A stretch of 42,088 nt of DNA from Acidobacteriota bacterium. Its GTDB lineage: Bacteria > Acidobacteriota > Terriglobia > Acidiferrales > UBA7541. This document shows, piece by piece, positions 1 to 42,088 of this stretch. A program made the position numbers and the translations under genes. Under the pieces are notes generated by a model that was not told the DNA's origin, searched no databases, and saw nothing but the letters and a program-made list of their open reading frames with translations. The stretch lies in the NCBI GenBank assembly GCA_021818865.1, contig JAKASX010000022.1:1-42088 (forward strand). Direction: 5' to 3'. Within the stretch, counting starts at the first letter, position 1. Each line of letters begins with the position of its first letter.

Positions 1-235
1 CCTTCATCGGGACGGGAAACACCGGCCGATCACAGTGGCGGGACCGCGGCCGATTCGCACGGCCTTCCCTTCACCCGATCCGGCTGCTTGTTTCAAATCG
101 AAGTGTAGGCGCGCGCCCAAGCCTGTGTCAATCCGCACCCGGGATAGGAGACGGAGCGCTCCAAAATCGGCGCCCCTACATGTTGTGGTCGCGGCGCGCG
201 TGCAGGGTTGTCCGGTTGAATCGGGGAACATTTCG

Positions 236-914
236 CTACCGCATCCAGCGGATCACCCAGATCGGCAGACTGCCTCCGATGTTGAAGAGCATGTGGACGA
301 TGATTGCTGGAAGAAGGCCGCCCGTGGCTTGGCGATAATGTGCGGAAACGAAGCCGAGCAAGGTCGCTGCAAGAATAATGGGGATCGCCCCTGATCCCAA
401 AACCGGAATAAGTACAGAATGCATGGCTCCGAAAAAGACAGCACTAATCACGGTTGGGACAGTCCACCAGCGAGGATCGGGTGTGACAGCCTCTATGTCG
501 CGCAACAAGGTTTGGAGCAGTCCTCGAACCAGAACCTCTTCGCAGATGCTCGAGTAAATCCAAATGTAAATGATTGCCTGGAGCGGCGTGAAGTTAACAA
601 AAGAGTGTTGAGCCGCTCCACGCGCCTGGGAAATCGTCCCTAGGGTGGCAAATATCGCCATGGGCAGTGCCCAGAGAAGGATCGAAGGCCTGAATTTGTA
701 GCGGTCCAAGGTAAACCCAAAGAGCCTGAATCGACCCCTTGCGATCACAACCATCGCAACAAGCGATAGGCCAAGCATGAGGCAGTCGATTCCAAAGGAG
801 ATCGGGAAGATGCCGCTGTGCGGGAGGAACTTCCCCCCCGTACAACGCCGCCAGGAAGACAGCGGCCGTCAGGGCAATGGCGAAAACGGGCCTAAGAAGC
901 GCGCGTAAATTCAT
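236..914 (-). CDS. CPBP family intramembrane metalloprotease, frameshifted
   Basis: Putative CAAX/bacteriocin-processing (CPBP/Abi) integral-membrane protease. The distal frame (778 down to 236) carries the three family motifs: EEVLVRG (Glu-Glu-x3-Arg), FFGAMH (Phe-x3-His) and HMLFN (His-x3-Asn), set in several hydrophobic segments. The first membrane segment (MNLRALLRPVFAIALTAAVF) lies in another frame, starting at ATG 914 or TTG 926. The frames join at a run of seven C on the plus strand (833-839). Removing one base would give a continuous reading LYGGKFLPHSG and a protein of about 225 residues, typical for the family. It is therefore either a sequencing or assembly error or a recent frameshift that breaks the gene. 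The family also includes immunity proteins, and the substrate cannot be predicted. No good Shine-Dalgarno sequence is visible upstream. Confidence 0.75.
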
Positions 915-1795
915 CAAGGATTTCAATTTTCAACGGTGGACCCGGCAGAGAGAGTATGCCTGCCCGGTGTGGAAATCAACAGGGGGCAACTGCATCTTTC
1001 TCTTCGTGGCGGCGAGGAGTGGTGCAGGTAGTGCCCAGAGCGTTTCGCACCTTTGTTGAGAGGCGAGGGCCGGTTGGCTTGTGCTTTCTCTGACCGCCCC
1101 CTGGGGGACGGTCAGAGAAAAAAATTGCGGCGTTGGTGCGCGGCCAGCCGCTCACGCCGCTTCGCTCACTTCCGATAGGCGGTCCATATCCAGACAGCGG
1201 CGTGCGCCCCACTCGGAGCCGGCCACACGTCGCAGGCGCGCTGACGTGACGGGCGTCACAGACACGAGATGCGAATCTGGGTTATGTTTGGGGTGGATGC
1301 AAGGGTGGGACGTTCCGCATAAAAGCGCCTTGCGGCCTGCAAAGAGGGGGACAATTACGGTCAAGCGCGCGTTCTGAATGGACCGGTCAGCTCTCACGCG
1401 CCGCGACAGCGAAGAGGGACCGTTGGCACTGGCCGACAGTCTCTCTCAACAAGTTACCGCCGGGGTTGCGCCTTCTCCCCCACGCCTACTTGGCCACCCC
1501 GGCGGAACCTTTTCAGTGGTTTCAACGCCTGCCTCGGTCATTATCCGCACTCCCCGTGCCCCTTTGTTTGGCGCTCATCTGCTGCAAAGTAGTGAGTTCC
1601 GCGCTCGCCGATTCCGCAGGCGCGGCGACATGTCCTGGGACGCCAGAGCAACGTGTTCGCCCGCGACTTCGCAAAAGTCTCGGCACGCTCGCAATGCTCA
1701 TGTGCAACGCTCGCGGTTGAACGCGGGCATCTTCGCGATCTTTTTTGGACACGAATTTCCAGCACGCTTATCACGCCGCCGAAACCCAGACGGCC
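915..1795. other. gene-poor gap with one strong inverted repeat
   Basis: About 880 bases lie between the CPBP start and the M61 peptidase stop. Reading frames here overlap each other on both strands, are Arg/Ser/Pro-rich, show no domain and lack ribosome sites. I see no credible gene. The only structure is the inverted repeat at 1085-1120. The stretch may hold gene remnants. Confidence 0.5.
1085..1120. repeat. near-perfect inverted repeat next to an A tract
   Basis: The left arm TTTCTCTGACCGCCCCC (1085-1101) pairs with the right arm 1103-1120 with a single bulged base, so the two arms almost touch. The plus strand continues with an A-rich run (1118-1124). Neither strand has the T run of a normal intrinsic terminator after the hairpin. 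It may be a REP-like element or a protein-binding site. Nothing in the flanks decides. Confidence 0.6.
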
Positions 1796-3700
1796 TTACG
1801 AGCCGTTGTTCATGGGCTTTGGCGCGAGGATCTGCCGCAGGTAATCGGTCGTGCCCGGCACTCGGACGAGATGCGGGTACTTCAGTCCATCGTCGTAATA
1901 GACGGTGTAGAGCGCGGTGACACCATCGCCCTTCGCCATGATTTGCAACGGCTTTTTGCTCTTCTGCGCCTGGGCGATTTCGCTCCACAACAAGCCGGTG
2001 CTGTATGGGTGGCCGTCGATGGACACAAGCTTCATGCCCGGCGCGAGCCCGGCCTTGAAAGCCGGTCCGTTCCATAACACGTCCTCGACTTTGCCTTGCT
2101 GATCGAGGAACAGGCCCACCGAGAACATCGCATTGACACCCATCCTGCTGAGCTCACCCTCGCCGACGTTCTCGAGCGCATTTTGATACCGCGAAGGCTG
2201 ATCGGTATAGACCAGACGCCAACCGCTGCCGTTGATGCCGGACAGCAGTGGAACCTGTTGGCCCACGCCGTACAGCCAATTGTGCAGGAAGCTCGCCCAG
2301 TCATACGGCTGGACCGCGTTGAGAGCGCTGACGACGTCGTGGAAGGTGTAGGTATGGGTTGTGAAACTGCCGTTGTCGACGCCGAAAAATCGCCGGGCAA
2401 AATCGTCAATCGAGCGCCGATCGTGGCTTAACGTCCGGATTTTCACATCGACGGCGAGCCAGAGCAGTTCGCCTTCACGATAGAAATCAATTTGCCGGCG
2501 CCAGTTCGCCCATGCGCTCGGCGAGCTGTAAAGCAACTGCGCGGCGACGGTGGTGTCGACGAGCGGTCGCCACTCGCGCCCCGTATGGTGTGCCATTACC
2601 GCCGCGCGGTAGGCGACCGCCTGACGCCATGTTTGCGGCGACCACAACCCGCTTCGCGCCGTCAACATGTCGCCGAGGTAGGTCGTGAGCCCCTCATACA
2701 CCCACACCATCTGCGTATGCTCGGGAATCTCGAAGTTGGGCTGCCACAGCCCCGCCGGGCGCATGAATTTGCCGTTCCACGAGTGCGTGTATTCATGCGG
2801 CAACAGCGAGGCATCGAGCATGAAATGGTCGGCGTCGGCAAACATCTTCGCGCCGCTCCGGGCGCGGTCGTCGCTCGATTGGTGGTGCTCCAGACCACCC
2901 GTCGAGACGTAGTCGCTCAAGGTCAGAAGGAAGTGGTAGTCGTCGTAGTGATGTGAGTGAAACAGCGCCTGCGCTTGTTCGACCAGATGACGAAAATCGG
3001 TGAGTTGGGCATCGGAAATGTCAATCGCCGCCGCGGTATCACCCACCATATCGAGATAACGATGCACCGACGAGCCGGGTGGCGTGAGATCAATCTCCCG
3101 GAAATACTTCCCGGCAATCACCGGTGAATCCACCAGCGTGTTGAACGGTACGGGCTTGAACGTGATGCGCCCGCCGCTGCGTTCTTCCGTCCTCAGCGCA
3201 CTCGCGTAGCCCCAACCGGCGGGGATCACCAGCGTCGGTTCATACATCTGCACTTTGGTCGGATAGCCGGTCTGGTACAGCGCTACGGTATTCCACTCCA
3301 GACCCATGAGATGCGGTGTGACCCGGTCGCGTGCCGGAAATTGGAAGCGGATATCGATCCGGTTGACGCCCATCGGCACCGTCAAATGAAACATGAACAT
3401 GTCCACTTCGTCGCGGAGCCATGCGATCCGTTTGCCGCCGGCCGTGATTTCCAGGCCCATCATTGTGCCGATCGGCCCGTCCGGCGCGTGGTCGCCCGGA
3501 ATCCATTTCGGGTAGTAAAGCGTCAGCGGTCCCGGCCTGACCGGCATCACTTCATGCACGTAGAAAATCGTTTGTTGCGGATGGGGCAATCGCACGGTCA
3601 GCGAAACGGGACCGGCTGGACCCTTCGCGACCGCCTGACCGAAGCAAGACACGGACGCGGCGAGAGCCGCCGCGCCAAGAAGCAATGACAATCGTTTCAT
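1796..3700 (-). CDS. secreted M61-family (glycyl aminopeptidase-like) metallopeptidase with PDZ domain
   Basis: A 634-residue exported zinc peptidase. Residues 1-26 form a signal peptide (MKRLSLLLGAAALAASVSCF). The N-terminal beta region (about 30-200) is the usual M61 substrate-recognition part. The zinc site is HEYTH (His302, Glu303, His306) followed by SWNGKFMRP, with a third ligand in VYEGLTTYLGD (Glu336); GGLEHH (268-273) is also typical. A PDZ-like domain occupies about 520-590 (VGLFLDQQGKVEDV, AFKAGLAPG). Length and domain order match the family. It probably acts in the periplasm or outside the cell on peptides; family members prefer N-terminal Gly or Ala, but the specificity here is not visible. 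It stands alone, with a sigma70-like promoter at 3760-3788. Confidence 0.93.
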   Translation of the reverse strand: MKRLSLLLGAAALAASVSCFGQAVAKGPAGPVSLTVRLPHPQQTIFYVHEVMPVRPGPLTLYYPKWIPGDHAPDGPIGTMMGLEITAGGKRIAWLRDEVDMFMFHLTVPMGVNRIDIRFQFPARDRVTPHLMGLEWNTVALYQTGYPTKVQMYEPTLVIPAGWGYASALRTEERSGGRITFKPVPFNTLVDSPVIAGKYFREIDLTPPGSSVHRYLDMVGDTAAAIDISDAQLTDFRHLVEQAQALFHSHHYDDYHFLLTLSDYVSTGGLEHHQSSDDRARSGAKMFADADHFMLDASLLPHEYTHSWNGKFMRPAGLWQPNFEIPEHTQMVWVYEGLTTYLGDMLTARSGLWSPQTWRQAVAYRAAVMAHHTGREWRPLVDTTVAAQLLYSSPSAWANWRRQIDFYREGELLWLAVDVKIRTLSHDRRSIDDFARRFFGVDNGSFTTHTYTFHDVVSALNAVQPYDWASFLHNWLYGVGQQVPLLSGINGSGWRLVYTDQPSRYQNALENVGEGELSRMGVNAMFSVGLFLDQQGKVEDVLWNGPAFKAGLAPGMKLVSIDGHPYSTGLLWSEIAQAQKSKKPLQIMAKGDGVTALYTVYYDDGLKYPHLVRVPGTTDYLRQILAPKPMNNGS

Positions 3701-3759
3701 GCGTCATACCCCGAAGTGGAGTACTCGAAAGCTCCAAACCGCTGGCCTGCCCGATGTTT

Positions 3760-3788
3760 TGTATCATCAAGGGTTAAGGCGTTGTCAA
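3760..3788 (-). promoter_or_regulatory. sigma70-like promoter of the M61 peptidase gene
   Basis: On the minus strand TTGACA (3788-3783) is followed after 17 bases by GATACA (3765-3760). The -35 box is perfect and the -10 box is moderate. It lies about 60 bases upstream of the peptidase start codon. Confidence 0.5.
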
Positions 3789-3945
3789 GGCCAAATGACC
3801 GCTGCCCCATCGCCGCTATCGGCAGCGTGCAGGCTCCGAGCAGTGAAATCCCAGTTGGCAATTGCCTTTAGGGGCGGCCAGGCGTATGTTGTTGACTGGC
3901 TGGAGTCCATAACGCAAATCCAAGCCCAGGCCTTCGCTTGCGGGG

Positions 3946-4320
3946 GTGATGCGCGCTATGTCCCAAGGTGATCCGGGTTCGACTGGCCAAACTCCCTTAT
4001 CGCCGCGGATCAGGAGTTTCGCCGGGGACCTGTTGGAAACGACAGTCGTCGCGGTTTCCGGCTTCTTGCTGTTCTGGCTGCTTCGGGGGGCAGTGGGAGG
4101 CCGGGGCGCCTCAGGATTGGTTATTGCTGGCGCTTTTTCTGTCTATCTCCTTGTCCGCTTTCGTGCCGTGCTGGGGCCCATCCTCATAGTTGTGTTCGCC
4201 TTGGGTTCGTGGGCAGTCTCAAGGTTTCTAGGAAGCGCTTGGAACCATTTCTTGATTGTGGCTGCTTTCGGCGTCGCTTTCGCTTCTGGCGTCGCGGTCT
4301 GGTACTACAGGAACCGGTAA
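3946..4320 (+). CDS. small integral-membrane protein of unknown function
   Basis: Up to 124 residues, with three or four hydrophobic segments (about 32-48, 55-72, 74-92 and 98-118: FLLFWLLRGAV, GLVIAGAFSVYLLV, PILIVVFALGSWAV, FLIVAAFGVAFASGVAVWY) and a short basic C-terminus, YYRNR. The amino-acid pattern is protein-like and no competing frame is better. Starts are possible at GTG 3946, ATG 3949 or ATG 3958; the last has GGGGGTG nine bases upstream. I recognise no family. It sits alone between the divergent M61 gene and the convergent hydrolase gene, so context gives no role. Confidence 0.5.
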   Translation: MMRAMSQGDPGSTGQTPLSPRIRSFAGDLLETTVVAVSGFLLFWLLRGAVGGRGASGLVIAGAFSVYLLVRFRAVLGPILIVVFALGSWAVSRFLGSAWNHFLIVAAFGVAFASGVAVWYYRNR

Positions 4321-4389
4321 AACCAATCGCCGCTGTACACGATCCACCAAGCGAGGACTTCCAGCTTGCCTGCGGGAAACGGTCAATAC

Positions 4390-5232
4390 CTATAGCGCCT
4401 TGATAAACGCCGCCAAGGCGGCATTGAACTTCTGCGGTTGCTCATAAAAGAGCATGTGGCCGGCATCGTCGAAGGGGATGAATGTCGCGTGGGGCGCCTG
4501 GCCGGCAATGGCTTTTCCCATGGCGATTCCATGGGGAAAAATGTCCGAGTTGGCGCCAAAAACAACGACCGGCACTTTGATCGATCGCAGTACATCGGTG
4601 AAATCGCTCATCGCGTAATCGGAGTAAACGGCCTCTGCAATCCACGTTGGCGTCTTCAATAACTCGGCCACAACCCAATCCATCTCCGCATTCGAAAGCT
4701 TTTCCTTGAACATTCTGGCCGTGAAACGGGCGGCAAATTTCCTGGGGTCTGAGGAGTAATCGGCAAACATCGCATGCATGCCGTCGTAGTTATAGTTTCT
4801 TAGCGTATGGCTGTTCCACTGTGCCGGGCTGAACGGAAAAGGAGTGGCATCCACCAATCCCAGTGCCTTGAGCCTGCTATCTTCGGCGTACTGCTGGCAA
4901 TACGAGAGAACTACCGGACCACCAAGCGACCAGCCCACCAATACAGCATCCTGCAACCGCAGATGCTCTATCAATTGCCGCACGTCGCGCCCATACTGGG
5001 CGACGCTGTGCCCAGTCAGCCCCTTGGAAGAGTTCCCGTGCCCACGCAGATCGATGGTCACGACCCTGAACTCATGCGCGAGTTCGGGGATATTCTTCTG
5101 CCAGAACCTCGATGAGCACATCCAACCGTGTACGAGCAGGATCGGCTGCCCCACTCCATGCTCTTCGTAGCAGACCTTGGCGCCGTCTTTTGTTTCCAGA
5201 TAATCTGCTGCACTCCTCGATGTTGTTCTCAC
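4390..5232 (-). CDS. alpha/beta-fold hydrolase
   Basis: A 280-residue cytoplasmic alpha/beta hydrolase with no signal peptide. The oxyanion region is LLVHGWMCSS. The nucleophile elbow is VGWSLGG (Ser102), the acid probably Asp230 (GANSDIF) and the base His259 (DDAGHMLFYE), a full catalytic triad in the right order. DLRGHGNS after strand 4 is classic for the family that includes haloperoxidase-like esterases, epoxide hydrolases and C-C bond hydrolases. The substrate cannot be told. It starts with GTG 115 bases downstream of the ABM-like gene on the same strand, so the two may be co-transcribed. That would suggest a small catabolic or detoxifying pair. Confidence 0.9.
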   Translation of the reverse strand: MRTTSRSAADYLETKDGAKVCYEEHGVGQPILLVHGWMCSSRFWQKNIPELAHEFRVVTIDLRGHGNSSKGLTGHSVAQYGRDVRQLIEHLRLQDAVLVGWSLGGPVVLSYCQQYAEDSRLKALGLVDATPFPFSPAQWNSHTLRNYNYDGMHAMFADYSSDPRKFAARFTARMFKEKLSNAEMDWVVAELLKTPTWIAEAVYSDYAMSDFTDVLRSIKVPVVVFGANSDIFPHGIAMGKAIAGQAPHATFIPFDDAGHMLFYEQPQKFNAALAAFIKAL

Positions 5233-5347
5233 GTGTCACACGCTTCTCTGTTTCCTTGCCGTCGGCACGTTACCGGGCAGCGCGAGCCGAGAGGCGACCG
5301 CTGGATGGCCTACCGGTACGCGGACGCCGCAGTTTCGCCGGTGCCGT

Positions 5348-5671
5348 TCAAGAGGCTTTGGCCGGCCGCGCCTTGGAGGCCGATGCGAACGGGACGTCAT
5401 AACCCCGCACGTGAATGCCGCCATCGAGGAACGGCTGGTAAATCTCGGCGACGGTCGCGTAGCTTTCGATTCGATACTTTTCGGCTGCTTCCTTGTCCTG
5501 CCACAAACTGATCGCAAGCACTGAGTCGGGCATTTCTTCCGAGATCATGTGGATTTCTTCCACAAAACCCGGATATTTGCCGAGGATGGGCAGACCCTTC
5601 TGCTCGATCGTCGTGCAAAGGGCGCGGGCTTGTCCCCGCTTGGTTTTCATTTCCAGGATTCGTGCGTACAT
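5348..5671 (-). CDS. ABM-like dimeric alpha/beta-barrel protein (antibiotic biosynthesis monooxygenase fold)
   Basis: A 107-residue protein. The start at 5671 is set by a strong Shine-Dalgarno sequence, AGGAGGAAGAGCA, directly before ATG; a longer frame up to 5728 is unlikely. The sequence has the ferredoxin-like ABM pattern: strand MYARILEMKTKRG, helix QARALCTTIEQK, strand VEEIHMISEEMP, strand VLAISLWQDKEAAEKY, and a tail to ATVAEIYQPFLDGG. Such proteins act as cofactor-free monooxygenases, haem-degrading enzymes or simply ligand-binding dimers. No haem-oxygenase-specific residue pattern is evident. The Ala/Lys-rich tail (ASASKARPAKAS) is probably disordered. It lies directly upstream of the alpha/beta hydrolase. 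Confidence 0.72.
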   Translation of the reverse strand: MYARILEMKTKRGQARALCTTIEQKGLPILGKYPGFVEEIHMISEEMPDSVLAISLWQDKEAAEKYRIESYATVAEIYQPFLDGGIHVRGYDVPFASASKARPAKAS

Positions 5672-6054
5672 TGCTCTTCCTCCTTGGCCTCGGTCGCGAA
5701 GTGAGCCATATCGTTCGCTACTCCACATCCGCAGATCGGCTTCCCGAAGAAGGTGTGTGAGTCTCCCGGTAGTGGTGAACTCTTGGTTTCAGCGTTGAGC
5801 TAAATTCCTACGCTGGGGTTTCCCTGCACGCGCGTTTCCGCACTCGGCGATGGGAGGGGTGGCGGGCACCCAGCGTACTACGATCTATCCCCTTTGCGGG
5901 CAACACATTTCCTCCCGTTCTTGCGTTGGGAAGGCCCGTCCGGCCTTCAGCCGGCTTAAGTCACAGAGTGAAAAAACACAGTGTTGGGAGGGGAACCCCT
6001 GTCAGCGGAGAGCCGCACCCCAGCGTGAGCCACGCTCTGCGGCAAAAGCCGAGA
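5672..6054. other. intergenic gap with short repeats, no gene seen
   Basis: These 383 bases separate the ABM-like gene start from the stop of the large lipoprotein gene. They contain three copies of an (A)CCC(C)AGCGT word and a GGCCTT/GCCGGCTTAAG-rich stretch. Frames across it are low-quality and unsupported by ribosome sites. Confidence 0.5.
5810..6026. repeat. dispersed ACCCCAGCGT repeat, two inverted copies and one near copy
   Basis: ACGCTGGGGT (5810-5819) and its exact reverse complement ACCCCAGCGT (6017-6026) flank a degenerate third copy, CACCCAGCGT (5867-5876). A local palindrome AAGGCCCGTCCGGCCTT (around 5931-5947) lies between. This could be a REP-type element family; only a genome-wide count would show it. 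Confidence 0.4.
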
Positions 6055-9000
6055 TCAATTCACCGAGAACGCATCGTCGAAGGAATAGAATTTGCCATCC
6101 GGATTGGTGACCGTCACGCGCACTGATCCTGCCGGCAGATTCGGCACAGTGGCTTGCAATGTTTGTCCGTCCACGAATGTCGTCGGCTCGTTCGTTGTGC
6201 CAAACGTCACCGTCGCTCCGTTTGCGAACCCGCTCCCCCTGATCGTGACCTGAGCGCCCGCGCCTGCCGAGGAGGGATTGACAGTTGCAATGCTCAGCGG
6301 AGCGGCGGCGAGTTGAGCGATTGTGATGCCCGACTGGGAGATGAGAAACATCTTCGTCCCGGTTTCGTCGAGCGCAATCGAGTTTAGGCAGGGCTGCAGC
6401 GGTTCCGGCAGCGCGACGCGCATCGCCAGCCTTCCGGTGTGCACATCGAAGATATCCATCCCTTCTCCTACGCCATTGCCGCTTACAGGTAGACCTTGCG
6501 GCAGGAACAGCAGGCTGCCGGAGGGGTTGAGCTTCTCGCTGGTCAGGTTATTGAAACTGTCGCCGGCGGCGTCATAGTAAGGAACGTCCCCCAGAACGCT
6601 AACGGGATCCAGGCCCGCATTGCGCACATAGAAGCCATCCATAAAGAGGTTGGCGTCGGCGTCCACGGCGGCGTCATGCGCAACCTCGTCTGGCGCTGTG
6701 GTAAGCGTATTCGTGACGAAATTCAGCAAGCCAACCGGCTGGCCTGAAATTTGAGAAATGTCTGTCAGCAAGACTTCCGAGCCGTCGGGTGTCGAAGCCA
6801 TCGCCACAAGGCCCGAATCGAACGCGATATTCACGCCGGTGGAATCGCAACCGGCGACGCCGGTGCAGCTCAAACTGCCCGTATCCAGATCGAGCAGGTG
6901 AATCACGCCTCCTACCAACGCGTCCTTGCAATCCACGTCCACCAGCATCCGATGCGGTTCGACTGGCGCGACGTTGAATGCCACGCCTCCGCAGGTGTTC
7001 GGATCCTCATCCGCGGTTGTCACCACCGGATACGTTGCGGTCACCTGCATCTTCGTGGGATCAATGACGGAAACGGTTCCGTCGCCCGAATTGATCACTG
7101 CCAGGAGCGAGCCATCGGGTGTGAGGGCGAGACCCGTCGGCTGATTCCCCACGGGAATCGGAGTCAGAAACGACGAAGAACCGAGATCGAAAACGTCGAC
7201 CTGGTTGTGATCCTGGTTCGTGACGTAGAGTCGCTGGCGTGGCTGGTCGTAAATGATGTCGTCCAGAGCTCCAGCGACGGGAAAGACCTGCGCGGAAGCG
7301 AGGTATTGAAATCCGCCGGCTACGGTGGTCGAGCCGCTCGGCGTGCTGACTTCGACGTCGGCTGGGCCGGCGTTGCCGGGCGACGTGGTGAGCTGGAGCA
7401 AATCCATGGGGAAGGGGAACGGGCTGAGGAAGCCGGGTTGCAGAACCTGAGTGATTGTTGCCGGATTGCCGCCGATGGTCACGGTCGTGCCGGAGGATGG
7501 AAAGCCGTAGCCGTAGATCCAAACCGTGGAACCGCCGCTCGTTGGTCCGGCGTTCGTATCAATGAAGAGAACCTGCGGGCCGTAGCTGGCGGTGTCGGGC
7601 ATGTCCTCGAACCAGCCGTCGGAACGGGTCAGCGTGACGTCGACGGTTCCAGAAGCAGTTCCCTTCGGAGCCGTCAGATTCAGTGACTGGGAAGATTGAT
7701 ACGACACGCTCGATGCTTGGAGCGTGTTCGGCGAAGCTGGAGGCGCGCCGAAATAAACGTTGTAGGAATCGTTCGATGAAAAGCCGGCACCGCTGAGTTG
7801 CGCCTGGGTGGCGGAAGAAAGACTGAGCAAGGACGGCTGCACGTCGAAAGGCCCGGGCGTGGGCAGCTTGAAAAATCCGGGTGAACTTACGTCGAGCAGG
7901 GCCAACCCGTCCATGCCTCCATCAAACAGCATGCCCGTCTCGTCAATCGCGAGCGGAGTTTCCGCGTTCATGACTCCGTTTACCTGGAAATCGGGAACAA
8001 CGCCGAGCAGGGAAGCGTTCGTCGCGTCGAGAACGGCCACCGCCGGGAACCCGAAGCTCGCAGCAACGTAGACGCGGCTGCCATCGAGGCTGTAGATGGC
8101 GCCCGAGGTGGAATCAGTCCCAAGGTTGATCGAGGCGACTGGGCTGAACTGGTTGTTGTAGAGGATAGTCGGCTGATTTTGCCCACCCACGGCTACGATC
8201 TGCGATCCGTCCGGGCTGATGGCAAACTGACCCGGTCCGGGCATGGCCGCAGGTCCCGTGAAGGTATCAGTTGCTGCGGTATAGAGCTCGGCCGCCTGGC
8301 CGGCCGAGGAGACTCCCGAAAACAGCACCGTCGAATAATCTGCGCTTCTCTGCATTCCCTGAGCGGAAAATCCTGTCTGATCTTCCAGTGTCATCGCGCC
8401 GGTAGTGGGGTTCCAGAGGTAGATGTGCCAGACGAGCTGAAACGGCTCTTCGGCCAGCAGCAACGCGTCGCCATTCGAGAGCGCCGCCACGTACTCCGGA
8501 TAATCGTAGGAAACGGTTGTCGGGTGACTTGCGGGAACCGGGCCCGGAACTCGCGCGACGACCTGGAGCGTATTGGGATTGATGATGGTCAGAAAGGGTG
8601 ATTGCGAGCCGACGAGTACTTCGCTGCCGTCGGGCGTTTCGTCGATGCCCACCGGTAGTTCCGCGGGAATCGTGGCAACGCGGTGCCCGTCGGTGGAGGA
8701 AAGAACAACCACTTCATTCAATCCTTCCAGGGTGACGAACACCAGCTTGCGCGTCGCGTCGTAAACAGCATCGTTGGGATTGCTGTCGGTCCGTGCGAAG
8801 GTGGTTCGAGTCGGCGTGGTGCTCGAAGAAAACGGCACCGAGACGTTCAAGGGAACCGTGACGGAACTCGTATTGTTCGAGCTGTCCTGTGCGGTGACAA
8901 CGATGGGAAAGTTCGAGAGCGGCTGTGCCACGGCGGTCGCCACCACGGAGAAGCTTACCGGATTGGAGGGGGTGAGCACGCCTTGCGGAGACATGAGGGT

Positions 9001-9687
9001 CAGGCCGGACTCATTCGGCAGGTTGGAAATATTTGTCGTCAGGCTGGGAGACGTGCCGGAACTGACCGTCACCGAGATTTGCACCGTTCCCACGCTTCCG
9101 GGAGTGAGCGAGAGGCTGGTCGGGGAAACCTGGATGGCAAACGGCGCCTGCGCGGTGACCTGCACGGGGAAGCTCGCTGACTGCGAGAGCGTGCCGCTGG
9201 CGCCCGTCACGGTAACCGTGCTCGTGCCTACCGCAGCGGCCGAAGATGCGGAGAGTCCAAAGGAGACTCCCTGCAGAGAACCACCGACCGTGTAGGAATA
9301 CGGTCCGGCAGGAGTAGCGGTGACGCCCGCCGGAAGCCCTTGCAGCGTTAGGGAAACGGTGCCGGTGAACCCGTTCAGGGCATTGATGCCGATGACCTCG
9401 TTTTCGGCAGCTCCTTGCTGTTGCAGCGTGATCGAGGTGTTTTGAACGACGAGCGCGAAGTCCGGTGCGGGCGGAGGCGGCGGGGCCGAACTCGTGCTGT
9501 TCGTTCCGCCACCACCCCCGCAGGAGCAAAGTAGACCGAGAAACGCGAACGCGGCTGCTGCGGCGGCTGAAACTCGAACGCGGCCGGGCCTCCACGCAGT
9601 TGCGCCGGTCGCCTCAGGCGCGCGCCGCAGCCGCGAGCCGAGCCGATTTTTGAACTTGTCGCTTATTGGCAGGTGTGTTGCGCTCAC
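6055..9687 (-). CDS. large surface lipoprotein with Ig-like, YVTN beta-propeller and IPT/TIG domains
   Basis: About 1,210 residues. GTG 9687 is preferred because GGGAGG lies seven bases upstream; an extension to 9726 lacks this. Residues about 39-55 are hydrophobic and end in a lipobox, LCSC (Cys56), followed by a GGGGG linker and a Pro run, typical of anchored surface proteins. Next come two Ig-like domains (PDFALVVQNTSITL; FAIQVSPTSLSLTPGS), a first YVTN-type propeller (DATRKLVFVTLEGLNEVVVL; VGIDETPDGSEVLVGS), IPT/TIG-like domains (AGPTSGGSTVWIYGYGF), a second propeller (RQRLYVTNQDHNQVDVFDL; PTGLALTPDGSLLAVIN) and a C-terminal IPT/TIG (NPSSAGAGAQVTIRGSGF). Such proteins are thought to mediate adhesion or carbohydrate/protein binding. 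No catalytic motif is visible and the ligand is unknown. It is monocistronic. Confidence 0.9.
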   Translation of the reverse strand: MSATHLPISDKFKNRLGSRLRRAPEATGATAWRPGRVRVSAAAAAAFAFLGLLCSCGGGGGTNSTSSAPPPPPAPDFALVVQNTSITLQQQGAAENEVIGINALNGFTGTVSLTLQGLPAGVTATPAGPYSYTVGGSLQGVSFGLSASSAAAVGTSTVTVTGASGTLSQSASFPVQVTAQAPFAIQVSPTSLSLTPGSVGTVQISVTVSSGTSPSLTTNISNLPNESGLTLMSPQGVLTPSNPVSFSVVATAVAQPLSNFPIVVTAQDSSNNTSSVTVPLNVSVPFSSSTTPTRTTFARTDSNPNDAVYDATRKLVFVTLEGLNEVVVLSSTDGHRVATIPAELPVGIDETPDGSEVLVGSQSPFLTIINPNTLQVVARVPGPVPASHPTTVSYDYPEYVAALSNGDALLLAEEPFQLVWHIYLWNPTTGAMTLEDQTGFSAQGMQRSADYSTVLFSGVSSAGQAAELYTAATDTFTGPAAMPGPGQFAISPDGSQIVAVGGQNQPTILYNNQFSPVASINLGTDSTSGAIYSLDGSRVYVAASFGFPAVAVLDATNASLLGVVPDFQVNGVMNAETPLAIDETGMLFDGGMDGLALLDVSSPGFFKLPTPGPFDVQPSLLSLSSATQAQLSGAGFSSNDSYNVYFGAPPASPNTLQASSVSYQSSQSLNLTAPKGTASGTVDVTLTRSDGWFEDMPDTASYGPQVLFIDTNAGPTSGGSTVWIYGYGFPSSGTTVTIGGNPATITQVLQPGFLSPFPFPMDLLQLTTSPGNAGPADVEVSTPSGSTTVAGGFQYLASAQVFPVAGALDDIIYDQPRQRLYVTNQDHNQVDVFDLGSSSFLTPIPVGNQPTGLALTPDGSLLAVINSGDGTVSVIDPTKMQVTATYPVVTTADEDPNTCGGVAFNVAPVEPHRMLVDVDCKDALVGGVIHLLDLDTGSLSCTGVAGCDSTGVNIAFDSGLVAMASTPDGSEVLLTDISQISGQPVGLLNFVTNTLTTAPDEVAHDAAVDADANLFMDGFYVRNAGLDPVSVLGDVPYYDAAGDSFNNLTSEKLNPSGSLLFLPQGLPVSGNGVGEGMDIFDVHTGRLAMRVALPEPLQPCLNSIALDETGTKMFLISQSGITIAQLAAAPLSIATVNPSSAGAGAQVTIRGSGFANGATVTFGTTNEPTTFVDGQTLQATVPNLPAGSVRVTVTNPDGKFYSFDDAFSVN

Positions 9688-10102
9688 ACTTCGCCTCCCG
9701 TTCCCGAAAACCAATGCCAGCCGCACTCGTTGTTTCGGTGTGCGCTGCTGTCAGGGACGGTGTGAGCGCGGTGATGGGCCGCTTTCTATGGGAGCGAATT
9801 ACAGCAACAGGCTTCGCTCACCCGCCCCGAACTTTCACCAATGCTTTCTCTCAGGACCGCGAATATGGCCTCAAGCACGGCGAGCATACACCCATCCTCA
9901 CGTCTTTGAAGGCATGATCTTTGCAGCACGCCCTCCCCGAGGAACAGAGGCAGGGACTGCCTTGCGCCGCGGCTTTATGCCGGAAAATGTTTTGTTGTTC
10001 CGGCAACATCAGGGGAAACGATCGGTCCACTCGCGGCGGGGGATGAGTCGCAGAGCCAGCGTTTTGGTCTTCCACAAAGCGCGGCGCCGCACGCGTCCTA
10101 CG
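9688..10102. other. intergenic gap with one inverted repeat
   Basis: About 415 bases upstream of the large lipoprotein gene and downstream of the glycine-zipper gene. It should hold the lipoprotein promoter, but no convincing -35/-10 pair was found. TGCCGGAA (9978-9985) and TTCCGGCA (9998-10005) form an 8-bp inverted repeat with a 12-base loop. There is no T run after it on the minus strand, so it is a doubtful terminator for the glycine-zipper gene. No gene is seen. Confidence 0.45.
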
Positions 10103-10657
10103 TCACTTCACCACGTAGCCTTTTGCTTCCATGCAGGCGCTGAAACCTTTTTTGAAGCCGTCGAGTCTCTGCTGCGCCTGTTCTTTGGTTTGAGCTTGTT
10201 GCTGCTGTTTGGACTTTTCCTCGGCTTCCTTTTTGGCGCGCCGAGCCTTCAGGCGGCCGCCAACCGCTCCTGCAGCGGCGCCGACGGCAGCGCCCTGTCC
10301 CGCGTCTCCGGAAATCGCTCCGACGACGGCTCCCTTTGCCGCACCCGCGGCAGCTCCCTTCGCTCCCGCTCCAGTCGTTTGCGGCTTTTGGGACGGCTGT
10401 TGCGCCGGCGGAGCAGCGGGTTGTTGCGCGCTTTGCGCCGCCATCGGATCGAAACCTGTATCCTGTTTCGCCCAGTTGTAGCAGGCCGTTTCGTCTTGTT
10501 GCTGCTGCGCCGCCGTCTGACTTTTCGCCGGGAACGCGTGCAGTCCCAGCGAACTCGAAATGGATTTTGGCGCTGCGGGCGGCGCTGCCTGTGGTTGTTG
10601 CGCGTACGCGCAGGGCGCAAAGGCCAGCAGCAGAATGCAGAATGAGGCTCGTTTCAT
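10103..10657 (-). CDS. exported glycine-zipper protein
   Basis: A 184-residue protein. ATG 10657 is preferred over longer frames because GAGGAGGG precedes it at good spacing and a signal peptide follows (MKRASFCILLLAFAPCAYAQ, cut near AYA-Q). A Gln/Pro/Ala-rich region leads to DETACYNWAKQDTGFDP. Next comes a glycine-zipper segment (about 107-143, repeated GAAAGAAKGAVVGA and GAAVGAAAGAVGG steps), then a basic KARRAKKEAEEK coiled region and a C-terminal CMEAKGYVVK. The paired cysteines (ETACYNW and SACMEAKGY) recur in YMGG-like glycine-zipper proteins of the envelope. The zipper probably inserts in or packs against a membrane. It lies about 110 bases downstream of the efflux-type operon on the same strand, which may be functional or chance. 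Confidence 0.75.
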   Translation of the reverse strand: MKRASFCILLLAFAPCAYAQQPQAAPPAAPKSISSSLGLHAFPAKSQTAAQQQQDETACYNWAKQDTGFDPMAAQSAQQPAAPPAQQPSQKPQTTGAGAKGAAAGAAKGAVVGAISGDAGQGAAVGAAAGAVGGRLKARRAKKEAEEKSKQQQQAQTKEQAQQRLDGFKKGFSACMEAKGYVVK

Positions 10658-10769
10658 GGCAATAACCCTCCTCGTTTCCCGCGACTCTCGTATTTCTCCG
10701 TTACGCCTGAATCCGCTTCTTCCTCGCGCTGCGATGGTCGCGAAATACACGGGCTTCGCGCGCGCGGCG

Positions 10770-12266
10770 TCAAAATCCTCCACCCAAGGCAAGATAAAGG
10801 TTGATCCGATTGGCCAGAAGTTCGTACTCGGCTTGCGTCGTCGCCGCCTTTGCTCCCAACTCAGCCGCTTCGAGTTGCAGAACGGGATCCATATCCACCT
10901 GGCCGATTTCGTACTTCGTTTTTTCAAGCGCCAACGCATGGCTGACGTCAGCCAGCGACGATTGCAGTTGCCGCTGCTCTTCGCGCAGGTAGCCTTCATT
11001 GGCAAGCGCCACTTCCACTTCGGCGAAAGCTTCGATGATCGTTTCCGCGTAGATCGCCAGCGCTGCTTTCTGGTCTTCCTTGGCCACGTTCACCTGCGCC
11101 GTCAGGAAGCCGCCGGTATAGAGCGGCGCGGCCAGATTGGCGCCGACCGTCCATACCCACGGACGAAAGCTCAACATCTGGAAGATCTCGTTGGTCATGT
11201 AGCCTGCCGCGCCAGTCAGGCTCAAACTGGGAAGCCGCGCGGCCTTGGTGGATTGCACCATGTGGAAGGCTGCATCCACGTTGTGTTCGGCGGCGAGAAT
11301 ATCGGGCCGGCGCTCCAGCAACTGCACCGGCAGTCCGGCGGGGACGGGTGGCGGCAACTTGGCCAGCGTTGCGGCTACTTTGAGCTCCGCCGAGGGATAG
11401 CGCCCCAGCAGAACCTCGATGCCGCGCACGATCTGCTGCAGTGAACCCTGCAAAGCCGTCACCTGGCTTTGCGCCGAAGCCAGTTCCGCGCGTGCGATAG
11501 CCACTTGCTGGTCCTGCGCTCCGCCGATCTCCCGCTTCGATTCGGTCAAAATCAATTCCTGACGTTTGATCTCGACGTTCTGCTCGGCATAGCGTTCGAG
11601 CACCTGCGTGTACGTGGCCATGAACCACAGCTTCGCGGTCAGCGCGGCAAGCGATTCCTGTGCGTACAGGACCTCTGCCTGAGCGGCAGCCACTTGCTGG
11701 CGCGCTGCCGCCGTCTGCGCGCGGATTCTGCCCCAGAGATCGAGTTCCCACGAGACGCCCGCGAGGATGCTGGACGCGTTGAATTGACCCTTCGGTTTGC
11801 CGAGGACGTTGGTTTGCCCGTACCGTCCCAGGTAGGTGGCCGACCCCGTTGCGCCTATGAATGGCATCATCTGGGCGTGCGCTTCCGTCACCAGGTTCGT
11901 CGCGACGCCGACGCGGGTTGCCGCCGCCTTTAAATTCAAGTTGTTTCGAACGGCCTCCGCAACGATCGCCTCGAGCTGCGGGTCTCCAAACGTCTTCACC
12001 CAGCCATCGGCCACCGGTCCTGCCGGGGCATTGTTGCCGCTCCATGCATCCGGAATTTTTGTCGTGGGTGGCATCGCGTCGTGGACGATCTGCTGGGTGC
12101 TCGGCGGCCGCTTCACCGCGCAACCGACCAGCAGCGCCGCCGCGGCAAGGCAGGCGGCCGCTCGGCCAAGCGAGCCAACCAGCCTCGTTCGCGTTCCTCG
12201 ACTCTGTTTCAGCGTGGCATAGGTATCGTCGCGCTTCAGTACCCCGCGAATAGATAGTTGGTCCAT
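10770..12266 (-). CDS. TolC/NodT-family outer-membrane efflux lipoprotein
   Basis: About 498 residues from ATG 12266; a GTG at 12314 is also possible, and both starts overlap the end of the HlyD-like gene. A hydrophobic stretch ends in a lipobox, LLVGC (about Cys49), so this is a lipid-anchored outer-membrane factor of the NodT/OprM type. Two related halves follow, each with the long amphipathic helices of outer-membrane factors (for example AQAEVLYAQESLAALTAKLW; SQVTALQGSLQQIVRG; LLERRPDILAAEHNV; AVALANEGYLREEQRQL). RRPDI(L/R)AAE is a hallmark of the family. It would form the trimeric channel that accepts substrate from the HlyD-like adaptor encoded just upstream. No pump gene is present in the window. 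Confidence 0.9.
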   Translation of the reverse strand: MDQLSIRGVLKRDDTYATLKQSRGTRTRLVGSLGRAAACLAAAALLVGCAVKRPPSTQQIVHDAMPPTTKIPDAWSGNNAPAGPVADGWVKTFGDPQLEAIVAEAVRNNLNLKAAATRVGVATNLVTEAHAQMMPFIGATGSATYLGRYGQTNVLGKPKGQFNASSILAGVSWELDLWGRIRAQTAAARQQVAAAQAEVLYAQESLAALTAKLWFMATYTQVLERYAEQNVEIKRQELILTESKREIGGAQDQQVAIARAELASAQSQVTALQGSLQQIVRGIEVLLGRYPSAELKVAATLAKLPPPVPAGLPVQLLERRPDILAAEHNVDAAFHMVQSTKAARLPSLSLTGAAGYMTNEIFQMLSFRPWVWTVGANLAAPLYTGGFLTAQVNVAKEDQKAALAIYAETIIEAFAEVEVALANEGYLREEQRQLQSSLADVSHALALEKTKYEIGQVDMDPVLQLEAAELGAKAATTQAEYELLANRINLYLALGGGF

Positions 12267-13459
12267 GTGTACCAACGCATGATCACCTGGCGGATGATAA
12301 AGAGACTTCGCCACGAATTTCCGCGAATGGATACATAACCGCTCGATCCCACGGGCAGTACGGCATCGTGCAGGTTGTCGTCCAGGGTCAGCCTGACCAT
12401 CATGCGATCGGGAGGCAGCACCATGCGATTGCCTTCCAGCTGACCGCCGGGATCCATTTGGCCTGCCTGCGTGCCCAATTCGATGCTGTCGACTCTCGCC
12501 TTCAGAATTCTTCCAGGCAGCGCGGGAAATGCGACCTCGGCCTCGGCGCCCGGCTTGAAGGCATTCAGGTAGTTCTGCATCAGCGTGGCCGTCAGCAGCG
12601 TGCGTTTCTTCGCGTGGACAAAGACCATCACCGGCGCCACCGAAGCCATCGCTCCCGGTTGCAACTGCAGTTGCGTCACGTAGCCATCGTCAGGCGCGTA
12701 AACTTTGGTCTGTTCAAGGTTCCATTGCGCGGATTTCAGCTGCGACCTGTACTGCGCCAGCGTGGCCGGCCGAATGGTCTGGGCCGTTTGCAGAGCGGCC
12801 TTCGCTTGCCCTAATTGCGCTCTCGCGGCAGCGCGTTGTTGCTCTTGCGCCGTTTTCTGCTGCTCCTGCGCTGCGATCTGCTGGGTGAGGCTGTTGACTT
12901 CTGTATCGTATCGTTCCACTTCAAATTGGCTGCCAGCGTTTTTGCTGGCCAGCATGGTGTATTCCTTCAGCCGGGTCGTCGCCAGTTTCAGCTGGACCTT
13001 GGCGGCTTCAATCGCCGATTCGGTGGCGCGAACGGCAGCTTCGAGCGCCTGTACGTTTGCCGTGGCAGCGTTCACGCCGTCGCGCGCCTGCGAGATGGCA
13101 TTGCGCGTCTGGATATCCGCTTGCGCCAGACCCGATTCCGCCGCTCGCAGGCCGTCCGCATAAGGCTGTGGATCCATCGCGAACAGCAGGTCCCCTTTCT
13201 TCACGCCGGTATTGTTCCGCACGGCCACTTCCGTTACGCGGCCGGGGACGCGCGCCACAACCGGCGTCGTATATTCGGAAACCACCATGGCCACGGAGAA
13301 CGGCTGTGTGAAATTCATCCCGAACAGCACCGTCAGCAAGCCGATGAACCCCACCATTCCCGAGATAATCTGAGCCGGCAGATTGAAGGGCAAAAGACGG
13401 AACTTGATGAAAATCAGGTAGAGCCCCAGGCAATAAATGATGGCGAGAAAGGCAATCAT
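12236..13459 (-). CDS. HlyD-family membrane-fusion protein (YibH/YiaV-like)
   Basis: A 407-residue periplasmic adaptor. It starts with two hydrophobic segments (IAFLAIIYCLGLYLIFI and IISGMVGFIGLLTVLFGM), as in Escherichia coli YibH/YiaV. Then come the first half of the lipoyl domain (VVARVPGRVTEVAVRNNTGV), a long alpha-helical hairpin (about 110-250, rich in Ala/Gln) and the second lipoyl half (VYAPDDGYVTQLQLQPG). A beta-barrel domain follows (VVFVHAKKR region to about 380). The ATG overlaps the stop of the 72-residue gene (ATGA), and a Shine-Dalgarno GGGAGG lies just upstream, so translation is coupled. The family links inner-membrane transporters to TolC. Which pump it serves is not visible here. 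Confidence 0.9.
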   Translation of the reverse strand: MIAFLAIIYCLGLYLIFIKFRLLPFNLPAQIISGMVGFIGLLTVLFGMNFTQPFSVAMVVSEYTTPVVARVPGRVTEVAVRNNTGVKKGDLLFAMDPQPYADGLRAAESGLAQADIQTRNAISQARDGVNAATANVQALEAAVRATESAIEAAKVQLKLATTRLKEYTMLASKNAGSQFEVERYDTEVNSLTQQIAAQEQQKTAQEQQRAAARAQLGQAKAALQTAQTIRPATLAQYRSQLKSAQWNLEQTKVYAPDDGYVTQLQLQPGAMASVAPVMVFVHAKKRTLLTATLMQNYLNAFKPGAEAEVAFPALPGRILKARVDSIELGTQAGQMDPGGQLEGNRMVLPPDRMMVRLTLDDNLHDAVLPVGSSGYVSIRGNSWRSLFIIRQVIMRWYTWTNYLFAGY

Positions 13460-13674
13460 GAGACGCCTCCCAGATGCCGGCCCAATGCCTGGTAACTTTT
13501 TTCGATGTTGGTCAGCCGTTCAGAAAAAGCTTCCAGGTCCCGCTTCAGCGAAGCGTAGTCGGGGGGCGCGGAGGAAACTCCGATTCCCATTCTTTGCCGG
13601 TCTCTTTCGCGGTTCTTTTTGTCCAGGTATCGCAAGAACAGCACGTAGCCAATCACCAGGATCGCGATCATCAT
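13456..13674 (-). CDS. small membrane-anchored coiled-coil protein (PspB-like in outline)
   Basis: A 72-residue protein with one N-terminal membrane helix (MMIAILVIGYVLFLRYL), then a charged stretch DKKNRERDRQR and a coiled coil (YASLKRDLEAFSERLTNIEKSYQALGRHL). The layout resembles PspB and similar envelope-stress proteins, but I see no diagnostic motif, so a family name is not justified. The start at ATG 13674 is fixed by GGGAGGG lying across the stop codon of the preceding gene. Its own stop overlaps the HlyD-like start. It is thus embedded in the efflux-type operon and probably translated in step with it. The C-terminal coiled coil resembles that of its DUF3302 neighbour (ERLTKLETGM), suggesting the two pair. 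Confidence 0.7.
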   Translation of the reverse strand: MMIAILVIGYVLFLRYLDKKNRERDRQRMGIGVSSAPPDYASLKRDLEAFSERLTNIEKSYQALGRHLGGVS

Positions 13675-13679
13675 GGGCG

Positions 13680-14042
13680 CTACCCTCCCAGCCTGCGGGT
13701 CGCCGATTTGGCCAGCAGTTCTCGCATGCCCGTTTCCAGCTTTGTCAGGCGCTCGGTCAGCGGGGCGATGGATGCGGATAGCTCCGCGGCTTGAGGTTCG
13801 GTGATTGCAACCAGCGCGCCCGGGCCGGCGGAGGGTCGCACGAACGCCGCAATCAGCGCCAACATCCAGATGGGCGGTATCAGGATGCCCACCCATCCCG
13901 CTACGTTGATCGGCTCGGCCCACGGGCTGTGCCGCTTTCGCGCCAGGTTACCTGGCAACCACGCGAGAAGCAGCAGCAGCCCCACAACGAGCGCAATGAC
14001 AACGAGCAGGACGAAAAGCGAAAAAATGTCGAGTGGGGTCAT
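13680..14042 (-). CDS. DUF3302 inner-membrane protein (YibI/YiaW-like)
   Basis: A 120-residue protein. The first membrane helix is DIFSLFVLLVVIALVVGLLL; then comes the motif LAWLPGNLARKRHSPWAEPINVAGWVG, characteristic of DUF3302, and a second membrane helix (ILIPPIWMLALIAAFV). A cytoplasmic or periplasmic coiled coil (ELSASIAPLTERLTKLETGM) follows. In Escherichia coli, DUF3302 genes (yibI, yiaW) also precede HlyD-like genes (yibH, yiaV), so the pairing is known and conserved although the function is not. It is the first gene of the four-gene minus-strand operon. Its ATG follows AAGGA at short spacing. Confidence 0.82.
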   Translation of the reverse strand: MTPLDIFSLFVLLVVIALVVGLLLLLAWLPGNLARKRHSPWAEPINVAGWVGILIPPIWMLALIAAFVRPSAGPGALVAITEPQAAELSASIAPLTERLTKLETGMRELLAKSATRRLGG

Positions 14043-14912
14043 ACGGATCCTTCGACGATTCGCACACTCGGCCGAAGCGTTTCAGCCTTGAAGGATCCCG
14101 CGAAAACGGCCGACGCACCTGCTGGGTTCAGCCTCTGTGCTTCCATAACGCGTCCTTGCGTTGCGCAGCGGGTCTCGGCGCTTCGATTCCGGCGCCGGTG
14201 CACCAACATCGTCCTCGCTCCCGGCTGCGATCTCTATACTCTCAAGCTACGTCCGGTGGAATGCTGCTGGAACTGTCAGAAATGACAGTTACGTCGAGCA
14301 CAAAGTGCTGCTCGAACTGAGCGAATCCAGTCGTTCGGATCCTTGAGCGTTGGTGTTCAGGCGGGCGTCCGGTGGTTTGTCGAGTAGCGGCTCTTCTCGC
14401 ACTTTTGCGCGAAACCACTCGACGACTTCGTGGGCGCCATTATCTTTTTGCCTTTCCAGACTGCCACCCCCATGGATTGCACGGTTGCTAAAGAAGATAG
14501 CTTTCCGCAAGCCGCTTGGTTCTCCTTCCTTCGCTCCGGGCCGGCTTGGACATCAGCGTGCAGGGACTAAGGCAATTAGAGAACGTGTCCCCACCACAGA
14601 CCTCAAAGGCCCATCGGTGTCGTGGAATTCAAGAGCCGTGGGGAAAAGAGCGCTGTCGGCCTGGCGCGCTGTCGCAATTTACAAACGAGAATTCCGCGAA
14701 GGCCAGATTGGCAGGAAGAAAAACGCGGCTCATTCACACGCGGGGATATGAAGTCCCAGTGCGGGGAGCCTACAAGACGCGAGTCCCCAAGGCGTCGTGA
14801 GCGTGCATGAGCCGCTCGGAATTTGGAGGCGGAGTATTGCCGGGCGCCGAAATGGCGCTGTCCGCGTGTGAAGTACAGAAGATTATCGCCGCAAGGCGAG
14901 GAGGTTAAGGAC
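14043..14912. other. long divergent control region, no convincing gene
   Basis: About 870 bases separate the divergent efflux-type operon (minus) and the quadruple-Cache gene (plus). Frames on both strands are short, Arg/Ser-rich and without ribosome sites. A 73-residue minus frame at 14289-14510 is the least poor but matches nothing I know. The region holds paired palindromes and a 14-bp direct repeat (14262-14319). It also holds a small GNRA-type hairpin, TCGCC-GCAA-GGCGA (14886-14899), whose right arm overlaps the Shine-Dalgarno sequence of the Cache gene. Confidence 0.5.
14233..14319 (-). promoter_or_regulatory. possible activator-dependent promoter with clustered dyads
   Basis: AACTGTCA-GAAA-TGACAGTT (14271-14290) is a perfect 8-bp inverted repeat. 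TCGAGCA (14294-14300) and TGCTCGA (14309-14315) form a second, with AGCAC-AAA-GTGCT nested inside. TGCTGCTGGAACTG (14262-14275) recurs at 14306-14319 with one mismatch, 44 bases apart. On the minus strand a TATAGA box (14238-14233) with a poor -35 lies just downstream. This looks like an operator cluster for the efflux-type operon. It is an inference only. Confidence 0.35.
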
Positions 14913-16652
14913 ATGTGGATGCGAGGAACGATTTTCCTCTGGAGCGTGCTCCTGTTGTTCGTTTGCGGATCCGCCAATGGCAAAACGCGTGCCGTTACCG
15001 CGACCAACCATGACGGGCAAACCTACCAGTATAAGGAAACGCGAGCTCTGGTTACCCTGGTCAACGACGCGGCCGATCGGGTTCGCGCCAATGGAGAATC
15101 CGCGTTTGACCAGTTCCGCGTTGCCGGCAGCCGCTGGCGCCACGGAGAGACCTACATCTTTGTGCTGGACCGCGACGGAAACATGCTGGTCCATCCCGAT
15201 CCGGCTCTCGAAGGCAAAAACGTGTTGGACCTTGAAGACATCAACGGGAAGCCGATTGTCCGGGGAATCATCGATGCCGCAACAATGGTTCCGGGCAAAC
15301 CGGAAGGCTGGTATCACTACGAATGGCTCGTGCCCGGCGGGATTCTGCCGCGGTGGAAGAGCACCTATTCGCGGCTCGTCACCGCTCCTTCCGGCAAGAG
15401 TTATATCGTTGCCGCCGGCATGTACAACGACAGGATGGAGCGAAGCTTCGTGGTCGACATGGTGAAGGGCGCGGTCGCCGAGATCCAGAAGAATGGCGAA
15501 GCCGCTTTCCCGCTCTTCCACGATCCCAAGGGTCCGTTCAGAGCCAAGGACGCGTACATCTTTGTGATTGACAGAAATGGCGTCGATCTGGTCAACCCGG
15601 GTTTTCCGAATCTCGAAGGCCGGAACATTCTCAACGTGAAAGACACCCAAGGAAAGCAGCTGATTCGGGAGATGTTCTCGGTGGTCGAAAGCAAGAGCTC
15701 CGGCTGGGTGGATTACATGTGGCCGAAACCGGGCGAAAGCGTCTCCACGGAAAAGTCCACCTACGTGAGTAAAGCGCGAATGGGAGACTCGTGGGTGATG
15801 GTGGGCTGCGGCGTTTACCTCGCCAACGCACCGAAGGCCGCGCAGGTGGGTCGAAAGATGACCGCACCGGAATTGATGGCGCTGGTTCGCGAAGGCGCCG
15901 CCGTGCTGGAAAAAGAAGGCGAGAATGCCTTTCCCGAATTTCGGAAGAAGGGATCGAAATGGTTCGGAGACGACACTTATTTCGTCGTCTGGACCATGGA
16001 CGGCAAACGCGTGTTCCATGCCGCCGATCCCTCGCTCGAAGGCCAGGACGCGAGCGTCGCGAAGGACTCCCTGGGAAGGCCCTACGGGAAGATGTTTCTC
16101 GAAGTGGCCGCCAGCCCCTCGGGTGAAGGATGGGTCCACTACATGTATCCCGAACCCGGCGGCATCTTCCCAACGTGGAAGTCCACGTTCGTGAAGCGAG
16201 TCACGTTTCCGTCCGGCAAGCAGTACATCGTTGCCTCCGGAATTTACAACATGCAAATGGACAAGGCTTTCATCGTGGACGTGGTCAACCGCGCGGCCGA
16301 TCTCGTTGCAGCGCAAGGCGAGGAAGCGTTCGGCCAATTGAGGGACAAAACCGGTCCCTTCCGGTTCATGGACACTTACGTGTTCGTGAACAGCCCCGAC
16401 GGCACCGAACTGGTGAATCCCGGCCAGCCGAGCCTGGAGGGGAAAAACCTCATGGAGCTGAAGGATGTGAAGGGTAAGGAGCTGGTGCGCGAATATATCG
16501 CGACAGCGACGAAAGACGGCAGCGGGTGGGTGGAATACTACTGGTACAAGCCAGGCGACAACACGCCCGTCCCTAAACTGACGTATGTGCGCAAGGTCCA
16601 ATCCGGAGAGAAGACGTATATCGTCGGATCCGGTGTTTACATGGGAGAGTGA
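14913..16652 (+). CDS. exported protein with four tandem Cache (sCache_2-like) domains
   Basis: A 579-residue protein. ATG 14913 is preferred because GAGGAGG lies eight bases upstream and a signal peptide follows (MWMRGTIFLWSVLLLFVCGSANG). The rest is four Cache-type sensor domains of about 135 residues. Each has a helix-rich start (AADRVRANGESAFDQFR), TYIFVLDRDGN-like strands, a (N/H)P..P.LEGKN turn, GW(Y/V)(H/D/E)Y before a PG turn, and a KSTY...K.YIVA.G.Y end. Domains 1 and 3 resemble each other most, as do 2 and 4, so a two-domain unit was duplicated. No membrane anchor, HAMP, kinase or chemoreceptor part follows. It is probably a periplasmic small-molecule-binding protein; the ligand is unknown. 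The convergent neighbour lies 43 bases away. Confidence 0.88.
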   Translation: MWMRGTIFLWSVLLLFVCGSANGKTRAVTATNHDGQTYQYKETRALVTLVNDAADRVRANGESAFDQFRVAGSRWRHGETYIFVLDRDGNMLVHPDPALEGKNVLDLEDINGKPIVRGIIDAATMVPGKPEGWYHYEWLVPGGILPRWKSTYSRLVTAPSGKSYIVAAGMYNDRMERSFVVDMVKGAVAEIQKNGEAAFPLFHDPKGPFRAKDAYIFVIDRNGVDLVNPGFPNLEGRNILNVKDTQGKQLIREMFSVVESKSSGWVDYMWPKPGESVSTEKSTYVSKARMGDSWVMVGCGVYLANAPKAAQVGRKMTAPELMALVREGAAVLEKEGENAFPEFRKKGSKWFGDDTYFVVWTMDGKRVFHAADPSLEGQDASVAKDSLGRPYGKMFLEVAASPSGEGWVHYMYPEPGGIFPTWKSTFVKRVTFPSGKQYIVASGIYNMQMDKAFIVDVVNRAADLVAAQGEEAFGQLRDKTGPFRFMDTYVFVNSPDGTELVNPGQPSLEGKNLMELKDVKGKELVREYIATATKDGSGWVEYYWYKPGDNTPVPKLTYVRKVQSGEKTYIVGSGVYMGE

Positions 16653-16695
16653 TTCCAGGTAGGGCAGCCGCTGGACGGGCGCGTGGCGCCGGGAC

Positions 16696-17223
16696 TCAGG
16701 TGTAGACGAGGTCGCCCGCGCGCGCGCGCCCCCAGCGCACGTCGTCGATCCACCAGCGATTCGCGCTGCGGATCAAGGTGAATTCGGCGTTCACCTCGGT
16801 GCCTTCGTCTCCGCTGCACTGGATGTCGACCGTCACGTGATTGGCCGTGTCCGCATGGGGAAACATCGAGATGCGGCCCTGCAGCAGCCCCCAGTGAGTG
16901 GCCATGACCGCGCTGAAGGTTTCAAAGGAAAGCCGGCGGCGGTAACGCGCGGAAAACTGATCGTAAGCGGTGTGGAAATCGCCGCGTTCGAGCGCGGCAA
17001 AATGTTGTTCCACCAGTCGCGTTGCCTGCGTATCCGCCTCGGCCAGTGCCAGCGGGTTTTCCATCCGGCCCAGCCAAAGGGTGGTCAACGCGAAGGCCGT
17101 GCAGCTCACCGCCAGCAGGGCCAGCATTACCCAGAGCCAGCGCCGGTAACGGCGATCCTCGTCGAACGGACCAACATTGGGCGGCTCTTCGGGCGGAAAA
17201 GGCGGAATGGGCGAATCGGACAT
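16696..17223 (-). CDS. membrane-anchored protein with NTF2-like C-terminal domain
   Basis: A 175-residue protein. A Pro-rich cytoplasmic start (SPIPPFPPEEPPNVGPFDEDRRYRR is its general character) leads to one membrane helix (about 30-50, LWVMLALLAVSCTAFALTTL). The outside domain has an NTF2/SnoaL-like pattern: ATRLVEQHFAALERGDFHTAYDQF, then RRLSFETFSAVMATHW, and beta strands to ANRWWIDDVRWG. Catalytic residues are not recognisable, and many such domains simply bind ligands or stabilise complexes. The gene is downstream of the thiolase gene on the same strand with a gap of about 75 bases, so it may be read through from it. Confidence 0.65.
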   Translation of the reverse strand: MSDSPIPPFPPEEPPNVGPFDEDRRYRRWLWVMLALLAVSCTAFALTTLWLGRMENPLALAEADTQATRLVEQHFAALERGDFHTAYDQFSARYRRRLSFETFSAVMATHWGLLQGRISMFPHADTANHVTVDIQCSGDEGTEVNAEFTLIRSANRWWIDDVRWGRARAGDLVYT

Positions 17224-17297
17224 CCCCGCAAATCAGTCCTTTCGGCGGCTCCATTGCCGCACCGCCGTGCCGGCCGCGGCTTCCGCCGCGCGCCCGC

Positions 17298-18545
17298 TCA
17301 AGCGTTTTCGATTTCGAGCGCCATGCCCATGCCGCCCGAAACGCAAAGCGTTGCCAATCCCCATTGCGCGCGCTGCCGCCGCACTTCGTGAACGAGCGTG
17401 GTGAGGATGCGCGCTCCGGTGCAGCCGATCGGATGTCCCAGGGCGATCGCGCCGCCATTCGGGTTCAGCCGCTCCCGGTCGAAACCGAGTTCGCGGTCGC
17501 AGGCCAGTAGCTGCGCCGCAAACGCTTCGTTCAGTTCCACCACGCCGTAATCGGTCAATTTGCGCCCGCTGCGCCGTTCGAGTTTTCTTGTCGCCGGCAC
17601 CGGCCCGATGCCCATCACGCGCGGATCTACGGCTGCCACAGCGGAATAGGAGACTCTAGCGAGCGGCTCGAGCCGCAACTCCTTCACGCGTTTCCCGCTT
17701 GCCAGAACCAGCGCGGCCGCGCCGTCGGTGATTCCGCTCGAATTTCCCGCGGTGATCGTTCCCGTCTTGCGGAAAACGGGAGAAAGTTTCGCCATGGTTT
17801 CCGCTTTCACGTCCGGGCGCACGTGCTCGTCGCGATCGAGGCGGGTCGTTTGGCCCGAACGGTCGGCGAGATCAAGCGGGGCGAGTTCCGCCTGGAAACG
17901 GCATTCGGCCTGAGCGAGAGCGGCGCGCTGATGGCTTTCGGCGGCGTAGGCATCCTGCTCCTCGCGTCCGATGCCGTAACGATCGGCCAGCAATTCCGCC
18001 GTTTCGCCCATCACCATTTCGGAAATGGGGCAAAGGAACCCGTCCTGATACATTCCATCCATCAGCTTCTGATGCCCCATTTTCGCGCCCCAGCGCGCGT
18101 CGAGCATATAGGGTACGCGGCTCATGGATTCCGTTCCGCCGGCGACCACCAGATCCGCTTCGCCCAGCCGGATGCGCTGCGCGGCGAGGGCCACGCTTTC
18201 GAGGCCCGAAGCGCAGGCCATGTTCACCGTAAAGGCAGGCGTATCATCGCCGAGCCCCGCACGCCACGCGATTTGCCGCGCCGGATTCGGGCGCACACCC
18301 GCCTGGCGCGCGTTGCCGAAAATCAATTCGTCCACTTTCCAGGGATAAGGCCAGTTTTCCGGCTGGGGCTCGCCCGGCTTGCGCTCGGGAGGAATCTGGC
18401 CGAAGGCGCGTTCGAGCGCCACGCGAGCGGCGTGAATCCCCAATTCGACGGCAGTGAGATTTTTCAGCGCGCCGCCGAAATTTCCGATCGGCGTGCGCAC
18501 CGCGCTTACGATAAACGTTTCACGATCATCTATGGGATTTTGCAT
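17298..18545 (-). CDS. acetyl-CoA acyltransferase (thiolase)
   Basis: A 415-residue type II thiolase that condenses or cleaves acyl-CoA with CoA, in beta-oxidation or acetoacetyl-CoA synthesis. Active-site cysteine Cys111 sits in [21 protein letters not shown] supplies the histidine and [15 protein letters not shown] the second, proton-shuttling cysteine. NEAFAAQ is also present. Compared with the usual about 390 residues there is a Pro-rich insertion near residues 50-70 ([20 protein letters not shown]) before VDELIFGN, probably a surface loop. ATG 18545 follows AAAGG. It is divergent from serS. Whether it serves FadA-type or AtoB-type chemistry cannot be told, as no partner dehydrogenase is nearby. 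Confidence 0.93.
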
Positions 18546-18674
18546 GGGACCTTTGCTGATGCTAGCACAGTTGTCGCGTGCCGGGAGTTTCTGCGCGGTG
18601 ACCGGCGGGAAGCATCGGTTATCGCCCCACGCTCGCTTTTCCCCGCGGCCCGGGTTGCGTTACTCTGTTCCACT

Positions 18675-19952
18675 ATGCTCGATCTTTCCTTTGTGCGAGA
18701 ACATGCCGACCTCATTCGCCAGATGGGGCAAAACCGCGGCGTTACGATTGATCTCGACGCATTTCAGGCCCTCGACGCCGAGCGGCGCCGCGTGGTGACC
18801 GAGGCGGAGCGCCTGAAAGCGCTGCGCAACCGCTCGAGCGAAGACATCGGCCAGCGCAAGCAGGCCGGCGAGGATATCGCCGCGCTGGCGGCGGAAATGA
18901 AGCAGACCTCGCAGCAGATACGCGAGTACGACGAGCGCATCGCCGAGCTCGATGAACAACTCCGCCGGTTCCTGCTCACCGTTCCGAATCTGCCGGACGC
19001 CACCGTGCCCGTCGGCCGCGACGCCCGGGACAACGTCGAAGTCCGCCGTTGGGGCGCGCCCCCGCAATTCGATTTCACTCCTCGTCCGCATTGGGAAGTT
19101 GGCGAAAGGGCCGGCATTCTTGACCTCGAGCGCGCCACGCGCATCGCCGGCTCGCGATTCGCGCTGTATCGAGGTCTCGGTGCGCGGCTCGAACGTGCCC
19201 TGGCCAATTTTTTCCTCGACGTTCACACCCGGGAACACGGCTATACCGAATTTCTCCCGCCGTTCATCGTCAGCACCGATTCGCTCACCGCCGTCGGCCA
19301 GTTGCCGAAATTCGCCGCCGATATGTTTCACCTCGAAGGCACGGACTGGTGGCTCACGCCAACCGCCGAAGTCGAACTGACCAATCTCCATCGCGGCGAA
19401 ACGCTGGACGCCGATTCCCTTCCGCTTCGCGTCTGCGCCTGGACCGCCTGTTTTCGCTCGGAAGCCGGCGCCGCGGGCCGGGATACGCGCGGCATCGTGC
19501 GCCAGCACCAGTTCCAGAAAGTCGAGATGTACAAATTCACGCGGCCGGACGAAAGCTACGACGAACTGGAAAAACTCGTTCGCGACGCCGAGGATCTGCT
19601 CCAGCGGCTCGGTCTGCACCACCGCGTCATCCTGCTTTCCACCGGCGACATGGGTTTCGCTTCGGCCAAAACCTACGATATCGAGGTTTGGCTGCCGTCA
19701 ACCGGCGCGTTCATGGAAATCTCTTCCTGCTCGAATTGCGAGTCGTTTCAGGCGCGCCGCGCCGGCATCCGGTTCCGGCCCAAGGGCGGGAAGAGCGAAT
19801 TCGTCCACACGCTGAACGGTTCTGGCCTAGCCGTGGGCCGCACCTGGGTGGCGCTCGTCGAAAACTACCAGCAGGCCGATGGCTCGATCGTGATTCCGGA
19901 GCCGCTCGTTCCCTATATGGGAGTGGACCGTATTCCCGCACCGAAGAGCTGA
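18675..19952 (+). CDS. serS: seryl-tRNA synthetase
   Basis: A 425-residue class II synthetase that charges tRNA-Ser, and tRNA-Sec before conversion. Residues 1-110 form the long N-terminal coiled-coil arm (MLDLSFVREHADLI...QTSQQIREYDERIAELDEQL). The core has LTPTAEVELTNLH, motif 2 (FRSEAGAAGRDTRGIVRQHQFQKVE as a block around 257-281) and motif 3 (LAVGRTWVALVENYQ...VPYMG). Length is typical. The open frame extends upstream to 17823, but that part is antisense to the thiolase gene. The Met at 18675 matches the conserved N-terminus. This gene also matters for the selenocysteine pathway implied by selB. No terminator was seen after it. Confidence 0.97.
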   Translation: MLDLSFVREHADLIRQMGQNRGVTIDLDAFQALDAERRRVVTEAERLKALRNRSSEDIGQRKQAGEDIAALAAEMKQTSQQIREYDERIAELDEQLRRFLLTVPNLPDATVPVGRDARDNVEVRRWGAPPQFDFTPRPHWEVGERAGILDLERATRIAGSRFALYRGLGARLERALANFFLDVHTREHGYTEFLPPFIVSTDSLTAVGQLPKFAADMFHLEGTDWWLTPTAEVELTNLHRGETLDADSLPLRVCAWTACFRSEAGAAGRDTRGIVRQHQFQKVEMYKFTRPDESYDELEKLVRDAEDLLQRLGLHHRVILLSTGDMGFASAKTYDIEVWLPSTGAFMEISSCSNCESFQARRAGIRFRPKGGKSEFVHTLNGSGLAVGRTWVALVENYQQADGSIVIPEPLVPYMGVDRIPAPKS

Positions 19953-20084
19953 CGGGTGGGTTTGCCTCTGCGGTAACACCAGGCCTCTTCTGTTAGTCCT
20001 TATATACCAATATTTTATGGGTATTTCCTGGCTTTGTGTCCCTGCGGCTAACCCAAGTTTCGTCCCGCATTTTGCCGGTTTTCA

Positions 20085-20113
20085 TTGACCCTGATTAGCT
20101 GCTTGAATAAACT
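20085..20113 (+). promoter_or_regulatory. sigma70-like promoter for the YHS/TRASH-like gene
   Basis: TTGACC (20085-20090), a 17-base spacer and TAAACT (20108-20113) lie about 75 bases before the start codon at 20187. The leader would contain a small hairpin, CCTGCT/AGCAGG (20133-20150). Confidence 0.5.
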
Positions 20114-20186
20114 GCGGCCACTGATTCATCACCCTGCTTCTCGGAGCAGGAGGGATTGGCTGCAAGGGCAGGGGTAACATAACGGT

Positions 20187-20474
20187 ATGGAATTTTTGGT
20201 CGACGTTTTTGAGACAGTTCTTTGGGTGATTTTCGTCATTTGGCTGCTGCGACGCATTTTTGGTCGCAAACCCGCGCGGCCGGCAAACACCGGGCGCGTC
20301 GAGCGGCAGCCGCCCGCGCCCATGAAGACGCTGCACCGTGACCCTGGTTGCGGCACCTACGTGGCGGAGGACATTTCTTATCCGCTCGAAGAAGACGGGA
20401 AAACGCTGCACTTTTGTTCCGAGCAATGCCGGGCGCGTTACGTGGCCCGGAAACGGCGCTCCGCTCAGGCCTGA
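20187..20474 (+). CDS. small membrane-anchored YHS/TRASH-like metal-site protein (PP0621-like)
   Basis: A 95-residue protein. Residues 5-22 form one membrane helix (VDVFETVLWVIFVIWLL), followed by a basic linker. The second half has the pattern DPGCGTYVAEDISY (Cys55) and LHFCSEQCRARYVA (Cys77, Cys81), a three-cysteine arrangement like the YHS and TRASH domains that bind transition metals. Homologues of this layout are often called PP0621-family proteins and have no assigned activity. It probably faces the cytoplasm and senses or buffers a metal; this is inference. It stands alone between serS and the dehydrogenase gene, with its own likely promoter. Confidence 0.8.
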   Translation: MEFLVDVFETVLWVIFVIWLLRRIFGRKPARPANTGRVERQPPAPMKTLHRDPGCGTYVAEDISYPLEEDGKTLHFCSEQCRARYVARKRRSAQA

Positions 20475-20599
20475 AGGATCGGGTGAGGCCGTCGGTGGAT
20501 GCGCTCTGCTCTCGCGCCGAGCGGGAGGGTCATCTGTGGCGCGAAGTCGCGTAACAGTGAGCAATCACCGACGCTCGTCAGGCTGAAGGAGGAGATTCG

Positions 20600-21892
20600 A
20601 TGGCAACGGTCACCCGGCCCGTCCTTCCCCCGCGCATGCCACCTCGCGAGGACCTCAATCCGTTCCACATCGCCCAGCTTCAATTCGATATGGCAGCCGA
20701 GCTGCTCAAGCTAACCAATGGCGCCCGCCAAATCCTGCGCGCGCCTCGGCGCATCCTGGAAGTTTCGATTCCCGTCGAGATGGACAACGGCCAGACGCGC
20801 GTATTCACCGGCTACCGCGTGCAGCACAACGTGGCGCGAGGGCCGGGCAAGGGCGGCATCCGTTACCATCCCAATGTTTCGCTCGATGAAGTGAAGGCTC
20901 TGGCCGCGTGGATGACGTGGAAAACGGCGACCGTAAACGTTCCTTTCGGCGGAGCCAAGGGCGGCGTGATCTGCGATCCCAAGCGCATGAGCAAAGGGGA
21001 ACTCGAGCGCCTCACGCGCCGCTACGCCTACGAAATCGCTCCGCTCATCGGGCCGGAGCTGGATATTCCCGCGCCCGACGTCTACACCGACGCGCAAACG
21101 ATGGCCTGGATCATGGACACCTACGCCGTCACCGTCGGCCACGCCGCTCCAGCGGTCGTCACCGGCAAGCCGATCTCGCTCGGCGGTTCCCCGGGCCGCA
21201 ACGAAGCGACCGCGCGTGGGGTTGTCGTGACCGCGGAAGAGGCCTGTAAGTTCAAGAAGATTTCGCTACGCGGCGCCTCCGTGGCGATTCAGGGATTCGG
21301 CAATGCGGGCTCGATCGCCTGCCGGTTGTTCACCGAGCGAAAGGCGAAGGTCGTGGCGATCAGTGATTCCCGCGGCGCCGCCTACAATGCCCGTGGCATC
21401 GACCCGCTGCGCGCCCAGCGCTACAAGGAACGCACCGGAACGGTTGTCGGCATGCCCGGGACTTCGCGCATCACCAATGACGACCTGCTCGCCCTGAAGT
21501 GCGATCTGTTGGTGCCCGCGGCGCTCGAAGGCGTCCTGACGCTCGCCAACGCCGACCAGATCAAGGCGCGCATCGTCGTCGAAGCCGCGAACGGCCCGAC
21601 CACTCCTCATGCCGACGAAATCCTGCATCGCAAGGGAGTGCTCGTCGTGCCGGATATTCTCGCCAATGCCGGCGGCGTCACCGTCAGCTACTTCGAGTGG
21701 GTGCAAAACTTGCAGGGTTACGCGTGGACCGAGCCGGAAGTCAACGAACGGCTCGATGTGGTGATGCGGCGCTCGTTCGGCGAAATCGTCGCGTCGGCGC
21801 AAAAATATCGCACGCATTTGCGCAACGGCGCCTACGCGCTCGCCGTCGGGCGAGTCGCCGAAGCCGTTCAGACGCGCGGGCTGTTCCCCTGA
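20600..21892 (+). CDS. Glu/Leu/Phe/Val dehydrogenase (probable glutamate dehydrogenase)
   Basis: A 430-residue NAD(P)-dependent amino-acid dehydrogenase that interconverts glutamate and 2-oxoglutarate plus ammonia. The substrate site shows GPGKGGIRYHP (Lys84), TWKTATVNVPFGGAKGG (Lys108 and catalytic Lys120) and ELDIPAPDVYTD. The dinucleotide fold has GFGNAGSIA (about 233-241). VVEAANGPTTPHAD and ILANAGGVTVSYFEW are typical of catabolic glutamate dehydrogenases of the GdhA/RocG type. ATG 20600 has an excellent Shine-Dalgarno sequence, GGAGGAG. Cofactor choice is not decided from the sequence. It is monocistronic. Confidence 0.93.
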   Translation: MATVTRPVLPPRMPPREDLNPFHIAQLQFDMAAELLKLTNGARQILRAPRRILEVSIPVEMDNGQTRVFTGYRVQHNVARGPGKGGIRYHPNVSLDEVKALAAWMTWKTATVNVPFGGAKGGVICDPKRMSKGELERLTRRYAYEIAPLIGPELDIPAPDVYTDAQTMAWIMDTYAVTVGHAAPAVVTGKPISLGGSPGRNEATARGVVVTAEEACKFKKISLRGASVAIQGFGNAGSIACRLFTERKAKVVAISDSRGAAYNARGIDPLRAQRYKERTGTVVGMPGTSRITNDDLLALKCDLLVPAALEGVLTLANADQIKARIVVEAANGPTTPHADEILHRKGVLVVPDILANAGGVTVSYFEWVQNLQGYAWTEPEVNERLDVVMRRSFGEIVASAQKYRTHLRNGAYALAVGRVAEAVQTRGLFP

Positions 21893-22048
21893 GTTCTTTT
21901 TCCTCGGCTGCTTTTCACGCCGCGCCGAATCGGCACACCGTCCTTCGGCGCGGCGCTCTCCATTCGCCATCGAAACCCCTTCCGCTCAACTTTGCACTTG
22001 CGCTTGGCCGTGCATCTTCTTAGAGTGCAAGAGGGAGGCGAACGAACG

Positions 22049-22927
22049 TTGGCAAACCATTCCGCGGCACCGCCGATCGCTCTGACGATTGCCGGATTTG
22101 ATCCCGCGTGCGGCGCCGGCATCGCGGCCGATCTGAAAACGTTTGCGGTTCACGATTGCTACGGCGTGGCGGCAATCACCGCCCTTACGGTGCAATCCAC
22201 GCAGGGCGTGAAGGCGGTGCATCCCGTGCCGCACGCCACGCTCCGGGCCCAGCTCGACGCCCTGGCCGAGGATCTGGAAATCGCCGTCGTCAAAATCGGC
22301 ATGCTCGCCAATCGCGCGAATGCCGTCGAAGTGGCGGAATTCCTGGAACGCGCGGGCATCTCCCGCGTGGTGCTCGATCCGGTTGTGAAACCCTCGAGCG
22401 GCGGTCCCGAATTGCTTGATGCTTCAGGCCTGAAATTCCTGCGGGAAGAGCTGATCAAGCGCATCGCCGTGATCACGCCCAATCTCGACGAGGCCGAACT
22501 GCTCGCCGGCATCGAGGTGAAGGATCTGGCCGGCATGAAAGCCGCCGCGCAAAAGCTGGTGGAAATGGGGGCGCGCGCCGCGGTGGTGAAGGGCGGTCAT
22601 CTGGAAAAGCCGGTGGACGTCCTCTTCGATGGCGGGGAAGCGGTCACATTCGGCGGCGAACAGGTGAAGACCGGCCACACGCACGGCACCGGTTGCGTGT
22701 TTTCCTCGGCCCTTGCCGCGCAACTTGCCGGCGGGCGCGGGCTCGCCGAAGCCGTCACGCTGGCCAAGGCGTTCGTCACCAAGGCCATCGAGCACGGTCA
22801 CCCGATCGGCAAGGGACCGGGCCCAGTCAATCCGTTCTATCGCTTCCGTTTGGATGCGTCGGGCCGCGTCCCGCGTGCTGATTTCCACACGGTGCATCCC
22901 ACCGAGCCCGAACCGACGCTGCGCTAA
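22049..22927 (+). CDS. thiD: hydroxymethylpyrimidine/phosphomethylpyrimidine kinase
   Basis: About 292 residues from a TTG at 22049, chosen because GAGGGAGG precedes it and the fold starts soon after; an upstream TTG at 21992 is possible. This ribokinase-fold enzyme phosphorylates hydroxymethylpyrimidine twice for thiamine synthesis. IAGFDPACGAGIAADLKTF is the substrate-binding start, VLDPVVKPSSG and TPNLDEAELL are conserved, and HTHGTGCVFSSALAA carries the anion hole and catalytic base. The C-terminus ends in HTVHPTEPEP after the kinase domain. No other thiamine gene and no TPP riboswitch is seen nearby. Confidence 0.92.
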   Translation: MANHSAAPPIALTIAGFDPACGAGIAADLKTFAVHDCYGVAAITALTVQSTQGVKAVHPVPHATLRAQLDALAEDLEIAVVKIGMLANRANAVEVAEFLERAGISRVVLDPVVKPSSGGPELLDASGLKFLREELIKRIAVITPNLDEAELLAGIEVKDLAGMKAAAQKLVEMGARAAVVKGGHLEKPVDVLFDGGEAVTFGGEQVKTGHTHGTGCVFSSALAAQLAGGRGLAEAVTLAKAFVTKAIEHGHPIGKGPGPVNPFYRFRLDASGRVPRADFHTVHPTEPEPTLR

Positions 22928-22946
22928 CCCCGGATTCCGGCCGCGT

Positions 22947-23771
22947 TCAGAAGGAAACCGCGTTGCTCTTTGCCTGACTGAGGCGGAAATCGCTCGACCG
23001 AATCACCAGGCGGATGGGCAACTGGTTTTGGCCAACGGCGACCACGTCGTCCGAGCGGATGAAGGCGGGAAACCAGAATTTTCCCTGCGTGTTTTCCCGG
23101 GCCGTTTCAAACACGATGAAGGGGAGCGCGCCCGCCGATGGCGGCTCTCCGTTGACGAACTTGCCGTAGCTCTTCACGATTGCCATATCGTGGTCGTCCA
23201 CCCAGATCACTCCGGAAAAAAGCTGCTCGCCGGGAATGATCCGCTTCGGCTTCACGCGAAAGATAAACGTACTGAGCTGGTCCAGCTTTTCCGTGCCTTG
23301 ATAGATGAAGTTGTACTTGCCCGCCTGCTTGCCCGCCAGCGGAAACAGCGGCATCTCCGCCAGCACTTCAAGATCCTGCGCGGAAAGGTGCACGTATTCG
23401 AGCGAGGATGGGGAATGGCTGAGCAGCCGGTCGTAGCGCTCGCCGTTCGGCTTTAAATGACTCAGGACCTTCACCTCATAGGTGCCCGTCGGCCCGCCTG
23501 CCGTTCCCAGTTCCTCCACGCGGATCGTCTGCTGAAAATCGAATTTGGCGTAGGCCGCCTTGTACTTCGCCTCGTTGGCGGTGAATTGCGCGACGATCAG
23601 CGCCGGAGGAATCCGGGTCGGCGCGGTTTCCGGATGCAGCGGGACCGTCTTGATTTTCGGGTTTTCCGGCGGCACGATCGGGCCGGGCTGCTGCGCGCGC
23701 GCTCCGGCCGTCACGCCCAGCGCCACCAGCGCCGCCAGACCCAAACGTTCTATCGCTTTCCTCATCGGCAT
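22947..23771 (-). CDS. exported LolA-like protein of unknown function
   Basis: A 274-residue protein with a signal peptide (MPMRKAIERLGLAALVALGVTAGARAQ, cut after ARA). A Pro-rich linker leads to a beta-rich region: YKAAYAKFDFQQTIRVEEL, GTYEVKVLSHLKPNGER, FIYQGTEKLDQLSTFIFRVKPK, FSGVIWVDDHDMAIVKSYGKF and FWFPAFIRSDDVV. The order of strands, with a cargo-like IWVDDHD.AIVK step, recalls LolA/LolB and outer-membrane lipoprotein-sorting folds, which bind acyl chains. Conserved proteins of this type are common in Acidobacteriota but uncharacterised. It stands convergent to thiD and divergent to the acylphosphatase gene. Confidence 0.7.
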   Translation of the reverse strand: MPMRKAIERLGLAALVALGVTAGARAQQPGPIVPPENPKIKTVPLHPETAPTRIPPALIVAQFTANEAKYKAAYAKFDFQQTIRVEELGTAGGPTGTYEVKVLSHLKPNGERYDRLLSHSPSSLEYVHLSAQDLEVLAEMPLFPLAGKQAGKYNFIYQGTEKLDQLSTFIFRVKPKRIIPGEQLFSGVIWVDDHDMAIVKSYGKFVNGEPPSAGALPFIVFETARENTQGKFWFPAFIRSDDVVAVGQNQLPIRLVIRSSDFRLSQAKSNAVSF

Positions 23772-23869
23772 GATCCCGGATTCAATTTTCGCACATCCGA
23801 GCCCGGAGCGCCCGCCCGGGGAATTTAGGTCGCGCGACTACATTCCTTCGAAGCACCGGGGTCCGGCTC

Positions 23870-23878
23870 TGGTAAAAT
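23870..23878 (+). promoter_or_regulatory. possible extended -10 element before the acylphosphatase gene
   Basis: TGG-TAAAAT fits TGn-TAtAAT and lies 33 bases before the ATG. No -35 box is evident, as expected for extended -10 promoters. A matching TGT-TAAAAT precedes maf. Confidence 0.35.
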
Positions 23879-23911
23879 TCAACGTTTGCTTGGCGAGGGA
23901 GGATTTCTCCG

Positions 23912-24211
23912 ATGAGCGAGGAACGCCGCATCGCCAGATTGTATTACGTGAGCGGCTCGGTGCAGGGGGTGGGCTATCGCCACTGGGCGCGCCGCTCGGC
24001 CGAAGCGGTCGGCGTCGCCGGCTACGCCAAAAACCTGCGCGACGGCCGCGTGGAGGTCTACGCCATCGGAACGGCGGAAACGCTTCAGGCTTTTCGCCAA
24101 AAGCTGGAAATGGGCCCGGCGTCGGCAGCCGTTTGGGAAGTGCAGGAACAGCCGGCCGATTTCTTGCCGCGCTACGGCAATGAATTTGCCATCGAACACG
24201 AAGGCTGGTGA
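23912..24211 (+). CDS. acyP: acylphosphatase
   Basis: A 99-residue enzyme that hydrolyses acyl phosphates such as carbamoyl phosphate. The active site shows [12 protein letters not shown], with the phosphate-binding Arg, and [13 protein letters not shown], with the catalytic Asn. Length and motif spacing are normal. GAGGGAGGA precedes the ATG. Its last 30 bases overlap a longer reading of apt, but apt truly starts after it, so the two genes are adjacent by 13 bases and probably co-transcribed. Confidence 0.94.
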
Positions 24212-24224
24212 AAAAGGAACCGGT

Positions 24225-24746
24225 ATGGACGATTTGAAAAAATTGATTCGCGAGGTGCCGGATTACCCGAAGCCGGGCATCCTCTTTTACGATCTCACCA
24301 CGTTGTTCCAGGATCGGCGCGGCTTCCGCACGCTGATGCAGAACATGGTGGATCGCTACCGCTCGGCGAAAGTGGACGTCGTGGCCGGCATCGAAGCGCG
24401 CGGCTTCGTCATCGCGCCAGTGCTGGCGTTCGAACTTGGCGCGGGCTTCGTTCCCGTGCGCAAGCCGGGCAAGCTGCCGTGGAAAACCGCGCAAATTCGC
24501 TACCAACTGGAATACGGTTCCGACGGCCTCGAAATCCACGAGGATGCTATTCGCCCTGGCCAGCGCGTTTTGATTTGCGACGATCTGCTCGCCACCGGCG
24601 GCACGGCCCAGGCGACGGTGCATCTGGCTCGCCAGCTCGGAGGAGACATCGTCGGCGCGTGTTTCGCCGTGGAACTCACATTCCTCAACGGCCGGTCGAA
24701 ACTCGACGGCATCGACATCTTTTCGACGCTCAGCTACGACAAGTAG
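24225..24746 (+). CDS. apt: adenine phosphoribosyltransferase
   Basis: A 173-residue purine-salvage enzyme converting adenine and PRPP to AMP. ATG 24225 has AAGGA just upstream and gives the normal N-terminus [28 protein letters not shown] is the adenine-loop region, and [17 protein letters not shown] is the PRPP-binding motif. Length is typical. It lies 13 bases after acyP on the same strand and converges on rlmB. Confidence 0.95.
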
Positions 24747-24788
24747 CCGACACCGCACACGTGGGGCTCGGGAATAGGCCGCTTGCGG

Positions 24789-25571
24789 CTACCCCTCGCC
24801 GGGTTTCGGTTTGGCCGGCTTTGCCGAGGGCGATTGCCCGCCCGCCGCTTTTGCCATTCGTTGGCGCACGGCTTCGAAGAGGACCACTCCGGCGGCCACC
24901 GATACGTTGAGCGAACGCACCGGGCCGGTGGTCGGAATCGCGACCACCCAGTCGCACTGTTTCCGCGTGAGTTCGTGCAGCCCGCGGCCCTCGCCGCCCA
25001 TCACCAGCGCGATGGGTCCGGTGTAGTCCATCGCCGTGTGCGGTTTTTCGCCGCGCTCGTCGAGCCCCACGATCCAGTAGCCGGCCGATTTCAATTCTTC
25101 CATCGCGCGCGCCAGATTCTTCACGCGCGCCACGGGCAGATGCTCGATCGCGCCGGCCGAAGTCCGCGCCACAGTCTCCGTCAGTCCTGCCGCACGGCGC
25201 TCGGGAATCACTAAACCATCGGCTCCTGCGGCCAGCGCGGTGCGCACAATCGCGCCCAGATTGCGCGGGTCCTCGATGCCGTCGAGTAGAACCACCAATC
25301 CCGGCGTTTTCGCCTTTGCCAGCAGATCCTCGATTTCGAGTGGAGCTTTCGAAGCGGCCAGCGCGATCACGCCCTGATGCCGCTCGCCTTCCGCCATGCG
25401 GTCGAGTTGTTCCCGGCTTTCGAATCGCACGGGAATTCCGCGTCGGCGCGCCAGATCCACGATTTCCTGAACGCGCTCGCCGTGCAGCCCTCGCGCCACG
25501 ATCACGCGGTCGATCGGCTGACCGGAGGCAACCGCTTCGTGCACGGCATGAATTCCCATTCGTCGGACCAT
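24789..25571 (-). CDS. rlmB: 23S rRNA (guanosine-2'-O-)-methyltransferase, TrmH/SpoU family
   Basis: About 260 residues from ATG 25571, chosen because GAGGGAC lies seven bases upstream and MVRRMGIHAVHEAV is the normal start. The N-terminal substrate-binding domain (to about 75) resembles an L30e fold. The SPOUT methyltransferase domain has NLGAIVRTALAAGADG (motif 1), LVMGGEGRGLHELT (motif 2) and PTTGPVRSLNVSVAAGVVLFE (motif 3), which form the AdoMet-binding knot. The expected target is G2251 of 23S rRNA, though close paralogues modify other sites. The Pro/Lys-rich tail is probably disordered. It is last in the ispD-ispF-GluRS-domain operon, 19 bases after the preceding stop. Confidence 0.9.
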   Translation of the reverse strand: MVRRMGIHAVHEAVASGQPIDRVIVARGLHGERVQEIVDLARRRGIPVRFESREQLDRMAEGERHQGVIALAASKAPLEIEDLLAKAKTPGLVVLLDGIEDPRNLGAIVRTALAAGADGLVIPERRAAGLTETVARTSAGAIEHLPVARVKNLARAMEELKSAGYWIVGLDERGEKPHTAMDYTGPIALVMGGEGRGLHELTRKQCDWVVAIPTTGPVRSLNVSVAAGVVLFEAVRQRMAKAAGGQSPSAKPAKPKPGEG

Positions 25572-25590
25572 TCGCTGTCCCTCGCCGCGT

Positions 25591-26166
25591 TCAATCCATT
25601 TGGCTGCAGAATTCGAGCATGCGTTCGCGCGTCGGCTTGACACGGGTCGCGAAAGGCAACTCCGCGGCCCAGTCCAGCAGCAGAATCACGCGGTCCAACT
25701 CGCCGTCGCCTGCTCGCCCGGCGAGCGCCAGCCGCAGCGGGTGGCACAATTCGCGTCCGCTATACCCGCTGCGCTCGCGCACGCGGGTGAAAATCTCTTT
25801 CATCCGGTCGGAATCCACTTCCGAGCCGGAAATCACTTCGCGCCCCAATTCGCGAAGCACCGCGCGCGCCCCTGTTCGCGAAAGAACGATGGGCGCATCG
25901 GCGGAATTCAGAATTTCGCTCGCGTCGTAGTGAAAAACCAGCGAGAGCAACTCGGCGAGTTGCGTTTCGTCGTCGGCCTGCGGCCCCAGGAGCATCGCGG
26001 CGCGCTCGAGCCACGCGCGCAGCTCCGGCGTCTCCCGGTCCCCCTCGATCCTAAGCCATCCGCGCTGGCGCAGGATGCGCGCAACGTCCGACGCCGTCAA
26101 TCGCGGTGCCGGAGCGGATTCCGGATCACCGGCCGGCATGGGTTCGGGAAGGGATTCGGAAGGCAT
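25591..26166 (-). CDS. free-standing glutamyl-tRNA synthetase anticodon-binding-domain protein
   Basis: A 191-residue protein from ATG 26166 (a TTG six bases upstream is possible). It contains no HIGH or KMSKS motif and no catalytic fold. The whole length reads like the C-terminal alpha-helical cage of GluRS: ASDVARILRQRGW, RAAMLLGPQADDETQLAELLSLVFHYD, ARAVLRELGREV, MKEIFTRVRERSGYSGRELCHPLRLALAGRAGDGELDRVILLLD. The GRELCHPLRLALAGR stretch matches the GluRS K.L..PLR.ALTG element that contacts the tRNA. In Bacillus the order is ispD-ispF-gltX-cysE-cysS-mrnC-rlmB, and here this gene sits exactly where gltX would. It may bind tRNA or be a degenerate gltX remnant. The assignment is by eye and its role is unknown. 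Confidence 0.72.
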   Translation of the reverse strand: MPSESLPEPMPAGDPESAPAPRLTASDVARILRQRGWLRIEGDRETPELRAWLERAAMLLGPQADDETQLAELLSLVFHYDASEILNSADAPIVLSRTGARAVLRELGREVISGSEVDSDRMKEIFTRVRERSGYSGRELCHPLRLALAGRAGDGELDRVILLLDWAAELPFATRVKPTRERMLEFCSQMD

Positions 26167-26226
26167 CGCCAACTCATTTTACAAACAATCGTCACGCCAC
26201 CGGCAGTCGGCCGCGCCGCCGCGCCA

Positions 26227-26727
26227 TCAGCTGGCCAGCGCGGCAACGGCTTGCGCGGCGATGGCTTCGCCGCGACCCAATTCGCCCAGCCCCTCGTTCG
26301 TTTTGGCTTTCAAATTGATTCGTTCGTGGGGAATGCCTAGCGCGCGGGCGAGGGCCTGACGCATGGAGGGAAAGTGCGGCCCCAGCTTCGGCCGCTCCGC
26401 GATCACCACCGCATCAATCCAAGCGACGTGAAAACCGCGTTCGGCAAGCAGCGTCCCGGTTCGCTCGAGAAACAGCAGGCTCGATACGCCCTTCCATTTC
26501 GGATCGGTATCGGGGAAATGCGTGCCGATGTCGCCGAGTCCCGCGGCGCCCAGCAGCGCGTCGCAGATCGCATGCGCCAGCGCGTCGCCGTCGGAATGGC
26601 CCACCGGTCCGCGCTTGGCCGCAAGCTCGACGCCGCCGAGGATCAGCTTCCGCCCTGGCTCCAGTCGATGCAGGTCGTAACCGATGCCTATGCGGCAGAT
26701 CGGCTCGGGCCGGGCCGCGTCGCTCAC
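26227..26727 (-). CDS. ispF: 2-C-methyl-D-erythritol 2,4-cyclodiphosphate synthase
   Basis: A 166-residue enzyme of the MEP isoprenoid pathway, forming the cyclodiphosphate from CDP-ME 2-phosphate. GIGYDLHRL supplies the metal-binding Asp and His, GHSDGDALAHAICDALLGAAGLGDIGTHFPDTD is the conserved active-site stretch, and the end reads INLKAKTNEGLGELGRGEAIAAQAV. The start is GTG 26727, overlapping the ispD stop in GTGA, so translation is coupled. It follows ispD, as in many bacteria. The next two genes down are the GluRS-like domain and rlmB. Confidence 0.96.
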   Translation of the reverse strand: MSDAARPEPICRIGIGYDLHRLEPGRKLILGGVELAAKRGPVGHSDGDALAHAICDALLGAAGLGDIGTHFPDTDPKWKGVSSLLFLERTGTLLAERGFHVAWIDAVVIAERPKLGPHFPSMRQALARALGIPHERINLKAKTNEGLGELGRGEAIAAQAVAALAS

Positions 26728-27440
26728 GGTGAGCTGCGCTCCTGCTGCAGGTAAAATTGCGCCAGTTCTAAATCCGCCGGCCGCGTGATCTTGATGTTGC
26801 GCTCCGATCCCAGCACCACGTGGACTTCATGGCCCAGGCGCTCGACGAGCGCCGCTTCGTCGGAAGCCGTCATGCCGTCCGCTTCGGCGCGCGCGTAGGC
26901 GTCGCGCAGCAGGCGAGTGGCGAAGACTTGGGGCGTTTGCGCCAGAACGATCCGCTCGCGCGGAATCGTCGCCGTGATCAGTGCCGTATCTTCCGGCAAG
27001 CCCGTGCGCTTCACTTCTTTTACCGTATCGATCGCCGGAATACCGGCAATCGCTGCGCCGCAGACCTGCGCTTCGGCCACCACACGCTCGATCATTTCCC
27101 GCGTCACCAGCGGCCGCACCGCGTCGTGCACCACCACAAGTTCCACGTCCTCGTCAACCGCCTGGAGCGCGCGTCCCACCGATTCCTGCCGCGTTTCGCC
27201 GCCGGCCACCACACGCACCGGCCGGCCCAGCGATTCGCCGCCCAGCTGTTCGCGCAGCGCGGCAACATGTTCTTCGGGCGATGCAATCCAGAATTCGGTC
27301 AGCATCGGGCTGGCCGCCAGGCGGCGCAGCGTCAGAAACAGAATGGGAACGCCGTCCAGTTCGAGGAACTGTTTCGGCGTGCCCAAACCCATCCGCGTGC
27401 CCATTCCGGCCGCGGCGACGATGGCTGCGATCCGATTCAT
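26724..27440 (-). CDS. ispD: 2-C-methyl-D-erythritol 4-phosphate cytidylyltransferase
   Basis: A 238-residue enzyme making CDP-methylerythritol in the MEP pathway. MNRIAAIVAAAGMGTRMG is the CTP-binding start and fixes ATG 27440, with GTPKQFLELDG after it; longer frames add only an unrelated leader. Further landmarks are VHDAVRPLVTREMIERVV, IPAIDTVKEV, TPQVFATRLL and ASDEAALVERLGHEV, all in the family order. It is the first gene of a four-gene minus-strand operon and is divergent from maf across about 200 bases. Confidence 0.96.
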   Translation of the reverse strand: MNRIAAIVAAAGMGTRMGLGTPKQFLELDGVPILFLTLRRLAASPMLTEFWIASPEEHVAALREQLGGESLGRPVRVVAGGETRQESVGRALQAVDEDVELVVVHDAVRPLVTREMIERVVAEAQVCGAAIAGIPAIDTVKEVKRTGLPEDTALITATIPRERIVLAQTPQVFATRLLRDAYARAEADGMTASDEAALVERLGHEVHVVLGSERNIKITRPADLELAQFYLQQERSSP

Positions 27441-27588
27441 CAGGGGTCGAAAAGTGTACTCCATCCGCCTGGCGAATGGAAACTTTCCGCTTCCCATATT
27501 CCATGCGACGCGTCGTTTACAGCTGACCGCACGGCACCCTTACAAGCGGTCCATTTTATCGCGTTCGCGGGGCGGCGGCCGGGCCGGA

Positions 27589-27597
27589 TGTTAAAAT
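27589..27597 (+). promoter_or_regulatory. possible extended -10 element before maf
   Basis: TGT-TAAAAT (27589-27597) matches the extended -10 pattern and lies about 42 bases before the maf ATG. It has no clear -35 box. The acylphosphatase gene has a like element. Confidence 0.35.
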
Positions 27598-27638
27598 CTC
27601 CGCTTGTTCTTTTTCGCAGCGAGGGTCATTTCCCGACG

Positions 27639-28226
27639 ATGAGGCTTGTGCTCGCTTCCGCTTCCCCACGCCGCGCGGCCATTCTGGAAAATGCCGGTTT
27701 CCGCTTCGAGCGGCGCGCGGTGGAAATCGACGAAACCCCGCTTCCGGGCGAATCCGCCGAGGCGTGCGTTCTGCGGCTTGCCGCGGAAAAAGCGCGCCGT
27801 GCCGCGGAGGGAATCGAAGGCCCGGCTTTCGTGATTGGCGCCGATACGCTCGTCGTGCTGGACGGCGAGCCGATGGGTAAGCCCGTTTCGGCCGAGGATG
27901 CCCGGCGCATGCTGAGGCGCCTTTCCGGCCACCTGCACCAGGTGCTCACCGGCGTGGCCCTTTTACGACTGCCCGACGCGGAATTGCGCCAGGCGGTCGA
28001 AACCACCGCCGTGACATTCGCCGCGCTCACCGAGCGGGAAATCGAATCCTACGTTGCCACGGGCGAGCCGATGGATAAGGCTGGCGCTTACGGAATTCAG
28101 GAACGCGGCGGATGTTTCGTCACTCGGATCGAGGGCTGCTACTTCAACGTGGTGGGGTTGCCGCTCGCACGGCTCTGCCGGATGCTGCGGGATTCGGGGT
28201 GGGAACAGGAACCGCCTCAGGCCTGA
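27639..28226 (+). CDS. maf: Maf-family nucleoside triphosphate pyrophosphatase
   Basis: A 195-residue house-cleaning nucleotide pyrophosphatase, probably acting on dTTP/UTP or modified nucleotides. LVLASASPRRAAILENAGF is the Maf signature, FVIGADTLVVLDGEPMGKPVSAEDARRML the catalytic region with the Asp residue, and TGEPMDKAGAYGIQERGGCFVTRIEGCYFNVVGLPL the conserved end. Subtype (YhdE or YceF) is not decided. ATG 27639 matches the family start; an open frame running upstream to 26820 is antisense to ispD and is rejected. The gene converges on tatA. Confidence 0.95.
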   Translation: MRLVLASASPRRAAILENAGFRFERRAVEIDETPLPGESAEACVLRLAAEKARRAAEGIEGPAFVIGADTLVVLDGEPMGKPVSAEDARRMLRRLSGHLHQVLTGVALLRLPDAELRQAVETTAVTFAALTEREIESYVATGEPMDKAGAYGIQERGGCFVTRIEGCYFNVVGLPLARLCRMLRDSGWEQEPPQA

Positions 28227-28257
28227 AACGGTCTGGGAAACGCTCAGTCTTTTGCGC

Positions 28258-28461
28258 CTATTTCTTTTCCTGAGCGGTTTGGCTGGTGGTGTGTGTTTCG
28301 GCCGGTGGCGCTGGCGGAGCTGGCGTGTCGCGCATTCCTTCCTTGAATTCGCGGACGCCCTGCCCAAGGCCGCGCATCATCTCGGGGATTTTCTTCCCGC
28401 CGAACAGGAGAACGATGATCAGCAGCACAAGGAGAATATGGATCGGGCTGATATCTCCCAT
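28258..28461 (-). CDS. tatA: twin-arginine translocase subunit TatA/TatE
   Basis: A 67-residue inner-membrane protein forming the variable pore part of the Tat export system. One membrane helix (ISPIHILLVLLIIVLLFGGKKIP) is followed by the FGGKKIPEM hinge, the amphipathic helix (MMRGLGQGVREFKEGMRD) and an Ala/Pro/Thr tail ending in Lys residues. GGGAGG precedes ATG 28461. It lies 43 bases after selB on the same strand. tatB and tatC are not in the window. Tat exports folded, often cofactor-bearing enzymes, so a link to selenoenzymes such as formate dehydrogenase is conceivable. Confidence 0.94.
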   Translation of the reverse strand: MGDISPIHILLVLLIIVLLFGGKKIPEMMRGLGQGVREFKEGMRDTPAPPAPPAETHTTSQTAQEKK

Positions 28462-28504
28462 GAAATGCCTCCCGGCGCCGGCCAGACTCGGCCCGGCGTC
28501 GCAC

Positions 28505-30403
28505 TTAAAGTATAACCCTCTCGTCGCCCGCGCGTCGAGTCGCCTGTTCCCGATCCAGAAATTCGAGTAACGGGATGGCGTATTTGCGGCTGACGCCGGC
28601 CAGTTCCTTGAAACTCGCCACGGAAATCCGCTCCCCTTGCCGCTTTTTATATTCAGCGAGCAGTTCCCGCAGGCGAACGATCGCCGCGCGGTGAAACACC
28701 AAGTCCTCGCTGACTTTCACCAGAATTCCTTCGCGCAGCAGCAATTGGAGCAGCTTCCGTGCCCGCTGCGGGTCCACTGGCAGACGCGAAACCAATTCTT
28801 CGAGCCGCGGTGCCGTTAGGCCCGCCGTTTCGAACGCGCGTTCCAGCAATTCCCGCGCGCGCTGCTCTTCCGCCGTCAAAACGATCTTGCGCCCCGCGCG
28901 CCGCACCGTATCCGCTTGCACTTCAGCCTCGCCGCGCGAGACCAGTTCCTCCAGCGCGGCTGGAAAAATCTCCGCTCGAAGATGGCGCGCCGCGCGCGCC
29001 CGCAATTCCTCCTTCGGAATACCGGCAACCAGCGGGTTCGTTCGGTGAAAGGCGTCGAGCGCCGCAAGCATCCGCGCGGTGCAAGCGGCAAAATTTTCCG
29101 CCGAACAAAGGACCCAGGGTTCTCGGCTCACAATCTTCAGCCGGCCCGCGCGTTCGAGCGCTTCGGCTGAGGCGCGAATCTCCGCTTCGCTCCACGCCGT
29201 TCGCGCCACGACCTCCGCGAGGCCCAATCCGCGCGGCTCGGCGGCGGCAAGGGCCGCGAGGGAATCCTCGCGGTTTCCCGCTTCGAGCGTTCGCAGCAGC
29301 GATAGCGCCGCTGCGTCGTTCGCGCGATGCCGCGGAGCCAGTCCGTCGAGCACCACGCCGCCACCAATGGTCGTCACGGGAGAAAACTGCCTCAGGATGA
29401 ACCGGTCGCCGGCCAGAACCAGCGCCGGCTCGCGCAGGCGCAATTGCGCGAGGCCCGATTCGCCGGGAGGGATCGCAGCCCCTTCGAGCGTCACCACCTC
29501 CGCCACCGTTTCCGCCGTTCCCTGGTGAAAATGCACCAAGGCACGGTTCTTGAGCGGACGGGCAGTTCCGAGCAATTGGATTCTTGCGTCAATCTGGCGA
29601 GTCGGATGAAAGCGCCCGGGACTGGTCAGCGCCACCCCGCGTCGCACGTCCGCCAGTTCCACGCCGGCCAGATTGAGCGCAGTGCGTTGGCCCGCGCACG
29701 CCTGTTCCACATCGTGCCCGGCCGATTGCACGCCACGCACGCGCACCGGTCGCCCTGCGGGAAAAAGTTCCAGTTCGTCGCCGGCCTTCACCTTCCCGGA
29801 AACCAGCGTTCCGGTCACCACCGTTCCGAATCCCTTCACCGCAAACGCACGATCCACCGGCAGTCGGCAGTGGCGGGAATCGTCGCGTCCCGCTGTTACG
29901 TTGGCCGCCGCGAGCAGGCTCGCGCGCAGCGCTTCGATCCCCACGCCGGTTCGCGCGCTCACCGGCAGAATCGGCGCGCCGTCGAGGAACGATCCCCGAA
30001 CGAATTCCTCCACTTCCAGCCGAACCAGCTCCAGCGTTTCCTCGTCTACGAGGTCGGCTTTTGTCAGCGCGATGATGCCCCGCGAGATGCCCAGCAGACG
30101 GCAAATTTCGAAATGCTCCCGCGTCTGAGGCTTGATGGATTCGTCGGCGGCGATCACCAGCAGCACCAGGTCTATGCCCGCCGCGCCCGCGAGCATGTTC
30201 CGCACGAACCGCTCGTGACCGGGCACGTCCACAAAGCCCAGGCGCACGCCGCCGCTTTCGAGAAACGCGAACCCCAAGTCAATCGTGATTCCGCGCCGCT
30301 TCTCCTCTTCCAAACGGTCCGGATGCGTACCCGTCAGCGCCTCGACCAGCGCTGATTTGCCATGGTCAATGTGTCCAGCGGTGCCGATAATGACGTTTTT
30401 CAT
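28505..30403 (-). CDS. selB: selenocysteine-specific translation elongation factor
   Basis: A 632-residue EF-Tu-like factor that carries Sec-tRNA to UGA codons by binding a SECIS hairpin. G1 is [20 protein letters not shown]3 [13 protein letters not shown] and G4 TKAD (in [13 protein letters not shown]). Domains 2 and 3 follow, then a long C-terminal region of winged-helix repeats (for example [18 protein letters not shown] and [25 protein letters not shown]) that binds the SECIS RNA. Length is normal. It implies selA, selC, selD and at least one selenoprotein elsewhere; none was found here. ATG 30403 has no clear Shine-Dalgarno sequence. It lies between pyrF and tatA. Confidence 0.96.
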
Positions 30404-30448
30404 GAAATAAGGGAACTGGGCCGCTCGCCATGAGCCGGCCCCGCGCCT

Positions 30449-31234
30449 TCAGGCCTTCGGATCCGCGCTTTCGCCCCGCGCCCCAAGCGCCTGGCCGATT
30501 TCCGCAACGATGGCCGCCGCCGCGGCAGCCGGCGACGGGGCTCCGGTGATCGGCCGGCCCACAACCAGGTAATCCGCGCCGGCTCGAATTGCTTCGCCCG
30601 GGGTGGCGACCCTTACCTGGTCCTGCAAGCCAGCCGACGCCGGCCGAATCCCCGGCACAACGAGCTGAAAACCAGCGCCCGTGGCGCGCCGGATCGCGCG
30701 CACCTCGCGCGCCGAAGCCACCACTCCATCCACGCCCGCCTGCCGCGCGAGCTTCGCCAGGCGTAAAGCGTTCGGCTCCGGCTTGCCCGCGAGGCCGATG
30801 CGGCGCAAGCTCCGCTCGTCGTGGCTTGTGAGGATGGTCACGGCCAGAATCTGCGGTCGCGCCTTGCGCGCGCCAATCGCCTCGACCGCCGCCCGCATGG
30901 CTTCGTACCCCGCCAGCGCGTGCAAATCGAGGAAACGTACGCCGGCCAGATTCGCCGCCGCGGACACCGCTCCGGCCACCGTGTTGGGGATATCGTGGAA
31001 TTTCAGGTCGAGAAAGATGCCGCCGTACCGCGCCAATTTATCCAGCGCCCGCGGCCCTTCGGCGGTAAAAAGCTGGCTGCCAATCTTGAAATGGCCCGCG
31101 AGCGATTCCAGTTGCCGGGCCATTGCCAAAGCCGGCCCAAGCTCCGGGTAATCAAGGGCAACGATCAGTCTCTCGCTTGCGCGTTGAGCCAAGGGGCGGT
31201 CGGCAGCTTCAGAAGTTCGATCTGCACCCGGCAA
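30449..31234 (-). CDS. pyrF: orotidine-5'-phosphate decarboxylase
   Basis: A 230-261-residue enzyme for the last step of UMP synthesis. The catalytic Asp-x-Lys-x2-Asp array is FLDLKFHDIPNTV; LIVALDYPELG is the conserved start and VVGRPITGAPSPAAAAAAIV the phosphate-binding end. The start is unclear: TTG 31234 (AAGG five bases upstream) overlaps the rlpA end by about 70 bases, and TTG 31192 by about 28. Both are rare codons, so coupling to rlpA translation is likely. It is downstream of rlpA and pyrD, and selB follows after 45 bases. Confidence 0.93.
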   Translation of the reverse strand: MPGADRTSEAADRPLAQRASERLIVALDYPELGPALAMARQLESLAGHFKIGSQLFTAEGPRALDKLARYGGIFLDLKFHDIPNTVAGAVSAAANLAGVRFLDLHALAGYEAMRAAVEAIGARKARPQILAVTILTSHDERSLRRIGLAGKPEPNALRLAKLARQAGVDGVVASAREVRAIRRATGAGFQLVVPGIRPASAGLQDQVRVATPGEAIRAGADYLVVGRPITGAPSPAAAAAAIVAEIGQALGARGESADPKA

Positions 31235-31668
31235 ACGCCTTGCTCGGCGAACCCGAGAAGCCGGGCGACTTCATAGGATACGTCCAAACCGCGCCCAGGA
31301 ACAAAGGGTCCGCGGTCGTTGATTGTCACCACCGTGCTCTTGCCGGTTTTCGGGTTCGAAACCCGCACCACCGAACCCAAGGGCAGGCTACGATGCGCGG
31401 CTGTTAGGCCGTACATGTTGAAGGCGCCCCCGCTCGCGGTCTGCTGCCCATTGAAAGCCGACCCGTACCACGTGGCCACGGCGCTCCAGCATTCGTTCGG
31501 CTGTGGCTTGGCGGGCGTTTGGCTGCCCAGATTCAGCCGGCAAACCTGCTTTCCCACTGGCGGTAGAAGCGAATCGGGACCCCGGACCGGCCTTGGCACT
31601 CCCAGCAGACACAACGCCGCGCAGCCGAAAAAAGATATCTTCTTGCGTCCGAGGGCCAGTTTTCTCAT
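31165..31668 (-). CDS. rlpA: RlpA-like septal ring lytic transglycosylase
   Basis: A 167-residue exported protein with a signal peptide (KKISFFGCAALCLLGVPRPVRG) and a double-psi beta-barrel domain. The RlpA pattern is clear: ATWYGSAFNGQQTASGGAFNM, LTAAHRSLPLGSVVRV, STVVTINDRGPFVPGRGLDVS. In other bacteria RlpA cleaves denuded peptidoglycan and helps daughter-cell separation. The C-terminal SPOR domain of the long RlpA forms is absent. Position is unusual: it is lodged between pyrD and pyrF, whose coding region overlaps its end. A strong promoter lies just upstream (31698-31726). Confidence 0.9.
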   Translation of the reverse strand: MRKLALGRKKISFFGCAALCLLGVPRPVRGPDSLLPPVGKQVCRLNLGSQTPAKPQPNECWSAVATWYGSAFNGQQTASGGAFNMYGLTAAHRSLPLGSVVRVSNPKTGKSTVVTINDRGPFVPGRGLDVSYEVARLLGFAEQGVCRVQIELLKLPTAPWLNAQARD

Positions 31669-31697
31669 AACGGCTGTCGTACAGCGGGTATGAGAAA

Positions 31698-31726
31698 ATT
31701 ATAAGGGACCAGGGAGGGGGAGGCAA
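31698..31726 (-). promoter_or_regulatory. sigma70-like promoter of the rlpA-pyrF-selB-tatA operon
   Basis: On the minus strand TTGCCT (31726-31721), a 17-base spacer and a perfect TATAAT (31703-31698) lie 30 bases upstream of the rlpA ATG. It sits just beyond the pyrD stop, so the downstream genes can be expressed independently of pyrD. Confidence 0.6.
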
Positions 31727-31731
31727 ACGAT

Positions 31732-32652
31732 TTATCTTTCTAGAATCCCTCTTAACTCATTGATACTATTTACTTTGTGTGTAGTTGCCAGTTTCTCAAT
31801 CCCTTTGACAAGTTCGATTCCGATACCCGGGTTCACAAAATGGGCCGTTCCCACCTGCACCGCTGACGCCCCTACCATCAGATATTCCAAGACATCCTCG
31901 GCCGTTTCGATTCCACCAACGCCTATCACCGGTATTCGAACCGCGTGGGAGGTTTCCCAAACCAGCTTAAGGGTGAGCGGCTTTATCGCCGGTCCCGATA
32001 ACCCTCCGCTCAGCCTGCCCAGGCGCGAGCGCCGCGTCCGAATGTCCACCGCCATGCCCGGGTACGTATTGGCTACGGTGAGGGCATCGGCGCCGCATTC
32101 TTCGGCCGCGCGCGCGATGGCGACGATACTCGTGACCTGAGGCGAGAGTTTCACCCAGAGCGGCCGCTTCGCCACTTTACGTGCCTGTGCGACCAGTTTC
32201 CCGGTCATTTCCGCATCCACGCCGAATTCCCTTCCGCCAGCATCGGTATTCGGGCAGGAAACATTCAATTCGTAGCCCCCCACCCCCTCGGCTTGCTCGA
32301 GCGCTTCGATCACTTCGATATATTCGCCGGGCGTGGATCCGAAAACGTTTGCCAGGACCACCGTCCGGTAGTTGCGCAGCAGACTCAATTTTTCCCGGAT
32401 GAATGCTTCAACGCCGATATTCTGTAATCCAACGGCGTTCAACATGCCCCCGGCCGTTTCCGCCAGCCTCGGGGCTGGCGCTCCGGCCATCGGCCGGGCT
32501 GAAAGGCCTTTGGTTACCAGCCCTCCCAACTGGTTCAGATCCACCAGATGGGCGAACTCAACCCCATAGCCAAATGTGCCGCTCGCTGCCAGAATGGGAT
32601 TGGAGAATTCGAGCGAACCGATCTGAACGCGCAGGTCAACTCGTTGTGCCAC
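31732..32652 (-). CDS. pyrD: dihydroorotate dehydrogenase (class 1B-like catalytic subunit)
   Basis: About 306 residues from GTG 32652, chosen to match family length and the start AQRVDLRVQIGSLEFSNPIL; longer frames reach 32745. It oxidises dihydroorotate to orotate using FMN. ASGTFGYGVEF, NAVGLQN, LNVSCPNTDAGGREFG (catalytic Cys), WVKLSPQVTS, TVANTYPGMAVD, GGLSGPAIKPL and IPVIGVGGIETAEDVLEYLMVGASAVQVGTA (FMN phosphate site) are in order. The active-site Cys marks class 1, and the sequence resembles the NAD-dependent 1B type, which needs the PyrK subunit; pyrK is not in the window. An extended -10-like TGG-TAGACT (minus strand, from 32672) is close to the start, suggesting a very short leader. 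Confidence 0.94.
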   Translation of the reverse strand: MAQRVDLRVQIGSLEFSNPILAASGTFGYGVEFAHLVDLNQLGGLVTKGLSARPMAGAPAPRLAETAGGMLNAVGLQNIGVEAFIREKLSLLRNYRTVVLANVFGSTPGEYIEVIEALEQAEGVGGYELNVSCPNTDAGGREFGVDAEMTGKLVAQARKVAKRPLWVKLSPQVTSIVAIARAAEECGADALTVANTYPGMAVDIRTRRSRLGRLSGGLSGPAIKPLTLKLVWETSHAVRIPVIGVGGIETAEDVLEYLMVGASAVQVGTAHFVNPGIGIELVKGIEKLATTHKVNSINELRGILER

Positions 32653-32708
32653 GATTGGCGCCCAGTCTACCACGCCTTGTCGGTTTGCTTCCCATAGGCA
32701 ACGCCCGA

Positions 32709-32738
32709 TTGACAGGACTCGCCGGGAGTCCCTACAAT
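32709..32738 (+). promoter_or_regulatory. sigma70 promoter of the dksA-like gene with a dyad in the spacer
   Basis: TTGACA (32709-32714) and TACAAT (32733-32738) are separated by 18 bases. The spacer holds a perfect inverted repeat GGACTC-GCCGG-GAGTCC (32715-32731), placed as an operator would be. The start codon is 46 bases downstream of the -10 box. Confidence 0.6.
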
Positions 32739-32783
32739 GCCCCATTTCGGGCTTCCTGTTGAGCGTTACCGGGGATTCGCGGG

Positions 32784-33137
32784 ATGGACAAGAAACGGCT
32801 CGATTATTTCAAGAAGAAATTGCAAGCCAAGCGCGAAGAACTCCTGCGCACGATCGCACGCACCGAGCAGGAGGGCCGCTCGGCAGACGACGATCCCACC
32901 GTGGACCTGGCCGACAAGGCGGCGAATTCCTACACCAAGGAATTCCTGTTCGGCCAGACCGACTCCGATCGCGTCACCCTGCAGCAGGTGGACGAGGCGC
33001 TGCGGCGGATCAATCAGGAAACCTTCGGCGAATGCCTGAGCTGCCACGAAGAGATGCAGCAAAAGCGGCTCGAAGCGGTGCCTTGGGCGCGCCACTGCCG
33101 CGCCTGCCAGGAAAAGCTCGAGCAAGGCCAGGGCTAA
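32784..33137 (+). CDS. DksA/TraR-family zinc-finger protein
   Basis: A 117-residue protein. A coiled-coil start (KKRLDYFKKKLQAKREELLRTIARTEQ) leads to an acidic tip DDDPTVDLADKAANSYTKE and a second helix, then a Cys4 zinc finger, GECLSCHEEMQQKRLEAVPWARHCRACQ (Cys84, Cys87, Cys105, Cys108). DksA binds RNA polymerase through the secondary channel and acts with ppGpp in the stringent response. Family members vary, so the exact role is uncertain. It has its own strong promoter and is divergent from pyrD; regulation by the dyad in that promoter is possible. Confidence 0.88.
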   Translation: MDKKRLDYFKKKLQAKREELLRTIARTEQEGRSADDDPTVDLADKAANSYTKEFLFGQTDSDRVTLQQVDEALRRINQETFGECLSCHEEMQQKRLEAVPWARHCRACQEKLEQGQG

Positions 33138-33347
33138 CTGCGCGCGGCAACTCGGCGCGAATCGGCGTTACGCTTGGGACCTCCTCGTTCGTAGTCCAGC
33201 CGAGGATGCGACCGTGTTTCTCCCATCCCGTTTTCCCTTCGCCTGTCTTGCGTAGCTTTCCGTGACGATTCGGCCGCCTGCTTGCGCCGTCACACCCCTC
33301 GATTCTTTTCTTTCGTTCACGCCCGCGCTTGGAATACTCTCTTGGCC

Positions 33348-34157
33348 GTGAAATTCAGCGGTCCAGCCGAACTTTGGAAGCCGCTGCGCGGCGCCGCGGA
33401 TGCGTTGGTGTCGGTCGTATTTCCCGGTGCGTGCCGCGTCTGCCACCAGCCGCTTTCGACGGCCAGCCGCGTGCCGGTTTGCTCCGCCTGCCTTGATTCG
33501 CTGCGACGAATTCGCGGGGCGGTTTGTCCGCAATGCGGCAGGCCGCAACCGCCGATCGTCGCCGATGGCCCGGCGCGGCTGTGCCACGGCTGCGCTCGCG
33601 GCGTCTACCATTTCGATCTGGCGCGAAGCTTCGCTCTCTACGACGACGGGATGGTTCGCCTGCTAACGCTGCTCAAATACGAACCCGTCGCCCCGCTTGG
33701 CAGCTGGTTTGCCGCGCAAATCGAACAGGTGATCCGCACCGAAGCCGCTCTGGGCGAAGTGGATTTCGTCGTTCCCGTGCCTCTCGATCGGCGCAGGCTT
33801 CGCGAGCGCGGCTACAACCAGGCGGAACTCATCGCGCGGCCGTTGGCCAAGCGGCTTGGCCGTCCCATGGTAACCAACCTGCTCGTGCGGCTACGCTCGC
33901 GCCCGCCACGGCTGAAGCTCAGCCGGCGCGAGCGATGGGAAACCGTTCGCGGCGCATTCCATGCCCCGGCTGGACCCCGAGTTGACACCTCGCGTATTCT
34001 CTTGGTAGATGATGTTTTGACGAGCGGGGCGACCTTGGATGCCTGCGCCCGAGCCTTGCGCTCGGCGGGTGCGGCTGCGGTGCATGCCGTGACGGTGGCC
34101 CGGGTTCTACCTCGCTGGGAGCATCCCGTTCCCGGGACAACCTCGAGCGGAGTTTGA
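33348..34157 (+). CDS. ComF-family phosphoribosyltransferase-like protein
   Basis: About 269 residues from GTG 33348 (a TTG six bases upstream is possible). The N-terminus carries two zinc-finger pairs (CRVCHQPL...CSACLDSL and CPQCGRPQ...CHGCARG) and the second half is a phosphoribosyltransferase fold with ILLVDDVLTSGATLDACA (PRPP-binding) and VPVPLDRRRLRERGYNQAELIARPLA, the ComF signature. ComF is needed for DNA uptake in naturally competent bacteria, where it may act in single-strand DNA import; its substrate is not settled. No other competence gene is nearby. Confidence 0.9.
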   Translation: MKFSGPAELWKPLRGAADALVSVVFPGACRVCHQPLSTASRVPVCSACLDSLRRIRGAVCPQCGRPQPPIVADGPARLCHGCARGVYHFDLARSFALYDDGMVRLLTLLKYEPVAPLGSWFAAQIEQVIRTEAALGEVDFVVPVPLDRRRLRERGYNQAELIARPLAKRLGRPMVTNLLVRLRSRPPRLKLSRRERWETVRGAFHAPAGPRVDTSRILLVDDVLTSGATLDACARALRSAGAAAVHAVTVARVLPRWEHPVPGTTSSGV

Positions 34158-34197
34158 GCGTCTCTGGTAACGAGAGCTTTCCTCAGTCAAGCGAAGC

Positions 34198-34824
34198 GTG
34201 CGAGATATGACCATGCACGGCGAAGCGCATTCGCACCTGACGGCCTCGCTCTCGCCTCGCCCCGACGACCCTGCGCCATCCTTCGTGGCCACGGAAGTAC
34301 ACCACCACCCCGTCATGCAGTTGCCCGTTCTCGTGCTCAACGCGACCTACGAGCCGGTCCACGTCACCCGCGTGCGGCGCGCCCTCGTTTTGCTGCTCAA
34401 AGGCGTAGCCCAGGCCGAGGAAATCAACAGCGCCGAGGTCCATTCGTCGTCGCGCACCTTGAGCGCCCCCTCGGTGATTCGTTTGCTCAGCTACCGGCAT
34501 ATTCCCCAGCAAACGCGAGCTCTCTCCCGAAAAAATATTCTTCTGCGCGACCGCTATACCTGCCAGTTCTGCGGCCGGAAATTCCCAGCTGCCGAGCTCA
34601 CGCTCGATCATGTGATGCCTCGCTCGCGCGGGGGCCGCTCTACGTGGGAAAATCTGGTTGCCTGCTGCTACGGCTGCAACAACCGGAAAGGCGACCGCAC
34701 CCCGGAAGAAGCTTCTCTTCGCCTGATCCGGAGGCCGCGACCGTTCACCCTCCACACCTCGCGCCAGCTGATGCGCCTGATGGCTAATCAGGAAGAGAAA
34801 TGGCGTAAGTATCTGTTCTACTGA
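34198..34824 (+). CDS. HNH endonuclease
   Basis: Up to 208 residues; GTG 34198 is the longest start, ATG 34207 and 34213 are alternatives, and a start near [16 protein letters not shown] is conceivable as the conserved part begins there. The HNH site is [47 protein letters not shown], with two zinc Cys pairs (CQFC, CYGC), the catalytic DH and the Asn. The N-terminal domain ([23 protein letters not shown]) is the one found with chromosomal HNH proteins of unknown function, not phage or intron types. It is followed by an intrinsic terminator at 35008-35054. Confidence 0.88.
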
Positions 34825-35007
34825 GAATTAAGCGCAGTCTCCGGCCATCGGCGCAGGCTGCCTTTCCGCTGCCTTTTTCGTCCCTTTCGGCCGTCCCAGC
34901 GGATTTCAGTTCGTGAGAATTTTTTTTCAAAAAAAGAATACCGCGATGCAACCGCCGTTCATTCCCGCTCATCACACATGTCAGAAGGCACCTCTAGGAC
35001 ACACCCC

Positions 35008-35054
35008 GGGAAGCAGTCTTTGGTCCCACCCAGGCTGCTTCCCTTAATTTTTTC
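35008..35054 (+). terminator. intrinsic terminator downstream of the HNH gene
   Basis: GGGAAGCAG (35008-35016) pairs perfectly with CTGCTTCCC (35035-35043), and TTAATTTTTTC follows. It lies about 180 bases after the HNH stop and just before the convergent 503-residue gene ends. An A/T hairpin (TTTTTTT-C-AAAAAAA, about 34921-34935) lies between. Confidence 0.8.
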
Positions 35055-35077
35055 GGGGACGTTTTTCCGCCACGACT

Positions 35078-36589
35078 TTATCCGATACCTGCTTTCGCGG
35101 GTGAGGCGCGCCATTCGCGTTCAATCACGCGCAGGCCGCTGCGCCAGTCTTCGTTGAGTCCCACGCGGCAGACGGGAATTTCCGGCGAAAGGTAGCGGGC
35201 CAGGGTTCGCAGAGCGGAATGAAACCGCAGTCCCGGCGCTACCAGGTAGAGCAGCGGCGCACCGGGGTGCAAGGTGCGGCCGGGGAAGTACCCGTAGCGC
35301 TCGAAATCACCCTGCTGCTGATGCCAGCGCACCCGCAGCCAGTAATCCACCGCCTGGAAGATCAGTTGTAAATCCTCGTCCGCTTTCAATTCGATCACAG
35401 CCAGGCGGCCCTCGGCGTTGACTCCCAGCAGATCGAGCACGCCGCGATCGCCGGCGGAAAACGCCGGCACTTGCGAATAGACGAAGCTCGCGTCGAGCCT
35501 GGCATCGATCCGCGCTGGATCGGCCAAAACCATCGTTTCCAGCCAGCGTTCTCGCGAGGCGCGGAATAGGGGGTGGCGATGGTCGCCATCGGCGCGGCGG
35601 TGCGCGCTGAGTTCGGCCACCAGCCGCTCGAGTTCGCTCCAACTGTCGCCGGTCACCGCGGCTCTGCGCGGTCCCAATCCCACGCGCAGGGTGCCGCGCG
35701 ACCACTGCGCGAATTCCAACCCGTGATGGCGCCAGGAAACCTGCCGCGTTCCCGGAACCACCGCGCTATCGATCGCATCCGGGGAAAGCGAGCGGATCCG
35801 CGCGTCGATTTCCTTGACCTGCTCGAGAAGAAATTCGGTTTGCCGCCGCGCCACCAGCCACGTCGCGATGTTCCCGCCTGCATTCGAATCCATGCGCCGC
35901 GCCAGTGGTTCGTCCGCCTGCCACTCGTAAAGCTCCACGGCGACGTCCGGCGCAATCCCCGCCAGCCGGTGCGCCGTCATCCGGCTGGCTCCCGCCGGAA
36001 GAATCAGCCGCAACCCCGCTACGATCGGCGCGACGTTCCGGCCTCGCAGCCGGTCGAGCCACAGCAATCCATACGTCAGCGAACCGTCCATCGTCGCAGC
36101 CGTTTCGCCGGGCGCGGCCGAGAGAATCGCCCAGCCCTGCTTTCCGCGCCGCAGCCAGCCGCGCGCGTAGTTGCCGGAAAGGGAATGTTCGGGATCGGGA
36201 GCGGTTGAAAGCGATTCGAGCGTTTCGTCGGGGAATTGCCGGGCAAGCAATTCCTCCAGGCGATTCGCGAAATTTTCGCGGTTCAGCCGCGATGGCTTGC
36301 GTGCGCGATCACGGCGCACGATTTCCAGCCGCCCGGGTTTCGTGCGGCCAAATCGCTCCACTTCCAGGCGGATGTGGTCGCCGTCGGCTTCCACCACGCG
36401 CGTCACGCGCCGCGCGAGAGTCCGATCGCCGGACCAAAGATAGAGGAGCGGTTTGCGGCCCGGGCGCACCTCGTATTGCGCGTCATCGAGGCCCGTCACC
36501 CTGCGCCCATCTTCGCGGATTTCAAATGGCTCGCGGCCAACCACGCGTTCGAGCGCCTGCTCGAGTTCGCTGGTGGGATCAACGGCCAA
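35078..36589 (-). CDS. putative PD-(D/E)XK nuclease-like protein of unknown function
   Basis: A 503-residue protein starting at TTG 36589; GGAGAGGGCGGG is upstream. The C-terminal part reads as a RecB/NucS-like PD-(D/E)XK core: helix ERWLETMVLADPARI, then GVLDLLGVNAEGRLAVIELKADED (Asp386, Glu400, Lys402) and LQLIFQAVDYWLRVRWH (Gln412). The ELK strand and the Q..DYW helix are the expected spacing. The N-terminal two-thirds (1-340) match nothing I know. A segment SELERLVAELSAHRR and a charged basic tract (RLEIVRRDRARKPSRLNRENFANRLEELL) could bind nucleic acid. It may be a DNA repair or restriction-type nuclease. It is last in the queA operon. Function is not established. Confidence 0.68.
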   Translation of the reverse strand: MAVDPTSELEQALERVVGREPFEIREDGRRVTGLDDAQYEVRPGRKPLLYLWSGDRTLARRVTRVVEADGDHIRLEVERFGRTKPGRLEIVRRDRARKPSRLNRENFANRLEELLARQFPDETLESLSTAPDPEHSLSGNYARGWLRRGKQGWAILSAAPGETAATMDGSLTYGLLWLDRLRGRNVAPIVAGLRLILPAGASRMTAHRLAGIAPDVAVELYEWQADEPLARRMDSNAGGNIATWLVARRQTEFLLEQVKEIDARIRSLSPDAIDSAVVPGTRQVSWRHHGLEFAQWSRGTLRVGLGPRRAAVTGDSWSELERLVAELSAHRRADGDHRHPLFRASRERWLETMVLADPARIDARLDASFVYSQVPAFSAGDRGVLDLLGVNAEGRLAVIELKADEDLQLIFQAVDYWLRVRWHQQQGDFERYGYFPGRTLHPGAPLLYLVAPGLRFHSALRTLARYLSPEIPVCRVGLNEDWRSGLRVIEREWRASPAKAGIG

Positions 36590-36670
36590 TATGCCCGCCC
36601 TCTCCTGGGCGACCTTCGCGGCCGCCCACGCTTCCTCCGTCCCTTTTCCGTGGATCGCTTTGCGCGCCGT

Positions 36671-37159
36671 TCAGCGCAGCAAAATTCCGGTCACTCTCAC
36701 GCCGGGCACCTGCATGTCCCAATCGTCGGGGATCTGCTCGAAGCCCAGCCGGAACTCGCGGCTCGTTCCGGGCGGGATCGGCGCGGCGCGATCGCCGAGC
36801 AAGGGAAGCGTCTGGCGCTTTACCACTTGATTTTCCACGTTGAGAAATTCCACCGTCACCTGCATGTTGGCGACGGTGCGATTGCCCTGGTTCACGACGG
36901 TGCCGTCCAGGTAGGTGACTTCCTGATTGAGCATGTTCGCGAACCGGCTCACCTTCATCCGCTCGAATTTCAGCTGGCTCGCGTAGGCTTTTTCGGCCGC
37001 GCCAAAGGGCATCGGCGCGACGGCAGGCGCGGGCCCCGAAGGTTGTTTTCCCATCCAGGCGAAAATCGCCACCACCACCACAACGACGCCAGCGCCGATC
37101 AGCAAAAACGGCCACAGAGAGCGCCGTTTCTCGCTCGGTTCGACTTGAAACGCCATCAT
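36671..37159 (-). CDS. DUF2393-like membrane-anchored protein
   Basis: A 162-residue protein. Residues 15-36 form a membrane helix (LWPFLLIGAGVVVVVVAIFAWMG), then a Pro-rich linker and a beta-sandwich-like domain: FERMKVSRFANMLNQEVTYLDGTVVNQGNRTVANMQVTVEFLNVENQVVKRQTLPLL, ending IPPGTSREFRLGFEQIPDDWDMQVPGVRVTGILL. This resembles the DUF2393/FxLYD-type extracellular domain of unknown function. GAGGA lies ahead of the two ATG codons (37159, 37156). Its start is nine bases from the stop of the metallophosphoesterase gene, so the genes are coupled. Confidence 0.78.
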   Translation of the reverse strand: MMAFQVEPSEKRRSLWPFLLIGAGVVVVVVAIFAWMGKQPSGPAPAVAPMPFGAAEKAYASQLKFERMKVSRFANMLNQEVTYLDGTVVNQGNRTVANMQVTVEFLNVENQVVKRQTLPLLGDRAAPIPPGTSREFRLGFEQIPDDWDMQVPGVRVTGILLR

Positions 37160-37167
37160 GGCTGTCC

Positions 37168-37914
37168 TCAGCGCCCGAAGGCCAGTCGCAATACCAGCGG
37201 CTCCGGCAGTCCGGCCTCGTCCATCCGCTTCTGCACCGCCTCGATATCGTAGGGAACACGCCAGAATTCGATCGTACGCCGCCCGGGATCGAACAGGACG
37301 AACGCCGCGCGCGGATCGCCATCGCGCGGCTGCCCGATCGAGCCGGGATTGATCAGATAGCGCGCGTCGCGATCGAGTTCCATCGCCACCAGGCCGGCGG
37401 CCTCGCTAACCGCTGGCCGAAAGCCGTCCACGCGATCGCCGCGCAGCAGAAATCCTCCCTGCACGTGCGTGTGGCCGAAGAAAACGAGCGGGCTTGGAGC
37501 GATGCGAAGGCTCTCGGCCGCGCCTTCCGGCGTGAAGACGTACTCGTCTTCATCGGTGACGGCGCCATGCACGAACGCGATGCCGTCCTTGACGAGCGGC
37601 CCGCTGGGCAACTCGCGCAGCCAGCGCAGATTCTCGGGTTCGAGCTGACGCTGCGTCCAATCCACAGCGGCCCGCGCGATCGGATTGAATTCGTCGGTTC
37701 CCTCCATGCCCGAACTCGCCTTGTCGTGATTGCCGCGAATCGTCGCCAGTCCCAGCGCGCGAATTCGCTCGATCGCCCCATTGGGATCCGGCCCGTAGCC
37801 GACTACGTCGCCCAGACAAATGCCTTCATCCCAGCGTCCCTCGGCGGCATCGAGCGCCGCTTCGAGTGCGGTCAGGTTTGCGTGCACATCGCTCAGAATC
37901 AGGTATCGCGTCAT
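37168..37914 (-). CDS. metallophosphoesterase, YfcE/MJ0936-like
   Basis: A 248-residue cytoplasmic phosphodiesterase. ATG 37914 follows GGAGA and begins the conserved strand MTRYLILSDVHANLTALEAAL; an eight-residue extension to 37938 is unlikely. Metal ligands: SDVH, GDVVGYGPDP, GNHDKA and FVHGAV and FFGHTHVQGGF, the usual five motifs. LINPGSIGQPRDGDPRAAF is typical of the phosphodiesterase-like group. The natural substrate is unknown; homologues hydrolyse model phosphodiesters. It lies between queA and the DUF2393 gene. Confidence 0.92.
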   Translation of the reverse strand: MTRYLILSDVHANLTALEAALDAAEGRWDEGICLGDVVGYGPDPNGAIERIRALGLATIRGNHDKASSGMEGTDEFNPIARAAVDWTQRQLEPENLRWLRELPSGPLVKDGIAFVHGAVTDEDEYVFTPEGAAESLRIAPSPLVFFGHTHVQGGFLLRGDRVDGFRPAVSEAAGLVAMELDRDARYLINPGSIGQPRDGDPRAAFVLFDPGRRTIEFWRVPYDIEAVQKRMDEAGLPEPLVLRLAFGR

Positions 37915-37965
37915 CCACCGTCTCCGGGGCTGGTACATTATATGCGCAGCGGGCCCGCCGCGCCG

Positions 37966-39078
37966 TCACCGAATCCACATGCAATCGCCGTAGCTATAAA
38001 AGCGATATCCCGCCCCCACCGCATACCGGTAGGCATCGAGCAGAAATTCCCGGCCGGCGAACGCCGCCACCATCACCAGCAGGCTCGAGCGCGGCAGATG
38101 AAAATTCGTGATCATCTGGTCCACCACGCGGAAGCGATGACCGGGGTAAATATAAAGATCGGCTTCCGCGCGCCCGGCTTCGAGCGCGGGCTCTCCTTCG
38201 GCCGCCGGTTTTCCTCGAGCGCCCTCGTACTTCAAGGCGGCGTCCTCAAGAGCCCTTACCACCGTCGTTCCCACGGCAATCACCGGCCTGCGTTCACGGC
38301 GCGCGCGGGCGATCGCAGCGGCGGTGGCTGCGGGAATCTCGTACGTTTCGCGGTGAATTTTGTGATTTTCCACGCGCTCGGTATGGATTGGCTGAAAGGT
38401 GCCCAGTCCCACTTCCAGCGTCAGTTCCACGAGGTCCACGCCTTTGTGCCGCAGGCGTTCCAGAATTGCGGTGCTGAAGTGCAGACCCGCCGTGGGCGCC
38501 GCGGCCGCCGCTCCCGCACGCGCGAAGATCGTCTGATATCGCTCGCGGTCGCGCGGCTCGTCGGGGCGATGAATGTAGGGCGGCAAGGGAATGTGGCCCA
38601 CGCGTTCGATGGACTGTTCGAGATTTCCCTCCGCCGTGAAACGCAGCTCGCGTAACCCGAATTCACCCCGCCCAATCACTTCCGCTTCCAGCCCTTCGCC
38701 AAACAACAGCCTTTCGCCGCTGCGCACCTTGCGCCCCGGCCGCACCAGCGCCTGCCAGCGGTCCGGAGCCAGCCGCCGTACCAGCAGCACTTCGATTTCC
38801 GCCTGCAGGAATTCACCGCGCGTGGGCCTGTGCCGCCCCGGCGCCTGCGCGTGAATCCCCGCCCGGCGGCAGAAAAGCCGTGCCGGAATCACACGCGCGT
38901 TGTTCACCACCAGCAACTCGTTCCCGGTGAGCAGGTCCGGCAGGTCGCGAAACGCGTCGTCGCGCCAGCTTTGCGACGCCCGGTCGAGCACCAGCATTCG
39001 CGAGGCGTCCCTCTCGGGGAGGGGTGCGCTGGCAATCCGGTCCTCAGGCAGCGAGTAGTCGAATTCCCCGAGCTTCAA
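37966..39078 (-). CDS. queA: S-adenosylmethionine:tRNA ribosyltransferase-isomerase
   Basis: A 370-residue enzyme that adds the ribosyl group from AdoMet to preQ1 in tRNA, giving epoxyqueuosine. KLGEFDYSLPEDRIASAPLPERDASRML is the family start (the codon is TTG 39078 after GGGTGGGAA), followed by NNARVIPAR, APTAGLHFST, LTLEVGLGTFQPI and TNFHLPRSSLLVMVAAFAG, then YRFYSYGDCMWI at the end. Length is normal. It heads the minus-strand group queA-phosphoesterase-DUF2393-nuclease-like gene, divergent from the methyltransferase gene. Confidence 0.96.
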   Translation of the reverse strand: MKLGEFDYSLPEDRIASAPLPERDASRMLVLDRASQSWRDDAFRDLPDLLTGNELLVVNNARVIPARLFCRRAGIHAQAPGRHRPTRGEFLQAEIEVLLVRRLAPDRWQALVRPGRKVRSGERLLFGEGLEAEVIGRGEFGLRELRFTAEGNLEQSIERVGHIPLPPYIHRPDEPRDRERYQTIFARAGAAAAAPTAGLHFSTAILERLRHKGVDLVELTLEVGLGTFQPIHTERVENHKIHRETYEIPAATAAAIARARRERRPVIAVGTTVVRALEDAALKYEGARGKPAAEGEPALEAGRAEADLYIYPGHRFRVVDQMITNFHLPRSSLLVMVAAFAGREFLLDAYRYAVGAGYRFYSYGDCMWIR

Positions 39079-39229
39079 TTCCCACCCCGTTTTTCCGTCG
39101 CCGCTATTGGCATTGCGTCCCGGAATGTGTTATGAGCTTGAGTAAGGATCGGCACCGGAGCACCCGGCCACACGTAAGCGTCCTCCGTTATTCTACCGAA
39201 CAGTTCCGCTCGGTCCCCGGAGGCTTCAA

Positions 39230-40393
39230 GTGCCCGAACCAGAAGTTGTTATCAATCCGCACGGCGCCGGCAGGCTACTGGCCGGCCACATGTGGGTCTA
39301 TCGGAGCGACCTTCGCTCCACCAATGCCGAACCCGGCGATGCCGTCCGCGTACTCGATGAACGGGGCCGCTTCTTCGGCCGAGCGTTTTTCAGCGACCGC
39401 TCGGAAATTTCCATCCGGCTGGTGACGCGCGACGATGTTCTCGTGGACCGGGCCTTGCTCTCGGCTCGGATCGCGCGCGCCGCCCGGATGCGCCAGCCCA
39501 TGATCGCCCAAGCGGGCGCATACCGGCTCTTTTACGCGGAATCCGATCAAATTCCCTCGCTCGTCGTGGATCGCTACGGAGATTATCTGGTGATCCAGAC
39601 GCTCAGCCAGGCCACCGAAAGGCGGAAACAGGAACTCGTCGAAATCCTCGTCGAGCAGTTTTCGCCCGCCGGCGTCCTGGAACGCAACGATCCCAAGGTG
39701 CGCCAACTCGAAGGCCTCGATCAGCGCGTCTCCGTTCTCTACGGACAGGTTCCCGACGAGGTCATCGCTTGCGAAAATGGCCTGCGCTTCGCTTACGACC
39801 TGCGCCATGGGCAGAAAACAGGCGGGTTTCTCGATCAGCGCCAGAATCGCCATGCCGCCGCGCTCTACGCCCATGGCGACGTGCTCGATTGCTTCGCCGG
39901 CACCGGCTCCTTCGCCGTCACCGTGGCGCCTCATGCGGCTCAGGTCGAGGCTATCGACCTTTCGGCCGCGGCGCTTGCTGGCGCCCGCCGCAATATCGAG
40001 CTGAACGGCGCGCAAAACATTTCCGTCCGCGAAGCCAATACGTTCGATCTGCTCAGGGAATACGAGGACTCGGGACGCCGCTTCGACACGATCATCCTCG
40101 ATCCGCCCGCCTTCGCCAAAAACAAAAGGAATATCCCGGCCGCCTGCCGCGGCTACAAAGAAATCAATCTCCGCAGCCTGCGCCTGCTCCGGCCGGAGGG
40201 GATCCTGGTCACCTGCTCCTGCTCGCACCATATTTCCGAACCCCTCTTCGCCCAGATTGTGGCGGAGGCATCCTTGGACGCGCGCCGGCCGGTGATCGTT
40301 TTGGAGCGGAGGATGCAGTCAGCAGACCATCCAGTTCTATTGACGATGCCGGAGACGCACTACATTAAGTGTTTTATAGTTAGTATTTTATGA
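39230..40393 (+). CDS. rlmI: RlmI-like class I rRNA large-subunit methyltransferase
   Basis: A 387-residue protein starting at GTG 39230 after GGAGG at good spacing. An N-terminal PUA-like domain (to about 80; GRLLAGHMWVYRSDL, VLDERGRFFGRAFFSD) is followed by the AdoMet-binding core: GQKTGGFLDQRQNR, VLDCFAGTGSFAVTVA, VEAIDLSAAALAGARRNIELNGA, and IILDPPAFAKNK. VTCSCSHHISEPLF carries the catalytic Cys of m5C methyltransferases. The expected product is m5C1962 in 23S rRNA. The last residues (KCFIVSIL) run into the AT-rich promoter region of hsp20 and are less conserved. Confidence 0.9.
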   Translation: MPEPEVVINPHGAGRLLAGHMWVYRSDLRSTNAEPGDAVRVLDERGRFFGRAFFSDRSEISIRLVTRDDVLVDRALLSARIARAARMRQPMIAQAGAYRLFYAESDQIPSLVVDRYGDYLVIQTLSQATERRKQELVEILVEQFSPAGVLERNDPKVRQLEGLDQRVSVLYGQVPDEVIACENGLRFAYDLRHGQKTGGFLDQRQNRHAAALYAHGDVLDCFAGTGSFAVTVAPHAAQVEAIDLSAAALAGARRNIELNGAQNISVREANTFDLLREYEDSGRRFDTIILDPPAFAKNKRNIPAACRGYKEINLRSLRLLRPEGILVTCSCSHHISEPLFAQIVAEASLDARRPVIVLERRMQSADHPVLLTMPETHYIKCFIVSIL

Positions 40394-40418
40394 TTATTCT
40401 GCCTAAAATAAGAACATA

Positions 40419-40447
40419 GTTGACAACATAGCACTAAGCTTTTATAC
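40419..40447 (+). promoter_or_regulatory. consensus-like sigma70 promoter for hsp20
   Basis: TTGACA (40419-40424), a 17-base spacer and TATACT (40442-40447) give a near-perfect promoter. The leader is about 25 bases. An inverted repeat TATTTTA (40383-40389)/TAAAATA (40403-40409) lies directly upstream in an AT-rich island unlike the GC-rich flanks. Confidence 0.75.
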
Positions 40448-40479
40448 TAATGTAGAAATAACATTTAGGAGGTTCGCCC

Positions 40480-40941
40480 ATGAGTTCCCCTGCTTTCATC
40501 TCCCGTTGGGATCCTTTCCGCGAACTGTCCAACGTTCAGGATCAGGTCAGTCGCCTCTTCGAGGACAGCTTCTTGCGCCGGGGTTCCGAATCGTCCCTCA
40601 GTCTTTGGGCTCCCGAGGTGGATATCCACGAAACGCAAGACGCGCTCGTTCTCGAAGCCGACTTGCCCGGCCTGGAGGAAAAGGATCTCGACATTCGCGT
40701 CGAAAACAACATGCTCACCATTCGTGGCGAGCGGAAGTTCGAGAAGAAGGTCAACGAGGAAAATTACCTGCGCGTGGAGCGCTCCTACGGCTCCTTCTGC
40801 CGCAGTTTCTCGTTGCCGCACACGGTGAATACAGAGCAGGTCCAGGCGGATTACCGCAACGGCGTTTTGACGGTGCGTCTTCCCAAGCGTGAAGAGGCAA
40901 AGCCCAAGCAGATCAAGGTGAGCGTCAACGCCAAGTCGTAA
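40480..40941 (+). CDS. Hsp20/alpha-crystallin small heat-shock protein
   Basis: A 153-residue ATP-independent chaperone that holds unfolding proteins in oligomers. The N-terminus is FISRWDPFRELSNVQDQVSRLFEDSF. The alpha-crystallin domain runs from about 43 to 140 (WAPEVDIHETQDALVLEADLPGLEEKDLDIRVENNMLTIRGER), with the motif GVLTVRLPK at its end and a short basic tail. AGGAGG precedes the ATG. A consensus promoter lies upstream and clpB follows after 69 bases, so this is a heat-shock operon in which Hsp20 and ClpB cooperate in disaggregation. Confidence 0.95.
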   Translation: MSSPAFISRWDPFRELSNVQDQVSRLFEDSFLRRGSESSLSLWAPEVDIHETQDALVLEADLPGLEEKDLDIRVENNMLTIRGERKFEKKVNEENYLRVERSYGSFCRSFSLPHTVNTEQVQADYRNGVLTVRLPKREEAKPKQIKVSVNAKS

Positions 40942-40959
40942 AAACGAACCACCACCCGA

Positions 40960-40987
40960 CGCCGGGCCGCGCGCAACCGGCCCGGCG
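40960..40987 (+). terminator. intercistronic hairpin between hsp20 and clpB
   Basis: CGCCGGGCCG (40960-40969) and CGGCCCGGCG (40978-40987) form a perfect 10-bp stem with an 8-base loop. Only four T residues follow (CCGTTTTGCG), so it is a weak terminator or an mRNA stabiliser. It could reduce clpB expression relative to hsp20. Confidence 0.5.
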
Positions 40988-41010
40988 ACTCCGTTTTGCG
41001 AGGAACACAC

Positions 41011-42088
41011 ATGCTTCGCATGGACAAATTGACGGTGAAGGCTCAGGAAGCCCTTGGCCGCGCGCAGGAACTGGCGGCCGAGCGCAACCAGCAACAGATC
41101 GAGCCGCTTCACATTCTTTCCGCTCTGCTCGCTCAGAACGAAGGTGTTGTTCCGCCCGTTCTTGCCAAGCTCGGGGTGCGCCCGGAAGCCGTTGCCGAAC
41201 AGCTGGATCGCCAACTGGCACTATTGCCTAAGGTTACCGGCGTCGCGCAGCAATATCTCAGTCCGGCGAGCGAAGACGTGGTCAAGCGCGCCTTTGATGA
41301 GGCAGCCAACTTCCACGATGAATTCGTTTCCACCGAACACATCCTGCTGGCCATTGCCGCAATGGATCGCGATCCTGCCGGCGCGATCCTGCACCGGCTC
41401 GCAGCCACCCGCGAAGCAGTGCTCCAGGCGCTCGTCTCGGTCCGCGGCAGCCATCGCGTCACCAATCCCACACCAGAATCCACCTATCGCGCCATCGAGC
41501 AGTACGGCCGCAACCTCACCGATCTGGCGCGTCGCGGTAAACTCGATCCGGTGATTGGCCGCGACGACGAAATCCGCCGCGTAATGCAGATTCTTGCTCG
41601 CCGCACGAAAAATAATCCCGTGCTGATTGGCGAGCCGGGCGTCGGCAAGACGGCCATCGTCGAGGGTTTGGCCCAGCGCATCGTGGCGGGCGACGTTCCG
41701 GAGATTTTGAAGCCGAAAGAGGTAGTCCAGCTCGACCTGGCGGCCCTGGTTGCCGGCGCGAAATATCGAGGGGAATTTGAAGACCGCCTGAAGGCCGTGC
41801 TCAAGGAAATCACCGAATCCGACGGCCGGCTGATCCTTTTCATTGACGAACTGCACACGCTGGTCGGGGCCGGCGCCGCGGAAGGCTCCATGGACGCCTC
41901 GAACATGCTGAAACCAGCGCTTGCGCGCGGCGAGCTGCGGGCGATCGGCGCCACCACGCTCAACGAATACCGCAAGTACATCGAAAAGGATCCCGCGCTC
42001 GAGCGCCGCTTCCAGCCGGTGCTCGTGGCCGAACCCTCGCTCGAGGATACGATCGCAATTCTCCGCGGGCTTCGCGAGCGCTACGAAG
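41011..42088 (+). CDS. clpB: ATP-dependent chaperone ClpB, N-terminal part cut by window end
   Basis: The first 359 residues are present; the gene continues past the right edge. ATG 41011 has GAGGA upstream. The N-terminal substrate-binding Clp repeat domain (to about 150; [32 protein letters not shown]) is followed by the first AAA+ module. Walker [14 protein letters not shown] is at about residue 207, Walker B is [15 protein letters not shown], and the later part reads [25 protein letters not shown], all typical of ClpB. The middle coiled-coil and second AAA+ module, which would separate ClpB from ClpC, lie outside the window, so the name rests on this N-terminal part and its hsp20 neighbour. 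Confidence 0.9.

Follow-up and report, generated by a model that had tools for sequence, protein, structure and literature searches.

A free-standing anticodon-binding domain of glutamyl-tRNA synthetase between ispF and rlmB in Acidobacteriota, very probably derived from an HVGN-type second enzyme

Introduction

Free-standing catalytic and editing pieces of aminoacyl-tRNA synthetases are known, and so are free-standing tRNA binders with an OB-fold. For glutamyl-tRNA synthetase (GluRS), a review of synthetase duplicates has GluQ-RS as its sole entry (PMC9437257). GluQ-RS (YadB) is, like the protein described here, a part of GluRS on its own gene, but it represents the opposite half, the catalytic domain without the anticodon domain (PMC9437257). 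In acidobacteria a second enzyme, GluRS2, was reported with an HVGN motif and a two-copy pattern, and its inactivity was predicted (PMC3927822).

An earlier note on a 42,088-nucleotide stretch of an Acidobacteriota genome (assembly GCA_021818865.1, contig JAKASX010000022.1; hereafter the window) described a GluRS C-terminal domain lacking the catalytic region, encoded in the position of gltX within an ispD-ispF-rlmB cluster, and suggested that it might be a tRNA-binding regulator or adaptor, or the remains of a gene retained for a different purpose. Here the locus, its distribution in relatives and its origin were analysed.

Results

The locus and its product

The genes in the window are arranged in the order ispD, ispF, domain gene and rlmB, followed by apt on the opposite strand:

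26724..27497, minus strand: ispD, upstream of ispF (open reading frame, conserved neighbour; named from sequence)
26227..26727, minus strand: ispF, upstream neighbour (open reading frame, conserved neighbour in relatives; named from sequence)
25591..26166, minus strand: free-standing GluRS anticodon-binding domain gene (PF19269 above cut-off, C-terminal TIGR00464 match, conserved family, tree position)
24789..25571, minus strand: rlmB-like methyltransferase gene, downstream (open reading frame, start read from sequence, conserved neighbour)

The domain gene runs from an ATG at 26166, with a TTG at 26172 as alternative start, to a stop codon at 25593-25591, and its product has 191 residues. Its position, strand and length were as first described, as were both motifs named at the time (including GELDRVILLLD), and the gene order proved correct both by the open reading frames and by the loci of relatives. 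The likely rlmB start, an ATG at 25571, lies 19 bases past the stop of the domain gene, a gap which suggests that the two may be co-transcribed; a search for promoter-like sites in the region gave none. No tRNA genes were found within the window. Two further features of the window, both on the minus strand, are a 632-aa open reading frame at 28505-30403 resembling the selenocysteine elongation factor SelB, and a cobalamin riboswitch match at 1-93, barely over the gathering score and truncated by the window end.

The PF19269 (Anticodon_2) model matches residues 48-152 of the protein significantly (E 4.8e-7, 30.7 bits against a cut-off of 23.6), and all 30 members of an alignment of the free-standing family are matched as well (E up to 1; best 1.1e-10). 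The NCBIfam GluRS model TIGR00464 matches the protein only C-terminally, over model positions 346-455 of 470, and no catalytic GluRS domain with HIGH and KMSKS was detected in it by the Pfam and NCBIfam GluRS profiles, which bears out the reading as a GluRS C-terminal domain without catalytic region. Identity with GluQ-RS was rejected, as the opposite half is present here. The 191-residue protein is thus a stand-alone GluRS anticodon-binding domain encoded between ispF and rlmB. Against the sequences of the PDB, a profile search returned marginal GluRS matches only (best E 0.013). AlphaFold models built from three sequences were of low confidence (mean pLDDT 63 and 68) and all-helical; GluRS entries head their Foldseek lists, but at E > 0.1 and with many unrelated helical proteins listed, and VIA with these models gave Z of 4-6 to GluRS, which stands among unrelated helical rows.

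Distribution in relatives

A family profile was used to search 95 genomes from the order, and totals were counted from the resulting table. In family f1 the domain stands alone in 63 of the 89 genomes, its frame being open in 61 of these carriers and disrupted in two (G007 and G095); it also stands alone in the single genome of the neighbouring family f2, and a longer form is found in four of the five genomes of family f3. No listed genome of genus g5 or g8 has the domain, and some others lack it too. At ten out of ten examined f1 loci without it, ispF and rlmB sit on one contig and are separated by just a short gap, which makes the absence real in those loci. Outside the order, nearly all of the profile matches listed (from 399 genomes at the level of the class and 297 at that of the phylum) fall in frames of about 460 aa and more, presumably full-length enzymes; a few of the listed matches lie in shorter frames, several near contig ends. 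The sample thus points to a free-standing form confined to this order, a pattern and not a proof.

Relatives that carry the gene keep it in place, nearly always between ispF and rlmB, a point that the earlier note had proposed to check. This was the arrangement in a first set of f1 and f2 loci, where L034 and similar contigs end early, and in a second set ispF and rlmB lie on the same strand in 34 of 38 loci; for the remaining four, three contigs end first and one (L145) has rlmB on the opposite strand. An assembly error that removed a gltX start just upstream, a possibility raised at the outset, was ruled out, given that ispF is intact and that dozens of assemblies, each made independently, show this short form.

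Several loci deserve separate mention. In the two disrupted genomes, both of genus g4 (L153 in G095, L154 in G007), the domain frame breaks in a common stretch around residues 154-171, and these may be pseudogenes, assembly errors or something else. In locus L097 (G014), ispF and the domain gene are separated by a 292-aa reading frame on the opposite strand (3092-3967) that is uninterrupted from one stop codon to the next, and in L009, from the same genus, the gap between these two genes is comparably wide. Six genomes (G343, G217, G483, G523, G585 and G610) have two profile matches each on different contigs, possibly two GluRS genes or one fragmented gene. A match in G057 (E 1.4e-4) lies in an unrelated 486-aa open reading frame reading like a flotillin-type protein, and was taken as chance.

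Origin from an HVGN-type enzyme and stepwise shortening

Two groups can be distinguished among the full-length GluRS of the class, an HVGG group, comprising the resident gltX and two divergent outliers, and an HVGN group, whose motif and two-copy pattern agree with those described for acidobacterial GluRS2 (PMC3927822). In a tree of the C-terminal domain the free-standing domains and the f3 forms join the HVGN enzymes with support of 100/100, and forcing them with the HVGG enzymes was rejected (p-AU 0.000192), which rules out a duplicate of the resident gltX. Full HVGN genes adjoin rlmB in families f5, f6, f8, f9 and f14, and the exact order ispF, GluRS, rlmB occurs in f5; no HVGN gene was seen beside rlmB in the examined f11 loci. 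The proposed gltX position was therefore well chosen, since relatives carry a full GluRS gene there, the lost enzyme being the HVGN-type second GluRS and not the housekeeping gltX. In one f11 genome, listed as 100% complete (G058; L059 and L088), an HVGN-type enzyme is the only GluRS detected, and GlnRS is also present.

The f3 proteins, of about 333 aa (one truncated by a contig end), are alignable along the enzyme and keep its C-terminal half. Their HIGH segment reads SPPAEALTAE or similar and their KMSKS region WGQWSGR or similar, the catalytic fold between the two is mostly deleted, and no Pfam catalytic domain was found in the three f3 proteins scanned. In the f1 and f2 proteins nothing is left ahead of the anticodon domain. 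Support for the fork uniting f3 with f1 and f2 is moderate (92/78), and the simplest reading, although unproven, is consequently that catalysis was lost once and the protein was then shortened further. Between ispF and the short GluRS form, the f3 loci also contain a small, very basic open reading frame of about 60-70 aa (KKHQKRRKRAKEKVKLYEQ...; four of four loci, L092-L095) and a larger one with a HACxxEEQQALERGEGFGMA-like sequence (three of four, L093-L095).

Selection and newly fixed residues

Over eleven pairs dN/dS ranged from 0.10 to 0.32 (Nei-Gojobori), which indicates purifying selection, although the values are rough because some dS exceed 1. Among 62 free-standing sequences, one of which (L034) may duplicate a genome in the set, R105 and C187 never vary and R97 is present in 61. 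All three residues are likewise fixed in the forms of f2 and f3, yet variable in 23 full-length enzymes, which argues for a new function and not for decay. R145, K177 and R182, common to free-standing domains and full enzymes, are nearly invariant, and G61, G153, G155, R159 and D165 are invariant in f1 and different in the f2 and f3 forms. The free-standing core is acidic, with a mean net charge of -4.1 against -1.2 in the corresponding region of full enzymes. Moreover, the G-P of the SGPEL loop of the full enzyme is replaced in the free-standing forms, in which G153 and G155 are invariant; this loop was aligned to the T444-P445 loop of the Thermus GluRS, which we take to be anticodon-contacting.

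Resident GluRS and the route to Gln-tRNA

The source genome (95% complete, 165 contigs) contains a complete gltX on a different contig, encoding 488 aa with HVGG and RLSKR, which answers the earlier question of whether a full gltX exists elsewhere. A search of this genome with the GluRS model returned nothing beyond that gene and the 191-residue domain, and no separate catalytic half; the domain thus does not stem from an assembly error, nor does it belong to a split enzyme. A search of 43 genomes of the order detected no GlnRS, and every searched genome that is at least 90% complete has GatB, so that Gln-tRNA is presumably made via the indirect route.

Discussion

We consider it very nearly certain that the domain descends from the second, HVGN-type acidobacterial GluRS, once located between ispF and rlmB. 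The catalytic half of that enzyme would have been lost stepwise while the anticodon-binding domain survived in place, and three stages, the full enzyme, a catalytically dead short form and the domain alone, are readable in extant families. Among the suggestions first made for this gene, a remnant retained for a different purpose is the best supported, by selection, by the newly fixed residues and by the eroded intermediate in a sister family, and a tRNA-binding regulator or adaptor is a possibility. The positions that became fixed in the shortened proteins mark a possible site of the new function.

As for that function, we favour a non-catalytic accessory acting in trans, because it fits both the ancestry and the indirect route to Gln-tRNA. 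Most likely the domain would grip tRNA-Glu or tRNA-Gln by the anticodon arm on behalf of the one GluRS left and of the GatCAB amidotransferase; having no GlnRS, these genomes would be obliged to make Gln-tRNA indirectly. The newly fixed residues would then provide a new contact, with either a protein partner or another part of the RNA. Nevertheless, the acidic shift and the rebuilding of the presumed anticodon loop cast real doubt on such a role, and the domain is dispensable, being absent throughout the g5 and g8 genomes, which also counts against it. The tRNA-accessory half of the explanation is more apt to fail than to hold, and the whole statement, an HVGN GluRS2 remnant turned trans-acting accessory for tRNA(Glu/Gln), is tentative, a little short of an even chance. 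That the orphan domain became, after staged catalytic loss, a lineage-wide trans-acting tRNA-Glu/Gln factor, such as one serving GluRS and GatCAB in specificity or delivery, and so a mirror image of GluQ-RS, we regard as possible rather than probable.

The same acidic shift and rebuilt loop, together with the newly fixed residues, would be explained if the cage no longer held tRNA and the domain served as a protein-binding adaptor or regulator, attached for example to the resident GluRS, GatCAB or RlmB via the surface of R97, R105 and C187. However, R145, K177 and R182, which the full enzyme has as well, stay nearly invariant, as expected if an RNA contact or the fold were kept. A protein-binding role is rather unlikely taken singly, and nearly as likely as the trans-acting tRNA accessory. 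Alternatively, the domain may bind an RNA other than tRNA-Glu or tRNA-Gln, such as the mRNA of its own operon or rRNA near the RlmB site, and its conserved place adjoining the gene of an rRNA methyltransferase could be taken in favour of such a regulator. That place was, however, inherited from the full-length ancestor, hence the neighbourhood is not independent evidence, and in L145 rlmB lies on the other strand; we judge this reading unlikely.

A functionless remnant still awaiting loss would account for the genomes that lack the gene and for the disruptions in G007 and G095, but it is very improbable given the low dN/dS, the frame open in nearly all f1 carriers and fixed residues that vary in the ancestor-like enzymes; a neutral pseudogene is likewise disfavoured by dN/dS and the new invariants. 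Finally, although free-standing catalytic GluRS paralogues (GluQ-RS) occur in other bacteria (PMC9437257), the chance that the domain is half of a split GluRS cooperating with a separate catalytic half is negligible, as by the GluRS model this 95% complete genome holds only the complete gltX and the domain, and the N-terminal-only GluRS pieces found among 61 genomes are in three (G035, G046 and G050), none of which carries the domain.

Returning to the accessory acting in trans, which we prefer, the nearest functional models come from other families. SLIMP, a SerRS-like protein of insect mitochondria, is likewise a synthetase paralogue said to keep tRNA binding without aminoacylation (PMC9437257), but it derives from SerRS, pairs with the active enzyme as a heterodimer and does not consist of an anticodon domain alone. 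Trbp111 and Arc1p provide a model of a non-catalytic tRNA binder aiding synthetases in trans (PMC4394549, PMC11286949), in their case by OB-fold tRNA-binding domains as opposed to the helical cage of GluRS. A search of open-access literature turned up neither a free-standing nor a truncated GluRS anticodon domain, and a stand-alone form is likely, though not certain, to be new. The closest relative is the acidobacterial GluRS2 itself (PMC3927822), with which the domain shares its anticodon-binding clade and, in several families, the place beside rlmB, while differing from it in the lack of the catalytic and stem-contact parts, in the fixed R97, R105 and C187 and in the altered SGPEL loop. As the only GluRS detected in G058, the HVGN enzyme is by implication active there, contrary to the predicted inactivity of GluRS2 (PMC3927822), while the order described here discarded the catalytic part of the same enzyme.
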